Shown here: in pieces, positions 1-64,000 of the stretch
Layout: each line of letters starts with the position of its first letter
Position numbering within the stretch: the first letter of the stretch is position 1
Notes under the pieces: model-generated
The model's database searches: none
Told to the model about the DNA's origin: nothing
What the model saw: only the letters and a program-made list of their open reading frames with translations
NCBI RefSeq assembly: GCF_001435895.1
Contig: NZ_AZFZ01000001.1
Location: forward strand, 1-64,000
Source: Lentilactobacillus parafarraginis DSM 18390 = JCM 14109
Lineage (GTDB): Bacteria; Bacillota; Bacilli; Lactobacillales; Lactobacillaceae
DNA length: 64,000 bases
Direction: 5' to 3'
Program-made: the position numbers and the translations under genes

Positions 1-1
1 T

Positions 2-73
2 ATACCTAAAATTCAGCGTTTCGTCAAGGGATTTTCAAAAAAAGATTCTATCTTCGGCGCGACAATCTTTTAA
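2..73 (+). CDS. Possible C-terminal end of a gene cut by the left edge
   Basis: An open frame runs in from the left edge of the window and stops with TAA at 71-73, giving 23 codons with many Lys and Phe residues. It would converge on the ltaS operon. It is too short to assign a family, and no clear terminator follows it on this strand. It could also be chance coding in a short stretch, so this is a weak call. Confidence 0.25.
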   Translation: MPKIQRFVKGFSKKDSIFGATIF

Positions 74-129
74 CCCGCGTCACGCCGGCATTTACCATAT
101 TCTAGAGTAACGTCTCGTAACAAAATAAA

Positions 130-161
130 AACCAATTACCCCAAAGCTCGGATAATTGGTT
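130..161 (-). terminator. Terminator after ltaS
   Basis: On the minus strand a perfect 9-bp stem (AACCAATTA / TAATTGGTT) with a 14-base loop is followed by the T-rich run TTTATTTTG. It lies about 30 bases after the ltaS stop and closes the LTA operon. Confidence 0.8.
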
Positions 162-191
162 CAATATTAGTCTGAAAAATACCACACTGGC

Positions 192-2255
192 CTACTTCAA
201 TTCAGGGGCATCGGTTCGGTATAGGTTCATCGTCGACTTACCATCATTTTTGGCCTCGATACTTGTTGGATGCTGCTTCTGGGCCTTTTTCAAATTGGCG
301 ATGCCCTTTGTATACTGATAAGTAAAGTCCTTCGGGTTCACCTTTTTAAAGCCCTTCGGTGTGTAGAACCGAAGCAAATCGCCATAAATGACTCGATCCG
401 ACAACGACAGTTGGGTCGTCACATGGTTCTGAATGGCAGCAATTTGCTTTTTCTGCCGCGCATTCGGGGTGATTTCTTTTCCCGTCTTAGTTAGATAGAC
501 CGTACTGCCAACTTTCGTATACTCGGGGGTGACAAAATCACCATCCCGAAAAGCAACCCGCTGATCATGTTGTTTTGATAACAAATCCGTACCAAACTGA
601 ATTGTATTATTATCCTTAATACCCAACAAATGGAGCAGTGTTGGCAGAACATCAATTTCGCCGCCATAAGTATGGCGAATACCGCCCTTGAGATTCGGGG
701 CGTGAACCATGAACGGCACCTTCTGGAATTGGGCCAGATCATAACTATTAACAGACTTCTTATGCAGCAGCTGGGCAATCGCCGGCCGATGGTTATTAGA
801 AATGCCGTAGTGATCACCATACAAAACAATCATGCTGTTTTTATAAAGGCCCGTTTTCTTGAGGTAATTCAAGAACTCAGCAAAAGCCTGATCCAAATAA
901 TGGGCGGTCTGAACATACGGATCAACCGTATTATCCCCAGTTGTGGTAGCAGGGAAATCCTTGTTTTGCTTATCCAGCAAATAAGGATAATGATTGGTGA
1001 GTGTGATCAGCTTGGCATAAAACGGCTGTGGCAACTGCTGAATATAGTTAGCCGCATCCCTAAAGAAAATCTTATCCTTCATCCCATAACCAACATTATA
1101 CGAAGGCTTGGACTTATAGTACTGTGAACTAAAGAAGTATTGATATCCCCATGATTTATAGGTGCTATCCCGATTCCAAAAGCTGGGAACGTCACCGTGA
1201 AATGCCGCCGTCGTGTACCCGTGCTGATCAAGAATCGCCGGGGCCGCCTGAAATGTATTTTGAGCGCCATAGGTCACCATTGCGGACCCTTGAGGCAGAC
1301 CGTACAGGGAATTCTCCAACATCATTTCAGCATCGGAAGTCTTTCCTTGGGCCACTTGATGATAAAAATTGTCAAAGCTCAGAGTATGCCGATTCTTGAA
1401 GAATGCATTGAGATGGGGAGTAACCTCCTTGCCATCCACCTTATAATTAATCAAAAATTGCTGAAAGCTCTCCAAGTGAATGATAAAGACGTTCTTACCC
1501 TTTTCCTTACCAAAATACTCAGGATTGGCACTTGCCCGATTATTTTTCAAATATTTCAAAATAGAATTCATATCGCTGGCCTTGGCCTGAGAACGTGTTG
1601 TGGATTCCTTATGTGTTTGATAAGCATTAAAGGCAGCGTACTCATTAAGGCCCAAATACTTCACGATATAGTTGTTGTCAAACGTCCGGGTCAGCAGGCC
1701 AGACCGATCACTATTCGCCAATCCATACTCTCCGACCATCAACAGAACAGACAGCCCAGAGACAATGAGCGCGTACCGCTTTTTAAAGGGGTGCGCGTCA
1801 ATGCGGATCACCTTAAACGCCAAGAGCAAGACCAGAATCACAACATCCAAAAACACGAAGAAGTCACTAAAACGGATGATTTCCATCAAGCTTTTCCCAA
1901 GGTTATTTTGAACGCTGCCGCTGCCCTTAATCGTCCCCATGGAGAGAAAATCCGAGAACTCCCGGTAATACACAATGTTGGCAAAGATCCAAATGCTCTC
2001 TAACAGATCAATCACCAGCATCAGCCAGTAAGATAAACGACCACTGAAATACAGCGCAATCCCAAAGGTGAGAATTGCGGCAGGAATTGGGTTCACAGCC
2101 AACAGAAACTGCTGCATGCCTCCCTTAGCACCAAGCGTAAATTTAGTTTGGTAAATAATATAGGTTTTAATACAAAAGAGAACAACTGCGAGTGTAAAAA
2201 AGCCCAATCGGGTATTAAAGAAATTTGAGAGACGATATTTCTTTTCGGGTATCAT
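192..2255 (-). CDS. ltaS: Lipoteichoic acid synthase (LtaS family)
   Basis: Membrane-bound phosphoglycerol transferase that builds the polyglycerolphosphate chain of LTA from phosphatidylglycerol on the outer face. The 687-residue protein has about five hydrophobic segments in the first 200 residues and then an extracellular sulfatase-fold domain. Visible family signatures are HLES near residue 260 (metal-binding Glu), GKTSDAEM near 305 (catalytic Thr), HGD followed by FWNRD near 355-365, and GDHYG near 485 (metal Asp/His). A GGAGG ribosome site precedes the ATG. It is last in a four-gene minus-strand operon with two glycosyltransferases and a flippase-like protein, which suggests the whole LTA pathway is made together. 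A second LtaS-type enzyme (such as an LTA primase) could lie elsewhere. The family call is firm. Confidence 0.93.
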   Translation of the reverse strand: MIPEKKYRLSNFFNTRLGFFTLAVVLFCIKTYIIYQTKFTLGAKGGMQQFLLAVNPIPAAILTFGIALYFSGRLSYWLMLVIDLLESIWIFANIVYYREFSDFLSMGTIKGSGSVQNNLGKSLMEIIRFSDFFVFLDVVILVLLLAFKVIRIDAHPFKKRYALIVSGLSVLLMVGEYGLANSDRSGLLTRTFDNNYIVKYLGLNEYAAFNAYQTHKESTTRSQAKASDMNSILKYLKNNRASANPEYFGKEKGKNVFIIHLESFQQFLINYKVDGKEVTPHLNAFFKNRHTLSFDNFYHQVAQGKTSDAEMMLENSLYGLPQGSAMVTYGAQNTFQAAPAILDQHGYTTAAFHGDVPSFWNRDSTYKSWGYQYFFSSQYYKSKPSYNVGYGMKDKIFFRDAANYIQQLPQPFYAKLITLTNHYPYLLDKQNKDFPATTTGDNTVDPYVQTAHYLDQAFAEFLNYLKKTGLYKNSMIVLYGDHYGISNNHRPAIAQLLHKKSVNSYDLAQFQKVPFMVHAPNLKGGIRHTYGGEIDVLPTLLHLLGIKDNNTIQFGTDLLSKQHDQRVAFRDGDFVTPEYTKVGSTVYLTKTGKEITPNARQKKQIAAIQNHVTTQLSLSDRVIYGDLLRFYTPKGFKKVNPKDFTYQYTKGIANLKKAQKQHPTSIEAKNDGKSTMNLYRTDAPELK

Positions 2256-2346
2256 TCTGGTTCCTCCAAATGATTAACCGCCACTGAACAATCAGCGGTC
2301 AAATTTGCATTTTATCTGTAAAACATATTGCGACGCTGCCTCATAA

Positions 2347-3387
2347 CTAGCCGGACGTGGAAGACGACTTCTTGGTATCGTCAATTTTATCAGGCTTTAC
2401 AAGTAAGGCAATTGCGCCCACGATCATGCCAAAATAGTATGTCAAAATCCGCCATAGAATCATGGCCAAAACCAGCTTACTGTTGCTGGAAATAAAGCTG
2501 CCAAATAACGATTCAAAACTGAATTCGGCACCTCCTGAACCACCGGGAATTGGAAACAGCGAAATAATCATGACAATCATGATGTGAAGACTGGTAACCA
2601 TGAACACATTGACGTTATAGTACCCCAGCGACAACATAATAAAATACGGAATTAAGTAGTAAAACGTCAATTGAACCAGCGTCAGTAAGACAACCTTCAC
2701 CATTAAAACCGGCTGCCGACCAATCCGCACGCTTTCCTCGTACAGATTATCAATCTTTTCAAACAGCGTTATCTGCATCTGATAATACTTCTGATCCTTG
2801 ACAAACCACTTAACGGGATGAAACAGGATTTTCGTAAGCCGCTTGGTAAACGACGGCCAGTACATCACCAGCAGCAAAGCGACAATGACAAAAAAATGAA
2901 TCAAAAAGCCAAAAAGCACGAACAATGACAGATACTGCATTTTTGTGGCAACAAAATGAAACCCAATCACTAAACTAATAAAAAAATTGACAACGATCAT
3001 GGCTTGATACACCACAAACTTCATCAACAGCACCGAGCTGGCCCGGCCACCATCAACGCCGGTTTGCAGCATGACGACCAACTGTCCGGGCTGTCCTCCA
3101 GATGAAAACGGGGTAATTCCGTTAAACAGCTGTTCGACCAGCGGCACGCGCAGCGCATCCTTGAAGGTGAAATTGGGAACTCGGTTGGATACTAAAACTT
3201 TGGTAATAATCCCCTCAACCAGTAAGTACACACAGATGCAGATAAAGGCGACCAACAGCCACCAAGGATCCAACGTGAAGAAGTCGTGGATTAGAACGCT
3301 CAGTTTGACATCCCTAATGGAATAGCCAATGATGAGAATTCCAATTAAAACCATTAATAAGAACGTGAGTTTATTTTTTCGAGACAT
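2347..3387 (-). CDS. Flippase-like membrane protein (MprF/UPF0104 transmembrane domain family)
   Basis: A 346-residue polytopic membrane protein with about eight hydrophobic segments. It contains the family pattern of a conserved SSGGQPGQL stretch near residue 97 and FPIPGGSGGAEF near 283, as in the flippase half of MprF and the YbhN/UPF0104 family. It has no soluble synthase domain. It starts 2 bases after the preceding GT4 gene ends and sits just before ltaS, so it is surely co-transcribed with LTA genes. Members of this superfamily move lipids or lipid-linked sugars. Flipping the LTA glycolipid anchor is an inference from context only. Confidence 0.85.
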   Translation of the reverse strand: MSRKNKLTFLLMVLIGILIIGYSIRDVKLSVLIHDFFTLDPWWLLVAFICICVYLLVEGIITKVLVSNRVPNFTFKDALRVPLVEQLFNGITPFSSGGQPGQLVVMLQTGVDGGRASSVLLMKFVVYQAMIVVNFFISLVIGFHFVATKMQYLSLFVLFGFLIHFFVIVALLLVMYWPSFTKRLTKILFHPVKWFVKDQKYYQMQITLFEKIDNLYEESVRIGRQPVLMVKVVLLTLVQLTFYYLIPYFIMLSLGYYNVNVFMVTSLHIMIVMIISLFPIPGGSGGAEFSFESLFGSFISSNSKLVLAMILWRILTYYFGMIVGAIALLVKPDKIDDTKKSSSTSG

Positions 3388-3389
3388 AC

Positions 3390-4412
3390 TTACCCTTCCG
3401 TAGCCTGCTGAGTGTAAAAGTCATACCAAATTTTTGCCAAATGACTTTCCGAATAACGTTGGCTTGCAATAACCGCTTTTTGAGTGAGTTTATCAAGCTC
3501 GTCGGGAGCCGTCAACAGGTTCTGAAGTTTCTGATTCATATCATCAACGTTCTTTGCCGGCAAATAGTACCCCGCAATAATTGCCTTATACAGCTCAAGA
3601 TCTCGAAGCATCACCGGTGTCTGAGTGGAAAAAGCCTCCAGAACAGACATCGGAAACAGTTCGTTATAGGACGGCAAAATAAACAGGTCGGCCATATTGT
3701 AATAGTCAACCATCTTCGACCGGTCAATAATGCCCGGAAACGAGAGGTTGGCTGGGGGATCCTTAACAAATTTTTCCAACTCCGCATAGCCTTCAGTGAT
3801 CTTACCAAAAGAAAAACCACCGGTCCAAATAAATTGGATGGCCGGGTTTAACTTGGCAAGTTTAATGAAATCTAAAACGCCCTTGCGCGTTTGGATTTGA
3901 CCGCTGCCGAGCACGGTAAAGCGCTTCGGGTCATACCCCCGCTCCTGACGCAGCGCAATTTTTGTTGCCTGATCACCCGGATGAAATTCCTCCCGGTTCA
4001 CAAAGTTAGGAATATAGGTAATCTTGTCAGCAGCAATCCCGTATTTTTCCAGCTTGGGAATAAACGACGGGTTGACCACCACAATGTGATCCATTCGTTT
4101 ATAAAAGGCAATGACGTACCAGTAAAAGATCCGCCGAAACGGCTGGGGAATCTTAACGCTGCCCTCCAACGTTTCAGGCAGAAAATGAACGTAGCCAATT
4201 TTGCGCCCCCGTTTTTTTGAAAAGGTCGACAAATAAAAACTGGGATTGATCGTGTGGTAGTGGCTGATATCGGCTGGCGAATAATCGTTAACCTTAATTG
4301 AAAACTCATTCGGGAAATGTTTTTCGAGCATGGCAATCAATTCAGAATAGGCGCTGCCAACGCCCTGACCCTTCACCTTGGTAGCTGTTGAGAACATATT
4401 GATCTTAAGCAT
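3390..4412 (-). CDS. lafB: GT4-type glycosyltransferase, probable second enzyme of the LTA glycolipid anchor
   Basis: A 340-residue GT-B fold, GT4-like glycosyltransferase. The nucleotide-sugar part shows GSGQIQTRKG near residue 165, and NELFPMSVLEAF near 258 carries the family E-x7-E pattern. There is no signal peptide; the enzyme is expected at the cytoplasmic membrane face. It begins 17 bases after the upstream glycosyltransferase and precedes the flippase-like gene. In lactobacilli and Listeria the matching pair LafA/LafB makes the dihexosyl-diacylglycerol anchor, with LafB adding the second sugar. The symbol rests on this gene order; the sugar added cannot be read from sequence. Confidence 0.72.
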   Translation of the reverse strand: MLKINMFSTATKVKGQGVGSAYSELIAMLEKHFPNEFSIKVNDYSPADISHYHTINPSFYLSTFSKKRGRKIGYVHFLPETLEGSVKIPQPFRRIFYWYVIAFYKRMDHIVVVNPSFIPKLEKYGIAADKITYIPNFVNREEFHPGDQATKIALRQERGYDPKRFTVLGSGQIQTRKGVLDFIKLAKLNPAIQFIWTGGFSFGKITEGYAELEKFVKDPPANLSFPGIIDRSKMVDYYNMADLFILPSYNELFPMSVLEAFSTQTPVMLRDLELYKAIIAGYYLPAKNVDDMNQKLQNLLTAPDELDKLTQKAVIASQRYSESHLAKIWYDFYTQQATEG

Positions 4413-4429
4413 ACTAACTCCTTTAACAA

Positions 4430-5620
4430 TTATGATTCAAGATTCGAGGCGGTTGAGTTTTTCTGCAGCTGCTGCTCAACCGTCACGTTTTGGTAGAAAT
4501 CCACAACCCGTTTGCCAAAGGTCTCAGCTGAGATTTCATGAAGCTTACGAGTTAAAAGGGCCTTGGCCTTGGAATTATGCGTATCAACGGGATGTTCAAG
4601 ATATTCGGTTACAATATCGACAAATTCAGTTGGTTGAGTAAACGTGCGGCCGAGTGTCACACTGCTCAATAAGCCGTCCGTGTAATCACTTGCGGTCACA
4701 ACGACGGGTAATCCAGCAGCCATCGCTTCAATGTAGGTGAGCCCTTGAGACTCGGATTCCGAAGTTGAAACAAACACATTAGCGGCTTGGTAAAACGCGT
4801 TGACATGATCATTACTGATTTCACCGGTAAAAATAACGTGAGCCTCCAGTTTTAAATCGACTACCTGCTGCTCTAAGTCTTCCTTAGCCGGGCCGTCGCC
4901 AACAATCATCAACTTCACCGTGGGAACCTGGCGAACAATCTCTGGCAGCAGCTTAATAATCTCAGTAATGTTCTTTTCATACGCCAACCGGCTAATCGAC
5001 AGCATCAAGGGGGCGTCCTGAGCAATCCCATATTTCGCCCGAATGTCATCGTCCACTGTCTTGGCATACATCCCCACATCAATACCGGTAGGAATGATGC
5101 GCATCTGGCATTTCACACCGTATTCGGTGAGCTTATCCAACACCCGATCGGACGGGGCAATGACGCCGGCAAGGTGATAGCAAAATGCCAGTGTCCCTTC
5201 CTTAACGTGAACCGGCTTCAACAGCTTGCCGTTGGCCACATAGTGCAAGTAATCTTCGTACATCGTGTGATAGGTATGCACACAGGGAATGTTTAAATTT
5301 TTAGCAACAAACTTGCCAATCATCCCCATCGAAAATTCAGTCTGGGTATGAACAATATCCAAATTCAATTCCTTGGCAATTTCGTACGCCTGAAATAACC
5401 CACGAACGGCAATCCGCCGATCAGTGAACGAAATGAAGGGAATACTGGAAAAGCGAAAAATATTATGTTCATATGTATCCTTATCAACGTGTGGATCCGT
5501 CGTGGTAAAGATGTAAACCTGGTTTCCCTCACGTTCAAGTTCATTTTTCAGCGTTTTAATCGAGGTTGCAACCCCACTTACTTGAGGAAAATAGGTGTCC
5601 GTAAAGATCCCAATATTCAT
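4430..5620 (-). CDS. lafA: Diacylglycerol glycosyltransferase-like GT4 enzyme, probable first enzyme of the LTA glycolipid anchor
   Basis: A 396-residue GT4 protein. The N terminus (GIFTDTYFPQVSG) is the acceptor-binding start typical of 1,2-diacylglycerol 3-glucosyltransferases, and SESESQGLTYIEAMAAG near residue 288 holds the E-x7-E motif. AGGAGG lies 8 bases before the ATG. The gene opens the operon with the second glycosyltransferase, the flippase-like protein and ltaS. In this family the enzyme moves glucose from UDP-glucose to diacylglycerol, giving the membrane glycolipid that anchors LTA. The role is well supported by order; exact specificity is inferred. Confidence 0.75.
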   Translation of the reverse strand: MNIGIFTDTYFPQVSGVATSIKTLKNELEREGNQVYIFTTTDPHVDKDTYEHNIFRFSSIPFISFTDRRIAVRGLFQAYEIAKELNLDIVHTQTEFSMGMIGKFVAKNLNIPCVHTYHTMYEDYLHYVANGKLLKPVHVKEGTLAFCYHLAGVIAPSDRVLDKLTEYGVKCQMRIIPTGIDVGMYAKTVDDDIRAKYGIAQDAPLMLSISRLAYEKNITEIIKLLPEIVRQVPTVKLMIVGDGPAKEDLEQQVVDLKLEAHVIFTGEISNDHVNAFYQAANVFVSTSESESQGLTYIEAMAAGLPVVVTASDYTDGLLSSVTLGRTFTQPTEFVDIVTEYLEHPVDTHNSKAKALLTRKLHEISAETFGKRVVDFYQNVTVEQQLQKNSTASNLES

Positions 5621-5651
5621 TGAACAACCCCTCCTTTCTGAATTGCGTTCG

Positions 5652-5670
5652 GCCTGAAACCTTTTCAGGC
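5652..5670 (-). promoter_or_regulatory. Leader hairpin before the LTA operon
   Basis: A perfect 8-bp stem (GCCTGAAA / TTTCAGGC) with a 3-base loop lies in the untranslated leader, about 20 bases before the ribosome site of the first glycosyltransferase. No T run follows, so it is not a classic terminator; its role is unknown. Confidence 0.45.
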
Positions 5671-5792
5671 TTGGCTGTCGGATTGGTTTGTGATGTTAAG
5701 CCAGCCATTAACTGGCCAAACATCATAACCACCGATCCAGCAAATGCGAGAACGTTGAAAAGCCTCGCCGTGCCGCGCTGACAATCATTGTA

Positions 5793-5821
5793 ATTATATT
5801 TGTTTAACTGGGTGATTGCAA
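5793..5821 (-). promoter_or_regulatory. Promoter of the LTA operon
   Basis: TTGCAA (5816-5821) and TATAAT (5793-5798) with a 17-bp spacer, reading toward the glycosyltransferase at 5620. It lies just past the pts terminator and gives a leader of about 165 bases. It is one of the best-matching promoters in the window. Confidence 0.7.
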
Positions 5822-5836
5822 ACCAGTGAAATAAGC

Positions 5837-5883
5837 AAAACAAGCTGCCAAACAGCATTAGAACGCCGTTAGCAGCTTGTTTT
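5837..5883 (-). terminator. Terminator after ptsHI
   Basis: A perfect 12-bp inverted repeat (AAAACAAGCTGC / GCAGCTTGTTTT) about 20 bases after the ptsI stop, ending in TTTT on the minus strand. It separates the pts operon from the LTA operon. Confidence 0.75.
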
Positions 5884-5901
5884 TAAGTTATTTATAAGTA
5901 T

Positions 5902-7623
5902 CTAGGATTCATCAAGCGCCTGGTGGACGTATTTCAGAACTTCCTGACTCGTGCTGGCCATACTGACCGTTTTATTTGCCAAGGTCACCATTTCCCTGGA
6001 GTCCAATTCTTTAATTAGGGCCCGCGATTTCAGAATTGACGTGGCGCTCATTGAAAACTCGTTGAGTCCCATGCCAACAAGAATGGGAATTGCCTTTTGA
6101 TCGCCAGCCATTTCCCCACACATGTAAGCGGGTGTCTGATTCTCATGACAGGCATCAATCACATGCTTAATCAACCGCAAAATTGCCGGATTGTATGGCT
6201 GATACAGATATGACACTCGGCGATTCCCCCGATCGGCCGCCATCACGTATTGGATCAAATCATTGGTGCCAATACTAATAAAATCGACCAGGTTGGTGAA
6301 TTGATCGGCCAAAATGGCAGCCGCCGGGACTTCAACCATGATGCCCAATTTAATATCCCCAACCGCAACGCCCTTTTCAAGCAGCTTTTGCCGCTCATCT
6401 TCAAAGATGCGTTTTGCATGCTGAAATTCGATGGTTGTTGCAATCATTGGAAACATAATTGACAAATTTCCATACGCCGAAGCCCGCAGCAAAGCGCGCA
6501 GCTGCGTCCGGAAAATATCCGGTTGATCCAAACTCATGCGAATCGCCCGGTAGCCCAGAAATGGGTTGGCTTCGTGAGGCGTATGCAAATACGGCAGATC
6601 CTTATCACCGCCAATATCGGCGGTTCTAAAAATAACCGGTTTGCCAGCCATTTTTTGGACAACTGTTTTATAAATGTTGAATTGAGATTCTTCTGTCGGT
6701 AGGCTCTCGGAATCCATATAAATAAACTCAGTCCGAAACAAGCCGATCCCTTCGGCCCCATTTTCAATGGCGGCCTGCAAATCATCCAAAGTACCGATAT
6801 TAGCTGCTAAAATGGGATGCTTGCCGTCCGAAGAAGTCGTTGCTTCATCCTTAAAGGCAGCCAGCTGACTCGTTCGGGCCTGAAAATCACGAATTTTCGC
6901 TTGGTAACGGTGTTTTTCTTCTGGCGTTGGTCTGACAATCACGTTGCCGGTTAACCCGTCAACGATGACCTCATCACCATTGTGGATATCTGCGAGGTCA
7001 CCCTGAAAGCCAACCACTGCCGGAATTTCCATACTGCGTGACATAATGGCTGAATGTGATGTTCGCCCGCCCATATCTGACACAATGCCCTTAACATAAT
7101 TCGGCACAAACTGAGCGGTGTCGCTGGGCGTCAGGTCATGGGCAATCACGACCACTTGATGATCAATTAAGGCCGGGTCGGTTAATTTGACCCCTAACAA
7201 GTGAGAAAGCACACGCTTAGTCACGTCGTTAATATCGGTCGACCGCTGTTTAATGTAATCATTATCAGTCATTGAATTAAAAATTTTAACATAGCCGTCA
7301 GACACGGTTTTTAAGGCATATTCTGCGTTAACGCGTTGCGACAAAATTGTATTTTCGATCCGCTTAAGAAACTCAGGATCCGACAAAATCGCAATGTGTG
7401 CTTTAAAGACCTCAGATTCATGAATGCCGAGGTCTTTTAAAGTGCGTTGTTGAATTGTTCGAAGCTCCTGCTTAGAAATATCGATTGCCCGATGCAACCG
7501 ACTCATTTCATGGTCAGAATCATCGACGGTTTTTTTGTCGAAACTCAAATTAGGATCAGTCAACCGAAATGCAGATGCAATTGCAATTCCGTCGCTTGCG
7601 GCGATCCCTTTAAACATTGTCAT
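5902..7623 (-). CDS. ptsI: Phosphoenolpyruvate-protein phosphotransferase (PTS enzyme I)
   Basis: Cytoplasmic enzyme that takes phosphate from PEP and passes it to HPr, driving all PTS sugar uptake. At 573 residues it has the usual length. The phosphohistidine site is in GGRTSHSAIMSR near residue 185. The PEP-binding C-terminal barrel shows GLFRTEF near 293 and the active-site Cys in YMCGEMAGD near 500. It starts 4 bases after the ptsH stop, so the two genes are translationally close, and a strong terminator follows. A start two codons later (MFKG) is equally possible, since no clear ribosome site sits at ideal spacing. Confidence 0.97.
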   Translation of the reverse strand: MTMFKGIAASDGIAIASAFRLTDPNLSFDKKTVDDSDHEMSRLHRAIDISKQELRTIQQRTLKDLGIHESEVFKAHIAILSDPEFLKRIENTILSQRVNAEYALKTVSDGYVKIFNSMTDNDYIKQRSTDINDVTKRVLSHLLGVKLTDPALIDHQVVVIAHDLTPSDTAQFVPNYVKGIVSDMGGRTSHSAIMSRSMEIPAVVGFQGDLADIHNGDEVIVDGLTGNVIVRPTPEEKHRYQAKIRDFQARTSQLAAFKDEATTSSDGKHPILAANIGTLDDLQAAIENGAEGIGLFRTEFIYMDSESLPTEESQFNIYKTVVQKMAGKPVIFRTADIGGDKDLPYLHTPHEANPFLGYRAIRMSLDQPDIFRTQLRALLRASAYGNLSIMFPMIATTIEFQHAKRIFEDERQKLLEKGVAVGDIKLGIMVEVPAAAILADQFTNLVDFISIGTNDLIQYVMAADRGNRRVSYLYQPYNPAILRLIKHVIDACHENQTPAYMCGEMAGDQKAIPILVGMGLNEFSMSATSILKSRALIKELDSREMVTLANKTVSMASTSQEVLKYVHQALDES

Positions 7624-7627
7624 GAAC

Positions 7628-7894
7628 TTAATCAGTCAATCCTTCGCTCTTCATCGTTTCGCTAATGGCATCAAGAGCTTCCTTTTCGTCTTCACCGTCT
7701 GCAGTGATCGTAACGGACGCACTTTGACCAACACCCAGTGACATAACACCCATAATTGACTTCAGATTTACTGACTTTTCTTGATATTCAAGGGTAATAT
7801 CTGAGTTAAATTTGCTGGCAGTCTGAACTAATAAAGTTGCTGGACGGGCGTGGATCCCGGTTTCTGCAGTGATGTTGTACTGACGTTTTTCCAT
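7628..7894 (-). CDS. ptsH: Phosphocarrier protein HPr
   Basis: Small cytoplasmic phosphocarrier (88 residues) between enzyme I and the sugar-specific EII proteins. With the start chosen here, the phosphorylated His falls exactly at residue 15 (TGIHARPA) and the HPr-kinase Ser at residue 46 (LKSIMG), as in other Firmicutes. An ATG three codons upstream (7903) is in frame, but the GAGGAG ribosome site nearly touches it; that site is well spaced for the ATG at 7894. Ser46 implies CcpA-type catabolite control in this organism. It is first in the ptsHI operon and follows a structured leader. Confidence 0.97.
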
Positions 7895-7935
7895 TTCAAT
7901 CATTCTCCTCTGGTCTATAATAAGAAGGAAGATTC

Positions 7936-7978
7936 AAAAAACAGTGACCGTGCCAGCTGGTACCCCAGCAAAGCACGG
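7936..7978 (-). promoter_or_regulatory. Terminator-like hairpin in the ptsH leader
   Basis: On the minus strand CCGTGC and GCACGG form an outer stem, with an inner perfect GCTGG/CCAGC stem and a GGTA loop. A run of six T (7936-7941) follows after six bases. It lies between the ptsH promoter and its ribosome site, so it could act as an attenuator; this is inferred. Confidence 0.5.
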
Positions 7979-8020
7979 ATGTTCGAATTGACCTTCTAAA
8001 AATTATTCCTTACTCATCTA

Positions 8021-8049
8021 AGAATAGCAATATATCAGCGAAAATACAA
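8021..8049 (-). promoter_or_regulatory. Promoter of ptsHI
   Basis: TTGTAT (8044-8049) and TATTCT (8021-8026) with a 17-bp spacer, reading toward ptsH. It gives a leader of about 120 bases that contains the hairpin at 7936-7978. Confidence 0.55.
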
Positions 8050-8076
8050 GCTTTACATTAACCGCTTACAGGGTTT

Positions 8077-8283
8077 TTAGGATTTTTTCTCCTGGGGATT
8101 ACTCTCAAAAACGTAAGTAACCACCCCGCCCTGATCAGCAGTGCCGATGACCCGCTTTCGTTTGTCAAAGTTCATAAAGGCCACCTGAAACGCCATGAAA
8201 TCCTCTGGATGAACGGTAAACTTGTCGATATCGCCGTTAGCCAACTGTTCTAGTAATTTGGGATAGTCGGTTTCTTCTGCCAT
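8077..8283 (-). CDS. Small conserved-looking hypothetical protein
   Basis: A 68-residue acidic soluble protein with no signal peptide, membrane segment or Cys pair. The ribosome site AAGGAAG precedes the ATG at 8283. The middle (HPEDFMAFQVAFMNF) suggests a compact helix and the C terminus is charged. I do not recognise a family. It lies between ptsH and the divergent clpE; a promoter for ptsH starts inside the gap after it, so it is probably a separate transcript. Codon use fits its neighbours, which supports a real gene. Confidence 0.7.
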   Translation of the reverse strand: MAEETDYPKLLEQLANGDIDKFTVHPEDFMAFQVAFMNFDKRKRVIGTADQGGVVTYVFESNPQEKKS

Positions 8284-8383
8284 TAATTGATCACTTCCTT
8301 ATCCTCTATTATATGGGATTGCCCGCCGGGGTGCCAATTTAAAACTAGGAAACTAATCAAATATCGAAGGGAGGTTCAATTAC

Positions 8384-8411
8384 TTGATTCCGATTGATGA
8401 TGTTGTATAAT
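8384..8411 (+). promoter_or_regulatory. Promoter of clpE
   Basis: TTGATT (8384-8389) and a perfect TATAAT (8406-8411) with a 16-bp spacer. The predicted start of transcription falls inside the adjacent CtsR-type box. Confidence 0.75.
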
Positions 8412-8414
8412 TAC

Positions 8415-8438
8415 AGTCAAAGGTCAAAGTTGGTCAGT
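8415..8438 (+). promoter_or_regulatory. CtsR-type operator before clpE
   Basis: CtsR binds tandem heptads of the form (A/G)GTCAAA-N3-(A/G)GTCAAA. Here AGTCAAA (8415), GGTCAAA (8422), a 3-base gap and GGTCAGT (8432) stand just after the -10 box. The last heptad matches 5 of 7. Three heptads in a row are slightly unusual. Confidence 0.75.
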
Positions 8439-8496
8439 GATTCATCAGCCACTTATTTGTCCTTTTACTTTCTATACTAAAGGAGGAAAGCAATTA

Positions 8497-10734
8497 ATGC
8501 TATGCCAAAATTGCCATAAGAATCCAGCAACCATCCACCTCTACACGAACGTGAATGGCCAACGGCAAACGATTAATCTTTGCCAAAATTGCTATCAACT
8601 CCTCTCTAATAAACAACGGAATACAGGAGGTGCTCAAGATATGGCACAAGATCCATTCGGCTTTGGTGGCCTGGATGACATTTTCCGTGCAATGCAAGGC
8701 GGAAACGTTGATCCAAACCAGCAGCCACAAACCCCGCCTACTCAGCCAATGGGGCCCAATAATGGCCGTGGTAATGGGGGTCGCTCCGGCGGCAACACCC
8801 TACTCGGTCAATATGGGATTAACATGACCCAAATGGCCAAGGACGGTAAAATTGATCCGGTCATTGGTCGTGACAACGAAATCCAGCGGGTTATCGAAAT
8901 CTTAAACCGGCGGACGAAGAACAATCCGGTCCTGATTGGTGAGGCCGGCGTTGGTAAAACGGCCGTTGTTGAAGGTCTTGCTCAGGAAATTGTTTCCGGC
9001 AACGTTCCTTCAAAACTTCAAAACAAGCAAATTATCAGACTTGACGTCGTTTCACTGGTTCAGGGAACCGGAATTCGTGGTCAGTTCGAACAACGAATGC
9101 AACAACTGATTAAAGAAGTTCAGGATAATCCGGACATCATCCTCTTTATCGATGAAATTCACGAAATTGTCGGCGCCGGAAATGCTGAAGGCGGCATGGA
9201 CGCTGGTAACGTTTTGAAGCCGGCTTTGGCGCGTGGTGAGTTCCAGTTAATCGGTGCTACCACCCTCAAGGAATACCGGGACATTGAAAAAGATTCAGCT
9301 TTAGCCCGCCGGCTTCAGCCAGTCACGGTTGACGAACCCTCGCCTGAGGAATCCGTCAAGATCCTTAAGGGAATTCAGAAGCGCTACGAAGATTACCACC
9401 ACGTTAAATACACCGATGACGCCATCGAAGCAGCGGTTAAACTCTCTGATCGTTACATTCAGGATCGTTTCCTGCCAGATAAAGCCATTGATTTATTGGA
9501 TGAAGCTGGTTCGCGCAAGAATCTCACCATCAATGCGGTTGATCCGCACACGGTTGAAGAAAAGATTCAAAGCGCGGAAAAACAGAAGCAGGCTGCTCTA
9601 AAGAGTGAAGACTATGAAAAGGCCGCCTACTACCGTGATCAGGTAAACAAGCTTGAAAAGAACGCTAAATCTGACAACATTGATTCAGCCGATACGCCAG
9701 AAGTAACCGCTGAAGATATGGAAAAGATCGTTGAAGAGAAGACTGAAATTCCAGTCGGCGAACTGCAGGCTAAAGAACAGCAACAGCTTCGAAATCTTGG
9801 ACCAAACCTTGAGAAACACGTGATTGGTCAAAATGAAGCGGTTGAAAAGGTTGCCCGGGCAATTCGTCGTAACCGGGTTGGCTTCAACGGCACCGGCCGG
9901 CCAATTGGTTCATTCCTCTTCATTGGTCCTACCGGTGTTGGTAAGACCGAATTAGCTAAGCAATTAGCTTATGAGCTGTTTGGCTCGAAGGATTCCATGA
10001 TTCGCTTTGACATGTCCGAGTACATGGAGCCACATTCAGTCGCTAAATTGATCGGTTCACCGCCCGGCTACGTTGGCTACGAAGAAGCTGGTCAATTAAC
10101 TGAACAGGTTCGTCGCCACCCATACAGCTTGATTTTACTGGATGAAGTTGAGAAGGCCCATCCGGATGTGCTTCATATGTTCCTGCAAATTCTTGATGAT
10201 GGTCGCTTAACTGATAGTCAGGGACGAACGGTTTCGTTCAAAGACACGATTATCATCATGACCAGTAATGCCGGTCAGGGTGATTCGGAAGCCAACGTTG
10301 GCTTTGGGGCAGCCGCTTCCGGCAAGACCCATTCCATCATGGACAAGTTAACCAACTACTTCAAACCAGAATTGCTCAACCGATTTGATGATATCGTTGA
10401 ATTCAACCCACTCACCAAGGACAACCTGCAAAAGATTGTTTCTCTGATGATTGATGAAGTTAACGACATGCTCAAACAACAAGGACTGTTCATCAACGTG
10501 ACTGACAAGGCAAAGGCTAAGTTAGTTGATCTTGGTTACAATCCTGCAATGGGGGCTCGTCCCCTTCGGCGGGTCATTCAGGAACAAATTGAAGATAAGG
10601 TCGCTGACTTCTATCTCGATCATGAAGGTTCGGCTCGCTTAACTGCTGACGTCAATAAAGATGGAAATATCTTTATTACCACTGACAGTCAGAGTCAAAC
10701 CGCTTCCTCAACGGCTTCAGACACTAAAAAGTAA
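8497..10734 (+). CDS. clpE: ATP-dependent Clp protease ATP-binding subunit ClpE
   Basis: Class I Hsp100 ATPase that unfolds damaged proteins and feeds them to ClpP after heat or other protein stress. The start at ATG 8497 is chosen for the AAAGGAGGAAAG ribosome site and because it begins with the ClpE zinc finger (CQNCHKN...CQNCYQ, residues 3-30). Then come a Gly/Gln/Pro-rich linker, AAA+ domain 1 (Walker A GEAGVGKT, Walker B ILFIDE), a UVR-like segment near residue 370, and AAA+ domain 2 ([15 protein letters not shown]). The length of 745 residues is normal. The CtsR-type box upstream fits heat-shock control. Confidence 0.96.
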
Positions 10735-10740
10735 GTAAAA

Positions 10741-10777
10741 TTATCAAAAAAAGACGGACTACGGTTCGCCTTTTTTA
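10741..10777 (+). terminator. Probable terminator after clpE
   Basis: GACGGA and TTCGCC can pair with one mismatch and one wobble across a 6-base loop, and TTTTTT follows. The stem is imperfect, but the place and the T run fit a terminator. Confidence 0.5.
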
Positions 10778-10853
10778 ATACATACAATCGCCCAGCTCAT
10801 TTTTTAAAAAAATTATCAAAAACGGCTCCGAAGCTTTTCCGGTCAGCGGGCTA

Positions 10854-10862
10854 TGATATAAT
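10854..10862 (+). promoter_or_regulatory. Extended -10 promoter of the MucBP-domain gene
   Basis: TGATATAAT is an extended -10 element (TG-N-TATAAT) 34 bases before the start codon. The -35 region is weak, as is common with this promoter type. Confidence 0.55.
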
Positions 10863-10895
10863 TTTCTGTAGGACGTTTCCTGGGGGCAAATTGAC

Positions 10896-12020
10896 ATGAC
10901 ACTATTGAGTTGGATAAAAAAACAACTAAACATCATTACACCGAGTATCCATCCAGCCGAACACCGGCGCCACGCTCGCCACATGGATTACCATCGCAAA
11001 AAACGGGTAAAATTCACCGAGCCAAATTCGGCTTCAAAACCTGAGGCGCCCACTAAGCCTCAGCCCGATACCCAAAACCAAAACGATGAGCTCAATGGTG
11101 AGAGGCCCACTGCGGCAGCGAAACAGGCCACCAGCGGCCCCGCAGCCAATTCACGGGTCATCTTCAGCTACCTAGACGAAGACGATGCCCCAATTGGTCA
11201 ATCCGACATTTTAAACGGGGTTGCCGGCGAACCAATTCATTTCAAAATTCCGGATTTTTCCGACTACTACCTCACCGCGATTGACAACTTTACGGCGACC
11301 TTTGACTCTCAGGATCAGGAAATCACCCTTCACTTTGCCCGAAAAGAGGGCTTACCTGTGATGGTTTACACCATGGACACCGATACCCGCACCATTTTAC
11401 AGTCGGTGCAACTGCTGTCGGGAAAACTTGGAAAACACTATTCGGTAACGGCTCCAGAAATTGACGGCTATCGGTTAACCAGCAGTGCTGGTCAGACATA
11501 TGGCAACTTCGACAATCAAACTCACGGTATTGTTTTTTACTATCGAAAATCCAACTGGCGGGTTGTCCAACCAGTGACCTATTACGTTAAGTTAACCGCC
11601 AATCACCAAGTCTTTGGCGATCCGGGCGGTCAAGCACTGCGCACAGGCCTTCCGGCAAACGTGATTATTAAAATCTTTGCCCGCATTGACACAACTGATG
11701 ATGTTAGCTGGTTGAATATTGGCGGTTCCGAATGGATTTTAAATGCCAACTTGGAACCCAGTGATTTACCGAGTTACGCGCTGGTTGCCGACATTACCAA
11801 AACATCACGAAACCCCGTCCGGCTGGCGGGCACCATTTCATTTGTGCCCGGAAAATCGATTGCCCTCTTCGATCAGCCATATGGCAATCAAGTCGGTTCT
11901 TTAGCGGACGGCAGTCGCGTGTCAATTTCGGCGACGATTGTGGACGATCAGGACTTAATTTGGTACGAGCTGGCGGATCATCGCATTGTTCCCCAACGAT
12001 ATCTGAAAATTGATCAATAA
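10896..12020 (+). CDS. MucBP-domain protein without visible signal peptide or cell-wall anchor
   Basis: A 374-residue protein. After a basic, His/Arg-rich N terminus (residues 1-40) and a polar Pro/Gln-rich linker (to about 85) come two MucBP-like repeats: near 90-148, and near 152-212 (VMVYTMDTDT ... FYYRKS). The C-terminal 150 residues look like two SH3-like or SLAP-like wall-binding modules (YYVKLTANHQVF..., and a tail ending in RYLKIDQ). MucBP domains belong to exported mucus-binding proteins, yet I see no hydrophobic signal sequence, no LPxTG motif and no membrane span. It may use the basic N terminus or an unknown route, or the start may be wrong; another Met lies at 10984, but it does not add a signal. 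It is monocistronic after clpE. Confidence 0.75.
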   Translation: MTLLSWIKKQLNIITPSIHPAEHRRHARHMDYHRKKRVKFTEPNSASKPEAPTKPQPDTQNQNDELNGERPTAAAKQATSGPAANSRVIFSYLDEDDAPIGQSDILNGVAGEPIHFKIPDFSDYYLTAIDNFTATFDSQDQEITLHFARKEGLPVMVYTMDTDTRTILQSVQLLSGKLGKHYSVTAPEIDGYRLTSSAGQTYGNFDNQTHGIVFYYRKSNWRVVQPVTYYVKLTANHQVFGDPGGQALRTGLPANVIIKIFARIDTTDDVSWLNIGGSEWILNANLEPSDLPSYALVADITKTSRNPVRLAGTISFVPGKSIALFDQPYGNQVGSLADGSRVSISATIVDDQDLIWYELADHRIVPQRYLKIDQ

Positions 12021-12062
12021 GGGGAAAAATCGATTTCAAATACCTATGATCCCCGTGACTAC

Positions 12063-12091
12063 CCGCCGGCATTGTTATTAGCTGGCGGGTC
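12063..12091 (+). terminator. GC-rich hairpin after the MucBP-domain gene
   Basis: ACCCGCCGGC and GCTGGCGGGT form a 10-bp stem with one G-U pair and a 9-base loop, about 40 bases after the stop. The T run that normally follows is missing, so termination is plausible but not certain. Confidence 0.45.
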
Positions 12092-12156
12092 TCATCGGAT
12101 GGCAAACCGTCCACACGTTATCTTCTAAAGCCCCCAATAAACTGGCAGAAAATTGA

Positions 12157-12206
12157 AAGTGCCCACCAATGCTTAGACAAGTCAGTCTAATCATTGGTGG
12201 GCACTT
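12157..12206. repeat. Long perfect palindrome between convergent genes
   Basis: Arms of 15 bp (AAGTGCCCACCAATG and its exact complement) enclose a second 6-bp palindrome (TTAGAC / GTCTAA). In total 21 of about 25 pairs are perfect. It lies between the stops of the MucBP gene and pepD. T-rich bases flank it on both sides, so it may work as a bidirectional terminator. The length is more than a terminator needs. Confidence 0.7.
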
Positions 12207-12224
12207 CGTTTTATCGTTGGTTTT

Positions 12225-13652
12225 TTATAGATTTTTATCCATGTTAAACGTTAACTTTGAGAGATTGAGTGACTTTTCAAAAAGGGTGTGAATCATGTGC
12301 TCAGTGGCAATCCGCATCATTTTAACCATTTGATGATTTTGCTCAGTCAAATAGTTGGATAATTCAGTCCCTGAAAGGCCAGCAGCCTCATCGATGGTTT
12401 CTTGAACATGTCGGCGTAGCTTTTCCTTAGAATCAGTCAAGAAATCAACATCGTCTTGAATCAGCTCCGAATAGTGGGCCTCAACCAAGACAGACAATTT
12501 CCGATACATCCAGTACGCACTCTTGTCATCACAGTGAACCGGAGTGTTTTCGTAACTCTCATCAGTCCGGTCAGAATTAGCAAAGAATGGGACGTATGGT
12601 GAAAATGCGGGAACACCGAAGTTCAACCACATAATCGCACTACAATCCGTATCCACGTCGTTTCTGATCTGCAAAACGTGGGAATTTTGAGTTCGGTTCA
12701 TTGAGATCGGGCGAAAGAGGGTCTTAGTTTCTTCATTTCCCCGACTCAACGGATCGTATTCGGTCTCATTGTAGTGAGAACTTAAAATATACTCAACATC
12801 TTCAACGCTGATCTTTTTGTCAGTTCGGCAAATGAAGGGCAGGTCGGACGATGTCGGTGACTGGGCAATTTCCGGATTGAGATAACGTTGGCCAAACCAA
12901 ACGCGTGGCGTGTTGTAATGACGATCCTTTTCGTTATCGGTTCCAAATATCCGCCGGAAATTAAATCCTTTGTGATTGGTGTTAAGATGATATTTTTCAA
13001 CAAACGCCTGGATACCGTCAGAATACATAAAGTTATCCGGATCATCAAAGTCAACCTGTTGAATCGCAACTTGATTGGCAGCAATTGCGTAAGCATCGTC
13101 AGGAATTCGCTGGGCAACCCAGTGATGGCCAGTCACAATTTCCATGTACCAAACTTCATCCTTGTCACTAAAGAGCACCCCATTACCCTCAGGGGAACCA
13201 TACTGCTTAATTAATTTACCGAGGTACTGAACGCCATCACGCGCGGAGTCAATGTACGGCAGAACCATCGATTGTAATGAGTCTTCGGCAAGCCCGTCAA
13301 CAACCAGCGGATCATATGCCAGCGCCCGTTCATTCCCGTAGACACTCTCGGTCGCACTCATGGCAACGTTTTTCTCGTTAAAGCCACTTTCAGCGTATAC
13401 GCCCTCCTTGTCAACCTCAACGTTGGGGGTCAGTGAATAGCGGTAGCCGCTGGTCGGCAATGGCGCCGTGAACCCATTTTGATTGGATTTCCAAGTTTCG
13501 TGCCGGTCAGAAACCGCTGGGTTCACATAAAAGCGCTGCGGGGTTAACGGGAGAAATGTGTCGTCATTTCTGGCGATCATGGTCGATCCGTCAATCGATG
13601 CTTTCTTTCCTACCAATACCGTTGTACAAGCTGATAAATGCTTTGATGCCAT
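12225..13652 (-). CDS. pepD: C69 family dipeptidase PepD
   Basis: Cytoplasmic N-terminal-nucleophile peptidase that splits a broad range of dipeptides and feeds amino acid recycling. The catalytic Cys is residue 8, in SACTTVLVGKKASIDGS, followed by MIARNDD, the classic lactobacillar PepD start. The 475-residue length is normal. Seven residues before the Cys may be removed to expose the nucleophile. It starts 22 bases after the prfC stop, so the two may share a transcript. A large palindrome follows it. Other PepD paralogues are common in this family of organisms, so the exact paralogue name is open. Confidence 0.92.
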   Translation of the reverse strand: MASKHLSACTTVLVGKKASIDGSTMIARNDDTFLPLTPQRFYVNPAVSDRHETWKSNQNGFTAPLPTSGYRYSLTPNVEVDKEGVYAESGFNEKNVAMSATESVYGNERALAYDPLVVDGLAEDSLQSMVLPYIDSARDGVQYLGKLIKQYGSPEGNGVLFSDKDEVWYMEIVTGHHWVAQRIPDDAYAIAANQVAIQQVDFDDPDNFMYSDGIQAFVEKYHLNTNHKGFNFRRIFGTDNEKDRHYNTPRVWFGQRYLNPEIAQSPTSSDLPFICRTDKKISVEDVEYILSSHYNETEYDPLSRGNEETKTLFRPISMNRTQNSHVLQIRNDVDTDCSAIMWLNFGVPAFSPYVPFFANSDRTDESYENTPVHCDDKSAYWMYRKLSVLVEAHYSELIQDDVDFLTDSKEKLRRHVQETIDEAAGLSGTELSNYLTEQNHQMVKMMRIATEHMIHTLFEKSLNLSKLTFNMDKNL

Positions 13653-13674
13653 TAAGAATCGCTTCTTTCAAAAA

Positions 13675-15249
13675 TTATAGTTTAGCCGTTAATTCAACGT
13701 CGGGATACTTATCTTTGAACCAACGCATTGCAAATTGATTTTCAAATAAGAAGAGTGGCTGACCCGCCCGATCTTTGACCAGCAGGTTTCTCGATGAGGC
13801 CATTCTTGGATCCAACTGATCAGGATTAACCCAGCGGGCAATTTTGTGCCCCAGTGGTTCCATGTTAACGTCGGAATTATATTCGTTTTTCATCCGGAAT
13901 TGGAACACTTCAAACTGCAGTTGGCCAACGGCCCCAAGCACGTAATCATTCGTGGTCGTTGACTTGTACAGCTGAACCGCTCCTTCTTGGACCAACTGGT
14001 TAATTCCCTTATGAAACGACTTTTGCTTCATCACGTTCTTCGCAGAAACCCGCACAAAAAGCTCGGGAGTAAATTGCGGGAGCTTCTCAAATTCAACCGG
14101 AGATTTCCCGGTATAAATCGTATCGCCGATCTGAAAGTTGCCAGTATCGTACAGCCCAATAATATCGCCGGCAACGGCGGTATTGACATTTTCCCGAGTA
14201 TTGGCCATAAATTCAGTCACATTGGATAAACGTAACTTTTTGCCGGTCCGAAACAGGTTAACGTCCATTCCCTTCTCAAACTCACCGGAACAGATTCGCA
14301 CGAACGCAATCCGATCCCGATGGTTGGGGTTCATATTCGCCTGAATTTTGAACACAAATCCAGAAAATTGCTGAGCATCGGGAGCAATCACGTTGCCCTC
14401 CTGAGTTTTGTGGGCGCTTGGCGCTGGCGCATATTTAAGATAGGCATCGAAGAAAGTCTTCACCCCAAAGTTAACTAGGGCTGAGCCAAAGAACACTGGG
14501 GTTAAATCCCCAGTCGCGATCTTTGCTTCATCAAATTTATTGCCCGCCATATCTAATAAATCAACGCTATCCTTGGTTTCCTTGAACTGGTCATCTTCGG
14601 CTAATTCCGGATTATCTACTGGATTATTGTCATCATCCAGGGCAACCATTTTGCTTTTCTGCTCATGGGTATAAAGTTCAACGCGGTGATTATACCGATC
14701 AAAGATTCCCTCAAGTGTCTTGCCCATTCCAATTGGCCAGTTCATGGGGTAAGCTTGGACCCCCAAAACCGTTTCCAATTCGTCAATGAGATCCATTGGG
14801 TCACGGCCATCCCGATCCAGTTTATTCATAAAGGTAAAGATCGGGATCCCCCGCATCTTACAAATTTGAAATAATTTTTTCGTTTGCGGCTCAATTCCCT
14901 TTGCGGAATCGATTACCATGACAGCTGAATCAACAGCCATCAACGTTCGATAAGTATCTTCTGAAAAATCCGCATGTCCAGGGGTATCCAGGATGTTAAT
15001 CCGTTTACCACCGTAGTCGAACTGCATCACAGAGCTGGTAACTGAGATGCCCCGCTTCTGTTCAATTTCCATCCAGTCTGACTTGGCAAAGTTACCGGTC
15101 TTTCTGGCCTTAACGGTTCCGGCTTGACGAACCACCCCGCCAAACAACAGCAGCTGCTCGGTAATCGTCGTCTTTCCGGCATCCGGATGGGAGATGATCG
15201 CAAAGGTCCGCCGCGTGTTGTCCCTGGTTTGTAATGTTTGATTACTCAT
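13675..15249 (-). CDS. prfC: Peptide chain release factor 3
   Basis: Translational GTPase that removes RF1/RF2 from the ribosome after peptide release. The 524-residue protein shows G1 ([13 protein letters not shown] near residue 20), G3 ([14 protein letters not shown] near 90), G4 ([10 protein letters not shown] near 145) and the RF3-type C-terminal domains ([19 protein letters not shown]). AGGAAGG precedes the ATG. It lies downstream of the teichoic acid genes, from which a terminator separates it. Confidence 0.95.
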
Positions 15250-15311
15250 GTTGCCTTCCTTTCAAGCGTAAAATAACTCATTAAGTTTAACACAGTTCAG
15301 TTCGAAAAAGT

Positions 15312-15342
15312 GGCTGAGACAAACCGATATCCTGTCTCAGCC
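15312..15342 (-). terminator. Terminator after the tag genes
   Basis: A perfect 10-bp stem (GGCTGAGACA / TGTCTCAGCC) with an 11-base loop, followed by ACTTTTTC on the minus strand. It lies about 105 bases after the TagF-like gene and before prfC. Confidence 0.7.
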
Positions 15343-15447
15343 CTTTCGCATCTGTCCGAATCTTCTATGACAAAACGGGCGACTAAAAGCAACTTCCTGC
15401 CGGATAAATAACTCGCTTTTTGTCTCACGCGCTTCAAAGAAAGTTGA

Positions 15448-17472
15448 TTAAACGCCACTTTCAATTTGATGCATGACATAATTAACAACCTTTAGCGAAC
15501 TCAACCCATCGTTGATCGCGCAGAACCGGTTATAGAAGTTCATAAACCGCTGGTTGGCGCTCATATCGGAATGCCCCAGGGCGTGGTGAATTTCTGCCAG
15601 CAACTCTTCGGAGTTATGGGCGATTTTGCCCGGTAAATCTCGTTCGTAATTAAGGTAAAAGCCCCGTAATTCTTCCTTATACAGATGGTAATCGTAAGGA
15701 TAGAACAGAATTGGCCGTTTCAAATACGCATAGTCGAAGAAGACTGACGAGTAATCAGTGATCAAAAGGTCTGACACCAGGTACAGGTCACTGATATTTG
15801 GATAGTTTGAAAAGTCATAAACAAAGTCCGAATAGTCCGAAATATCCAAGGCGTTGGAAATCAGATAGTGCATTCGTAGAATTAAGACGGTGTCCTCACC
15901 AAACGACTTGCGAAAATCATCGAGACTAAACGGCAACTCAAAGGTGTACTTCCCCTTCTCGGCAAACTGATTATCCCGGTAGGTTGGCGCGTACATGACC
16001 ACTTTCTTGTCCAGCGGAATTCCAAGCTGGTTCTTGATTGCCGTAATATCATCGGGAGCCGTATTGATAAGCTCGTCATTTCGTGGATAACCAATCTTCA
16101 GGATCTGATTGTTAAACCCGAATGCCGACCGGAAAATTTGGGTGGAATAATCGTTAGGTGATACCAACGCGTCCCATCGGTTGGCTTCCTTAACGAAGTT
16201 ACGATGATACTTAGCCGTTGTTGTTCCTGGCATTGAAACGTTTTCAATGTCCAGGCCCAGCTTCTTGAGCGGCGTTCCGTGCCAGGTCTGAATATAGGTT
16301 ACATAACTGGGCTTCTTAACCCATGACGGGAAGCGGGCGTTACTGATCCAAAACTGGGATTTTTCCAGAACCCGCACCCATTTATTGGTCCGCCGAATCA
16401 CGTAGCTAATCTGATTCTGTTTACAAAAGGCTTTCTGCGAACGATCGATTGACCAAACCATCCGGATTCCCGGATAGAGCGTTTTAAATAACTGGTAAAT
16501 GGCGTAGGGGCTGTCACTGACCTGCCGACCGCCAAAACTTTCAAAAATAATGGTGGTATTCTCATAGGGTGAATGCCCAGATTTGAAGAGGAATCGCATT
16601 CTGGCTAAGTTCAGCTTATCCTGAACCATTCGGCAGACATCCAGGACACCGTGGGCTTTTCCACCGGCAGCGGCAACTTTTTGCAGCAGCGATGCGCCCT
16701 GGAACTCCTTAACAAGAATGCCATTGTCAAACCGCTTCTCAATGGTGATCACCCGGTTATTCGGTAAGTCGGCTTCAACCGACTGGCCAGCCAGTGATTT
16801 GGAAATGATCATCCGTTGGAGAATCTGCCGATCATTTAATGTGTACTCCACAAAGAGTTCGCCGACAGAATCCTTGGGAATATCGGTTAGCGGGATCGCA
16901 ACTTTGAACATCCCCGCAAACATAGTTTGAGAAACCGGATAATCCAACTTGCCATCGTTAACCCGATTCTTCAGAATAATCCGCTGGTCTTTAATCGGGG
17001 TTCCGTTAATCTTGTTATAACCCGTAATTTCCAAATCGGTATCGGTCAAGTTAACCGAGTTAATCATGAAGTCCTGATCGGATTGGTGGGTGCGAATGTT
17101 AAACAACGCCATCCCCGCCGCATCACTGTTGAACTGGTAGTAACTCGTTAATTCAAGCTGGTGGCGATCACTTAAATATTCACTTTCAACCTGAATCACA
17201 TTTTTTTGATCGGTCGCGTTATCCACTAAGAAAATCTGCCATTCAAACTCCGTCTGATCAGCGGCTTCAAAGTGAAAATCCTGGGCGTTGATTTTAACCC
17301 GGATAATGTTGTGGTTGAGCAGCTTCGTAATCGGCTTCATTACCGAAGCCAAACTATTCTTTTCAACAAACAGCATGTATGCGTGTTCTAAAGAGCTGGT
17401 GACGTCCAGTAACTCAAATTCTAAAACTTGGGTGCCCCTTTTTTGATGGACTCCCGACAATATCGCTCGCAA
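15448..17472 (-). CDS. tagF: CDP-glycerol glycerophosphotransferase, TagF-like wall teichoic acid polymerase
   Basis: Membrane-associated enzyme that adds glycerol-phosphate from CDP-glycerol to the growing wall teichoic acid chain. Of 674 residues, the first 250 form a beta-rich N-terminal region. The catalytic GT-B domain follows, with QTWHGTPLKKLG near residue 390 and TDYSSVFFDYAYLKRP near 575, both family hallmarks. The start is TTG at 17472, read from AAGGGG nine bases upstream; no ATG fits. It is third after tagD and an unusual 282-residue gene. Whether it primes or polymerises cannot be told from sequence alone. Confidence 0.88.
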   Translation of the reverse strand: MRAILSGVHQKRGTQVLEFELLDVTSSLEHAYMLFVEKNSLASVMKPITKLLNHNIIRVKINAQDFHFEAADQTEFEWQIFLVDNATDQKNVIQVESEYLSDRHQLELTSYYQFNSDAAGMALFNIRTHQSDQDFMINSVNLTDTDLEITGYNKINGTPIKDQRIILKNRVNDGKLDYPVSQTMFAGMFKVAIPLTDIPKDSVGELFVEYTLNDRQILQRMIISKSLAGQSVEADLPNNRVITIEKRFDNGILVKEFQGASLLQKVAAAGGKAHGVLDVCRMVQDKLNLARMRFLFKSGHSPYENTTIIFESFGGRQVSDSPYAIYQLFKTLYPGIRMVWSIDRSQKAFCKQNQISYVIRRTNKWVRVLEKSQFWISNARFPSWVKKPSYVTYIQTWHGTPLKKLGLDIENVSMPGTTTAKYHRNFVKEANRWDALVSPNDYSTQIFRSAFGFNNQILKIGYPRNDELINTAPDDITAIKNQLGIPLDKKVVMYAPTYRDNQFAEKGKYTFELPFSLDDFRKSFGEDTVLILRMHYLISNALDISDYSDFVYDFSNYPNISDLYLVSDLLITDYSSVFFDYAYLKRPILFYPYDYHLYKEELRGFYLNYERDLPGKIAHNSEELLAEIHHALGHSDMSANQRFMNFYNRFCAINDGLSSLKVVNYVMHQIESGV

Positions 17473-17485
17473 TTTTTACGTCCCC

Positions 17486-18334
17486 TTAATAGTTAAAGAT
17501 TTGTTTTCCAGGCAGATACTTGGATGCATCGATCATATTATTAATATCCAGATAAATTCTGGCATCATCCGTATTTAAATTCGCCAACACTTGATGATAG
17601 AAAGCATTGATGTCGTCATAGCGGTGATAGTCACTATATGATGTCGCCTTGGTCACCGTTAGCTGGCCCTTTGCTTCGTAATGGGTCAACGGATCCTCCT
17701 TGCTATTTTTTTCAATTTCGGAGAGTCCCGCCGGAACCGGGATCAATGAGGTATCAGCCACCCCGTAATTGACTTTTTGAGGGATCACATAGTTGGTGAA
17801 GCGAAAAACCAGTTCAGACTTGGCATTCAGCAGCAAGCTTTCAACTAATTCATCATCCTGACATTTTTCAATGCCGGTCAGCTGGTCCTGCGAATTATAA
17901 TTATTAATTTGGCGAATGCGACTGTTATCATCAAAGAAAATGGTATGTAACCGACTGCCCTGTTCATCAAAGAGGGCTTCGGCAACGATATTACCATCGG
18001 TGTTGACGTATCGGGTCACCTTATTCTTACCAGAATGCGTTTCATACGGGGTCAGCTTGGCTAAATCCGGCTTGAGCACCTCAGTTTCCTTCAACGGAAT
18101 GCCGGTGTGGTTTGCATAGACGTCTGCCAGTGTGATCATTCGAATCCCGGTTAAATGTTCCCGCGTTTGAATGTCAGTGAATTCCCACTGGGCCTGCCAT
18201 ACTTCATCGAAGTTAATCATTGCAAACAAAATTGCAATTTCAAACTTGTCATTAATCAAACTCAATAATTGCTTTAAAAAAGTTGGCTTTCTGATCCCCT
18301 GAATGGTGGTCACCAAGAAAATTGCCCGTTTCAT
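17486..18334 (-). CDS. Unassigned protein in the teichoic acid operon, like the N-terminal domain of TagE/GtfA glucosyltransferases
   Basis: A 282-residue soluble protein with no signal or membrane segment. The start at ATG 18334 has a GAGGAGG ribosome site; the longer frame from 18370 would begin inside the upstream terminator. The middle (residues 105-165) has repeated strands of the type TRYVNTDGN..., LFDEQGSR..., FFDDNSR. These resemble the accessory N-terminal domain (DUF1975-like) of poly(glycerol-phosphate) glucosyltransferases and the accessory Sec glycosyltransferase. No GT4 catalytic half follows: the stop is 13 bases before the tagF-like start. It may modulate or prime wall teichoic acid glycosylation. 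Function is unknown and the family resemblance is by eye only. Confidence 0.6.
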   Translation of the reverse strand: MKRAIFLVTTIQGIRKPTFLKQLLSLINDKFEIAILFAMINFDEVWQAQWEFTDIQTREHLTGIRMITLADVYANHTGIPLKETEVLKPDLAKLTPYETHSGKNKVTRYVNTDGNIVAEALFDEQGSRLHTIFFDDNSRIRQINNYNSQDQLTGIEKCQDDELVESLLLNAKSELVFRFTNYVIPQKVNYGVADTSLIPVPAGLSEIEKNSKEDPLTHYEAKGQLTVTKATSYSDYHRYDDINAFYHQVLANLNTDDARIYLDINNMIDASKYLPGKQIFNY

Positions 18335-18352
18335 TATTATCCTCCTCATACT

Positions 18353-18399
18353 AAAAGGGGGCTGGTGCAAAACACCTTGTTTTGCGAACAGCCTCTTTT
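18353..18399 (-). terminator. Terminator-like hairpin between tagD and the next gene
   Basis: On the minus strand AAAAGAGGCTG pairs with CAGCCCCCTTTT with one bulge, with an inner perfect GCAAAAC/GTTTTGC stem, and TTTT closes the element. It sits inside the tag cluster, so it may partly end the tagD transcript or set different levels. Confidence 0.6.
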
Positions 18400-18412
18400 C
18401 GGTTTCGTCAAT

Positions 18413-18823
18413 CTAAGCTTGCCAATCCTTGGTATCTGTCAGGCCCAAATCTTCCTTTATTTTAGTGGTTGAAATGCCTTCCGTTCGTGGCAAATAAACG
18501 ACTTCGCAATAGTCCTTTAAAAAGTCGAATTTGCCTTCCCAGTCGTCACCCATCACAAAGACATCGATATTGCGGTCCTGGACGTCGTGAATCTTTTGAT
18601 CCCAATTGGTTTCGGGAATCACTTCATCAACGTATTTGATGGCTTCCAAAATGTACTTGCGATCTTCATATGATGTATAGGCTTTTTTGCCCTTCTCAGC
18701 GTTGAATTCATCGGAAGACAGGCACACTGTCAGATGATCACCAAGCGCTTTGGCACGCTTCAATAGTCTGACGTGCCCCTTGTGAAGCAGGTCAAACGTC
18801 CCGTACGTAATTACTTTTTTCAT
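18413..18823 (-). CDS. tagD: Glycerol-3-phosphate cytidylyltransferase
   Basis: Makes CDP-glycerol from CTP and glycerol-3-phosphate, the precursor used by TagF-type enzymes. The 136-residue length is normal for the family. The nucleotidyltransferase motif TFDLLHKGHVRLL (residues 8-20, HxGH) and the C-terminal RTEGISTTKI are intact. It opens the minus-strand tag cluster, directly behind a good promoter. The GGAGAT ribosome site precedes the ATG. Confidence 0.95.
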   Translation of the reverse strand: MKKVITYGTFDLLHKGHVRLLKRAKALGDHLTVCLSSDEFNAEKGKKAYTSYEDRKYILEAIKYVDEVIPETNWDQKIHDVQDRNIDVFVMGDDWEGKFDFLKDYCEVVYLPRTEGISTTKIKEDLGLTDTKDWQA

Positions 18824-18872
18824 AAAATCTCCTACTTATCTGTTTCGTAAAATTAAAATAAACACAACTTAA

Positions 18873-18900
18873 ATAGTAGCATAACCAGGTTCAACGTCAA
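18873..18900 (-). promoter_or_regulatory. Promoter of the tag genes
   Basis: TTGACG (18895-18900) and TACTAT (18873-18878) with a 16-bp spacer and a TG dinucleotide just before the -10 box. It reads toward tagD with a leader of about 45 bases. Confidence 0.6.
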
Positions 18901-18932
18901 TATGAATTAACCATTATTAATAATAATTAAAC

Positions 18933-20042
18933 TTAGTCCAGTTGATAAATGTTATAGAGATGAACTAAAATGACCTTTACAATTGCGTAAAGGGGAATGG
19001 CTAAAATCATGCCCATCAGTCCGGCAATGTTACCAGCTGCAAGCAGGATAATGATAATTGTTAGCGGATGAATCTCTAAGGATTTTCCAATAACGTTCGG
19101 GTAAACCAGGTTCCCATCAATCTGCTGAACAATTAAGACGATAATGACGTTGTAAACGAGGCTCATCCACCCACCGTGGGAAAATGACACCATTAAAGCC
19201 GGCGCAATGCCGATGTAAGGTCCCAGGTAAGGAATAATGTTGCAGATACCGGCAATGACTCCCAGCAGCAGCGCGTACGGCAGCCCAATAATCAGATAGC
19301 CAATGGCGGTAAACGTGCCGACAAATAAACATTCGATCATCTGACCGGAAATATACTTTGAAATGGTTCTGTTCATGGCAGCCAGCAGCTCCATCGTTTG
19401 CTCCCGGTGACGGGCTGGGAGAATTCGCTTAATGTTTGGGGCCAGGCGATTGCCGTCCTTTAACATATAAAACAGAACCACCGGAACGGTCACCGCAATT
19501 ATCACCGCATTGGCCGCCGCAGAAATGATTCCCCCAATCCCACTGGTTAAGCCGTTAAAGAAGCTGTTGGCATAATCGGTAATGTTGGTGGTAAACTTCT
19601 TGGTCAGCTGAGAAAGGTCGATGGATTTGAGCATCTGCTGAGAGTTCATTTCCTTTAAAATCTTATCCAGAATTTGTTGACCATCATTTACCGCTCCGGG
19701 AACGGTATTGGCTAAATTAACAATCTGATTCAGCAGCTTGGGAATGAAGACGGTCGCCAGCAGCACAATCACGCCGATGAGCAGCAGAAATACCAGGGTA
19801 ACAGCCCACGTTCGTGAAATATGCCGCTTGCCCAGAGGCACCTTGATCATCAGATTAACAACTGGATTTAACATGTAAAATAAAATACCTGCCAGAAGGA
19901 TCGGGACAAAGATGGTCGAGAAAAAGACCCCGATTGGCGAGAAAATGAAGCTGATTTGCGTACATCCCCAGATGATCCCGACGACCAACAAGATTTCCAG
20001 GGACCAAAACATGAGGGGAGAATTTTTTAATCTATCAAACAT
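18933..20042 (-). CDS. AI-2E family transporter (PerM/YdbI-like)
   Basis: A 369-residue membrane protein with about seven to eight hydrophobic segments and the family signature PYALLLGVIAGICNIIPYLGP near residue 255. Members have been linked to autoinducer-2 export or to ion antiport, and most have no proven substrate. It is monocistronic, with an AGGAGAGG ribosome site. A -10 element TACAAT with TG-C before it sits at 20082-20087 on the same strand. There is no functional link to the tag genes beyond adjacency. Confidence 0.85.
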   Translation of the reverse strand: MFDRLKNSPLMFWSLEILLVVGIIWGCTQISFIFSPIGVFFSTIFVPILLAGILFYMLNPVVNLMIKVPLGKRHISRTWAVTLVFLLLIGVIVLLATVFIPKLLNQIVNLANTVPGAVNDGQQILDKILKEMNSQQMLKSIDLSQLTKKFTTNITDYANSFFNGLTSGIGGIISAAANAVIIAVTVPVVLFYMLKDGNRLAPNIKRILPARHREQTMELLAAMNRTISKYISGQMIECLFVGTFTAIGYLIIGLPYALLLGVIAGICNIIPYLGPYIGIAPALMVSFSHGGWMSLVYNVIIVLIVQQIDGNLVYPNVIGKSLEIHPLTIIIILLAAGNIAGLMGMILAIPLYAIVKVILVHLYNIYQLD

Positions 20043-20162
20043 TCAGCGACCTCTCCTATCTCAAAATAAGTTAATATCGTTATTGTAGCATAATTTTAGT
20101 ACCAACAATGGTCCCCAAAAAATGCCATTGCCTTGAATTTCAGCCAGCCGCACTGACAACAA

Positions 20163-20196
20163 TAAAAAATGACCGTGACAATTAACTGTCCGGTCA
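20163..20196 (-). terminator. Terminator after the DUF402 gene
   Basis: TGACCG/CGGTCA with a further GACA/TGTC pairing after one mismatch, followed by TTTTTTATTG on the minus strand. It lies just after the stop at 20212. Confidence 0.75.
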
Positions 20197-20211
20197 CTTC
20201 TTGGGGCTTCA

Positions 20212-20760
20212 TTATTGTTGACGAGAAAGTGCCAAATAGCGCTCGTACCAGATTGCGATAAAGGCCTTGGAAAACGGGCCCTTTTCGTTGTCAATCCAGT
20301 CCACAAGAATTCGAACGTTGCGCTTGAGAATCCGATCAATCTCCGGCCCGTAATTCCAGCGCTTGCTGAACGCGAGATACTCATCAGCATCCAACAATTT
20401 CCGCCGGCCATCCGGGAAAACTTTAACATCCAGATCATAATCGATGTATTTCAATGCTTCCTTGTCCAATACATACGGAGATGCCAAATTACAGTAGTAG
20501 GCAATTCCGTCCTCACGAATCATCGCGACAACGTTGAACCAGTAATGTTTATGAAAATAAACCAAGGCGGGTTCCCGGGTTACCCAATGACGGCCGTCAT
20601 CTTCGGTAACCAACGTATGATTATTACAACCAATAAGCGAATTCTCGCCGTTTTTCAACACCATCGTGTCTCGCCAGACCCGATGCAGGCTACCATCGTG
20701 CTTGTAGCTCTGAATCGCAATGAAGTCGCCTTCCTTCGGTGATTTTTGTTCACGTGGCAT
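20212..20760 (-). CDS. DUF402 family nucleoside tri-/diphosphatase
   Basis: A 182-residue soluble protein of the FomD/DUF402 (UPF0374) type. The conserved stretch with [18 protein letters not shown] near residue 100 supplies metal-binding acids. Characterised staphylococcal and bacillar relatives hydrolyse nucleoside tri- and diphosphates. The ATG at 20760 is used here; a GTG four codons upstream (20772) is equally possible because the ribosome site is weak. The gene lies downstream of recX, a common arrangement in lactobacilli. Confidence 0.82.
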
Positions 20761-20853
20761 TGTGTGACCCACTTTCTGATTAACCGATTAGTTACGAGTT
20801 GTGACTAATCCATTGGTAATTATATCAGAGTAATGCATAATTGCCGAATGAAT

Positions 20854-21657
20854 TTAATCGGCGTTAAGGGATTCCAAGACTTGTGAAATGTCATCCATCG
20901 CAAATCCCTTGCGGAAAAGTGCCTGTTTGGTTTTTTGCAGCTGCTGATATTTTTCGAGCTTGGCATACTTTTGCCAATATTTTTCAGCAACTTTACCAAT
21001 GAGTTCTTGATCCTGCCCCGCCAATTCACTCGTGTCCACTTGGGTCATAATCTCACCGACGACGTCAAATCCGAACCCCCGGCGAACCAACGTTTCCTTG
21101 GTTTTATTGACGGCCATCTTTTCGGAATCTTGCTTGTGATGAGCGATTAAATTTTGGGCAACCGCGACGCCGACTTCAATCACTTGATCAACCGGATAAA
21201 AATCAGCCAGAGCCGCTTCAATCGTTGGCTTGGCAACTTTTTTCCGGCCGAGCCGCTGGCGAATCCAATTGGGGCCATTTTTCCCCTCCCGGACCACCGT
21301 TCTAACATAGCTGCCGGCATACTTTTGGTCGTTAACCAGCTGCTGGTCCTTTAATTTAGCGATCACCGCATCGATTGCGTCCTGATCCTCGGTAATTTCG
21401 GCTAATTTGGTACGAACCTCGTTTTCGGTTCGTAATTGGTGAGCGAGGTAGTTTAGGGCCCGATTATGAAGCTTAGACACGTTATCAGCGGCCTTGAGCT
21501 TTTCAATCAGCGGATCGTCAACTTCCATTCCCTTGAACAATCGAAATTTGATCAGCACTTCCTCACTCACCGGAAACGCATAGTGGCCATCTACGTACAC
21601 GTTAAAGCGCCCCTTGCGTTTTTGAGCTTCAATTTTGGTAATTGACTTAGGCATCAT
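20854..21657 (-). CDS. recX: Regulatory protein RecX
   Basis: Cytoplasmic modulator of RecA that limits filament growth during recombination and SOS. At 267 residues it matches the longer Firmicutes form. It shows the tandem helical repeats typical of the family, for example YLAHQLRTENEVRTKL near residue 70 and WIRQRLGRKK near 130. AAAGGA lies just before two adjacent ATG codons. The gene diverges from the flavodoxin gene. Confidence 0.9.
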   Translation of the reverse strand: MMPKSITKIEAQKRKGRFNVYVDGHYAFPVSEEVLIKFRLFKGMEVDDPLIEKLKAADNVSKLHNRALNYLAHQLRTENEVRTKLAEITEDQDAIDAVIAKLKDQQLVNDQKYAGSYVRTVVREGKNGPNWIRQRLGRKKVAKPTIEAALADFYPVDQVIEVGVAVAQNLIAHHKQDSEKMAVNKTKETLVRRGFGFDVVGEIMTQVDTSELAGQDQELIGKVAEKYWQKYAKLEKYQQLQKTKQALFRKGFAMDDISQVLESLNAD

Positions 21658-21690
21658 GTCGGTCCTTTCTATGTCATCTTTCAGATTCCG

Positions 21691-21719
21691 TTCACTTTAA
21701 GGGATGAATTTGCTATACT
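21691..21719 (+). promoter_or_regulatory. Promoter of the flavodoxin gene
   Basis: TTCACT (21691-21696) and TATACT (21714-21719) with a 17-bp spacer and TGC directly before the -10 box. Confidence 0.6.
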
Positions 21720-21765
21720 GAAAATAATTTGAATGAGCTAAACTAAAAAAATCGAGGCATAAAAT

Positions 21766-22221
21766 ATGATAACTGCACACGTTGTTTTTGCAACCATTAC
21801 CGGGAACAATGAAGATATCGCCGACATTGTCACCGAGCATCTCGAAGACGGCGGCGTCAAGGTTGAAGAAACCGAAATCTCCCAAACAGACCCCTCAGCA
21901 TTTGAGGACGTCGACATCTGCGTCGTTTGTCCCTACACTTACGATGAAGGCGCCCTGCCAGAAGAAGGGCTGGACTTCTATGAAGATTTAGCCGATGAGG
22001 ACCTCTCCGGTAAAGTATATGGCGTTGCTGGCTCTGGCGACACGTTCTATGAAGAATACTACAATGTTTCGGTCGATAAGTTCGAAGAAACGTTCGAAAA
22101 AACCGGTGCTACCAAGGGGGCCGATTCGGTCAAAATTAATTTGGAGCCCGACGAAGACGACATCAAGAAGCTGGATGCGTTCACCGACAAATTGATTGAA
22201 GCAGCCAAGAAGAATCAGTAA
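21766..22221 (+). CDS. Flavodoxin
   Basis: A small (151-residue), very acidic FMN-binding electron carrier. The phosphate-binding loop ATITGNNEDIAD (residues 8-19) stands at the N terminus, and the GSGDTFYEEYYN stretch near residue 88 matches the second FMN loop. It probably serves low-potential redox enzymes; no partner gene lies nearby. It has its own promoter and terminator. GAGG lies eight bases before the ATG. Confidence 0.9.
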   Translation: MITAHVVFATITGNNEDIADIVTEHLEDGGVKVEETEISQTDPSAFEDVDICVVCPYTYDEGALPEEGLDFYEDLADEDLSGKVYGVAGSGDTFYEEYYNVSVDKFEETFEKTGATKGADSVKINLEPDEDDIKKLDAFTDKLIEAAKKNQ

Positions 22222-22239
22222 TTTCAATGAGTCAACTCC

Positions 22240-22282
22240 AAGGAGGCTGCCACAAAACGGTTCGTTTTGCGGCAACCTCCTT
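22240..22282 (+). terminator. Terminator after the flavodoxin gene
   Basis: AAGGAGG and CCTCCTT close a long hairpin with an inner CAAAAC/GTTTTG stem, ending in TTTTG. It may also serve the convergent YihY gene. Confidence 0.75.
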
Positions 22283-22337
22283 TTGTGTCCAATTAGGTTC
22301 TCACTGAATGGTGGCCAGCAAGTCCTGCCACAGGTAA

Positions 22338-23252
22338 TTAGCGATGCTTATGATGGTGCTTGCGCGCAGAGTTGGCCCGGCGAATGACGGTTTCCAACGC
22401 ATCCTGCTGTTCGGGAATTTTACCCAGGCGCAGTTCCTGAATCGTTGCGTTAACAACGCCGCCAAACAACATAATCACGCCCGAAAAGTCCAACCAGAAC
22501 ATGAGCACAATGAAGGTCCCGATTGTTTTGTAGGTATCAATTCGGTGCGCAAAAAATCCCAGGTAAATTGTGAACGCCTGGGCCAGCAACATTAACCCCA
22601 GCGTTGCCAGCAACGCGCCGACCCAGACGTAACGAAATTTCACCTTCGCGGTTGGCACAACGTAAAGCAACACACTTAATAGCAGCCACACAATGAGAAA
22701 GGTTGTCGGCCACTTGGCAGTTGAAATAAAACTAATAATCCAGGTTGGAATCTGTAAAATTGGTGACAGCCAGTTAAAGACCAACTGACTAAATGCGAAT
22801 ACCAGCATGACGGCCACAACAATCACAATCAGGACCAGCATCCATAGAAATGAAATCACCCGATTAGAGATGGCATTTTGATTGACCGCCACCCCATAAG
22901 TCTTATTAATACTGCGCTGAAAGGCCGCAATTGCCCGACTGGCAGACCAAATCGTCACAATCAGCCCGATTGATAATTGGCTGGTGCCACCGCTGGTAAG
23001 GGTTGAATCGATCACCGGCTTCAGAATGGCGTAAATGCGGTCCGGGAAAATGGGCTCCAGATACAGCATAATGTCGGCGGTATGAAAATGAAACAAATTC
23101 AAAATACTGCCGGCAATGAAAAGAATTGGAAAAATTGATAACAGCGAATAAAATGCGAGGACTGCCGCGGAATCCGACACGTCTCCCTGTGAATAATGGC
23201 TGATTAACAATTGAATAAATTGTTTGGTTTTCAGAAAAAATGATTTCATCAT
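22338..23252 (-). CDS. YihY/BrkB family membrane protein
   Basis: A 304-residue inner membrane protein with six hydrophobic segments and the family signatures DSAAVLAFYSLLSIFP near residue 28 and WSASRAIAAFQRSINKTYG near 100. The His/Lys-rich tail (ARKHHHKHR) is cytoplasmic. The family was once called ribonuclease BN in error; its real role is unknown, with transport suspected. It starts 12 bases after the wecB-type gene stop, so the two form an operon. Confidence 0.88.
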   Translation of the reverse strand: MMKSFFLKTKQFIQLLISHYSQGDVSDSAAVLAFYSLLSIFPILFIAGSILNLFHFHTADIMLYLEPIFPDRIYAILKPVIDSTLTSGGTSQLSIGLIVTIWSASRAIAAFQRSINKTYGVAVNQNAISNRVISFLWMLVLIVIVVAVMLVFAFSQLVFNWLSPILQIPTWIISFISTAKWPTTFLIVWLLLSVLLYVVPTAKVKFRYVWVGALLATLGLMLLAQAFTIYLGFFAHRIDTYKTIGTFIVLMFWLDFSGVIMLFGGVVNATIQELRLGKIPEQQDALETVIRRANSARKHHHKHR

Positions 23253-23264
23253 TGATTACCTGGT

Positions 23265-24386
23265 TCAACTATCTGATTTGGTAAATTGATTTTTGATGGC
23301 AGCCAAAATGCGCATTGACGCCTTCCCATCTCCATACGGGTTTTGCGCCTCAGCCATTTGACGATATTCCTGGGGATCATCCAGAAGGCTTTCCATGTTC
23401 GTCCGGATCACTTGGGGATCGGTCCCCACTAGCCGAAGCGTCCCTGCTTTAATCCCTTCCGGCCGTTCAGTGGTGTCGCGAAGAACCAGTACCGGCTTCT
23501 TCAACGAGGGCGCCTCTTCCTGCACGCCACCGGAATCCGTCATGATGAAGTAGCTTCGAGCGGCCATGTTGTGAAAGTCTAGCACGTCCAGCGGTTCAAT
23601 CAAATGAACTTGCGGATTGCCGTCAAACACCTGATGGGCGGCTTTCTGCACAACCGGGCTTAAATGAACCGGGTAAACAACTTCGGCATCCGGATGTTTC
23701 TTTAAGACGTCAGCAATTGCCTTGAACGTCCGAATCATTGGCTCTCCCTGATTTTCGCGCCGGTGCATCGTCAGGAGAATCATCTTCGAATTGGTTTTCA
23801 GCTCATCAAGGACCGAGTGTTGATAGTCGGCCGAGACGGTTCGCTTCAACGCATCGATGGCGGTATTACCCGTCACAAAGATTTTGTCGTCCGGATGATT
23901 TTCTTTCAACAAATTATTCCGGCTGACCTGGGTTGGCGCAAAGTATAAATCAGAAAGCACGTCGGTGAGTTGCCGATTCATTTCTTCGGGATACGGCGAC
24001 AGCTTGTTCCACGTCCGCAGACCAGCTTCAACATGGCCAATTTCAACCTGATGATAAAACGCGCTGACACTTGCCGCGAAGGTGGTGGTCGTGTCACCAT
24101 GAACCAGAATGATATCCGGTTTGGCTTCGGCCACGATTGGGTCTAATAAAGTCAAAACCCGGGTGGTAATGTCACTCAGGGTCTGATTTTTTTTCATGAT
24201 GTTTAAATCATAGTCCGGCTGAATGTGAAAAATATCTAACACTTGGTCGAGCATTTCCCGGTGCTGGGCGGAAACAACGGTAATTGGCTCAAAGTCGTCC
24301 TGCTGTTTCATCAGTAAAATAATCGGAGCCATTTTAATGGCTTCCGGGCGGGTTCCAAAGATTGTCATGACTTTAATTGGTTTCAA
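23265..24386 (-). CDS. wecB: UDP-N-acetylglucosamine 2-epimerase (non-hydrolysing)
   Basis: Interconverts UDP-GlcNAc and UDP-ManNAc. UDP-ManNAc is the sugar used to make the wall teichoic acid linkage unit, so the gene fits the nearby tag set. The 373-residue protein shows GTRPEAIKMAPII (residues 10-22), GDTTTTFA near 96, EAGLRTW near 117 and the UDP-binding SGGVQEEAPSL near 290. The start is TTG at 24386, supported by AGGAG eight bases upstream; the first in-frame ATG is six codons later. It is also called mnaA in Gram-positives. Confidence 0.93.
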   Translation of the reverse strand: MKPIKVMTIFGTRPEAIKMAPIILLMKQQDDFEPITVVSAQHREMLDQVLDIFHIQPDYDLNIMKKNQTLSDITTRVLTLLDPIVAEAKPDIILVHGDTTTTFAASVSAFYHQVEIGHVEAGLRTWNKLSPYPEEMNRQLTDVLSDLYFAPTQVSRNNLLKENHPDDKIFVTGNTAIDALKRTVSADYQHSVLDELKTNSKMILLTMHRRENQGEPMIRTFKAIADVLKKHPDAEVVYPVHLSPVVQKAAHQVFDGNPQVHLIEPLDVLDFHNMAARSYFIMTDSGGVQEEAPSLKKPVLVLRDTTERPEGIKAGTLRLVGTDPQVIRTNMESLLDDPQEYRQMAEAQNPYGDGKASMRILAAIKNQFTKSDS

Positions 24387-24416
24387 TATATAGCGCTCCT
24401 TTTGACATGTGATTTC

Positions 24417-24422
24417 ATTATA
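24417..24422 (-). promoter_or_regulatory. -10 element of the wecB-yihY operon
   Basis: A perfect TATAAT with TGC just before it (extended -10 type), about 30 bases upstream of the TTG start. The -35 region is T-rich and weak. Confidence 0.55.
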
Positions 24423-24601
24423 GCAAAAATTAGCAGTTGAAAAAGACCAGTCACTAACAAAATCGACATCGATGACGACCCTAACTTAAATTTTGGCAAA
24501 CGGGGCCCTTGAACACTCAGTTTCCGACCGTCTAAATCAATCAGCTAGGCGCTTATTTATCAAAAATTAACCACTCCGTAAACTTTTCGAATTTATGTAT
24601 A

Positions 24602-24610
24602 TGGTATAAT
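24602..24610 (+). promoter_or_regulatory. Extended -10 promoter of gtrB-gtrA
   Basis: TGGTATAAT is an extended -10 box with no good -35, giving a leader of about 145 bases before the TTG start of the GtrB-like gene. Confidence 0.6.
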
Positions 24611-24762
24611 CATTTGTTGTACATAGGGATCATTTTTTCCAAAGGGTGGGATTGGCGCTGGATAATCATTCCCATCCGAATTTTACTCAGGTCGTTATCC
24701 CTGGTAAATCAAGCATCTCGTTACAATCACGTTCGTAGATCGAAAATATTGGAGGCTCTATT

Positions 24763-25710
24763 TTGAAGACAATCAGTCTAATTGTTCCCTGTTATAACGA
24801 GGAACCGACTGTTGAGTTATTCTTTAATACAACAGAAAAGGTATTTCAAAAGCTGAATGACACTCGTGAGGAACGGTATCAACCCGATTACTTGTTTGTA
24901 AATGACGGATCGGCTGACAAAACCCTCGCCGTCATGCGCAAACTGCATCAGGCCCATCCGGAAACGGTTCACTACCTCTCGTTCTCCCGGAACTTCGGTA
25001 AGGAGTCAGCATTAGCAGCCGGGCTCAGCAACGCCCACGGTGATTACGTTGCCGTCATGGATGTGGATTTGCAGGACCCCCCAGAGCTGCTGCTTAAAAT
25101 GGTGGCGATTTTGGAAGACCCAAACCAGGACTACGAAGTTGTCGGCTGCGTTCAAACATCGCGGAAACAAAACCCCATTCGGGGATTTTTGTCCGCCAGT
25201 TTCTACAAGGTCATCAATAAAATGTCCCGGGTTCAAATCAGACAAAACGTCCGCGATTACCGCTTAATGACCCGCAAGTACGTCGACGCGTTACTGGAGC
25301 TGCCTGAATATAATCGGTTCAGTAAAGGCATGTTTTCATGGGTTGGGTTTAACACAAAGTACCTGAAGTACGAAGGGGTTCCCCGGGCAGCCGGCACCAG
25401 TTCCTGGTCGATTTTCCAGTTGTTTGAATACTCCTTGGAGGCCGTCGTTGACTTTTCAGACGTTCCGCTGAAAATGGCCACTTTAATTGGCGGAATCATT
25501 AGTTTTCTGTCAGTCATTGGCCTGTTGTTCGTTGTCATTCGGGCAATCTTCTTTGGCGGATCCGTTAACGGTTGGGCTTCACTGGTATCAATCATCCTTT
25601 TCTTGAGCGGGGTCCAGTTATTCTGTCTCGGAATTGTTGGCAAGTATATTGGTAAGATCTATCTGGAAACCAAACATCGACCAAAGTTCATTATTGCAGA
25701 AAGAAAATAG
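24763..25710 (+). CDS. gtrB: GT2 polyprenyl-phosphate glycosyltransferase (GtrB-like)
   Basis: A 315-residue GT-A enzyme that loads a sugar from UDP/GDP-sugar onto undecaprenyl phosphate at the inner membrane face. It shows the GT2 start VPCYNEEPTVE (residues 8-18), the metal-binding stretch MDVDLQDPP near 100, and two C-terminal membrane helices (residues 235-290). The start is TTG with GGAGG seven bases upstream. The GtrA-like gene follows three bases later. Such pairs supply lipid-linked sugar for glycosylation of wall polymers, but the matching GT-C transferase is not in this window. Confidence 0.87.
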   Translation: MKTISLIVPCYNEEPTVELFFNTTEKVFQKLNDTREERYQPDYLFVNDGSADKTLAVMRKLHQAHPETVHYLSFSRNFGKESALAAGLSNAHGDYVAVMDVDLQDPPELLLKMVAILEDPNQDYEVVGCVQTSRKQNPIRGFLSASFYKVINKMSRVQIRQNVRDYRLMTRKYVDALLELPEYNRFSKGMFSWVGFNTKYLKYEGVPRAAGTSSWSIFQLFEYSLEAVVDFSDVPLKMATLIGGIISFLSVIGLLFVVIRAIFFGGSVNGWASLVSIILFLSGVQLFCLGIVGKYIGKIYLETKHRPKFIIAERK

Positions 25711-25713
25711 GCC

Positions 25714-26142
25714 ATGAAAAAAATCATAACCCTTTACCATCAATACCAGGAAGTCATTTCATATCTCTTTTGGGGAGTCGTCACCACCGTCGTCAATTTG
25801 GCGGTGTTCCAGATTTTCCAAGTCTTCACCAATTGGAATTACATGATTAATAACACGATCGCCTGGTTCATTAGCGTGTTGGTTGCGTACCTGTCCAACC
25901 GGGCATACGTCTTCCATTCGACCACCACCGGCCTGAGTGCCTATCTCCGCGAGATTACGTCGTTCTTTGGCGGACGCCTGGCCGTTTTGGTGCTCGAACA
26001 AGGAATCCTGTTCGTCGGAATCACCCTGATGCATGGCGGCCCCTTCATTGTCAAAATCATTGACAACGTTATCGTGGTGATTTTAAACTACTTCTGGTCT
26101 AAATGGGCCGTCTTCCGGGATAAGAAAAAAATGAGTCACTAA
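25714..26142 (+). CDS. GtrA family membrane protein, putative flippase for lipid-linked sugar
   Basis: A 142-residue protein with four membrane helices and the GtrA signature SYLFWGVVTTVVNLAVF (residues 15-31) and ANRAYVF-type motif (SNRAYVFHS near 60). It is thought to flip the undecaprenyl-phosphate sugar made by the GtrB partner three bases upstream. The pair most likely serves teichoic acid or polysaccharide glycosylation; the acceptor is not known. Confidence 0.85.
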   Translation: MKKIITLYHQYQEVISYLFWGVVTTVVNLAVFQIFQVFTNWNYMINNTIAWFISVLVAYLSNRAYVFHSTTTGLSAYLREITSFFGGRLAVLVLEQGILFVGITLMHGGPFIVKIIDNVIVVILNYFWSKWAVFRDKKKMSH

Positions 26143-26179
26143 TAACTTTACCGAAGCTTTTAATTAAGGAGGCCTTGGC

Positions 26180-26329
26180 ATGCCCCGTCACATTAACCGA
26201 CAAACATTACGTAAACGCCGGGAAGAATTTCCGGAAGGGTTTTACACCACTGCCGACGGCTTCAAGCTGTTGGGAATGGCCGCAATTATTATTGCGATTC
26301 TTGTATTCGCCGCTAAAGCGTTAATGTAA
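26180..26329 (+). CDS. Small 49-residue single-pass membrane protein
   Basis: A short gene with a strong AAGGAGG ribosome site six bases before ATG 26180 and TAA at 26327. The N-terminal half is basic and polar (RQTLRKRREEF); residues 29-47 form one hydrophobic helix (LGMAAIIIAILVFAAKAL), so it should insert with a short tail outside. It lies 37 bases after the GtrA-like gene and before the shared terminator, so it is the third gene of that operon. I do not recognise a family. It may assist the GtrA/GtrB pair, but that is only inferred from position. Confidence 0.75.
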   Translation: MPRHINRQTLRKRREEFPEGFYTTADGFKLLGMAAIIIAILVFAAKALM

Positions 26330-26346
26330 CTTATCATCATAAACGC

Positions 26347-26391
26347 AAAGGATCCGCCGCTGAGCTGTAAAAGCTCGCCGCCGGATCCTTT
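26347..26391 (+). terminator. Terminator after the gtrBA operon
   Basis: AAAGGATCC and GGATCCTTT close a nearly perfect long stem with inner GAGCT/AGCTC pairing and a short loop. The convergent catalase gene ends nearby. Confidence 0.8.
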
Positions 26392-26439
26392 ATATTCGCC
26401 AGAATCTCACTTAAGAACGTCGTCAATTCTCGCCAATGA

Positions 26440-27888
26440 TCATTTGGTATTTATTTTGTCAATCGGAATGCCAGCTGCCTTGGCAATTCGTTCACCATAT
26501 TCCTGATCGGCATTATAAAAATTCTGAATCGCCAGGGTTTTGATTTCATCATTATTAAACGTCCCAAACAAGTCAGCAATTGTCTGAATCAAGCGATCTT
26601 TCTCCTCCGCGGTCATCAGTCGATACAGATCACCGGCTTGGGAGTAAAAGTCCTGGTCATAAGCTTTGAAATGCCCAGTAACCCCCTCAACCTTGTCGCC
26701 GTGAATTTCAGCCTCATTGTCTTCCTGGGGCCCGCCCTTACTATTCGGCTCATAATTCACGCTGTTGTCTTGGCCGGAAGACATAAACCCGTCCCGCTCA
26801 TAATTGGCAACTTCGTTAAGGGGCCGATTAACTGGAAGGCTCTCATAGTTTGATCCCAAGCGATACCGAGCCGCGTCCTTATAGCCAAACAATCGGCCCT
26901 GAAGTAATTTATCTGGAGACGCTTCAATTCCCGGAACAAAGTTGGCTGGTGAAAAGGCCAATTCTTCAACCTCGTCAAAATAATTGAGTGGATTTTCATT
27001 GAGAATGAATTCCCCAATTTTGATTAAGGGGTAATCTTTGTGAGAAACAACCTTGGTCACGTCAAAAATGTCAGATTTATAATCGAATCCTTCATCATAC
27101 GGGATGATCTGAACGTCAACATCCCATTTAGGGTAATTTTTTTGATCGATCGCCTCGTATAAATCGTGCAGCAGGTAATCCGTGTCCTGGCTGGCAGCCT
27201 TTGCCGCAGTTTCGGCACTCATGTTATGAACCCCTTGTTCACTAATAAAGTGGTACTTCACCCAATACGCCTTTCCATCAGCGTTGACCCACTTGAAGGT
27301 ATGGCTTCCATACCCATTCATGGTTCGATAACTTTCTGGATTGCCTCTATCTCCCATCAAATAGGTGAGCTGGTGAGTACTTTCAGGTGAGTGAGCCCAG
27401 AAGTCCCACTGCATCTCATTATCCCGCAGATGGGTTTGCGGATCTCTTTTTTGCGAGTGGATAAAATCCGGAAACTTGAGCGGGTCATTTATAAAGAAGA
27501 TCGGCGTATTATTACCGACAATGTCATAGTTGCCTTCGGTGGTATAAAACTTAATGGCAAACCCACGAACATCCCGAATGGTATCTGGATAACCGGATTC
27601 TCCGGCAACCTGTGAGAATCTTACTCGTACAGGCGTTTTCTTACCTTCACCGTTAAATAAATCCGCCTTGGTATAAGCTGACATATCGTGAGTGAGTTTA
27701 AAATACCCTTTAGCGCCTGCACCCTTTGCATGGACAACCCGTTCAGGAATTCTTTCCCGGTTGAAACGGGCTAATTTTTCAAGCAATGCGTAGTCCTGCA
27801 TTAAAACCGGGCCACGCTCGCCAGCGGTTTGGGAATGGTTATTATTGGCCCAGGGTTGACCTGCTTCAGTAGTTAATTTTTTTGGCAT
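26440..27888 (-). CDS. katA: Haem catalase
   Basis: Monofunctional catalase that splits hydrogen peroxide, active only if haem is taken up, since lactobacilli generally do not make haem. At 482 residues it belongs to the small-subunit type. The active-site His is in ERVVHAKGAGAKGYF near residue 53, the Asn in FINDPLKFPDF near 131, and the haem-ligand Tyr in RLFGYKDAARYRLG near 340. Clear GAGGAGG precedes the ATG. It is monocistronic, with direct repeats in the promoter region that may be an operator. Confidence 0.96.
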   Translation of the reverse strand: MPKKLTTEAGQPWANNNHSQTAGERGPVLMQDYALLEKLARFNRERIPERVVHAKGAGAKGYFKLTHDMSAYTKADLFNGEGKKTPVRVRFSQVAGESGYPDTIRDVRGFAIKFYTTEGNYDIVGNNTPIFFINDPLKFPDFIHSQKRDPQTHLRDNEMQWDFWAHSPESTHQLTYLMGDRGNPESYRTMNGYGSHTFKWVNADGKAYWVKYHFISEQGVHNMSAETAAKAASQDTDYLLHDLYEAIDQKNYPKWDVDVQIIPYDEGFDYKSDIFDVTKVVSHKDYPLIKIGEFILNENPLNYFDEVEELAFSPANFVPGIEASPDKLLQGRLFGYKDAARYRLGSNYESLPVNRPLNEVANYERDGFMSSGQDNSVNYEPNSKGGPQEDNEAEIHGDKVEGVTGHFKAYDQDFYSQAGDLYRLMTAEEKDRLIQTIADLFGTFNNDEIKTLAIQNFYNADQEYGERIAKAAGIPIDKINTK

Positions 27889-27939
27889 TTTTATCGGCCT
27901 CCTCTAACTAGCGATCATCTTTGATAAGAAACTAGCTAG

Positions 27940-27968
27940 AGTTTACGATAGGAAACCAGGGATTTCAA
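27940..27968 (-). promoter_or_regulatory. Promoter of katA
   Basis: TTGAAA (27963-27968) and TAAACT (27940-27945) with a 17-bp spacer, reading toward katA with a leader of about 45 bases. Confidence 0.55.
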
Positions 27969-28146
27969 TTGTTTCCACTTACGATTTAAAAGGCCCGCGC
28001 TTAACAGGATAAATGCCGGTTGGCGAGGCCATGCTTATGATGGTGTCACGGCTGGAATCTGTTTTTCCCCAATCATAGAAACAATTGCCAGCGGCGAAAA
28101 AGCCAGTAATTGTTTTGGGGGGCGACCATTTTTCGATGGAAATTAA

Positions 28147-28189
28147 AATAGAGAATGCCGGAACATCAACGTTTCCGGCATTCTCTATT
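28147..28189 (-). terminator. Terminator after tRNA-Arg
   Basis: A perfect 17-bp stem (arms 28147-28163 and 28173-28189) with a 9-base loop. On the minus strand a TTTTAATTT stretch follows. It ends the tRNA transcript. Confidence 0.8.
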
Positions 28190-28209
28190 CTTTTAGTGTG
28201 ACCATTTTA

Positions 28210-28282
28210 TGACCCCACCCGGACTCGAACCGGGATCAACCGCTTAGGAGGCGGGTGCCCTATCCAGTTGTGCTATGGGGCC
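28210..28282 (-). tRNA. tRNA-Arg, anticodon CCT
   Basis: The 73-base minus-strand sequence folds as a tRNA: acceptor GGCCCCA pairs with TGGGGTC (one G-U), the anticodon loop CTCCTAA gives anticodon CCT reading AGG, and the T loop is GGTTCGAGTCC. The discriminator base is A and the 3' CCA is not encoded. A strong terminator follows. Confidence 0.96.
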
Positions 28283-28332
28283 AAAAACAACCACAACAAT
28301 TTTCTCATTTATTAGCAGGCATGTAAAGCGAA

Positions 28333-29628
28333 TTATTTTTCAGTGCGCTTATGGTGCATGCCCTTGCGCTTTGAGTGCTTATTCTTCTTATGATGAGGTC
28401 TAGGCTTCAGTTGATGCCCCCGAGGCTTGTCAGCTTTCTTGTGGGTCGGTGATTTGGTAGCTGGCGGTGTTTCGGGTTGCGAGGTTCCAGATTCATCTTC
28501 TGCGGATAACTTTTCGGACATCTCGGGCTTGGTATCGGAAAGTTGGTTCCCATCAAAGTAGATGTTCTGCAGGTCAAAGTGATCGCGGACCATCTGCTTT
28601 AAACGACGCAGATCATGATCGTCACCCATATTAATGACCAGGCCATCTTCGTGCATCCGCCCGGTGCGCCCAACCCGATGGGTATAGGTCTTGGCATCCC
28701 TGGGCAGATCAAAGTTAATCACCGCCGGCAATTTAGGAACATCAATTCCCCGGGCGGCAACGTCGGTCGTCAAAAGCAGGCGCACCTTGCCCTTACGAAA
28801 ATCGCGAAGGGCGTTCTGGCGGCTGGTTTGACTCTGTTCGCTGGTTAATTTGGCAGCCTCACGGACGTGGCGGTGAATGAGAAACCCGGAAACCTTCTGT
28901 AACGTATTGAGCTGATCAAAGAAAACCAACGCTTTAAAATCTTTCATGTGCAGAAACCGCAGTAACATCTGCGCCTTTTTATGGCTGGATACCTGCAGCT
29001 GACCATGCTTAACGTTTCCTTGGGTATCATCGATGGCACTCACGTCGAAGGTTTTCATATCCTGAACAAACCACCGATTAACATTTTTAAGAATATCATT
29101 TTCAGTCGCCGAGAAAAAGCCTAACTGAGTGGCTTCAGGCGCTTTATCGACCAATTCACGAATCGCCGGTAGCGTGTCCTCACTCAGTAAGTTATCGGCC
29201 TCGTCAATCACAATCGTCTGCACGTTTGTTAACTTCAGCTTGCCTAAATTAATCAGATCCATCAGCCGTCCGGTTGTGCCAACAATGATGTTGGGGTGAT
29301 CTTTCAGTCGTTCAATCTGGCGTTTCATGTTTGCGCCACCGACAATTCCCTGAGTGGTTAAATTGATCAGTCGGCCCCACTCTTGAATTGTCTTCTCAGT
29401 TTGCATGGCAAGTTCTGCAGAAGGTTCCACCACAATCAGGGCGGTGTCGTCCTCAGGTTTGATCCTTGATAACAACGGCAAGGTAAAGGCCACCGTCTTC
29501 CCGGAGCCGGTCGGGGCAATCCCGACGACATTCTGCCCGGCAAGTAACGGTTCATAAACCGCTTTTTGAATTGCGGTCCATGATTGGTAACCTAACTTTT
29601 CGGCATGCGTTTGAAATTCACTAATCAC
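28333..29628 (-). CDS. DEAD-box RNA helicase (CshB-like)
   Basis: ATP-driven RNA helicase, probably active in ribosome assembly or RNA turnover in the cold. The motifs are complete: APTGSGKT (I), VIDEADNLL (II), SATEN (III), RGIDVP (V) and HRVGRTGR (VI). The tail of about 70 residues is very rich in Lys, His and Arg (KPRPHHKKNKHSKRK) and likely binds RNA. The start is taken as GTG at 29628, six bases after GGAG; a TTG four codons upstream is in frame but lacks a well-placed ribosome site. It overlaps the oxidoreductase stop by eight bases, so the two are translationally coupled. Confidence 0.9.
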   Translation of the reverse strand: MISEFQTHAEKLGYQSWTAIQKAVYEPLLAGQNVVGIAPTGSGKTVAFTLPLLSRIKPEDDTALIVVEPSAELAMQTEKTIQEWGRLINLTTQGIVGGANMKRQIERLKDHPNIIVGTTGRLMDLINLGKLKLTNVQTIVIDEADNLLSEDTLPAIRELVDKAPEATQLGFFSATENDILKNVNRWFVQDMKTFDVSAIDDTQGNVKHGQLQVSSHKKAQMLLRFLHMKDFKALVFFDQLNTLQKVSGFLIHRHVREAAKLTSEQSQTSRQNALRDFRKGKVRLLLTTDVAARGIDVPKLPAVINFDLPRDAKTYTHRVGRTGRMHEDGLVINMGDDHDLRRLKQMVRDHFDLQNIYFDGNQLSDTKPEMSEKLSAEDESGTSQPETPPATKSPTHKKADKPRGHQLKPRPHHKKNKHSKRKGMHHKRTEK

Positions 29629-30646
29629 GTTGATCTCCAATCACCTTCTCGCCCTCGCCAACAAAGAAAATGTGGGCATCTTGACGAAGGTTAAACAGAA
29701 TTTTATTCACGTAAACACTTAATTGACGCCAGTATGCGTAGTCCTTTTGATTCTGAGGATTTTCGGGGTCATTGATCACCCGGGCAAAATCCTGAGCCTC
29801 GGGAATCATCGGATTAGTGCCGTCATCCTCACCAAGGACGTGGCGTTGACCGTCCGCATCCACATAGTTAACGTGCTGAATTTCACCACCATCGTCAATT
29901 TCAATGAGGTCCTTTAACCCATAAATTTCAGATGTCATGTGAGAATTGGAGATCTTGGAGAAGTTTAACGTGACTGTGTATTCAGGATAGCTGAGCACGG
30001 CGGTGCCCTTGCCATCAACACCGGTCCGAATTAACTGCGGGAAGTAGGCAACTTCTTCGGGCATGCCAAAGAGTGTCACCGCATCATAAACCGTGTAAAC
30101 GCCGAGATCCTGCAGTGCGCCACCGCCAAACTTCGGTGAGAAGACGTTGGGAACCTCCCCGGCGAGGACCTTATCGTAGCGCGAAGAGTACTTGGAATAG
30201 GTAAATTCCGCACCGGAAACGGTCTTTAACTCACCTAATTGCTTGGCAATCGCGTGAAAGTTTGGGGTGTGAATATTTCGAGCAGCTTCAAAATACATAA
30301 CGTCAGGGTTCTGATCTAACAGTCGTTGAATTTCAGCCATTTGTTTCTGATTCATGAATGCCGGTTTCTCAACAATCAGGTTCTTATGATGGGCAATCGC
30401 CTGCTTTGCCTGTTCAAAGTGCAGGCTATTGGGCGACGCGATGTAAACCGTATTAAATTGATCCGAAGAAAAGAACGCGTTCAAGTCATCAAAGGTTGCC
30501 GTGGCGCCATTCTTTTCAGCAAATTGGGTTGCTGTGTCCTGATGCCGGGAATAAACCGTGGTTAATTGGTACTGCTTGGTTGCTTGAGCCGCCTCAACAA
30601 ATTGCTGGGTAATCCAGTTGGTACCGATAATGCCTAATTTAATCAT
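29621..30646 (-). CDS. Gfo/Idh/MocA family oxidoreductase
   Basis: A 341-residue NAD(P)-dependent sugar or inositol-type dehydrogenase. The Rossmann start GIIGTNWITQQF (residues 4-15) and the EKPAF motif near residue 94 identify the family. The C-terminal domain is the usual alpha/beta sheet (FGGGALQDLGVY near 165). The substrate cannot be inferred. It is coupled to the helicase gene by an overlap, an association without an obvious functional link. AAAGGCGG precedes the ATG. Confidence 0.9.
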   Translation of the reverse strand: MIKLGIIGTNWITQQFVEAAQATKQYQLTTVYSRHQDTATQFAEKNGATATFDDLNAFFSSDQFNTVYIASPNSLHFEQAKQAIAHHKNLIVEKPAFMNQKQMAEIQRLLDQNPDVMYFEAARNIHTPNFHAIAKQLGELKTVSGAEFTYSKYSSRYDKVLAGEVPNVFSPKFGGGALQDLGVYTVYDAVTLFGMPEEVAYFPQLIRTGVDGKGTAVLSYPEYTVTLNFSKISNSHMTSEIYGLKDLIEIDDGGEIQHVNYVDADGQRHVLGEDDGTNPMIPEAQDFARVINDPENPQNQKDYAYWRQLSVYVNKILFNLRQDAHIFFVGEGEKVIGDQRD

Positions 30647-30780
30647 TTAGATAACCGCCTTTCCTGATTAAATTGTAACAAGGTTTTAACGTGATTAACA
30701 TCTAAAATGCCTTCTATGCATATATAATAACGTCTATAATGCTACTGGGTTGCAATTATTGATTGTAGGGGATGTTTTTG

Positions 30781-31143
30781 TTGCGCAAAAGTAAATTTGC
30801 TATTTTTTTAGTGTCATTTTTAGTGGGGGTTTTTCACACCCCGAAACGGCCGGCCAAGTCGACCGACCAGATTGATCCGCTTTTCTTTGCCGGTACCTGG
30901 TATTTTACGGATCGGCGGAAACGAGAACATCGAATTGAGATTGGCCCGGATTTACAGCTGACAATTGATGGGGAAAATTTGTCAGCTAAGGTCTCAGAGA
31001 TTCAAAAGTACGAAGTTTCGTATATTGACCGCTATGGTTATAAATTAGAAATTCGGGCTAATGAAACGCGGCCAGTAAAATTTTATGATGAATCAGAAAA
31101 CATGACCTTCGACTTGCGACCCGATTCAGCGAGGCTTAACTAG
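30781..31143 (+). CDS. Small membrane-anchored or exported protein, DUF4828-like
   Basis: About 120 residues with a short basic-hydrophobic N terminus (RKSKFAIFLVSFLVGVF) that could be a signal or anchor, then a beta-rich domain with AGTWYFTDRRKREHRIEI. The pattern resembles a Lactobacillales domain of unknown function (DUF4828); this is recall, not a search. The start is uncertain: ATG at 30772 touches the AGGGG ribosome site, while TTG at 30778 or 30781 is better spaced. It has its own terminator. Function unknown. Confidence 0.7.
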   Translation: MRKSKFAIFLVSFLVGVFHTPKRPAKSTDQIDPLFFAGTWYFTDRRKREHRIEIGPDLQLTIDGENLSAKVSEIQKYEVSYIDRYGYKLEIRANETRPVKFYDESENMTFDLRPDSARLN

Positions 31144-31156
31144 GCCCAGAAAAATC

Positions 31157-31198
31157 AAAATCAGCGATTATCCAATTATGGATGGTTGCTGATTTTTT
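31157..31198 (+). terminator. Terminator after the DUF4828-like gene
   Basis: AAAATCAGC and GCTGATTTT form a perfect stem with inner ATCC/GGAT pairing, followed by TTTTTT. Confidence 0.75.
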
Positions 31199-31239
31199 GG
31201 TTTGCGGCCCATAATATCCAAGCCACAACTTGTGTTTGG

Positions 31240-32004
31240 TTAGTTTTCGTCTAAGTACCGGGCCCACTGCTTCTCGTTACCGTTGAACACGGTCATCGGT
31301 AAAAAGAGGATTTGTCGGTCAACTTTAAAACTCTGCTTATCGGTTACCTGAATAAACGTATCATCGGCATTCGGTTTGCCGAGTTGCCCATTGGTCACCC
31401 AGAATTGGTGCTTATGAGTCGCGGCAATTTTAAGGCGGGAAATAATATCCCGTGAGGCAGAAATCATGACCGGCCGCTGATAGTAGCGGTGTAATTCATC
31501 CATTAGCTGCCGCAGGCGTTTTCGAACCAGGGGCCAGTGAAGCGAACTCGCGTCAAAGGTGCCATAGTACTGAACGGCAATGCAAATTGGCAGTCCCCCG
31601 GTATTGGTCGTCACCTGGCGAACAAAGTTTTTGAACTGGGCGGTCGCGGAGCTGGTGAAGCTAAAGTAGTGGTAAACCCCGATTGGCAGCTGAGAACCCT
31701 GACTGCGCTGAAAGTTACTTTGAAAATTGTCGTCGGTAAAGGCCGCTCCCTGAGTTGCCTTTAAATAAACAAACTTCACCCCATCGCTCTTTAAACTTTC
31801 AAAATCAATGTAGCCGTTGCTCTGATCAATCATGACGCCCTTAATTGGATACTTTTTCAATTCTTGTTGAGCGTGCCAACGCCAAATTGAAAAGGCCGCC
31901 ACAAGGGCCAAAATCACCAAAAAAATGCCGAAAACAACCCGCCGAGTTCGGACACGCCGTCGGTAAGTTTCAGCATAAATTGGTTGAACGTCTTTACGTC
32001 TCAT
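31240..32004 (-). CDS. GH25 muramidase-like protein, probably inactive
   Basis: A 254-residue protein with a basic N terminus, one membrane helix (residues 23-45) and an outside GH25 domain (from KGVMIDQSNGYIDF at 55). The first Asp is kept, as is the fold pattern KFVYLKATQG and GVYHYFSF. The key DxE catalytic motif, normally VDVE before YYG, reads IAVQ here (near residue 145), so both acids are lost. The last acidic site before VFNG is also gone. It may bind glycan without cutting it. It ends about 100 bases before the RpiR stop and shares its strand. Confidence 0.82.
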   Translation of the reverse strand: MRRKDVQPIYAETYRRRVRTRRVVFGIFLVILALVAAFSIWRWHAQQELKKYPIKGVMIDQSNGYIDFESLKSDGVKFVYLKATQGAAFTDDNFQSNFQRSQGSQLPIGVYHYFSFTSSATAQFKNFVRQVTTNTGGLPICIAVQYYGTFDASSLHWPLVRKRLRQLMDELHRYYQRPVMISASRDIISRLKIAATHKHQFWVTNGQLGKPNADDTFIQVTDKQSFKVDRQILFLPMTVFNGNEKQWARYLDEN

Positions 32005-32108
32005 TTAATATCGTCATCTCAGTTACAGGGGTCGGCCACGGGTTTATTATCATGACCGGGTTGGTGCTGGGCAGCGTGATCCATTCAAACAAAGACCTGA
32101 CGCTTATT

Positions 32109-32954
32109 TTAGCCCCTGGTACTTTCAATTATATTTTGGACGTTGCGGATTGTATCTTCAGTGGCTGGTCCCATTCGAACCGACGCCATCATGAACAGGG
32201 TGTCCACGATGGTCATTTGGGCAAGCAGCGAATACATCCCTTCTGAGCGATAATTTGACTCGTCACTTGATGAAATAAAAGCCATATCACAGTGAGTGGC
32301 TAACGGGGAGTCCTGATAACTGGTCACCCCAATAACCGGAACCTTCCGGCGCTTCAGGGTTTCGGCGATTTTAATTGTCTGCCGATTCTTTCCAGAATGG
32401 GATATCACAATCGCGCAATCGTCCTCTGTCAATTTTACCGCTTCCATGAGCTGGACGTCAAAGTCAGGATAATAAAACGAATCAATCGAAGTCCGCAAAA
32501 ACTTGTGATAACCGTCCAACGCAACAACCGACGACCCGCCAAGGCCGAAGAATCCCAGTCGGCGGCAGTGAATGATTCGCAGAACCGCCCGGGCAAATTC
32601 AGATTCGTCAATGCCTTCCCGCGTGTCTTGAATGGCTCTTTGCGAACTGGTAAAAATCTTATCGGCAATTGTTGCCAACGTATCGTTAGCATCGATATCC
32701 TTAAAAATTGGTAGGTTTTGGGGCCGCAACTGCGTGTAAGCAAGCGAGAGGGTAAATTCCCGGAAGTTGGCAAATCCCAACGTCTTGACGAGTCGTGAAA
32801 CCGAGGCCGTTGACGTTTCGGTCACCGCGGCCAAATCTTCAATGTTGGCCTCTGAGGCCGCTTGGGGATTTTCGATGACGTACTTGGCAATTTTCTTATT
32901 TGTTCGACTTAAATTGTCAAACGACTGTTTGAGCATTTGAACTGGCGAGCTCAT
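32109..32954 (-). CDS. MurR/RpiR family transcriptional regulator, probable gluconate regulator
   Basis: A 281-residue repressor or activator with an N-terminal HTH (NIEDLAAVTETSTASVSRLVKTLGF, residues 38-62 region) and a C-terminal SIS sugar-phosphate domain (ISHSGKNRQTIKIAE near 185). It diverges from gntK-gntT. The shared region carries two inverted repeats of the form TGNAA-N5-TTNCA, which suit a dimeric RpiR protein. 6-phosphogluconate or gluconate as effector is inferred from context. A -10 TATAAT for this gene lies near 32994. Confidence 0.88.
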   Translation of the reverse strand: MSSPVQMLKQSFDNLSRTNKKIAKYVIENPQAASEANIEDLAAVTETSTASVSRLVKTLGFANFREFTLSLAYTQLRPQNLPIFKDIDANDTLATIADKIFTSSQRAIQDTREGIDESEFARAVLRIIHCRRLGFFGLGGSSVVALDGYHKFLRTSIDSFYYPDFDVQLMEAVKLTEDDCAIVISHSGKNRQTIKIAETLKRRKVPVIGVTSYQDSPLATHCDMAFISSSDESNYRSEGMYSLLAQMTIVDTLFMMASVRMGPATEDTIRNVQNIIESTRG

Positions 32955-33017
32955 TTAATCACCCTTCTTTTCTTGAATTAGTTACTGACAGATTATAGTA
33001 GAAGTAACGGATAGCTA

Positions 33018-33034
33018 TTGTAAATATTTTACAA
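33018..33034. promoter_or_regulatory. Operator candidate 1 for the RpiR regulator
   Basis: The perfect inverted repeat TTGTAAATATTTTACAA. The core TGTAA-N5-TTACA has the same layout as the second site, centred 32 bp away (three helix turns). It lies upstream of the gntK -35 box and near the regulator's own promoter. Confidence 0.6.
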
Positions 33035-33042
33035 CAAAATGC

Positions 33043-33071
33043 TTGCATTGTGAAATTGATTTTCATATAAT
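33043..33071 (+). promoter_or_regulatory. Promoter of gntK-gntT
   Basis: TTGCAT (33043-33048) and a perfect TATAAT (33066-33071) with a 17-bp spacer. The spacer holds operator candidate 2 and the start point is covered by a cre-like site. Confidence 0.8.
33051..33065. promoter_or_regulatory. Operator candidate 2 for the RpiR regulator
   Basis: The inverted repeat TGAAA-N5-TTTCA lies exactly in the -35/-10 spacer of the gntK promoter, where a bound protein would block RNA polymerase. Confidence 0.6.
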
Positions 33072-33073
33072 AT

Positions 33074-33087
33074 TGAAGTCGCTTACA
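33074..33087. promoter_or_regulatory. cre site (CcpA) at the gntK start point
   Basis: TGAAGTCGCTTACA matches the cre consensus TGWAANCGNTNWCA at all but one position (A to G at position 5). It spans the predicted transcription start, the usual place for repression by CcpA with HPr-Ser-P. Confidence 0.65.
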
Positions 33088-33103
33088 TGAGGTGAACTTT
33101 AAG

Positions 33104-33127
33104 ATGCTTATATTTGATGCAATTTAA
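33104..33127 (+). CDS. Short leader ORF before gntK
   Basis: ATG 33104 opens a seven-codon frame (MLIFDAI, TAA at 33125-33127) with an excellent ribosome site AGGTGA eight bases upstream. It lies in the 220-base gntK leader, before pairable segments. It could be a leader peptide, but it is too short to prove. Confidence 0.35.
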   Translation: MLIFDAI

Positions 33128-33209
33128 CCAACATGGTAAATTTAGTTGAGGGCGGTTGCGAATTTTATTTACTTGGTTATGGATTTGAAAACACTATGAA
33201 CAAATCCAT
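33125..33209 (+). promoter_or_regulatory. Structured leader of gntK
   Basis: TAACCAA (33125) can pair with TTGGTTA (33173), and the perfect pair ATGGATTTG (33179) / CAAATCCAT (33201) forms a second hairpin. The first pairing overlaps the stop codon of the leader ORF. No T run follows the second hairpin, so control at translation is more likely than termination, if any control exists. Confidence 0.4.
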
Positions 33210-33299
33210 TTCTTGGCCATTATCTTAATCATTTTACCGTCATTTTTCATGTTCGCCAACCGAAAATTATCAGTTTAAGACAGAAAGGAAGTTATATTG

Positions 33300-34856
33300 A
33301 TGGATTATACACTGGGTGTCGATATTGGGACAACAAGTGTTAAGACAGTGCTCTATGACACCAATGGCAAGGTCCATGGGTACTCCAACAACGGTTATCC
33401 CCTCTATCAGGATACGCCGGACATGGCTGAAGAGGATCCAGAAGAAATTTTTTCTGCAATGCAGGATGGCATCACCGAACTGATTCGTAAGGCCAATTTA
33501 AAGTCTGGAGAATTGAAAGGGGTTGCACTTTCATGCGCGATGCACAGTCTGATTCTTCTTGATTCGGATTACAAGCCGCTCACCCGAGCCATTACTTGGG
33601 GGGATAACCGAGCAGTTCAGTATGCCGACGACTTGAAGGCCAGTCCCGAAGGCATGGAAATTTATCAGCATACCGGCACCCCGATTCACCCAATGACGCC
33701 GTTAACCAAGCTGATCTGGTTGAGAAACGATCATCCGAAATTATTCAAAAAAGCGCGCTGGTTCGTTGGCATCAAAGAATACATTCTCTACCGCCTATTT
33801 GGGGTTTTAAAGGAAGATTATTCGATCGCCAACGCGACTGGGATGTTTAACATCTATAACATGGATTGGGATGAGCAGGCCTTGAAGCTGGCTGGCGTTA
33901 CCCGCGATCAGTTACCAGAGCTGGTTGACACCACTTATCAGCTCAAGGGAATGCACGACCAGTATGCCAAGGTTTTGGGAATTGATGCCAATACGCCATT
34001 TATTATCGGCGCTTCCGATGGTCCGCTGGCAAACCTTGGGGTTAACGCGATCAAACCGGGAGTCGTCGCCGTTACCATTGGTACTTCCGGCGCCGTTCGG
34101 GTGGTTACAGACAAACCCCATACCGATCCAAAGGCCCGGGTTTTCTGTTACTACCTTGCCAAGAACATGTGGGTCATCGGCGGCCCCGTTAACAACGGCG
34201 GCGTGGTCTTCCGCTGGGTCCGCGATCAATTATGCGCCCCTGAAAAGGTCACTGCCGAACAGATGGGCATTGATCCTTACGACCTGTTAACCCAAATTGC
34301 CGGCCGAATTCCAGCCGGCTCTGACGGCCTGCTGTTCTTCCCATTCTTGGGTGGCGAAAGAGCGCCAATCTGGGATGCAAACGCCCGGGGATCCTTCTTC
34401 GGCCTCAATCGAACCCATACCAGAGCGCACATGATTCGTGCCGTCCTCGAAGGAATTGTTTATAATCTATACACCGTGATGCTTGCGCTTGAAGAAGTGG
34501 TTGGGCGCCCAACCAGTATCCAGGCAAATGGCGGCTTCGCCCGTTCCCCGCTTTGGCGGCAAATGCTCACGGATATTTTTGAACAGGACGTTGCCATTCC
34601 TGAAAGTTTTGAAAGTACCGCACTCGGAGCTGCCACACTGGGGATGTACAGCCTTGGCCTTATTGACAATCTTTCAGACGTTTCAAACTTTGTGGGCACG
34701 ACGGTTGTCCATCATCCGGATCCAAAGAACTTCCCAGCCTACCGGGAATTAATCCCAATCTACATTCGGCTGAGTCGTTCGCTGCAGCCGGAATACAAGA
34801 ATATCGCTGACTATCAACGACGTCATGAACACAAAGACGACTTATCGGGAAAATAA
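33300..34856 (+). CDS. gntK: Gluconokinase (FGGY family)
   Basis: Phosphorylates gluconate to 6-phosphogluconate for the pentose phosphate or phosphoketolase route. The protein has about 518 residues. The FGGY kinase N-terminal phosphate loop GVDIGTTSVKT (residues 5-15), the second ATP motif GTSGAVR near 262, and FPFLGGERAPIWD near 345 fit the gluconokinase branch. AAAGGAAG precedes ATG 33300; a TTG just before it is less likely. The gntT permease follows 47 bases later, and the RpiR regulator diverges. Confidence 0.92.
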   Translation: MDYTLGVDIGTTSVKTVLYDTNGKVHGYSNNGYPLYQDTPDMAEEDPEEIFSAMQDGITELIRKANLKSGELKGVALSCAMHSLILLDSDYKPLTRAITWGDNRAVQYADDLKASPEGMEIYQHTGTPIHPMTPLTKLIWLRNDHPKLFKKARWFVGIKEYILYRLFGVLKEDYSIANATGMFNIYNMDWDEQALKLAGVTRDQLPELVDTTYQLKGMHDQYAKVLGIDANTPFIIGASDGPLANLGVNAIKPGVVAVTIGTSGAVRVVTDKPHTDPKARVFCYYLAKNMWVIGGPVNNGGVVFRWVRDQLCAPEKVTAEQMGIDPYDLLTQIAGRIPAGSDGLLFFPFLGGERAPIWDANARGSFFGLNRTHTRAHMIRAVLEGIVYNLYTVMLALEEVVGRPTSIQANGGFARSPLWRQMLTDIFEQDVAIPESFESTALGAATLGMYSLGLIDNLSDVSNFVGTTVVHHPDPKNFPAYRELIPIYIRLSRSLQPEYKNIADYQRRHEHKDDLSGK

Positions 34857-34903
34857 GTACGAAAGAATACAAAAGGGTTTAAATTCGAAAGGAGATTGAT
34901 GAA

Positions 34904-36259
34904 ATGCAACTTCTTGCGCTATTAATCGGTATCATATTCTTACTGGTTTTAATCATCAAATTCAAAATTAATACCTTCGTTTCGTTGGTATTAACCGCTG
35001 CCGTAACGGCAATCATGCTTGGCATGCCGCTGGGAAAAATTGCTGATTCGATCACCAACGGAATTGGCAGCCAGTTAGGTGAATTGTCAATGGTCTTCGG
35101 GTTTGGGGCCATGCTTGGCCGCCTGGTTTCTGATTCAGGTGGTGCCTACATGATCGCCAACACGCTGATCAAACGATTTGGTAAGGCCCGCCTTCAAATC
35201 GCTGTTATGATTGCTTCGTTCATCCTTGGGATTGCGTTGTTCTTCGAAGTCGGGATGGTCTTACTGGTTCCAATCGTCTTCGCAATTGCCGTTGAAGCCG
35301 GTGTGCCAATTCTTTATCTAGGAATTCCAATGGCAGCTGCTTTGTCAGTTACCCACGGATTTTTGCCACCCCACCCGGCACCAGTTGCCATTGCGCAAGT
35401 ATTGGGCGCCAATGATGGCCGAGTATTGCTATTCGGATTTATCATCGCCATCATCGCTGCCTACATTGCCGGACCACTTTTCTCCAAATTAGCGCGTAAA
35501 TACGCTCCGGAGGCCTTTAATCGTCGAGGAAACTTATCATCAATTGGTGAAGTGAAGCAATTCACTCCTGAAGAATCCCCATCGTTTGGGCTTTCAGTCT
35601 TAACCGCCCTATTCCCAGTTCTATTGCTGGCAATCGCGACGATCTATAAAATGGCCGTTAACGGTGGTGCAACACCAAAGAACCCGTCACTTCTGGACTC
35701 AATCATTGAATTCATTGGCTCACCAAGTATTGCCATGTTAATTTCATTATTCTTCGCAATGTGGTCAATGGGTTGGGCTCGGAAACGAACGACTGCTCAA
35801 ATTATGGAATCCCTTGAAAACGCCGTTAAATCAATTGCCATGCTGCTTTTGGTTATTGGTGGTGGTGGCGCCTTCAAGCAGGTTCTAATCGATGGCGGTG
35901 TTGGTAAAGAAGTTGCCAAGATCTTCTTGGGTTCTTCAATGTCACCACTGCTTCTTGGCTGGTTGATCGCCGTTGTTCTGCGAATCGCCCTGGGTTCCGC
36001 AACGGTTGCCTCATTGACGGCCGCCGGAATCGTTGCCCCACTGATGGCGGCTTCCGGTGTTGACCCGGCCCTAATGGTACTGGCCATCGGTGCTGGTTCA
36101 CTTGCCGCATCTCACGTTAACGATGCCGGCTTCTGGATGTTTAGAGAATATTTTGATTTAACAATCAAGCAAACCCTTCAGACTTGGACAGTCCTTGAAT
36201 CGATCATATCGGTTGTCGGGATTGCGTTAGTCATGGTCATGAATCTATTCTTCCATTAA
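34904..36259 (+). CDS. gntT: Gluconate permease (GntP family)
   Basis: Proton-coupled uptake of gluconate. The 451-residue protein has about twelve hydrophobic segments and the GntP signatures FGFGAMLGRLVSDSGGA near residue 65, HGFLPPHPAP near 150 and HVNDAGFWMF near 405. GAAAGGAG precedes the ATG. It is second in the gnt operon and is followed by a strong terminator; no 6-phosphogluconate dehydrogenase gene is attached. Confidence 0.94.
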   Translation: MQLLALLIGIIFLLVLIIKFKINTFVSLVLTAAVTAIMLGMPLGKIADSITNGIGSQLGELSMVFGFGAMLGRLVSDSGGAYMIANTLIKRFGKARLQIAVMIASFILGIALFFEVGMVLLVPIVFAIAVEAGVPILYLGIPMAAALSVTHGFLPPHPAPVAIAQVLGANDGRVLLFGFIIAIIAAYIAGPLFSKLARKYAPEAFNRRGNLSSIGEVKQFTPEESPSFGLSVLTALFPVLLLAIATIYKMAVNGGATPKNPSLLDSIIEFIGSPSIAMLISLFFAMWSMGWARKRTTAQIMESLENAVKSIAMLLLVIGGGGAFKQVLIDGGVGKEVAKIFLGSSMSPLLLGWLIAVVLRIALGSATVASLTAAGIVAPLMAASGVDPALMVLAIGAGSLAASHVNDAGFWMFREYFDLTIKQTLQTWTVLESIISVVGIALVMVMNLFFH

Positions 36260-36308
36260 AATGGTTAGCGTAATTGATTATTCTGGAATTTAATTGATCA
36301 AAAAAATT

Positions 36309-36347
36309 AAGGGATTGACGCAAAGTAAAAACTCGCGTCAATCCCTT
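36309..36347 (+). terminator. Terminator of the gnt operon
   Basis: A perfect 13-bp stem (AAGGGATTGACGC / GCGTCAATCCCTT) with a 13-base loop, ending in TTTTT. Confidence 0.88.
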
Positions 36348-36401
36348 TTTGGGAATCATTTTTTGGCTAAAGTGGTTGGCCTGTTTCCGGCAGCCCCATT
36401 C

Positions 36402-36410
36402 TGCTATACT
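36402..36410 (+). promoter_or_regulatory. Extended -10 promoter of the unknown membrane protein gene
   Basis: TGCTATACT is an extended -10 element 35 bases before ATG 36445. Confidence 0.5.
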
Positions 36411-36444
36411 AGCCCAATAAAGCTTTCGAAAGAAGCGATTTCTG

Positions 36445-37257
36445 ATGCATCGATTCCGACAAATTATTTCAACCATCCCCCTCAGCGGAATGGGCTTTCT
36501 CAGTGTTTACCTGATCGCCCACATCAAATCCCTTGACCACCTTGCCGGTAACTTTACTTGGTTTGACTGGCTCAACCTAATTAACGGTATTCTGATTTTT
36601 CCGATAACCTATCTAACCCTCAAAAATCAAATCGCAAAGTTTCGCGACCAGCCAACCCAGAGGCAGCCAAGCCAAAGTTCCACTGTCCGTGCCAACGCTG
36701 GCGCGACGTTCTACACAGCCGTCCAATCCAGTTTCATTGCCCCATTAATACCGGGAAGTTTCGGCATTCTTCCCATCAGATTCATTAATCAGCTGCTGAG
36801 CGGGTTATTGGCCTACATTATCGCAATACCAATTGCCCTGGGACTGATTTTCAGTCAATTGATGGGTAAACCCATCGTCAAAATACTGGTCCAAAAGCTT
36901 GAAATCCATCGTTACCGGGCTTCCATAGCCGAGTCGAAGTGGGTAACGCGGCTTTCACACGCTGAATTTGAAACCGCCCTTCGATCAGGGATTCCCCCAC
37001 TGGTGATCATTGGCAACCAAACGTCTCAGGCGGCCCGTTTGACAATGCCAAAGATTCTATTCGCAATTGCCGCCAATTCAGTTGAGAGCGGCTATTATGA
37101 GGCAAATCCGGCGATTGCTTCCAATCCGTCACTCATTCCCACCCGATTTGAACAGCAATCGTTGCCCACAATCCTGAAGATTACCCCCTCTGGCCAAATC
37201 ACGTCCTTGGATCTGGCCAACTTGAACCAGGCACTGGCCGTAATGGCCCAACGATAA
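36445..37257 (+). CDS. Unknown membrane protein with a possible Cys-less thioredoxin-like tail
   Basis: A 270-residue protein that I do not recognise. Two hydrophobic helices stand in the first 60 residues and one or two more near 100-145. The C-terminal 90 residues (from PPLVIIGNQTSQAAR near 180 to the end) follow the order of a thioredoxin fold: a strand, a loop where CxxC would be, a helix, then LPTILKITPSGQ with a Pro in the cis-Pro place. The loop has no Cys, so it cannot be a redox enzyme. No strong ribosome site is seen. It is monocistronic, convergent with bioY. The fold idea is an inference by eye. Confidence 0.6.
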   Translation: MHRFRQIISTIPLSGMGFLSVYLIAHIKSLDHLAGNFTWFDWLNLINGILIFPITYLTLKNQIAKFRDQPTQRQPSQSSTVRANAGATFYTAVQSSFIAPLIPGSFGILPIRFINQLLSGLLAYIIAIPIALGLIFSQLMGKPIVKILVQKLEIHRYRASIAESKWVTRLSHAEFETALRSGIPPLVIIGNQTSQAARLTMPKILFAIAANSVESGYYEANPAIASNPSLIPTRFEQQSLPTILKITPSGQITSLDLANLNQALAVMAQR

Positions 37258-37301
37258 CCTCTCAATGAAATCGAAGCGTGATTAACCAATTCTCGTAAAA
37301 C

Positions 37302-37347
37302 AAGCGACCCACCAGTAACCAACAATGGTTTGACTGGTGGATCGCTT
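37302..37347. terminator. Bidirectional terminator between convergent genes
   Basis: AAGCGA-C-CCACCAGT pairs with ACTGGTGG-A-TCGCTT across a 16-base loop, with T-rich sequence on the plus-strand side. It serves the unknown membrane protein gene and possibly bioY. Confidence 0.7.
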
Positions 37348-37372
37348 ACTTTTATTAATTTATTTTAAGTCC

Positions 37373-37909
37373 TTATACCCGATTAATTCTTGGAATTCGC
37401 ACCCGCTGCCCCACGATAACGGCAACAGCTACTTTGAGCGTATCGCCGGGGATAAAGGCCAGATTGGCCATTACCGCTGGCAGCCAAGGCATCCCCGAGC
37501 CAATTATCAGCCAAAGGGAGCCGAGAATGTCAACCAGAAGAACGGCCCCAATCCAGGTCCCCACTGCCTGACGACCGGGATGATGCATGAACGCACTCGC
37601 GTTGACACTGGCGATAAATGCCGGCGTTAGCAGCCAACCAATTAAATAGCCAGCCGTGGGACCCACAAAGACGGCCGGTCCCGCTTGGCCGCCGCTTAGA
37701 ATTGGAAACCCAAGTAGGGCGAGTAACAGAAATAATCCGACGGCGATGGTTCCCCGTTTTGGTCCCAAGACGATGCTGGCAATCATAATCCCGAGGTTCT
37801 GCAAGACAATTGGTACCGGGACAAAAGCCAGTGGGATCGGCGGAATCAACCCGAGAATGATGATCACTGCCGTCATCAGAGCAACTTGAGTCATGTCATG
37901 AATTTTCAC
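37373..37909 (-). CDS. bioY: Biotin transporter BioY (ECF S component)
   Basis: Membrane substrate-binding unit that captures biotin and couples to the shared ECF module. The protein has 178 residues and six hydrophobic segments. The family pattern VPVPIVLQNLGIMIASIVLGPK (residues 29-50 region) and the VGPTAGYLIGW stretch near 83 are intact. The start is GTG 37909, five bases after GGAGG; the frame is open further upstream but runs through a hairpin. It follows birA on the same strand, so biotin uptake and protein biotinylation are linked. Confidence 0.92.
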   Translation of the reverse strand: MKIHDMTQVALMTAVIIILGLIPPIPLAFVPVPIVLQNLGIMIASIVLGPKRGTIAVGLFLLLALLGFPILSGGQAGPAVFVGPTAGYLIGWLLTPAFIASVNASAFMHHPGRQAVGTWIGAVLLVDILGSLWLIIGSGMPWLPAVMANLAFIPGDTLKVAVAVIVGQRVRIPRINRV

Positions 37910-37944
37910 GTAAACCTCCAATAAAATCGCGAGTGAGAGAAAAA

Positions 37945-37959
37945 ATGGTTCGCTACCAT
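37945..37959 (-). terminator. Small hairpin between birA and bioY
   Basis: ATGGT/ACCAT with a 5-base loop followed by a T run on the minus strand. The stem is short; it may end some birA transcripts. Confidence 0.4.
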
Positions 37960-38043
37960 GGTGGGATAACGCCATTAAGACAATCGATGCTTTTGTCTCA
38001 GCGCCCATCACTAACAAACTGATTCACAATCAAGCGCAATTGA

Positions 38044-39036
38044 TTAGCCATGATAGTGACTGTTTGGCATGAAAACTTTTTTAACCTCACCACTGCTAAC
38101 GGTGACCTGCAGGCCATTTTCTTGCTGAACCACTAAAGCTCCCTGATCGTTAAACCGGATCGCCGTGCCGACGATGGTCTGATTGCCCATGATAATCTCA
38201 ACTTTTTGACCCAGAGTTTCGGATAATTTAGCATATTCCGGCAAGAACTGGCCGGTATGATATGTCTGATACATATAGAAAAAGTTATCAATGATTCCAG
38301 CCACAATCTGATTACGATCCACGTTACTTTGCCGGACGACCGCGCCAGCCTTGTCCCGAATATCACAGGGAAAGTCACTGGAACTAACGTTGAGACCGAT
38401 GCCGACGATCACGTTTTCGTGAACCCCATCTTCCAAACTGGAAATGGCTTCGGTTAAAATGCCGCCACATTTTCGATGGTGCACCAGAATGTCATTCACC
38501 CATTTTACCCGAAAATCAACTTCCGGGAAAAAATGCTGCAGCGTCTGGATCACGCAGACCGCCGTCCCAGTGGTAATTAGGCCGGAGTGAATTTCTCGCC
38601 GGTCCTGCAGCGGGATCAGAACGCTCATATAGATCCCGGTCTGAGGAGGTGAATAAAAACGCCTGCCTAAACGGCCGTGGCCGCGGGTTTGCGTATCAGT
38701 CACAAACACCACCGGCTTGGCCAGCGGATAGGTCGAACTATACGCCTTTGCATAGTCATTCGTCGAGGTCAGGGTTTTAAAGCACTTCACATCCACCGGA
38801 AATGTGGTTAGTCGGTGGTGGGCAATCACCTGGGGGTCAAAGGTACTCGAGAATTTGTAAGCGTACCCCAGTCCCTTCTTGGTGATAATGGTGTGGCCCT
38901 GACGTTCCAATTTAAGGATATTATGGTAGACAGCCGGCCGACTGATATTGAGCTTTTTTGCGAGATCATTACCGGAAACGTATCGCCGATCGCATCTGAG
39001 AAGCTCATGTAGAATTTGTGATTGATAGTCTGACAC
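38044..39036 (-). CDS. birA: Biotin protein ligase with repressor domain (BirA)
   Basis: Attaches biotin to AccB and, through its N-terminal HTH (NDLAKKLNISRPAVYHNILKL near residue 23-43), can repress biotin genes. At 330 residues it is a group II ligase. The catalytic core shows TRGHGRLGRRFYSP near 112 (biotinyl-AMP loop) and VKWVNDIL near 158. The start is GTG with AGAGG ten bases upstream. It lies 46 bases after fabI, with no terminator between, so it may be expressed with the acc genes whose product it modifies. Confidence 0.93.
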   Translation of the reverse strand: MSDYQSQILHELLRCDRRYVSGNDLAKKLNISRPAVYHNILKLERQGHTIITKKGLGYAYKFSSTFDPQVIAHHRLTTFPVDVKCFKTLTSTNDYAKAYSSTYPLAKPVVFVTDTQTRGHGRLGRRFYSPPQTGIYMSVLIPLQDRREIHSGLITTGTAVCVIQTLQHFFPEVDFRVKWVNDILVHHRKCGGILTEAISSLEDGVHENVIVGIGLNVSSSDFPCDIRDKAGAVVRQSNVDRNQIVAGIIDNFFYMYQTYHTGQFLPEYAKLSETLGQKVEIIMGNQTIVGTAIRFNDQGALVVQQENGLQVTVSSGEVKKVFMPNSHYHG

Positions 39037-39082
39037 TTCAGCATTCCCTCTTCTTCTCGATCGGCGACTTTTCCCATAAATT

Positions 39083-39844
39083 TTAAATTAAGTGAACACC
39101 CTTATCAACATACACAATATCGCCAGTCATCCCAGTTGCCAAATCACTCATCAAGAAGGCGGCAACATTGCCGATTTCTGCGGTGGTCACACTCTTCTGA
39201 TCAACGGTTCGTGATTGAGATTCCTTCAGGAGTTCCCCATGGTGCTTGATTCCGGTAACGGCCAGTGTCTTAACCGCGCCAGCAGAAATGGCGTTAACGC
39301 GAACACCGGCATCCCCTAGATCAGATGCTAAATAGCGGACGCTTGATTCGAGGGCAGCCTTGGCAACCCCCATCATGTTGTAGTTCGGAATTGCCCGGGT
39401 TGACCCAAAGTAGGTCAACGTCAAGATACTTCCGGGATTGGTCAAGAATGGTTTGGCATAGCGACTCACCGCAATCAGTGAGTAAGCACTAATGTTTTGA
39501 GCCAAATCATACCCGTCACGGGTCGTATTCACTAAGCCCGACGTCAACGTGTCCTTATCCGCATAGGCAATCGCGTGAATCACGCCATCAATTTTCCCGT
39601 GCTTTTCCCCGATTTCTGCAAACGCCTTTTCAATGTTCTTGTCATCTGAAACGTCACATTCAACCAATTCGGAATCTTCGGGCACGAAGCGCTCAAGGCT
39701 CTTCTTAATTCGATCATTTTGATACGTCAGAATCACGTTGGCACCCTGGTCCAAAATCGCTTGGGTACATCCCCATGCGATGCTGCGCTTGTTGGCAACA
39801 CCCATAATTACAATTGTTTTTCCATCTAAAAAGCCACTCATCAT
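39083..39844 (-). CDS. fabI: Enoyl-ACP reductase (NADH) FabI
   Basis: Last step of each fatty acid elongation round. The protein has about 253 residues. The SDR-type NAD site is GVANKRSIAWG (residues 13-23 region) and the catalytic Tyr-x6-Lys is in YNMMGVAKAALE near 155. The start is one of two adjacent ATG codons (39844/39841) behind GGAGG; the frame upstream to 39868 overlaps the accA stop region and has no ribosome site. It is the last fab gene of the operon. Confidence 0.95.
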   Translation of the reverse strand: MMSGFLDGKTIVIMGVANKRSIAWGCTQAILDQGANVILTYQNDRIKKSLERFVPEDSELVECDVSDDKNIEKAFAEIGEKHGKIDGVIHAIAYADKDTLTSGLVNTTRDGYDLAQNISAYSLIAVSRYAKPFLTNPGSILTLTYFGSTRAIPNYNMMGVAKAALESSVRYLASDLGDAGVRVNAISAGAVKTLAVTGIKHHGELLKESQSRTVDQKSVTTAEIGNVAAFLMSDLATGMTGDIVYVDKGVHLI

Positions 39845-39867
39845 TTCGGCCTCCAAATTAATTTTCA

Positions 39868-40638
39868 CTAGAACTTACGATAACGGTTATGGCGTTGACG
39901 CATTAATTCATCAACGGGCAGATTCTTTAATTCATTAAATTGATTAGCTAAAAAGTCCCGTAACGGCTCCAAATCGTCGCCAGAATGGTATTCGTGAATA
40001 ATTTGATCAATAATACCAGTTTTCAATAACCATTCCGGGGTCAATTTCAGCGCTTCGGCGGCCTCTTTAACCTTTGCCGAATCCTTCCACATAATGCTTG
40101 CGTAACCTTCCGGAGATAGCACGGAATAAATGCTGTCTTCAAACATGAAGACCCGATCGCCACACGCCAGAGCAATTGCGCCGCCACTGCCGCCTTCACC
40201 AACAATGATACTAATGTATGGCACCCGTAACTGCATGCCGACTTGTAAGCACTGGGCAATTGCCGAGCCAATGCCGTGATATTCGGCATCAACATCCGGC
40301 CAGGCCCCCGGCGTGTTCACCAGTGCCAAAATTGGCCGGTGAAACTTTTCTGCTTGCTTCATCAAACGCAACGCCTTCCGGTAGCCTTCTGGTTCCGGAC
40401 TGCCAAAGTGGCGCTTGATATTTTCCTCCGTGTCGGTGCCTTTTCGAATGCCCACAACCGTAATCGGCTGATCATTTAACCGGCCAACGCCGCCAATGAC
40501 GGCCTGATCATCCCCATCAGACCGGTCGCCATGAAGTTCGAAAAAGTTGGAAATTAATCCTGATATTAGTTCATCAGTGGTCATTTTTTTGGGACTCCGA
40601 GCAGCGGTGACCCGTTCATAAGCTGTTTTATTCGCCAT
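39868..40638 (-). CDS. accA: Acetyl-CoA carboxylase carboxyltransferase, alpha subunit
   Basis: With AccD it moves CO2 from biotin-AccB to acetyl-CoA, giving malonyl-CoA. The protein has 256 residues, somewhat shorter at the N terminus than the E. coli subunit, as usual in lactobacilli. It shows GGSGGAIA near residue 150 and LVNTPGAWPD near 105. It overlaps the accD end by 11 bases, pointing to translational coupling and equal amounts. Confidence 0.95.
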   Translation of the reverse strand: MANKTAYERVTAARSPKKMTTDELISGLISNFFELHGDRSDGDDQAVIGGVGRLNDQPITVVGIRKGTDTEENIKRHFGSPEPEGYRKALRLMKQAEKFHRPILALVNTPGAWPDVDAEYHGIGSAIAQCLQVGMQLRVPYISIIVGEGGSGGAIALACGDRVFMFEDSIYSVLSPEGYASIMWKDSAKVKEAAEALKLTPEWLLKTGIIDQIIHEYHSGDDLEPLRDFLANQFNELKNLPVDELMRQRHNRYRKF

Positions 40639-41473
40639 TCGCGTTCTCCTTTGTATGTAAGGATAACAGGTTGGTTAACGTCTTTTTCATGTCGCTTCTG
40701 GGAACAATGGCGTCGATGAAGCCGTGTTGAATCACGGTTTCAGCTCGCTGAAAATCCTTTGGCGGCTGTTTCATAATTGTCTGCTCAATCACGCGCCGAC
40801 CGGCAAACCCAACCAACGCGTGGGACTCTGCCAAAATAATGTCGCCCTGCATCGCGAAGCTGGCCGTCACCCCACCGGTTGTTGGATCGCACAGAACAAC
40901 CAGGTAAAATAGACCGGCTTTACTGTGGGCTTCGACGGCCTGAGAAACTTTAGCCATCTGCATCAAGGAATTGATTCCTTCCTGCATCCGGGCCCCGCCT
41001 GAAGCGGTAAACATCACCACCGGCAATTGATCACGAGTTGCCCGTTCAAATAAGCGGACAATCTTCTCACCAGTTGCGCTGCCCAGGCTTCCCATTACAA
41101 AGAACGGATCCATAATCCCGACAGCAACCTTCATCTTAGCAAGCGTCCCGATTCCAGTCAGCACGCTTTCCTTAATGCCGGTGACCTTCTTTGCCTTGGC
41201 AACTTTGGCCATATACTTTTCATCGGTATACTGCTTGGGAACGGTGACATCACTATCCAATTCCTCAAAGGAGTCAAAGGTAATTTTTGCCCGGCGTTTG
41301 GCAGTAATTCGAAATCCAAAGCCACAGTTCGGACAAGTTCGCTGCTTGCCGGCGCGCATCGAAAAGAACGTTGAATGACAAACCGGACATTCCTTCATAA
41401 TATTGTCGGGGATGTTGTCCATCCGCTTCTTCAATTCTTCCCGGCTCGGCATCTTAAACCGACTTTGCAGCAT
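40628..41473 (-). CDS. accD: Acetyl-CoA carboxylase carboxyltransferase, beta subunit
   Basis: Partner of AccA. The N-terminal zinc ribbon has four Cys (CPVC near residue 34 and CPNC near 53), and the crotonase-fold core shows TASGGARMQEG near 155. At 281 residues the length is normal. It overlaps the accC stop by 20 bases and takes its ribosome site GGGAGGGG from the accC end. Confidence 0.96.
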   Translation of the reverse strand: MLQSRFKMPSREELKKRMDNIPDNIMKECPVCHSTFFSMRAGKQRTCPNCGFGFRITAKRRAKITFDSFEELDSDVTVPKQYTDEKYMAKVAKAKKVTGIKESVLTGIGTLAKMKVAVGIMDPFFVMGSLGSATGEKIVRLFERATRDQLPVVMFTASGGARMQEGINSLMQMAKVSQAVEAHSKAGLFYLVVLCDPTTGGVTASFAMQGDIILAESHALVGFAGRRVIEQTIMKQPPKDFQRAETVIQHGFIDAIVPRSDMKKTLTNLLSLHTKENANGE

Positions 41474-42833
41474 CTAATCCCCTCCCGTTATTAAGGACGT
41501 CGTTTTCAATGAAGCTGGTTGAGTAGGTTCCTTGGTTAAATTGGTCGGTGGCAATCAAATCATACAGGAACGACTGATTCGTCGTTACCCCAGTAATTTC
41601 GAGCTCACCTAATACCCGTTTCATTTTGGAAATGACGGCGTCACGATTGTTCAAATGAACAATCAGCTTGGCAATCATTGAATCGTAAAATGGCGAAATG
41701 AAGCTGCCGTTAGTCACGCCAGAGTCAATCCGGACGCCCAGCGACCCATCTGGGAAGAATAAATGGGTAATCTTTCCCGGCTGCGGAGCAAAGTTGTGGT
41801 CCGGATCCTCGGCATTTAAACGGCATTCCAGTGCATGTCCCTTAACGGCTGCGTCTTCTTGGGTAAAGGAAAGTGCTTCACCACTGGCAACTTCCAATTG
41901 ACCCTTAACCAGTTCAATGCCGGTCACCTCTTCGGTAATCGTATGCTCAACCTGAAGGCGCGTGTTCATTTCCATAAAGTAAAAGTGATGATCATCATCC
42001 ATGAGAAATTCGTAGGTGCCCGTGTTGGTATATCCCAACTTCAGGGTGGCATTGGCGACAATTTCACCGAGCTTTTGGCGTTCAGCGGCAGAAATCAAGA
42101 CGCAGGGGCTTTCTTCAATCACCTTTTGATGATTTCGCTGTAGTGAACAATCCCGCTCCGGGAGGTAAACCACGTGACCAAATTCATCGGCGATCACCTG
42201 CATCTCAACGTGTTTGGCGTGCCGAATCAGCTTTTCCACGTACATACTGTCGTCGTCAAATGACGCGCGAGCTTCCCGTTGCGCCTGAGCAAAAGCGTCG
42301 CGCAGCTGATCAGGGCGATCAACCTCGCGAATTCCCTTGCCACCGCCACCGGCAGCTGACTTCAATAATACTGGGAACCCAATGCGCTCAGCGACTTTCT
42401 CAGCCTGGGCAATCGACGTCACGTCCCCTTCACTGCCAGGAATGACGGGCACGCCGGCAGACTTCATTGCTTCTCTCGCATTGGCCTTATCACCCATTAA
42501 TGAAATTAACTGGTGACTGGGGCCAATAAATTTAATATGGCAAGTTTCGCATAGCTGCGCGAACTCGGCATTTTCGGACAAAAATCCATATCCGGGATGA
42601 ATGGCTTGACAGCCAGTTAACGTTGCCGCACTGATAATCTGCGTCATGTTCAGATAGGAATCCCCGGGCTGGGGACCGCCAATGCAGATCGCTTCATCCG
42701 CTAAATGAACAAACAAACTATCCTTGTCAGCACTTGAATAAACCGCAACCGCTTCAATATTCAGATCATGAAGGGCCCGAATAATCTGAACCGCAATTTC
42801 GCCACGATTTGCCACTAATACTTTTTTAAACAT
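41454..42833 (-). CDS. accC: Acetyl-CoA carboxylase, biotin carboxylase subunit
   Basis: ATP-grasp enzyme that carboxylates biotin on AccB. At 459 residues the length is normal. VLLKSAAGGGGKGIR near residue 155 is the glycine-rich ATP loop, and FMEMNTRLQVEH near 285 carries metal and catalytic residues. It lies 69 bases after the FabZ-like gene in the fab operon. The next gene accD overlaps its end. Confidence 0.97.
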   Translation of the reverse strand: MFKKVLVANRGEIAVQIIRALHDLNIEAVAVYSSADKDSLFVHLADEAICIGGPQPGDSYLNMTQIISAATLTGCQAIHPGYGFLSENAEFAQLCETCHIKFIGPSHQLISLMGDKANAREAMKSAGVPVIPGSEGDVTSIAQAEKVAERIGFPVLLKSAAGGGGKGIREVDRPDQLRDAFAQAQREARASFDDDSMYVEKLIRHAKHVEMQVIADEFGHVVYLPERDCSLQRNHQKVIEESPCVLISAAERQKLGEIVANATLKLGYTNTGTYEFLMDDDHHFYFMEMNTRLQVEHTITEEVTGIELVKGQLEVASGEALSFTQEDAAVKGHALECRLNAEDPDHNFAPQPGKITHLFFPDGSLGVRIDSGVTNGSFISPFYDSMIAKLIVHLNNRDAVISKMKRVLGELEITGVTTNQSFLYDLIATDQFNQGTYSTSFIENDVLNNGRGLDAAKSV

Positions 42834-42902
42834 ACGCTCACCTCTCGTAACGAGTTACAAATTACTGTTCAATCAAATCTAGGCGGCAAAACCGCCCCGC
42901 TG

Positions 42903-43319
42903 CTATTCAACGGCAAAGATGAGGTCAGCTTCAGTAATCACCTGACCGTCACGCGTAATTTTACCGTGACCAAGGCCGATGTTCATCCGGAGCTTCTTCA
43001 TTTCCACATTAAAGATCAACTTGTCACCCGGCCGAAAATCGTCGCTGAAGGTGGCATTCTTGATGCCGCCAAAGAACACATTTTTGCCGTGATACTCAGA
43101 CAGACTCAAAATTGCGGCAACCCCGGTTTGGGCCATCGCTTCAATCATGATTGGTCTGGGCACCACTAGTTGCCCGGGTTTTTGATTCTCAAAGAACCAT
43201 TCGTTAATTGAAATTAACTTAACCGCCTCGGCGGATTTTCCAGGTTCAACATCCAAGAACCGGTCAATCATTTGAAAGGGATAGCGCTGTGGAATCATGT
43301 CATTTACTTCTGGTTTCAT
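42903..43319 (-). CDS. FabZ-like hotdog protein lacking the catalytic His
   Basis: A 138-residue hotdog-fold protein of the 3-hydroxyacyl-ACP dehydratase family in the usual second-fabZ place, between accB and accC. The N-terminal QRYPFQMIDR and the helix IMIEAMAQTG (with the catalytic Glu) are kept. Where FabZ has GHFPG with the catalytic His, this protein has NQKPGQ, so the His is missing. It is unlikely to dehydrate like FabZ. It may be a structural partner of the first FabZ, an isomerase-like variant or a regulator. The reading frame is intact with a ribosome site AAGGGG, so it is kept under selection. Confidence 0.85.
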   Translation of the reverse strand: MKPEVNDMIPQRYPFQMIDRFLDVEPGKSAEAVKLISINEWFFENQKPGQLVVPRPIMIEAMAQTGVAAILSLSEYHGKNVFFGGIKNATFSDDFRPGDKLIFNVEMKKLRMNIGLGHGKITRDGQVITEADLIFAVE

Positions 43320-43323
43320 CTGA

Positions 43324-43797
43324 TTACCCCTTCGTTACTTGAAATAGCGGCTGACCATATTCAACCATGCTGCCATCCTTGACCAACACGTTTGAAATCG
43401 TTCCGGTGACGTCGCTCTTAACCTCATTAATCATCTTCATCGCTTCAATCACACAGACGACGTCGCCCTTCTTTACCTGATCTCCCTGTTTTTTGAAAAC
43501 CGGTTTATCCGGACTTGGCGCAAAGTAGATCACGCCCACTAGCGGTGCCGTGATTTCGGCAACGTTGTCGTCGACTGGTTGGCCACTGGTAGTGGTCTGG
43601 GATTGTTGCTCCTGACCGTTTTGTACAGGCCGTGTCCCATTACTGGTAACAACTTCAGTTGGCTGCGGTGTTTGATCCGGTTCAGCAGCTTCTCGCTTGC
43701 TGAACGCCAACTGAAAGTCGTCCTGACTCAGCTTAAAATCTTTAAGTGTTGATTTATCAAACTTCTCTAATAAACGTTCAATCTCTTTCTCGTCCAT
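43324..43797 (-). CDS. accB: Acetyl-CoA carboxylase biotin carboxyl carrier protein
   Basis: Carries biotin between AccC and AccA/AccD. Of 157 residues, an N-terminal helix is followed by a Gln/Thr/Pro linker (residues 35-75) and the biotinyl domain with the attachment Lys in EAMKMINEV near 120. It is modified by BirA, encoded farther down the same strand. It ends 5 bases before the FabZ-like start. Confidence 0.97.
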   Translation of the reverse strand: MDEKEIERLLEKFDKSTLKDFKLSQDDFQLAFSKREAAEPDQTPQPTEVVTSNGTRPVQNGQEQQSQTTTSGQPVDDNVAEITAPLVGVIYFAPSPDKPVFKKQGDQVKKGDVVCVIEAMKMINEVKSDVTGTISNVLVKDGSMVEYGQPLFQVTKG

Positions 43798-43799
43798 TA

Positions 43800-45029
43800 T
43801 TAGTCACATCCCTTAAATGCAATCACCGCATTATGGCCTCCAAAACCAAATGAATTACTGATTGCGACGTTAACGGGTGCCTTTTTATTGTCATCATTAA
43901 CCAGGTTGACGGTGCATTCTTCATCTTGGTGCTGCACCCCAACGTTAACCGGCATCTGGTTACGTTGAATGGCCCCGATCGTGGCAACGGCTTCAATCGC
44001 GCCGGCTGCGCCCAGTGCATGACCGGTCATGCCTTTGGTGCTGCTGACCTTCACGTGATCGTTAGTTGAGAAGACCTCACTAATGGCTTTTGACTCAGCA
44101 CTGTCGTTTGCATGGGTACTAGTCCCGTGGGCATTAATATAATCAACGTCTTCTGCGGCAACGCCAGCTTCGTCAATGGCCATCTGCATGGCCCGCTTGG
44201 CACCCTTACCTTCTGGATCAGGGGCAGTCATGTGGTAAGCGTCACTGGTAGTTCCGTAACCGACAATTTCAGCCAAAATTTTGGCACCACGCTGTTTCGC
44301 ATGATCGTAATCTTCAAGAATTAAGGTGCCTGAACCTTCCCCCATTACGAAGCCGTTTCGATCCTTATCAAACGGAATCGAAGCCTTTGTTGGGTCCTCG
44401 GCCTTTGATAAAGCGGTCAGTGAAGCAAATCCAGAGATCCCAATTTCATTGACTGAGGCCTCGGTACCACCGGTAATCATGACTTTAGCCTTACCGAGCT
44501 TAATCTGCTCAAAAGCATTGCCGATCGCGTTGGTTCCTGAAGAACAGGCAGTTACGATTGCCTGGCTGGTATTTTGGGCGTTAAAAGCAATTGAAATGTT
44601 TCCGGCGGCCATATTAATGATTGAATCCGGCACAAAGAGTGGGGACACCCGCTTAGGTCCCTTATCATGCATCTTAATGACCTGCTGCTCGATAGTTGTC
44701 AGGCCACCAATTCCGGAGCCATAGATGACCCCCAAGTCCTCGGGGGCAACGTTGGTTTCGTCCAAGCCAGCATCTTCCATTGCTTCCTTGGCTGAATACA
44801 GCGCGTAAGTACAGAAAAGATCGTTCCGTTTGGCAAATTTCTTATCCACCCGTTTGGTTGGTTCAAAGTCTTTGACTTCACCAGCAACCGTAATTCCGGT
44901 CGGTTCAGAATCAAACTTTGTAATCTTATTAATCCCAACCTTTGAATTAAAGAGGTTGGTTAAAAATGTCTCAACATCATTTCCGATGGGGGTAACGGCT
45001 CCCATTCCGGTAACAACTACTCTGTTCAT
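43800..45029 (-). CDS. fabF: 3-oxoacyl-ACP synthase II
   Basis: Condensing enzyme that extends acyl-ACP with malonyl-ACP. At 409 residues the length is normal. The catalytic triad is Cys in TACSSGTNAIG near residue 163, His in NAHGTSTHAND near 300 and His in GMTGHALGAAG near 338. AAAGGAGA precedes the ATG. It is the only elongating synthase in the operon and may therefore set chain length and, with FabZ-type enzymes, unsaturation. Confidence 0.97.
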   Translation of the reverse strand: MNRVVVTGMGAVTPIGNDVETFLTNLFNSKVGINKITKFDSEPTGITVAGEVKDFEPTKRVDKKFAKRNDLFCTYALYSAKEAMEDAGLDETNVAPEDLGVIYGSGIGGLTTIEQQVIKMHDKGPKRVSPLFVPDSIINMAAGNISIAFNAQNTSQAIVTACSSGTNAIGNAFEQIKLGKAKVMITGGTEASVNEIGISGFASLTALSKAEDPTKASIPFDKDRNGFVMGEGSGTLILEDYDHAKQRGAKILAEIVGYGTTSDAYHMTAPDPEGKGAKRAMQMAIDEAGVAAEDVDYINAHGTSTHANDSAESKAISEVFSTNDHVKVSSTKGMTGHALGAAGAIEAVATIGAIQRNQMPVNVGVQHQDEECTVNLVNDDNKKAPVNVAISNSFGFGGHNAVIAFKGCD

Positions 45030-45047
45030 GAAATGTCTCCTTTACTC

Positions 45048-45776
45048 CTAGATCGTCAGGCCGCCATCAACGGTAACAACCTGCCCGGTGATGTATTGAT
45101 TGTGAATCAAGAATGCGACCGTATCAGCAATTTCATCAGCCTCACCAAAACGTTTCAACGGAATCTGGTCGGCAAATTCTTTCTGCCGGCGATCACTCAT
45201 CTTTTCAGTCATGGCCGTGCGGATCATGCCGGGAGCAACCGCATTTGCGCGAATGTTTCGCAGTGTGCCTTCACGAGCAGCCGTTTTGGTTAAGCCCACA
45301 AGGCCGGCTTTGCTGGCCGAGTAGTTGGCCTGACCTAAGTTTCCGTGAAGCCCTGAAATACTTGAAATGTTCACAATTGCGCCGGATCGCGCCTTTTGCA
45401 TCACCTTCATGGCAAACTTAGTCATGTTAAACGCGCCAACTAAATTGGTATCTAGAACCGCTTTGAAATCTTCAAGGCTTAAGCGACTCAACAATTTATC
45501 TTTGGTGATGCCGGCATTATTCACCAGCACGTCAAGTTGGCCATAGGTTTCAACGGCCGTGTCAATCATTGATTTAGCGTCATCTTCGTCAACAACGTCA
45601 CCGACCACATTAATGTACTGATCGGAAAACTCAGCCAACTGTTGCTTCACCTCATCACTTAACGGATGATGACTATTGATGATCACCGAAAAGCCATCGT
45701 GAAGCAATCGACTGGCGATTGCCAACCCGATTCCTTTGGCAGCACCGGTAACTAACGCTACTTGTTTCTCACTCAT
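45048..45776 (-). CDS. fabG: 3-oxoacyl-ACP reductase
   Basis: NADPH-dependent SDR enzyme that reduces 3-ketoacyl-ACP. At 242 residues the length is normal. TGAAKGIGLAIA (residues 11-22) binds the cofactor; the active residues are Ser in NISSISG near 140 and Tyr/Lys in YSASK near 152. Its ATG overlaps the fabD stop (TAATG), so translation is coupled. Confidence 0.97.
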   Translation of the reverse strand: MSEKQVALVTGAAKGIGLAIASRLLHDGFSVIINSHHPLSDEVKQQLAEFSDQYINVVGDVVDEDDAKSMIDTAVETYGQLDVLVNNAGITKDKLLSRLSLEDFKAVLDTNLVGAFNMTKFAMKVMQKARSGAIVNISSISGLHGNLGQANYSASKAGLVGLTKTAAREGTLRNIRANAVAPGMIRTAMTEKMSDRRQKEFADQIPLKRFGEADEIADTVAFLIHNQYITGQVVTVDGGLTI

Positions 45777-46693
45777 TATTTCACCAACTTCATGTTTGTT
45801 CTTACTTCGTTTAGGGTTGCCACGCTATCCACGTGGTAGGCCTGGACGTTGGGAATTGATTTCAACGCGAACTTCATCAACGTATCGCCAGGGCCGATCT
45901 CGATCATTGCCTGACTATCAAGGTTGTGAAGGGCTTGCAGACAGTCGACGAAATACGTTGGGTTGACCAGTTGATCAACCAACGTCTGCTTCACGTGTGC
46001 CAGTTCGAACGGCTGCTTAGTCGTGTTACTGATAACCGGGAATTTAAAATCATGAAATGCGACATTGACAACCCGGTCAGCCAACAAATCGCTGGCTTCC
46101 TGCATAAACGGGGTGTGGGAGGCAACCGTCATCTTGAGCGGTACCACCCGTTTAATCCCGTGTTCATGCAGAAAATCAGTTGCGGCAGCAAGGCCCGCTT
46201 CCGAACCGCCAATCACAATTTGAGAAGTTGTGTTGTAGTTAGCCGGATAAATCTCGCCGGCCTGTGAACCCACACGACAAGCTTCCCGGACAATATCGGG
46301 ATTGGCCTTTAGCACGGCGGCCATTTTTCCGGGATGGTTTTGTCCAGCCCGGTCCATATATTGACTGCGATCGTGAACCAATGGCAATGCATCTTCAAAT
46401 TGAATTCCGCGGGCGGCGATCAGCGCACTATATTCGCCTAAGCTCAGGCCGGCAGCGCCGATGGGGGCCCCAACATCTTTTTCAAGGATGCGGTAAATCC
46501 CGGTGCTCATCGTCACAATTGCGACCTGCGTATTCTTAGGATCGCTCATCACGTCTGGATTGCGAAGGTCCAAGTGTAAAATATCAGAGGCCTCTTCAAT
46601 GGTGTCGCGGTAGATCGATTCTTGCTGATAAATATCCTGGCCCATCCCGGCAAACTGCTTGCCTTGGCCGCTAAATAAATAACTTAGTTTCAA
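45776..46693 (-). CDS. fabD: Malonyl-CoA-ACP transacylase
   Basis: Moves malonate from CoA to ACP. The 305-residue protein has the nucleophile Ser in GLSLGEYSALIAA near residue 90 and the active His in VASHTPFM near 198. The start is TTG at 46693, with only a weak GGGTTG ribosome site, 12 bases after the acpP stop. Weak initiation could keep the level below that of ACP. The SGQGKQ motif near residue 8 supports this start. Confidence 0.95.
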   Translation of the reverse strand: MKLSYLFSGQGKQFAGMGQDIYQQESIYRDTIEEASDILHLDLRNPDVMSDPKNTQVAIVTMSTGIYRILEKDVGAPIGAAGLSLGEYSALIAARGIQFEDALPLVHDRSQYMDRAGQNHPGKMAAVLKANPDIVREACRVGSQAGEIYPANYNTTSQIVIGGSEAGLAAATDFLHEHGIKRVVPLKMTVASHTPFMQEASDLLADRVVNVAFHDFKFPVISNTTKQPFELAHVKQTLVDQLVNPTYFVDCLQALHNLDSQAMIEIGPGDTLMKFALKSIPNVQAYHVDSVATLNEVRTNMKLVK

Positions 46694-46705
46694 AATATCA
46701 ACCCA

Positions 46706-46945
46706 CTATTCAGCTTTTTGCTTCAAAACGTAGTTTACCAAATCGTCAACCGTTTCCATGCCATCATCGGTTTCGATTTCGATGTCGTAAGTATCTTCAA
46801 TTTTGTCAACAACTTCAAAGATGTCCAAGCTGTCAAGATCCAAATCATTCTTGAAGTTGGTATCTTCCTTAATTTTGTCTGCGTCAACGTCCAATTGGTC
46901 TACCACGATATTCTTTACTTGGTTGAATACTTCTTCTTTAGTCAT
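46706..46945 (-). CDS. acpP: Acyl carrier protein
   Basis: A 79-residue, very acidic carrier protein. The phosphopantetheine Ser is in DLDSLDIFE (Ser near residue 39). CGGAGGA lies ten bases before the ATG. It sits between fabH and fabD. The phosphopantetheinyl transferase gene is not in this window. Confidence 0.97.
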   Translation of the reverse strand: MTKEEVFNQVKNIVVDQLDVDADKIKEDTNFKNDLDLDSLDIFEVVDKIEDTYDIEIETDDGMETVDDLVNYVLKQKAE

Positions 46946-47017
46946 TTTGTAATTCCTCCGAATTTAATGTTAGTTTTTAGTTTTTTGAACCCTTTTAAGT
47001 GGTGCGTGAAACACAAG

Positions 47018-48001
47018 TTAATACGTCAAGATCATGGTGCCGACCGTTAAGCCGCCGCCAAATCCCGACAGCGCAATGACATCACCGCGCTTGATAATCC
47101 CGTCTTTGACCAGCTGGTTCAGCAAAATCGGCTCGCTGGCCGCGGCGGTATTGCCATACTCATCGATGTTGACGGGAAATTTTTCCGGTGCCACATTCAG
47201 CGTCGCCGCAATCCGCTCAACAATTCGACTATTGGCCTGATGAAGCACAAAATGATCGATGTCGGCAACGCTTAGAGAAGCTTGGGCCAAAGCCCGGTTA
47301 ATGGATTGGGGGACTTCATTAACCGCGAACCGATAAACCCGCCGCCCGTTCATTTTAAAGAACGGGTTGGTAGCGGTCTGATCCTTGGTGAACGGTGTCG
47401 GCTGACCGGTTTGGCCAGCCGTCAGGTACTGTCCCATGCTGCCAAGTGTCTTCAAGTCTTCGGCCCGAAACGATCCGGCGGACTTCTCGGCATTTTCAAT
47501 TAGAACACCGCCAGCACCGTCGCCAAACAGGACGGCGGTCGACCGGTCATGCCAATCAATCAGTTTACTGAGCGTTTCCCCACCGATTAAAATCGCGTGT
47601 TTGCGTTGATCGCCCATCAACATCTGGCGAACCACTTTGAGGCCATAGACGAACCCCGAACAAGCAGCGTCAAGATCCATTGCAACCGCGTTATCCGCCC
47701 CCAGGTTTCCCTGCACGATTGCGGCCGTAGCCGGAGTCAGATAATCTGGTGACATTGTCGCGACCACAATCAGGTCAATGTCTCGAGCCATTAAGCCGCT
47801 CTTTTTCAGCAGCTGATTGGCAACGGCTGTCCCCAGCGAGCTGGTGGTTTCATGAGTAGCAATGTGCCGCCGCTTAATGCCGGTTCTCTGGGTGATCCAC
47901 TCATCGGATGTATCCATCATCGTTGACAATTGATCATTGTCAACAACGTGGTCGGGAACCGCGGCGGCCGTTGCCATAATTTTGAAATCTTCAAACTTCA
48001 T
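47018..48001 (-). CDS. fabH: 3-oxoacyl-ACP synthase III
   Basis: Starts fatty acid synthesis by condensing acetyl-CoA (or another primer) with malonyl-ACP. The 327-residue protein has the triad Cys in DAACSGFVYG near residue 112, His in FVLHQANSRI near 248 and Asn in GNTAAAS near 280. Its ATG overlaps the fabT stop (ATGA), so it is translationally coupled to the regulator. Primer preference is not readable. Confidence 0.96.
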   Translation of the reverse strand: MKFEDFKIMATAAAVPDHVVDNDQLSTMMDTSDEWITQRTGIKRRHIATHETTSSLGTAVANQLLKKSGLMARDIDLIVVATMSPDYLTPATAAIVQGNLGADNAVAMDLDAACSGFVYGLKVVRQMLMGDQRKHAILIGGETLSKLIDWHDRSTAVLFGDGAGGVLIENAEKSAGSFRAEDLKTLGSMGQYLTAGQTGQPTPFTKDQTATNPFFKMNGRRVYRFAVNEVPQSINRALAQASLSVADIDHFVLHQANSRIVERIAATLNVAPEKFPVNIDEYGNTAAASEPILLNQLVKDGIIKRGDVIALSGFGGGLTVGTMILTY

Positions 48002-48465
48002 TTTGATGAGACCTCGCCAATAAAATCTTCGACATTTAACAATGCCTGTTTCATTTTTTTAATATCGGCACCCCCGAATCCCTTGAGACACTGCTCAACG
48101 AGTTTTCGGTGAAACGCGTAGTGGGCCCGATACAGCAGCCGCCCCTTACTTGTTAGCGCAAGGTTGATGATTCGCCGATCCTGAAGGTTGGTAATCCGGG
48201 TGATGTAGCCCTTCCGTTCCAAATTATTTAAATTTGCCGTAAGGGTTCCCTTACTCAAGCGGAGAATCCGGGCGACTTCCGACGTCGTTTTCCGGTCGTG
48301 TAGGCCGATCGTATGAACCAAATGCAACTCTTTTGCAGTGATGTCCTTAAAACGACTCTTTCGAATCTCGCTTTCTTCAATTCGCATAATCTGGTCATAA
48401 ATGTCGATTAGCGCATCGCTGATAAAGTTGTAGTCAGCTTTAATTTCATCACTCGTAGCATTCAT
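47998..48465 (-). CDS. fabT: MarR family repressor of fatty acid synthesis, FabT
   Basis: A 155-residue winged-helix protein (HTH around TTSEVARILRLSKGTLTANLNNLERKGY split over residues 68-95). FabT uses long-chain acyl-ACP as corepressor and binds ATTTGATNATCAAAT-like sites. Two such palindromes lie upstream of the operon, so it represses its own gene together with the pathway. AGGAGA precedes the ATG. It is second in the operon, after fabZ. Confidence 0.93.
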   Translation of the reverse strand: MNATSDEIKADYNFISDALIDIYDQIMRIEESEIRKSRFKDITAKELHLVHTIGLHDRKTTSEVARILRLSKGTLTANLNNLERKGYITRITNLQDRRIINLALTSKGRLLYRAHYAFHRKLVEQCLKGFGGADIKKMKQALLNVEDFIGEVSSK

Positions 48466-48492
48466 TGGTTTTCTCCTAGTTTCTGAGACGAC

Positions 48493-48939
48493 TTAAATTT
48501 TCTTTTTGGGATCCGGCACAATGAAACTCAGTGTCGCCGAGCAGGCAACTTTATCGTCAACCTTGGCTTCACACTTTACCTTGCCCATGTTGTCACGCTG
48601 TTTTTCCATATCAACGTGCAATTTCAAAACGTCGCCGGGACGAACAACTTTTCTAAACTTAGCATTATCAATTGAACCAAGATAGGCAGTCTTGCCGAGG
48701 TACTTTTCGGTCTTTAAAATCAGAATTGACGCCGCCTGGGCTAACGATTCGATAATTAAGACCCCTGGCATAACGGGATTCCCAGGGAAATGCCCCTGAA
48801 AAAACTCTTCGTTAATCGTGACGTTCTTGGTACAAACAATCGACTCTCCAGGATTGAGTTCATCAACCCGGTCCATAAACAGGATCGGATAACGGTTGGG
48901 AATCAAATCCATAATTTCCGAAGCATCTAATACACTCAT
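48493..48939 (-). CDS. fabZ: 3-hydroxyacyl-ACP dehydratase FabZ
   Basis: Dehydrates 3-hydroxyacyl-ACP to trans-2-enoyl-ACP. The 148-residue protein has the canonical motif EFFQGHFPGNPVMPGV with the catalytic His, and the Glu in LIIESLAQA. The start at ATG 48939 is fixed by AAAGGAAG; the frame open to 48975 lacks a site. It is the first operon gene, right behind the FabT-controlled promoters. Relatives at this place may also isomerise the double bond (FabN-like), which would supply unsaturated fatty acids. Confidence 0.94.
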   Translation of the reverse strand: MSVLDASEIMDLIPNRYPILFMDRVDELNPGESIVCTKNVTINEEFFQGHFPGNPVMPGVLIIESLAQAASILILKTEKYLGKTAYLGSIDNAKFRKVVRPGDVLKLHVDMEKQRDNMGKVKCEAKVDDKVACSATLSFIVPDPKKKI

Positions 48940-48980
48940 TGGTTTCTTCCTTTCAGCAACAAACTGATGAAACAAATAAT

Positions 48981-48997
48981 AGTTTGATTATCAAACT
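48981..48997. promoter_or_regulatory. FabT box, proximal
   Basis: The perfect palindrome AGTTTGATTATCAAACT, extended by AAT/ATT on each side, fits the FabT consensus. It covers the -10 region paired with TTGACA at 49014-49019 on the minus strand. Confidence 0.88.
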
Positions 48998-49013
48998 ATT
49001 TATTTAAAAAAAC

Positions 49014-49019
49014 TGTCAA
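49014..49019 (-). promoter_or_regulatory. -35 box of the proximal fab promoter
   Basis: A perfect TTGACA on the minus strand; 17-18 bases further lies the FabT palindrome with a poor -10 (TTTGAT). Repressor and polymerase would compete directly. Confidence 0.5.
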
Positions 49020-49058
49020 AAAATGGCCATCACGTCGTTCATTAATTGAACAAGACAC

Positions 49059-49087
49059 ATCATATACTAAAATAGTTTGATTATCAA
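49059..49087 (-). promoter_or_regulatory. Distal fab promoter
   Basis: TTGATA (49082-49087) and TATGAT (49059-49064) with a 17-bp spacer, reading toward fabZ. The -35 box lies within the distal FabT palindrome. Confidence 0.6.
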
Positions 49088-49090
49088 ACT
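49074..49090. promoter_or_regulatory. FabT box, distal
   Basis: A second exact copy of AGTTTGATTATCAAACT, 93 bp from the first, overlapping the -35 box of the distal promoter. Confidence 0.85.
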
Positions 49091-49521
49091 ACCTTTCGAA
49101 TGAGAACTTAAATTCACGTTATTAAAACCCCGATACCTTGGGAAATAAAGCGGATTCTCAAAAAAATGAGAAAAAGTTTTCTTTACTTACCTTGATGACC
49201 AAAGAATGGCGCCTAAGATCGCGAAGAGCAGGCCCATGGATCGTTGAATGACTGATACGGCGTGATGGTGGCTTTAGCAGGTCCGCAAATTTCAACCTTC
49301 AAGAAATGCTTGATCCCAGCCGCGGCGGATTATGAAGTTTCATTGTTTGTTCATCAAGCTTGGAAATATCAGTGGTCGTTACATCCGGGCGATTTCTCCT
49401 TTGCATGGTAAGAAAATCGGCATATTCTAACCATTTCTCGCAAAACCGCTTTTGACAATGGGTTGAAATCACAAAAAGCCACTCCGTCGACGCGCTGTCA
49501 ACAAAATGGCCCTTTCTGTTA
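49091..49521. other. Intergenic region with possible gene remnants
   Basis: Between the distal FabT box and the betaine transporter I find no intact gene. On the minus strand, short frames that end at 49192 (a hydrophobic tail with MGLLFAILGAILW) and others nearby are interrupted by stops. On the plus strand a 48-codon frame runs from 49265 to 49411. The hydrophobic tail resembles the C-terminal helix of small exporters such as the LysE family. This looks like decayed coding DNA, but I cannot name the parent gene. Confidence 0.4.
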
Positions 49522-50424
49522 CTACTTCAAATCTTCGATTGAATTAACATTTTTCATATACGTTGGAACTGCCAGGCCAACCTTGGCACCATTCAAATTG
49601 GTTCCCAGATCATCGAAGCGGCCCTTAAAGTCATTATAGTAAAGGCCCTGCGTGTTTGGCAGCCAGGCACTAACCGTTCCGTCAGCTGCCTTGGTGGCAA
49701 TTGACGTCCACATTGGCTGAAGCTCCATCGCTTGGATGGTTACTTTATATCCCAATGACCGAAGCACGTTAGCAACAACGTTGGTTGACGCAATTTCTGA
49801 ATCCCAGGCAACGTAAGTTAACTTGATGGATTGGCCATGAACGTGTTTAATCCCCTTAGTCCACGAATCAACCTGCTGACGATTTTCGCGAATCCAATCA
49901 TTAGCAGCTTTCCTCGGGCTTTCACCGTGATTAACCTTTAACATGACTGAAGACATCTGTTTCGGCCGCCAATTAAAGCGGTTCAAAAGCTGATAGGCCT
50001 CTGGTTTGTCCTGTTTCAAGCCCTTTCGAACAATCGTGTTGATATGCTCGGTTTTCCCGTAGATGTTTTTGGGATCCTTCAAGAACTTCAATTTATACTT
50101 TGTGAACATCCAGTGCGGCGTCCAACCGGTAATGACAATTGGCGTTTTATATCGGATCGACTTACCCAGTGTTGACAGCATGGCTGCCGTGGAACTGGTT
50201 TGCAGCTGCCAATTTCCCTTATCCAGTCCGTAGGCTTTCATTGCTTTCTGCGTGGTCGCCATCTCACCGGCACCAGCTTCAATCCCGGTGATTGTGTAGT
50301 TGATTTGCTTACCAACCGGTTCTTTGGGATTGTACTTAGCCTGTTGGCTGGCACAGCCTGAGAGCAGCACGATTGAAAAGAGGACCGAAATAAAGCCAAA
50401 TAATTTTAAATTAATTTTCTTCAT
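49522..50424 (-). CDS. Glycine betaine/choline ABC transporter, substrate-binding lipoprotein
   Basis: A 300-residue lipoprotein with lipobox LLSGC (Cys near residue 24). The OpuAC-type domain shows ITGWTPHWMFTKYKLKFL near 98-115 and further Trp residues that would form the aromatic cage for a quaternary amine. It lies last in a three-gene operon after the permease, with GGGAG before the ATG. It is expected to bind compatible solutes in osmotic stress; the exact substrate is not readable. Confidence 0.9.
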   Translation of the reverse strand: MKKINLKLFGFISVLFSIVLLSGCASQQAKYNPKEPVGKQINYTITGIEAGAGEMATTQKAMKAYGLDKGNWQLQTSSTAAMLSTLGKSIRYKTPIVITGWTPHWMFTKYKLKFLKDPKNIYGKTEHINTIVRKGLKQDKPEAYQLLNRFNWRPKQMSSVMLKVNHGESPRKAANDWIRENRQQVDSWTKGIKHVHGQSIKLTYVAWDSEIASTNVVANVLRSLGYKVTIQAMELQPMWTSIATKAADGTVSAWLPNTQGLYYNDFKGRFDDLGTNLNGAKVGLAVPTYMKNVNSIEDLK

Positions 50425-50436
50425 TTTGACTCCCTT

Positions 50437-51294
50437 CTAAGCTTTGGGTGTTTTGCTCCGATTAATCGCTTGGGTGATTCGATCCAGGATGATTGCCAAG
50501 ATCACAATCGCCAAGCCGGCGGCAAATCCGCTTCCGGCGTCGTTTCGACCAACGGCGAAGTAAACCTTGTTTCCAAGACCCATGGCACCAATCATTGACG
50601 CAATCACAACCATCGACAACGACAGCATCATACTTTGGTTGACCCCGGCCATCAACGTCGACTTGGCAAGCGGCAACTGCACCTTAATGAGTTTTTGCCA
50701 AGAAGTCGATCCATAGGAATCGGCCGCTTCAATTAAATCAGCAGGTACCTGGCGAATTCCCAAGTTGGTCATTCGAATTGTTGGCGGCATTGCGAAAATG
50801 ACTGACGCAATGACACCGGGAACCATCCCGATGCCGAAGAAGGCAACCGCTGGGATCAAATAAACAAAGGCTGGCATGGTTTGCATGAAGTCAAGAATTG
50901 GCTTGACAATCACTTCAACCGTCTTGGATTTTGCCATCCAAATTCCCAGCGGAACCCCAATAACCAGCGCGATCAAGCTTGAAGTCAATACCAATGTCAG
51001 TGTCTGGGTCATGTCCCGCCAGTAACCTTGGTTCCAAACATATAACAGGCCAATTAATTCAAACCCAATCAGTGTCCAATGCTTGGTCTTACGATTGAGC
51101 CAGTATGTGCCGCCAATCACTAGCACAATAAACAGCCAAATTGGAATCAGATCAAAAATCCATTGAAAACCATTGATGATCCCACCAATAAAGTTGGTGA
51201 TGGCATTGAAGAAGCCGGTAAATCCTTCCAACCAGTTAACAAAATGATTGACCCAGTCAGCAACTGGGATTTGTGGAATGTTAGGCATCGGCAT
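50437..51294 (-). CDS. Glycine betaine/choline ABC transporter, permease
   Basis: A 285-residue permease of the ProW/OpuAB type with six to seven membrane helices and the EAA loop IEAADSYGSTSWQKLIKVQLPLA near residue 195 that meets the ATPase. It overlaps the ATPase gene by 14 bases. Two ATG codons (51294, 51288) are possible; the second has better spacing from GAGGTGA. Confidence 0.92.
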   Translation of the reverse strand: MPMPNIPQIPVADWVNHFVNWLEGFTGFFNAITNFIGGIINGFQWIFDLIPIWLFIVLVIGGTYWLNRKTKHWTLIGFELIGLLYVWNQGYWRDMTQTLTLVLTSSLIALVIGVPLGIWMAKSKTVEVIVKPILDFMQTMPAFVYLIPAVAFFGIGMVPGVIASVIFAMPPTIRMTNLGIRQVPADLIEAADSYGSTSWQKLIKVQLPLAKSTLMAGVNQSMMLSLSMVVIASMIGAMGLGNKVYFAVGRNDAGSGFAAGLAIVILAIILDRITQAINRSKTPKA

Positions 51295-52480
51295 TCACCT
51301 CGTTTCCGGAAATTGCTCCAAGGACGGCGCCCCGGATGATAATTCCCAATAAATGTTTTTGATCGTCAACAACCGCAAACGGAATTGACGTTTCAGAAAT
51401 CTTTTCCATAATTGTGGTAATTGGTGTATCAGGTTTCGTCGTCGGCACATCCTTTTGAACAACCGAGTCCAACTTCGTGACCTTTTGGCGGATTAAATCC
51501 ATCACGTGGCTGGCATCCACAATTCCGATAAACTCCCGCTTATTATTAACGACGTAGACCGATGAAATTTCATTTTCAAGCATCCGCCGCATCGCAATCC
51601 GCGGCCCATCCTTGTCAATGTTCACCGTGTTCGGGCGGATCATAACGTTTGCCGCGGTCAGCACCTTGGTCCGATCAACATCCTCAATAAACCGTTCAAC
51701 ATACTCGTCAGCAGGCTGCGTCAGAATCTCTTCAGGCGTCCCAATCTGAACAACTTCCCCGTCCTTCATGATCATGATGCGATCGCCAATCCGCAGTGCT
51801 TCGTTTAAATCATGAGAAATGAAAACGATGGTCTTATGCAGATTTTCCTGAAGATCCAGGAGTTCATCCTGCATGTCCTTACGATTTAACGGATCTAGGG
51901 CAGAAAACGCCTCGTCCATCAATAAGATCTGCGAATCATTGGCCAGCGCTCTGGCAAGGCCAACTCGTTGTTGCATCCCACCAGATAATTGGGTTGGATA
52001 CTGGTTGTCGTACCCATGAAGCCCAACCAGTTCAAGGGCATCGTGGGCCTTTTTAATTCGCGTATCTTTATCGACTCCCTGAATTTCCAAACCGTACGCC
52101 GTGTTTTCAACGATCGTTCTGTTCGGAAAGAGGGCAAAGTTCTGAAAAACCATACTCATTTTTTTGCGCCGAACGTTAAGAAGCTCTTTCTTATCGAGTT
52201 TGGTCAGGTCATCACCGTCAATGGAAATCTTCCCCGAAGTCGGTTCAATGAGCCGATTGATCATGCGAATAATCGTGGACTTACCACTTCCGGAAAGTCC
52301 CATGATCACGAATATTTCACCATCATTAACTGTGAAAGAGGCGTTGTTAACCCCGACCGTGGCCCCAACGGCATTTAAAATTTCAGCTTTTGATTTACCT
52401 TCATTAAGTAATTCCTGGGCTTTTTGGATCCTTCTGCCAAAAATTTTGGTAAGATGTTCTACTTTTAATTTTTCTGTCAT
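51281..52480 (-). CDS. Glycine betaine/choline ABC transporter, ATP-binding protein with CBS domains
   Basis: A 399-residue OpuAA-type ATPase. Walker A is GLSGSGKST near residue 62, the signature LSGGMQQRVGLARALA near 163, and Walker B ILLMDEAFSALDPL near 185. The last 120 residues are two CBS domains, which in OpuA sense ionic strength or bind c-di-AMP and so gate transport. GAGGAGG precedes the ATG. It is first in the operon and follows a structured leader. Confidence 0.95.
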   Translation of the reverse strand: MTEKLKVEHLTKIFGRRIQKAQELLNEGKSKAEILNAVGATVGVNNASFTVNDGEIFVIMGLSGSGKSTIIRMINRLIEPTSGKISIDGDDLTKLDKKELLNVRRKKMSMVFQNFALFPNRTIVENTAYGLEIQGVDKDTRIKKAHDALELVGLHGYDNQYPTQLSGGMQQRVGLARALANDSQILLMDEAFSALDPLNRKDMQDELLDLQENLHKTIVFISHDLNEALRIGDRIMIMKDGEVVQIGTPEEILTQPADEYVERFIEDVDRTKVLTAANVMIRPNTVNIDKDGPRIAMRRMLENEISSVYVVNNKREFIGIVDASHVMDLIRQKVTKLDSVVQKDVPTTKPDTPITTIMEKISETSIPFAVVDDQKHLLGIIIRGAVLGAISGNEVNADA

Positions 52481-52500
52481 GTGATCCTCCTCATCGCGAT

Positions 52501-52544
52501 AACCCGATAAAAAATGGCACTCGTAGGGGGTGTCATATCGGGTT
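52501..52544 (-). promoter_or_regulatory. Leader hairpin of the betaine transporter operon
   Basis: AACCCGATA and TATCGGGTT form a perfect 9-bp stem at the very 5' end of the predicted transcript. Inside lies a smaller TGACAC/GTGCCA hairpin (one mismatch) followed by six T. The element ends about 12 bases before the ribosome site. It could be a nested attenuator; the role is unproven. Confidence 0.5.
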
Positions 52545-52552
52545 TCGTAAAA

Positions 52553-52558
52553 ATTATA
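52553..52558 (-). promoter_or_regulatory. -10 element of the betaine transporter operon
   Basis: A perfect TATAAT on the minus strand, with no good -35. The transcript would begin right at the 5' arm of the leader hairpin. Confidence 0.5.
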
Positions 52559-52559
52559 A

Positions 52560-53055
52560 CTATTCTACCGTAACAAAAATTCGGTTTTGATTCAAACATT
52601 TACCTCGTTGGAATGCCGTCCTGACGGAACTGAAAAAAGATTGCCTCAGCAGGTTACCACCAATCATTAAACCGGTTTCATCACCTTTTTGCTTCCGAAA
52701 GCCACCGTATCGTGATGATCGGTGATAAATAAGGGTTTTGAACCGTTATAATTAAAAAGGAATATTTTTTATAATAAAATTTCGGAGATTGCAAATTTCA
52801 TGCTTCAAATTTGATTTCACTTTGAGCCGGAAAATTCTTCTTTCAATCACCGCGGGATAAAACAGATTGGCGATTACCAGCAACCATCGATAAATGCGAC
52901 GCCGATTAAAGGTCCCCTAAAAAATGAATCCTGCCCCGACTACCAGATCCCGACAGCGCCACGATTTACTTTCTTGATCACGCTCATGGACAAAATAGAC
53001 GACCATTCCAAAACACGGAATAATCGCCTACCATCACACTCGTTAATTATTTGAT
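52560..53055. other. Intergenic region
   Basis: About 500 bases between the betaine transporter promoter and the rlmD-type gene. I see no frame with a ribosome site and no clear terminator. Some short minus-strand frames rich in hydrophobic codons (near 52860-53000) may be remnants, but none can be assigned. Confidence 0.4.
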
Positions 53056-54438
53056 TTAATCTGTCACTGAATCTTCACGTTCAAAAACGGTAATTGATTC
53101 CACATGGACCGTTTGGGGGAACTGATCAACCGGCTGAATTGGCTGGTTAATTTGATAACCCTTAGCGGTTAACAGCCGCGCATCTCTGGCAAGGGTTGCT
53201 GGATTGCAGGACACGTAAACCAGGCGCTTAGGACCCATTTCTGCGACACTGTCGATTAATGATTCATCCAACCCCTTACGAGGCGGGTCAACCACGATCA
53301 CATCGGGATCCAAACCATCTTGTTGCCATTTTGCCAACTGGTCTTCAGCTTTAGCGGTCACGAACTTACAATTCTTAATGTGGTTGATTCTAGCGTTTCG
53401 TTTAGCGTCTTCAATGGCTTCGGGAACAATTTCGACACCGTAAACTTTTCGAACAACTTTTGCCAGCGACAGCGAAATTGTCCCAATCCCACAGTAGGCG
53501 TCAATCACAACGTCGTCCTTGGACAATTCCGCTTTTTCAATGGCCAGCTGATAAAGCTTCTCGGTTTGAGTTGGATTGACCTGGTAAAAGGAATTCGGCG
53601 AAATTTCGAAATCCAATCCCATTAGTTGATCAGTAATCGTCCCCTTACCATAGAGGACAATATTTCGAGTTCCCATAATCGCATTGGTATTTTTAGAATT
53701 AATGTTTTGAACAATGCTCTTAACTTCCGAAAGCTGATCCATAATTTCGGTGATGATTTCTGCCTGGCTCGGCAGCTTTCGCGACCGAGTAATCAGGACG
53801 ATCATCATTTCATGAGAATAGTGGCCCCGACGAACCATGATATTTCGGATAACCCCTTTGTGAGTCTCCTCATCGTAAGGTTGGATCCCAAATTTGCGAA
53901 GAATATCACGAACAACCACAACGGCTTCGTCAATTTTCGGATCCTGAATATAGAAATCCTCAATTGGTACTAAGCTATGGGAGTGCTTGCGGTAAAAACC
54001 GGTTTGGAGTTTGCCGTTAATCATTCTCACGGGGATTTGCGCTTTATTCCGATATTGAAAGGGTTTGTCCATCCCGATGGTTGGCGCAACCTCAACGGGC
54101 ACTTTCATTTTATCAAAATCAACTTGGATTTGATGTTGTTTAAACGTCAGTTGAGCTGGATAAGCTAAATGCTGTAACGGCGCAATGCCAGTTTGGGTAT
54201 ACGCCCCATCAACCGGATCAACCCGATCAGAACTCTTCCGCTTGATCGTTAGAGCCTTGGCAAAGGCAAAGTTCCGCTTCACCTTCGTGATGAGTATCGT
54301 AACAAGTTCAGTTGGTAACGCATCTTCAATAAAAATTGGAAAATCATCGATCTTAGCAACGCCCAGTCCTTGATACGTTAAATCCGAAACTTCAACGTCG
54401 TACTGTTTATTCTTTTGTACTGGTACTTGTGTTTTCAT
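53056..54438 (-). CDS. rlmD: 23S rRNA (uracil-5-)-methyltransferase, RlmD/RlmCD type
   Basis: SAM-dependent enzyme of the TrmA/RumA family. Of 460 residues, an N-terminal TRAM domain (residues 8-65) is followed by the methyltransferase with DAYCGIGTISLSLA near 318, VDPPRKGLDE near 392 and the catalytic Cys in VYVSCNPATLARD near 412. I do not see the Fe-S Cys cluster of the E. coli enzyme, as is usual in Gram-positives. Target 23S rRNA uracils are inferred. It follows dgkB but is separated from it by a terminator. Confidence 0.9.
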   Translation of the reverse strand: MKTQVPVQKNKQYDVEVSDLTYQGLGVAKIDDFPIFIEDALPTELVTILITKVKRNFAFAKALTIKRKSSDRVDPVDGAYTQTGIAPLQHLAYPAQLTFKQHQIQVDFDKMKVPVEVAPTIGMDKPFQYRNKAQIPVRMINGKLQTGFYRKHSHSLVPIEDFYIQDPKIDEAVVVVRDILRKFGIQPYDEETHKGVIRNIMVRRGHYSHEMMIVLITRSRKLPSQAEIITEIMDQLSEVKSIVQNINSKNTNAIMGTRNIVLYGKGTITDQLMGLDFEISPNSFYQVNPTQTEKLYQLAIEKAELSKDDVVIDAYCGIGTISLSLAKVVRKVYGVEIVPEAIEDAKRNARINHIKNCKFVTAKAEDQLAKWQQDGLDPDVIVVDPPRKGLDESLIDSVAEMGPKRLVYVSCNPATLARDARLLTAKGYQINQPIQPVDQFPQTVHVESITVFEREDSVTD

Positions 54439-54467
54439 TTATTCACCTATTTTTGACCTGCAAACAA

Positions 54468-54499
54468 AAATTGCGAGACGAAAATTCGCTTCGCAATTT
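54468..54499 (-). terminator. Terminator after dgkB
   Basis: A perfect 9-bp stem (AAATTGCGA / TCGCAATTT) with a 14-base loop and a T run on the minus strand, just after the dgkB stop. Confidence 0.75.
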
Positions 54500-54518
54500 C
54501 TTTCATCAATCTATTAAA

Positions 54519-55523
54519 CTATTCTTTATCAGGCAACTTGTCAACACCTTTGATAAAGTTCTTTTCAACCTGTTTCATCTCAATGGTTTCTTCAGAGTAT
54601 GCGTCATCCGGAATTTCATCAGTATTGGCGAAAAAGGTGATATGTTGCTTGAGATCAACAAAGGTCATCGGCGCATCACCACCGTATTCGCCATCAAGAT
54701 TAATCAGCATTCGATCGCCATTTTTGGCAGGCCGAGCTGTCACTTTCCGGGTCTTTTTATAAATAATTCTTGGATCGTCAACGTGACGTCCGCCGTTAAT
54801 GACCTTCGAAGCAAGGTGCAGAATTTCAACCAAATTACTTGTTTTGACAATGATTAACGTGAACTTGCCGTCATCCAGAGAGGCATCGGGGACAATCTGT
54901 TCAAATCCCCCAACCGAATTAGTTAGCGCGAGGAAAAACATGGAAGCCTTCCCCTTAAACTCACCATCGTCGTATTTGATATCCATGTCAATTGGTTTGA
55001 TCCGCGGTAACAGTTCAGCCCCCTTGACCAGGTAGGCTAAATATCCAAAGAACGTCTTTAAATCTGAAGGAACATCATAAGTCAACTCGGTCAGCAATCC
55101 GCCGGCAGCGATATTAATGAAGTAATTTTCGCCGGCATGGCCGATGTCCATTTTGATGGTCTGCTTTTTGAAGATCAGTTTTGCAGCTTCAACCGGGTCT
55201 TCCCGCGGAATGTGAAGTGCCCGAGCATAATCATTGGTTGTTCCGGCTGGAATGACCGCCATCAATGGCCGTTTTTTTAATGGTGCGATCCCATTAACGA
55301 CTTCATTGATTGTCCCATCACCGCCAGCAGCAACCACTAATTCAAACCCGTCTTTGGCAACTCGTTGGGCTTCATTCTTAGCCGAATCCTTCTCCGGGGT
55401 TGTGGCAAATGCACTGGTTTCGTATCCTGCGTGTTCAAACACATCCAGAATATCCACCATTTTTTGCTTTAATATTTCCCTACCTGACGTAGGGTTGTAA
55501 ATCACTCTTGCCCGTTTTCGCAT
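54519..55523 (-). CDS. dgkB: Diacylglycerol kinase (DgkB/DagK)
   Basis: Soluble lipid kinase that turns diacylglycerol into phosphatidic acid. In Gram-positives it recycles the diacylglycerol released when LtaS uses phosphatidylglycerol, so it links to the LTA operon at the left end of this window. The 334-residue protein has the glycine-rich ATP motif AAGGDGTINEVVNG near residue 64. AAGGTCAGG precedes the ATG. It follows gatB by 14 bases, as is usual in lactobacilli. Confidence 0.93.
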   Translation of the reverse strand: MRKRARVIYNPTSGREILKQKMVDILDVFEHAGYETSAFATTPEKDSAKNEAQRVAKDGFELVVAAGGDGTINEVVNGIAPLKKRPLMAVIPAGTTNDYARALHIPREDPVEAAKLIFKKQTIKMDIGHAGENYFINIAAGGLLTELTYDVPSDLKTFFGYLAYLVKGAELLPRIKPIDMDIKYDDGEFKGKASMFFLALTNSVGGFEQIVPDASLDDGKFTLIIVKTSNLVEILHLASKVINGGRHVDDPRIIYKKTRKVTARPAKNGDRMLINLDGEYGGDAPMTFVDLKQHITFFANTDEIPDDAYSEETIEMKQVEKNFIKGVDKLPDKE

Positions 55524-55537
55524 AACAACCTGACCTT

Positions 55538-56959
55538 CTACTTGTTCATGGAGTCCTTTAATAATTTGTTAACCACTTGAGGATTAGCCTTACCATGAGT
55601 TTCCTTCATGATTTGACCAACTAAGAAGCCGATCGCCCGGTCCTTACCATTATGGAAATCCTCAACCGATTGCGGATTGGCCCCAACTACTTTATCAACT
55701 AGTGGCTGAAGTTGAGCCGGATCTGAAAGCTGGACCATTCCTTTATCTTCAACAAATTTTTTCGGCTCGTCACCCTTTGTAATGGCCTTGAAAACCTTCT
55801 TGGCCATTTTGGATGAAATCGTGCCGTCAGTGATCAATTTAATCATCGTCGCCAAATGTTCAGGCGTAATCTTCGTATCTTGGAGTTCAACCTGATTATC
55901 ATTGAGGTATGCATTGACGTCGCCTTGAAGGTAGTTAGCTGCCAACTTCGCATCGGCTCCGGCTTTAATCATTGCTTCATAGAAGTCCGACATTTCTTTG
56001 GTCTGGGTAATAACCATCGCATCATAATCGGTAATTCCCAGCTCGTTAACGTATCGTTCACGACGCTTTGCGGGTGGCTCAGGTAATTCAGATTCGATTT
56101 GATCAATCCACTCTTGTGAAATCGTCAGAACCGGCAGATCAGGTTCTGGGAAGTACCGGTAATCATCGGAGCCTTCCTTGACCCGCATTAATTCAGTTTG
56201 CCCAGTCGTTTCGTCAAACCGGCGGGTTTCTTGTTGAATCGAGCCGCCAGACATCAAAACCCGCTGTTGGCGCTGTTCTTCATAATCAAGACTCTTACGC
56301 ACATAGTTGAAGGAGTTGATGTTCTTCATTTCGACCTTTGTTCCATATTCTTTTTGACCAACTGGCCGAATTGAAATGTTCGTATCAACCCGCATGGAAC
56401 CTTCTTCCATTTTAACGTCGGAAACGCCAGTAAACTGAACGATCTGTCGCAACTGTTCCAAGTAGGCATAGGCTTCTTCAGGAGAAGCAATGTCGGGTTT
56501 GGAAACAATTTCAATCAATGGCGTTCCTTGACGGTTAAGGTCAACGTATGAGTGATCGGTCGCATGGGTATTTTTACCCGCATCTTCTTCAATATGCATT
56601 TCAGCAATGCCGATTTTCTTTTTATGGCCGTCAATTTCAATTTCAACCCAGCCGTCATGCGCAATTGGCGTTTCCGACTGTGTAATTTGATAAGCCTTTG
56701 GATTATCAGGATAGAAATAGTTCTTCCGATCAAAGTGGGGTTGTCGTTCAATTTGGGCATGCAATGCCAAACCAGCCATAATCCCGTCATGAACGACACC
56801 TTTATTGGTCGTTGGTAGAACACCTGGATAGCCCCAATCAATCACGTTGGTGTTGGCGTTCGGCTCATCACCAAATTCTACGGGAGAAGGGCTAAAAATT
56901 TTTGAGTGGGTCTTTAATTCAACATGGACTTCAAGCCCGATCGTTGTTTCAAAATTCAT
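55538..56959 (-). CDS. gatB: Asp/Glu-tRNA amidotransferase subunit B
   Basis: Binds mischarged Glu-tRNA(Gln) or Asp-tRNA(Asn) and, with GatA and GatC, converts the amino acid to its amide. At 473 residues the length is normal. The N-terminal [10 protein letters not shown] and [12 protein letters not shown] and the kinase-like core [11 protein letters not shown] are conserved, and the C-terminal tail domain is present. Its ATG overlaps the gatA stop (TAATG). Confidence 0.97.
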
Positions 56960-58422
56960 TAGTTGTTACCTCCCATCGTTGGGGTTTGTTTGCCGAAGTC
57001 AGTTTCCTGTTCAAATGCATTACCAGCTTGGTAAACCGTCAATTCATCAAATGGGCGCCCGATTAACTGAACGCCAACCGGTAAACCCTTTGAGAAGCCA
57101 GCTGGAACTGACATTCCCGGAAGTCCGGCCAAATTAACCGGAAGGGTCAACACATCGTTCATATACATCGTCATTGGATCAGAAACATCTTCACCAATTC
57201 CGTATGCTGGTGTTGGTGCGGTTGGTGCCAAAATCAAATCGAAGTCTTTAAAGACGTTATTAAAGTCATTAATCATCAACGTTCGAACTTGAGCAGCCTT
57301 CTTGAAGTAGGCGTCATAAAAACCGGCAGACAATGAAAATGTCCCCAGCATAATTCGGCGCTTAACCTCGTCACCGAAGCCTTCAGAACGTGACTTTACG
57401 TATAGGTCTTCCAAGTTCTTAACATCTTTTGCCCGGCGTCCATACCGAATGCCATCGAATCGTTGCAAGTTTGACGAAGCTTCCGAAGATGAAATGATGT
57501 AGTAAGCCGCAACTCCATACTTGGTGTGTGGTAATGATACCTCGTCAACCGTTGCTCCTAATTTCTTGAAGGTTTCAGCGGTGTTTAAAACCGTTTGCTT
57601 GACGTCGTCATCAAGCCCCTGAGCCATAAACTCAGACGGAATCCCAATTCGAAGGCCCTTAACGCCTTTATTCAATGAACTGGTAAAATCAGGAACTTCC
57701 TTAGTCGATGAGGTTAAATCGTGATCATCATGACCAGCAATTGCATTTAACAACGTTGCGTTATCAGCAACGTTTCTGGTAATCGGCCCAATCTGATCCA
57801 AACTTGAACCAAAGGCAATTAATCCCCAACGAGAGACCCGACCGTACGTTGGTTTCATCCCGACAACACCGGTAAATGAAGCTGGTTGACGAATCGACCC
57901 CCCAGTATCAGACCCCAAAGCTGCCAGAACTTCGCCAGCAGCAACTGCTGCAGCTGAACCACCTGATGAGCCACCAGGAACCTTGGTCGTATCCCAGGGG
58001 TTATGGGTTATTTTGAAGGCTGAATTTTCAGTTGATCCACCCATAGCAAACTCATCCATATTGGTCTTACCAACGGTAATGGTTCCCAATTTCTTGATCT
58101 TTTCAGAAACCGTTGCGTCATAAATCGGGGTAAAGTTTTCCAAAATTTTTGAAGCAGCGGTTGTTTTGAGCCCTTTAGTGACAATATTATCCTTAACGGC
58201 AATCGGTAAACCGGACAAGAGATTATCAGAATCAATTCCCTTATCATCAATTTCCTTGGCCTGCTTAAGGGCGCCATCTTCGTCAAGCGTCAGAAAAGCA
58301 TTGATGTCACCATCAACGTTTTTAATGTTTTCAAGGGTTTGTTTCGTTAGGTCTTCAGCTGAAACCGACTTATCGGAAAGCTGTTTGTGAATACTTGTTA
58401 ATGATTGATTAAAGTAATTCAT
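56959..58422 (-). CDS. gatA: Asp/Glu-tRNA amidotransferase subunit A
   Basis: Glutaminase subunit that supplies ammonia. It is an amidase-signature enzyme of 487 residues with the Lys-cisSer-Ser triad: Lys in AVKDNI near residue 76, Ser in [14 protein letters not shown] near 150 and Ser in [14 protein letters not shown] near 174. Start and stop codons overlap those of gatC and gatB, so the three subunits are coupled for equal amounts. Confidence 0.97.
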
Positions 58423-58733
58423 TACTCGTTTTCCCCACTTTCATCAATAATCGTAGGAACGCGAATATAGCCATCCTGGGTGTCAGGGGCACTTGCAAGA
58501 AGTCCGTCACGTTGGTTCCAATTATCAGCCACGTCTTCGCGCATTACATTCACTTGGTCAGTGACACTACTGGTAGGTTTAATCCCGTCAGTGTCAACTT
58601 CACTGAGCGTTTCAAACAGCCCAATGATCTGATCCAACTGGGTCGTAAAATACGGGAGCTGATCATCATTGATCTTGAGCTTTGCCAGTTGGGCAACGTG
58701 CCGTACTTGATCTTCGGAGATCTTTTCAGTCAT
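58422..58733 (-). CDS. gatC: Asp/Glu-tRNA amidotransferase subunit C
   Basis: Small (103-residue) clamp that holds GatA and GatB together. The family start [14 protein letters not shown] (residues 7-20) and the Asp/Gly segment before a Pro-rich stretch are visible. GAAGGA precedes the ATG. It is first of gatCAB and lies 85 bases after camS. Confidence 0.94.
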
Positions 58734-58817
58734 TGAAATCCTTCTCTCTTCTGCAATTAGTAATTTTAAGTAACAATATTCATTTTACCATAGAAATTAT
58801 CCTGATTTCTTGCAAAA

Positions 58818-59960
58818 TCAGTAACTATTAAATATGTGAGCCGAAAACTTCTTTTCGTTCGCTTTCCGCGTCAAGAAGCTTTGAATCCCCTCAGTCGACT
58901 GAACCGTAATATCAATCGGCGCGTTGGCAGGCAAGTATCGCTGCGCGGCACTTTGAATATATTGAGTAAAACTAATAATTTCAGTCTGACTGTAGAACTG
59001 AGTCGTGATGTTCACATTCATCCCGGTCAGTGACCCGTTGGTGTACTGAGCTTGCGCGGTGACCCCACTCAAATTAGGGAAGAACGTTTGAACCTGGGAC
59101 TTAAAGTTGTCAAAGGAATCAGCATCATTTTGACTTGGACCCTTCTGATTAGATTGAAGCGGAAAGACGTAGTTCTTCTGGTTAATTTTATTCCACTTGT
59201 TAACCGAGGTGGTCCCACTATTGTTTGTTGAATAAGCAAAGAAGTTTCCGCCAACCAAACTGTCATCAGAAGCCTGCTTATACAAAGCAATCACAATCGG
59301 AATGTTCTTCAACTTCTTATTGTTTCGCAGCCGACTAAGAACCTGGTTGGCAATCTTTTTACCCTCAGAATTAATTTGATTATTCGTTAAATCGGTTTGA
59401 TAAGTAGGCCCGTACTGAGTTTTCTTGTAATAGTCAACGGAATTAATCGCCAATCCAATGGTCATCCCCTGCAAACTAAGCGACTTCCCACTACGAGTCA
59501 TATAATCCTGCTCATCGATTTGGGATAAGTAAATTGGATTTCGTTTAGTTGCACTCGTTGATTTGGACTTGACTGGATTTAATCCGGTTGGGTTTGACTT
59601 GGATTTTCGACCCAGCCAAGCCTCAACCCGTTTTGTTGACAGGTACTGGCCCTCTTGAAAGACATACTTTTTGGTTGAAAATTGCTTTTTGGAAATATTA
59701 AGCAGGCCGTTTTCAAATCCCTTAATATTAAACTGGTTTGATTCCTGTTGAACACTGACGCCCCGTGACTTACTGGTTTGATAGCGGCCGTTTTTAATGA
59801 CCCCCTGATAATAGCCGGTGTTGGTTTGACCAGTTAACTGCGTTTTACCTTTCGAGCTGCCAGAACTATTGGTATCGTTGGATAAATTATCCACGCTCCC
59901 ACACGCAGCAAGTAGGATTCCCGTCAAAATAACTGAGAGTCCCAGAAATATTTTTTTCAA
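58818..59960 (-). CDS. camS: CamS family lipoprotein (sex-pheromone-like protein)
   Basis: Exported lipoprotein of about 380 residues with lipobox ILLAAC (Cys near residue 20). The family is named for enterococcal and staphylococcal proteins whose cut signal peptides act as mating pheromones; the protein's own function is unknown. The start is TTG 59960, eight bases after GGAGG. The ATG at 59975 cannot be the start, because it overlaps that same ribosome site. It lies between ligA and gatC, as in other lactobacilli. Confidence 0.9.
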   Translation of the reverse strand: MKKIFLGLSVILTGILLAACGSVDNLSNDTNSSGSSKGKTQLTGQTNTGYYQGVIKNGRYQTSKSRGVSVQQESNQFNIKGFENGLLNISKKQFSTKKYVFQEGQYLSTKRVEAWLGRKSKSNPTGLNPVKSKSTSATKRNPIYLSQIDEQDYMTRSGKSLSLQGMTIGLAINSVDYYKKTQYGPTYQTDLTNNQINSEGKKIANQVLSRLRNNKKLKNIPIVIALYKQASDDSLVGGNFFAYSTNNSGTTSVNKWNKINQKNYVFPLQSNQKGPSQNDADSFDNFKSQVQTFFPNLSGVTAQAQYTNGSLTGMNVNITTQFYSQTEIISFTQYIQSAAQRYLPANAPIDITVQSTEGIQSFLTRKANEKKFSAHIFNSY

Positions 59961-59978
59961 AATAACTTCCTCCATACG

Positions 59979-62021
<2,043 letters not shown>

Positions 62022-62040
62022 TTATAGAAATCAGGTTCCT

Positions 62041-62643
62041 TTAAACATGATCCATTCGGGGTGGTAATTGTTTCACAATTCGGGCCGGCACCCCGACCAC
62101 CACAGAATCATCGGGAACGTCATGAGTCACAACGCTTCCCGCCCCAATCACAACGTTACTGCCAACATGAACGCCTGGTAGAATTGCAACGTTGCCGCCA
62201 ATCCAGACGTCATCACCAATGACGACTGGTTTGCTAAACTGATCCCCATGACGACGTTTAGGACCTTCCAATGGGTGGCCGGTTACTGAGATCATGACGT
62301 TAGGCCCACACATCACATAGTTTCCAATTGTGACGGGGGCGTCATCTACCACCGTAAAATTGAAATTTGCGTAAAAATGATCACCAATGTGGGTGTGATT
62401 GCCGTAAGACGTATAAACCGGCCCCTCAATAAAAACGTCCTTACCAACCGAGCCAAATAATTCCCTTAGAATTTTTTGGCGGGCAGGTTCATCTACTGGG
62501 TCCGTCTGGTTATACGCGAATGAGCGGTGCTTTCCCATTTGTCGTTGATGGGCAAGCTTCTTTGCCAACGCGATATCCTCGGGATCGGAAAAGCCGGATT
62601 CTCGATAAACTTCACCGTTTGCAATCTGCTGTTCAAGGCTCAT
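62041..62643 (-). CDS. Sugar O-acetyltransferase (maltose/galactoside acetyltransferase family)
   Basis: A 200-residue left-handed beta-helix enzyme that moves acetyl from CoA to a sugar hydroxyl, possibly to detoxify non-metabolised sugars. The N-terminal Maa domain (residues 6-60) is followed by hexapeptide repeats such as IGGNVAILPGVHVGSNVVIGAGSV, which spans about residues 145-170 in two parts. The catalytic His is probably in the SVTGHPLEG stretch. It sits between pcrA and ligA, which are usually adjacent, so it looks inserted. The substrate is unknown. Confidence 0.88.
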   Translation of the reverse strand: MSLEQQIANGEVYRESGFSDPEDIALAKKLAHQRQMGKHRSFAYNQTDPVDEPARQKILRELFGSVGKDVFIEGPVYTSYGNHTHIGDHFYANFNFTVVDDAPVTIGNYVMCGPNVMISVTGHPLEGPKRRHGDQFSKPVVIGDDVWIGGNVAILPGVHVGSNVVIGAGSVVTHDVPDDSVVVGVPARIVKQLPPRMDHV

Positions 62644-62660
62644 AAGTACCCCCCCATTCC

Positions 62661-64000
62661 TTAATCCTGTTTCGTAATTGGCGCAAACGCGGCCAACAGA
62701 CGTTTAATCCCCTTCTGTTCAAAGGCAATATCCAACTCCATGTCCTCACCAGCTCCGGTAACCTTGACAACCGTTCCGGTTCCCCAAGCCTTGTGTTCAA
62801 CCTTATCGCCAACATTCCAAGCGGCCCGTTCAGCCCCGGTTCCTTTGGGCTTCATCACGGGTTGAGCAGGTCCTTGGTAGGTCGTTGCGGTTGCCCGGCG
62901 AGTTCGCCGATCAAACGGCGTTGTTACCGGTGAATCCTGTTGCTGGGCATTTTCGTACTTTAAAAGTTCCGGCTTAATTTCATTTACAAACCTGGATTCC
63001 ATATTATTCTGCCGACGCCCATACAGCATTCTGGAATAGGCATTCGTCAAATAGAGCTTTTCTTTGGCTCGGGTGATACCAACATAGGCAAGTCGCCGTT
63101 CTTCTTGAAGCTCAGACTCATCTTCGGTGGCTCTGGAAAGTGGGAAAAGCCCCTCTTCCATTCCCATCATGAACACAACCGGGAATTCCAACCCCTTGGC
63201 TGCATGCAACGTCATTAAAGTGACTTCGGCTGCGTCGTCTTCAAGGTCGTCCTGGTCAGAAACTAACGCTAAGTCGCTTAAGAAGTTAACTAAATTATCT
63301 TGTCCAGTCTGGTCCGGATTATCCTGATCATACTTTTGAGTAACCGAGATAAATTCTTCCAAGTTTTCTAATCGGGTCTGATCCTGCAAGGATTTAGAAC
63401 TCTTAAGCGCACTGAGATAACCACTTTTATCTAAAATTTCTTCAGTTAGATCCGTAATCGAAAGATCTGCCATCTTGGAAGCCACCGAATTAATGGTGTG
63501 GGCAAAGGACGCAATGGCATTTTTGGCACGGGTCGAAATCTCATTGGCCAAATCAACGTTATCCGCCGCCTGTAAAAGAGTCCAACCATGATCATTGGCA
63601 AATACCCGCAACTTCTCAAGACTCGTTTGGCCAACTCCTCGCTTAGGTTCGTTGATGACCCGTTCAAAGCTCATTGAATCATTTGGATTCCCTAGTAACG
63701 TAAGGTATGATAATGCGTCCCGAATTTCTTTACGATCATAAAACTTGTGGCCGCCAACCATCGTATAAGGAATATTCGCCTTTAACAGCGTCTCTTCAAT
63801 CACCCGGGACTGCGCGTTTGTCCGGTACAAAATTGCGAAGCTCCCAAAGTTGCGTTTGGGGTTCTTCATTTCTTCTTGAATTTTAGCAACCACGTAACGG
63901 GCTTCATCACTTTCAGTTTGACCACGATAATAGGAAATTGGCTCTCCCTGATTATTTTGGGTCCAGAGATTTTTATCTGCCCGATTATCATTATGGGCAA
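62661..64000 (-). CDS. pcrA: ATP-dependent DNA helicase PcrA (5' part beyond the window)
   Basis: Superfamily 1 helicase for repair and plasmid rolling-circle replication. The window holds the last 445 codons or so, and the frame is open to the right edge; the N-terminal Walker A half is outside. Visible motifs are AILYRTNAQSR (motif IV region), TLMTLHAAKGLEFPVVF (motif V) and RRLAYVGITRAKEKLYL (motif VI). The C-terminal Tudor-like tail begins near VGDKVEHKAWGTGTVV. It starts the operon that continues with the acetyltransferase and ligA. Confidence 0.95.
   Translation of the reverse strand, partial: AHNDNRADKNLWTQNNQGEPISYYRGQTESDEARYVVAKIQEEMKNPKRNFGSFAILYRTNAQSRVIEETLLKANIPYTMVGGHKFYDRKEIRDALSYLTLLGNPNDSMSFERVINEPKRGVGQTSLEKLRVFANDHGWTLLQAADNVDLANEISTRAKNAIASFAHTINSVASKMADLSITDLTEEILDKSGYLSALKSSKSLQDQTRLENLEEFISVTQKYDQDNPDQTGQDNLVNFLSDLALVSDQDDLEDDAAEVTLMTLHAAKGLEFPVVFMMGMEEGLFPLSRATEDESELQEERRLAYVGITRAKEKLYLTNAYSRMLYGRRQNNMESRFVNEIKPELLKYENAQQQDSPVTTPFDRRTRRATATTYQGPAQPVMKPKGTGAERAAWNVGDKVEHKAWGTGTVVKVTGAGEDMELDIAFEQKGIKRLLAAFAPITKQD

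Follow-up and report, generated by a model that had tools for sequence, protein, structure and literature searches.

The fab-acc operon of the window

The window, which is the whole stretch of 64,000 nucleotides analysed here, contains on its minus strand a fatty acid synthesis operon with the gene order fabZ1, a fabT-like regulator gene, fabH, acpP, fabD, fabG, fabF, accB, fabZ2, accC, accD, accA and a gene for a FabI-type reductase (Table 1). The listed start codon of fabZ1 is TTG, and an ATG located 12 codons further in may be the real start. The ORFs directly after the operon (37373-39036) presumably encode BioY-like and BirA-like proteins, which would fit the biotin need of AccB.

Table 1. 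Genes and sites of the fab-acc operon, in order of transcription (half-sites A and B are defined in the text)
Feature	Position	Strand	Remarks
fabZ1	48493..48975	-	canonical paralogue, FabN orthologue by tree; His62 codon 48790-48792, Glu76 codon 48748-48750
MarR-family regulator, FabT-like	47998..48465	-	150.9 bits, below the curated FabT cut-off of 200
fabH	47018..48001	-	
acyl carrier protein gene (acpP)	46706..46945	-	
fabD	45776..46693	-	
fabG	45048..45776	-	
fabF	43800..45029	-	
accB	43324..43797	-	
ribosome-binding site of fabZ2	43327..43333	-	GAAGGGG, 7 nt upstream of the ATG, just before the accB stop
fabZ2	42903..43319	-	His-less FabZ orthologue between accB and accC; 138 aa, ATG start
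N-terminal loop P10-Q-R-Y-P14 of FabZ2	43278..43292	-	retained, half-site B
degenerate catalytic His loop of FabZ2	43152..43190	-	ENQKPGQLVVPRP, half-site A
Gln46 codon of FabZ2	43182..43184	-	CAA, in place of the FabZ catalytic His (sequence and alignment to FabZ1)
Glu60 codon of FabZ2	43140..43142	-	GAA, catalytic acid retained, half-site B
accC	41454..42833	-	
accD	40628..41473	-	
accA	39868..40638	-	
enoyl-ACP reductase gene, FabI-type	39083..39868	-	domain match; FabI by analogy with the annotated plasmid operon

The ATG of fabZ2 follows the accB stop codon (43324-43326) at a distance of 4 bp. An earlier note on this DNA had described the frame, the ribosome-binding site and the operon place of fabZ2 as intact, and all three are as it stated. 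It had also read the second FabZ-like protein as having lost the dehydratase His but kept the Glu. Alignment with FabZ1 of the same operon gives the same picture: the motif region of FabZ2 is FFENQKPGQLVVPRPIMIEAMAQ, with Gln46 in the place of His62 and Glu60 corresponding to Glu76. FabZ1, called canonical in that note, indeed has His62 and Glu76 and passes the curated NCBIfam FabZ cut-offs.

FabZ2 matches the FabA/FabZ domain (Pfam PF07977) with 73.6 bits against a cut-off of 23 bits, but it misses the curated NCBIfam FabZ cut-offs (111.2 vs 113 and 106.5 vs 155.15 bits). An AlphaFold2 model, made from an alignment of 23 sequences, had a pLDDT of 92.9 and a pTM of 0.88, and its top fold matches were FabZ structures with Z scores of 18 to 23. 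Thus, FabZ2 is an ordinary hotdog protein. Compared with a complete FabZ, it has the fold, the catalytic Glu, the place between accB and accC and the orthology, the last judged on a tree from a short alignment; it lacks the catalytic His and the equivalog score. When its own genome (3.08 Mb, 254 contigs) was searched with FabZ2, two FabZ-type proteins and one very weak match with a stop (E 0.093) were found. In sequence the window resembles Lentilactobacillus: among the matches listed, the closest named relatives at FabZ2 are L. raoultii (87%) and L. hilgardii (85%).

FabZ pairs in Lactobacillaceae

A search with FabZ2 at E 1e-5 gave matches in at least 256 of 397 Lactobacillaceae genomes and at least 31 of 40 genera. 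We read the FabZ genes in 138 loci, namely the window, 15 named loci and 122 others, the last of which cover 29 genus codes. These loci were chosen, not random, being genomes listed with match positions together with 60 picked regions, and they do not stand for 138 species: L149 and L150 are from one genome, L113, L114 and L150 have near-identical operons, L047 and L216 have identical fabH-fabF proteins, and the operons of L035-L039 and L046 are near-identical. The FabZ2 pieces of L158 (broken frame), the remote FabZ-like protein of L203 and L153 were omitted from the counts. The FabZ2 frame of L173 is broken in two and was counted as having His and Glu from its first piece.

FabZ1 and FabZ2 were found together in 132 of the 138 loci. 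A complete FabZ1, with both His and Glu, accompanied a His-less FabZ2 in 70 loci; both proteins were complete in 38; a His-less FabZ1 accompanied a complete FabZ2 in 20; and in four loci FabZ1 had the His but a Gln in place of the Glu, next to a His-less FabZ2. Two loci had only a complete FabZ2, two had FabZ1 with FabZ2 missing or broken, and two had a His-less FabZ2 without FabZ1 in the same locus; in G050, a FabZ1 with His and Glu (L153) is located on another contig. Thus, 94 of the 132 pairs have one catalytic His between two FabZ proteins, and in none of the 132 loci with both paralogues readable were both His-less.

There were 96 His-less FabZ-type proteins (76 FabZ2 and 20 FabZ1), and every one of them, 87 distinct sequences in all, retained the Glu. 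The His was replaced by Q in 41, Y in 17, G in 9, R and P in 5 each, S and N in 4 each, A in 3, F, E and D in 2 each and K in 1, and was deleted in 1. The alignment across Lactobacillaceae that the earlier note had called for therefore finds the His-less FabZ2 widespread (76 loci), with Gln as the commonest replacement when both paralogues are counted. The close orthologues of the window FabZ2 (56 distinct proteins of the same large clade) are all His-less and all have the Glu, far more than chance would give.

The His-less paralogue is FabZ1 in genus codes g9, g12, g20, g29 and g33 and in one g18 genome (L121), and none of these 20 genes has accB or accC as a neighbour. Since the His-less paralogue lies away from accB and accC in these six genus codes, a scaffold for AccB/AccC, one of the roles considered in the earlier note, is rejected as a general role.

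We also looked for another His that might act as the general base. No single His substitutes throughout the His-less proteins. The commonest candidate is His118 (FabZ1 column 134), which is present in 67% of 67 distinct His-less FabZ2, in 16% of 58 His-bearing FabZ2 and in 15% of 20 His-less FabZ1; it is missing from the g22 and g13 proteins and is found in one of seven g37-coded ones. It is thus common but, judged from the alignment, not general.

The main-clade His-less FabZ2 proteins often share the motif NEW[FY]F ... PRP (window 43152-43199), with Trp at FabZ1 column 57, Arg at 71 and Pro at 72. This motif may plug a dead site. In genus codes g23, g32, g34 and g36 (L063, L064, L066, L068, L070, L072, L074, L075, L081), FabZ1 is encoded about 5 kb downstream of FabZ2.

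Two half-sites and their retention or loss

In the literature, the FabZ homodimer has two composite sites, to each of which one subunit contributes the His loop and its partner the Glu. We therefore call the His loop half A, and the Glu with the N-terminal loop, the helix around Glu and Gly131 half B. Columns in which at least 95% of 159 distinct complete proteins have one residue were read in the 87 distinct His-less proteins (FabZ1 numbering). Half A was mostly lost: His62 was kept in 0, Phe63 in 1, Gly71 in 2, Pro67 in 14, Pro64 in 22 and Gly61 in 27 of the 87, and only Pro70 was mostly retained (79). Half B was nearly invariant, with Pro26, Pro30, Glu76, Ala79, Gln80 and Gly131 kept in all 87 and Arg28 in 86. 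Asp35 (86), Glu56 (84), Leu87 (87) and Leu149 (87) were also kept. Columns outside the His loop varied as well, with Ile21 kept in 31, Val37 in 30, Asn51 in 27 and Thr96 in 30, and therefore the rest of the His-less protein is not frozen.

In each of seven groups of His-less proteins, His62 was kept in none, and Glu76, Ala79, Gln80 and Gly131 were complete. Loss of the remainder of half A was uneven: the His-less FabZ1 of g9, g12, g20, g29 and g33 keep Gly61 in 15 and Pro64 in 16 of 19, and the FabZ2 of g37 keeps Pro67 in four of six.

The mirror image was found in FabZ1 of g37. In L111, L122, L129 and L130, Gly61, His62, Phe63, Pro64, Pro67, Pro70 and Gly71 are kept in all four proteins, and Pro26, Arg28, Glu76 (replaced by Gln), Ala79 and Gly131 in none; Pro30, Asp35, Glu56 and Leu149 are retained. 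L122 and L129 have a Glu four residues after the lost one, which might take its place. In FabZ1 of L125 and L126, also g37, Pro26, Arg28, Ala79 and Gly131 are lost and Glu76 is still there, and the g13 partner FabZ1 of L151 has lost Arg28, Ala79 and Gly131 and kept Pro26 and Glu76. The g37-coded L124 falls among Lentilactobacillus on the operon tree and was counted there, not with g37.

The four genomes with the Glu to Gln change encode exactly two FabA/FabZ-family proteins at E 0.01. Their losses are complementary, and within that family the known His/Glu' dyad could be assembled in these genomes by no dimer other than FabZ1:FabZ2. In the clade of the window, neither half of the FabZ1 partners is degraded, each position being conserved in 55 or 56 of 56 proteins; where FabZ1 is the His-less one, its complete FabZ2 partner likewise retains both halves (17 or 18 of 18). 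The catalytic parts are thus divided between two proteins in the four g37 genomes, whereas in the window lineage FabZ2 alone is reduced. In L123 and L128, g37-coded loci with a single FabZ, that FabZ is complete. Several complete g37 genomes (G037, G070, G124, G148, G171 and others) gave no FabZ profile match at E 1e-6 among the matches listed; g37 genomes otherwise hold a split, a single or a complete FabZ.

G368 encodes a FabZ1 of half-A type that has Glu76, directly before a FabI-type gene (L219, G368:C16:8000-22600; 13103-14282), and no FabZ2 or other fab gene was found in the 14.6 kb around it. This may possibly be a relic or an elongation-only system. Next to fabF- and fabG-like genes, the same genome encodes a remote FabZ-like protein with GHF present (L203, 2568); these genes perhaps form a small cluster for a polyketide or another lipid.

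Ancestry, repeated loss and selection

In the loci read from other families of the order, His and Glu are both present in 19 of 19 FabZ encoded between accB and accC and in 10 of 10 FabN-type proteins. One of the latter, L188, shares 90% identity with a protein annotated as FabZ in E. faecalis, whose gene neighbours a fabF; we take this pair to be FabN-FabO. On a tree built without the His loop, Lactobacillaceae FabZ1 grouped with five FabN-type proteins (97*) and FabZ2 fell on the FabZ side; the alignment is short, with few columns, and the deep forks are weak. By this tree, FabZ1 of the operon is the orthologue of FabN, which goes beyond the earlier description of it as the first FabZ of the operon.

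On a tree of fabH-fabD-fabG-fabF, the His state changes at least four times for FabZ2 and at least twice for FabZ1, and the Glu state changes twice for FabZ1 and not at all for FabZ2. The His of FabZ2 is lost in three of the g22 loci read and kept in four, and that of FabZ1 is lost in one of eight g18 loci. Because the outgroups are complete and the losses are scattered both on the operon tree and within g22 and g18, complete pairs were likely the starting state and the losses were repeated. On the FabZ protein tree, the His-less FabZ2 of g37, g13 and g22 are grouped (support 92), and therefore the FabZ2 losses could be fewer than the four of the operon tree. A FastTree of FabZ proteins including the His loop gave three His-state changes and was set aside for including that loop.

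In seven Lentilactobacillus comparisons, FabZ2 evolves faster than FabZ1 (dN 0.110-0.196 vs 0.050-0.080). Synonymous sites approach saturation (pS 0.72-0.92) and dN of FabZ2 is below 0.2; saturation of dS left only 3 of 14 comparisons in which dN/dS was computable. A pseudogene or local accident is rejected, since the His-less state is common to orthologues from many genera and dN remains low where synonymous sites are nearly saturated. The suggestion in the earlier note that the protein is kept for another task agrees with a His-less form that is old, widespread and under purifying constraint.

A mirror-tree test, run on 112 loci, placed FabZ1-FabZ2 eleventh of 15 operon pairs, with a partial correlation of 0.01, and gave no rate-correlation support for their pairing. 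By far the strongest pair was fabG-FabZ2 (0.59).

A proposed split-site dehydratase and its alternatives

We think that FabZ2 of the window is probably the half-B subunit of a heterodimeric 3-hydroxyacyl-ACP dehydratase, FabZ1:FabZ2, that is, FabN:FabZ. For the four g37 pairs the same arrangement would be more probable still. In such a dimer, the His62 loop of FabZ1 would be set against the Glu60 helix and the N-terminal loop of FabZ2 to give one working site, and the mirror site, made of the FabZ1 Glu and the broken FabZ2 loop, would be dead. FabZ1 would thus supply the His loop, and FabZ2 the acid and the substrate channel. Either partner, though not both, would be free to lose its His loop; the loser would have to keep the Glu and channel, and its partner might afterwards lose Glu and channel in turn. 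A heterodimer with one complete site predicts the pattern of loss and retention that was observed. From that pattern we infer both the binding of FabZ1 to FabZ2 and a working composite site, in which P26-P30, A79-Q80 and G131 presumably line the cavity together with Glu76. The conserved Tyr-Pro of the FabZ N-terminal loop is described as lying on the active-site tunnel (PMC2698920). The retained half-B residues and the losses in the g37 partner make it more likely that FabZ2 supplies the acid and channel of a shared site. The earlier note had thought of a non-catalytic partner of FabZ: the partnership is what we too propose, and "non-catalytic" probably says too little, as half B is kept and FabZ1 of g37 has lost much of that half. 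Since FabZ1 of the window lineage keeps both halves, its homodimer may also be active there; in the four g37 genomes, a FabZ1 homodimer could not, to judge from its residues, be active by the known mechanism. Other findings that speak against the proposal are the lack of mirror-tree support, the uneven loss of half A, the half-A FabZ1 of G368 with no FabZ2 encoded nearby, and the Glu that follows the lost one in L122 and L129.

The retention of both halves by main-lineage FabZ1 is also what would be expected if FabZ1 homodimers carried out the dehydration and FabZ2 were a pseudoenzyme, filling a mixed FabZ hexamer or binding ACP or acyl-ACP to tune flux. The FabZ oligomer has been described as a trimer of dimers (PMC2698920), and half B, with its N-terminal loop and AxxQ helix, may instead be retained for folding or for the FabZ hexamer. 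The new residues that orthologues share where the loop is broken, Trp at column 57 and Pro at 72, could signify a new role, and FabZ1 and FabZ2 showed no rate correlation. We nevertheless regard this explanation as unlikely, since it fails to predict the Glu in 96 of 96 His-less proteins, and equally fails to predict that FabZ1 of g37 and g13 would lose much of the very half that FabZ2 has kept.

It is quite improbable, in our judgement, that FabZ2 works independently as an enzyme of altered chemistry, in which Gln46 or the strand residue His118 replaces the His, or which acts as a Glu-only enoyl-ACP isomerase. The frequency of Gln among the replacements and the enrichment of His118 in His-less FabZ2 would suit it, but the 12 different replacement residues and a deletion, the absence of His118 from g22 and g13 and its scarcity in g37 do not. 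The unsaturated-fatty-acid enzyme, FabN, is the other paralogue, and a Glu-only isomerase is not needed to explain FabZ2. That FabZ2 is simply a decaying gene seems hardly conceivable: its dN exceeds that of FabZ1 in all seven Lentilactobacillus comparisons, but the open frame, the ribosome-binding site and the operon place are retained, dN stays low where synonymous sites approach saturation, and half B is nearly constant across genera.

We lean slightly towards a history in which obligate pairing of FabN with FabZ arose early in Lactobacillaceae. With a redundant second site, loss of the His loop would then have been tolerable in either partner and would have happened at least six times, on both sides of the pair, with the split complete or nearing completion in two genera and YcsD-FabZ of Bacillus as a parallel.

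Comparison with known systems

FabZ2 shares with FabZ the fold, operon place, orthology, catalytic Glu, N-terminal loop and central helix, but differs from it in having lost the catalytic His and the GHFPG...P.MPG loop and in scoring under the curated cut-offs. FabN of Enterococcus faecalis, with which the window FabZ1 groups, is a dehydratase/isomerase, and its isomerase activity has, according to that study, no sequence signature (PMC2700279). The FabN-type and FabZ proteins read from other families all keep His and Glu, and no heterodimer need be invoked for them.

ApeI/ApeP of aryl polyene synthesis is described as a heterodimeric dehydratase with a single active site that replaces homodimeric FabZ (PMC8041823). 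It resembles the proposed pair in having two FabZ-like hotdogs and one active site, but it belongs to secondary metabolism and is an established heterocomplex, whereas FabZ1:FabZ2 is proposed from sequence. The ApeI:ApeP structure 6qsr is a remote match to the FabZ2 model (Z 17.8, 16% identity). HadAB of Mycobacterium is likewise reported to be a heterodimeric dehydratase of hotdog fold; it has a single active site, and HadA contains the substrate channel (PMC4491049). HadAB and HadBC differ in that HadB gives both His and Asp, whereas FabZ1:FabZ2 would split His and Glu between the subunits.

The top fold match of the FabZ2 model was 9a6k_B (141 residues; Z 23.1, 41% identical), from a Bacillus subtilis entry entitled "Integrative model of YCSD-FABZ by crosslinking MS and deep learning". 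Chain A of 9a6k (130 residues) ranked 28th, with 34% identity. From the 41% identity, chain B is probably FabZ and chain A YcsD. Proteins that we take to be YcsD are His-less with the Glu in three of four g110 (Bacillus-like) genomes (L233, L234, L238). YcsD-FabZ is therefore alike in combining FabZ with a His-less, Glu-keeping paralogue, and differs in that ycsD lies outside the fab operon; in L234 it is found between genes that we would name mtlD-like and ycsE/ycsF-like. On the protein tree, YcsD, Bacillus-like FabZ and the main His-less FabZ2 clade were joined with support 82 and very long branches. Because FabZ2 occupies the position of FabZ between accB and accC, derivation of the His-less FabZ2 from YcsD was set aside. 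A Trp at apparently the same position as column 57 is present in the YcsD-like proteins and in L235. In L235 (G679) and L237 (G676), FabZ paralogues of other Bacilli families, the GHFPG His is gone and the helix Glu is kept, so FabZ relatives with half B only may be common in Bacilli.

Our literature search found no paper on YcsD function and none naming both YcsD and FabZ, and the main text of the study suspected behind 9a6k mentions neither protein. It likewise found nothing on a FabZ1/FabZ2 pair in lactobacilli, subscription papers lying mostly outside its range.

Annotation pipelines list two FabZ-type dehydratases in genomes of this kind. As 94 of 132 pairs have one catalytic His per two proteins, assaying one of the two by itself may give a misleading picture of activity. 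If the two proteins do form the heterodimer, food and brewing bacteria would possess a FAS II dehydratase of primary metabolism whose dyad is divided between two genes, and a core enzyme of membrane lipid synthesis would have undergone repeated division of one active site between two genes. There would be about six natural replicates of this division, in both directions, with relatives in which both proteins are intact as controls, making the origin of an obligate heterodimer directly testable. Since one partner is a FabN orthologue, the sharing of flux between saturated and unsaturated chains in lactobacilli may also be touched.

Operons on plasmids

A near relative of the operon, with FabZ2 82% identical and a complete FabZ1, is located on plasmids of Pediococcus damnosus and Loigolactobacillus backii. 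The annotation of pL21535-3 from P. damnosus TMW 2.1535 gives the order fabZ, MarR, fabH-type, acpP, fabD-type, fabG, fabF, accB, "FabZ family protein", accC-type, accD-type, accA and fabI. According to a published study (PMC4814128), the sequenced P. damnosus chromosomes are without fabZ and fabI, the plasmid fab cluster is complete and occurs in strong spoilers only, including TMW 2.1535, and in lager beer supplemented with fatty acids fabZ-negative brewery strains grow. Taken together with the plasmid operon, these data suggest that the operon type of the window, with one His in two FabZ, probably supports fatty acid synthesis. That study had already described the plasmid cluster and linked it to beer spoilage.

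The whole fab-acc operons of L035-L039 and L046, which at FabZ2 are 82% identical to the window, are about 99.8% identical to one another across Pediococcus, Levilactobacillus, Loigolactobacillus and Secundilactobacillus, and plasmids of beer isolates carry that operon (NZ_CP012291, NZ_CP012276, NZ_CP014903, NZ_CP014625, NZ_CP014884, NZ_CP014893). Such near-identity across genera, on plasmids, indicates recent horizontal transfer. Three L. backii plasmid records have an ISLre2 transposase inside the matched stretch. A second operon with a His-less FabZ2 (L113, L114, L150) is near-identical in g15, g3 and g12, and is on a plasmid in Paucilactobacillus. The g12 genome G379 has two opposite pairs, one with a His-less FabZ1 and one with a His-less FabZ2.
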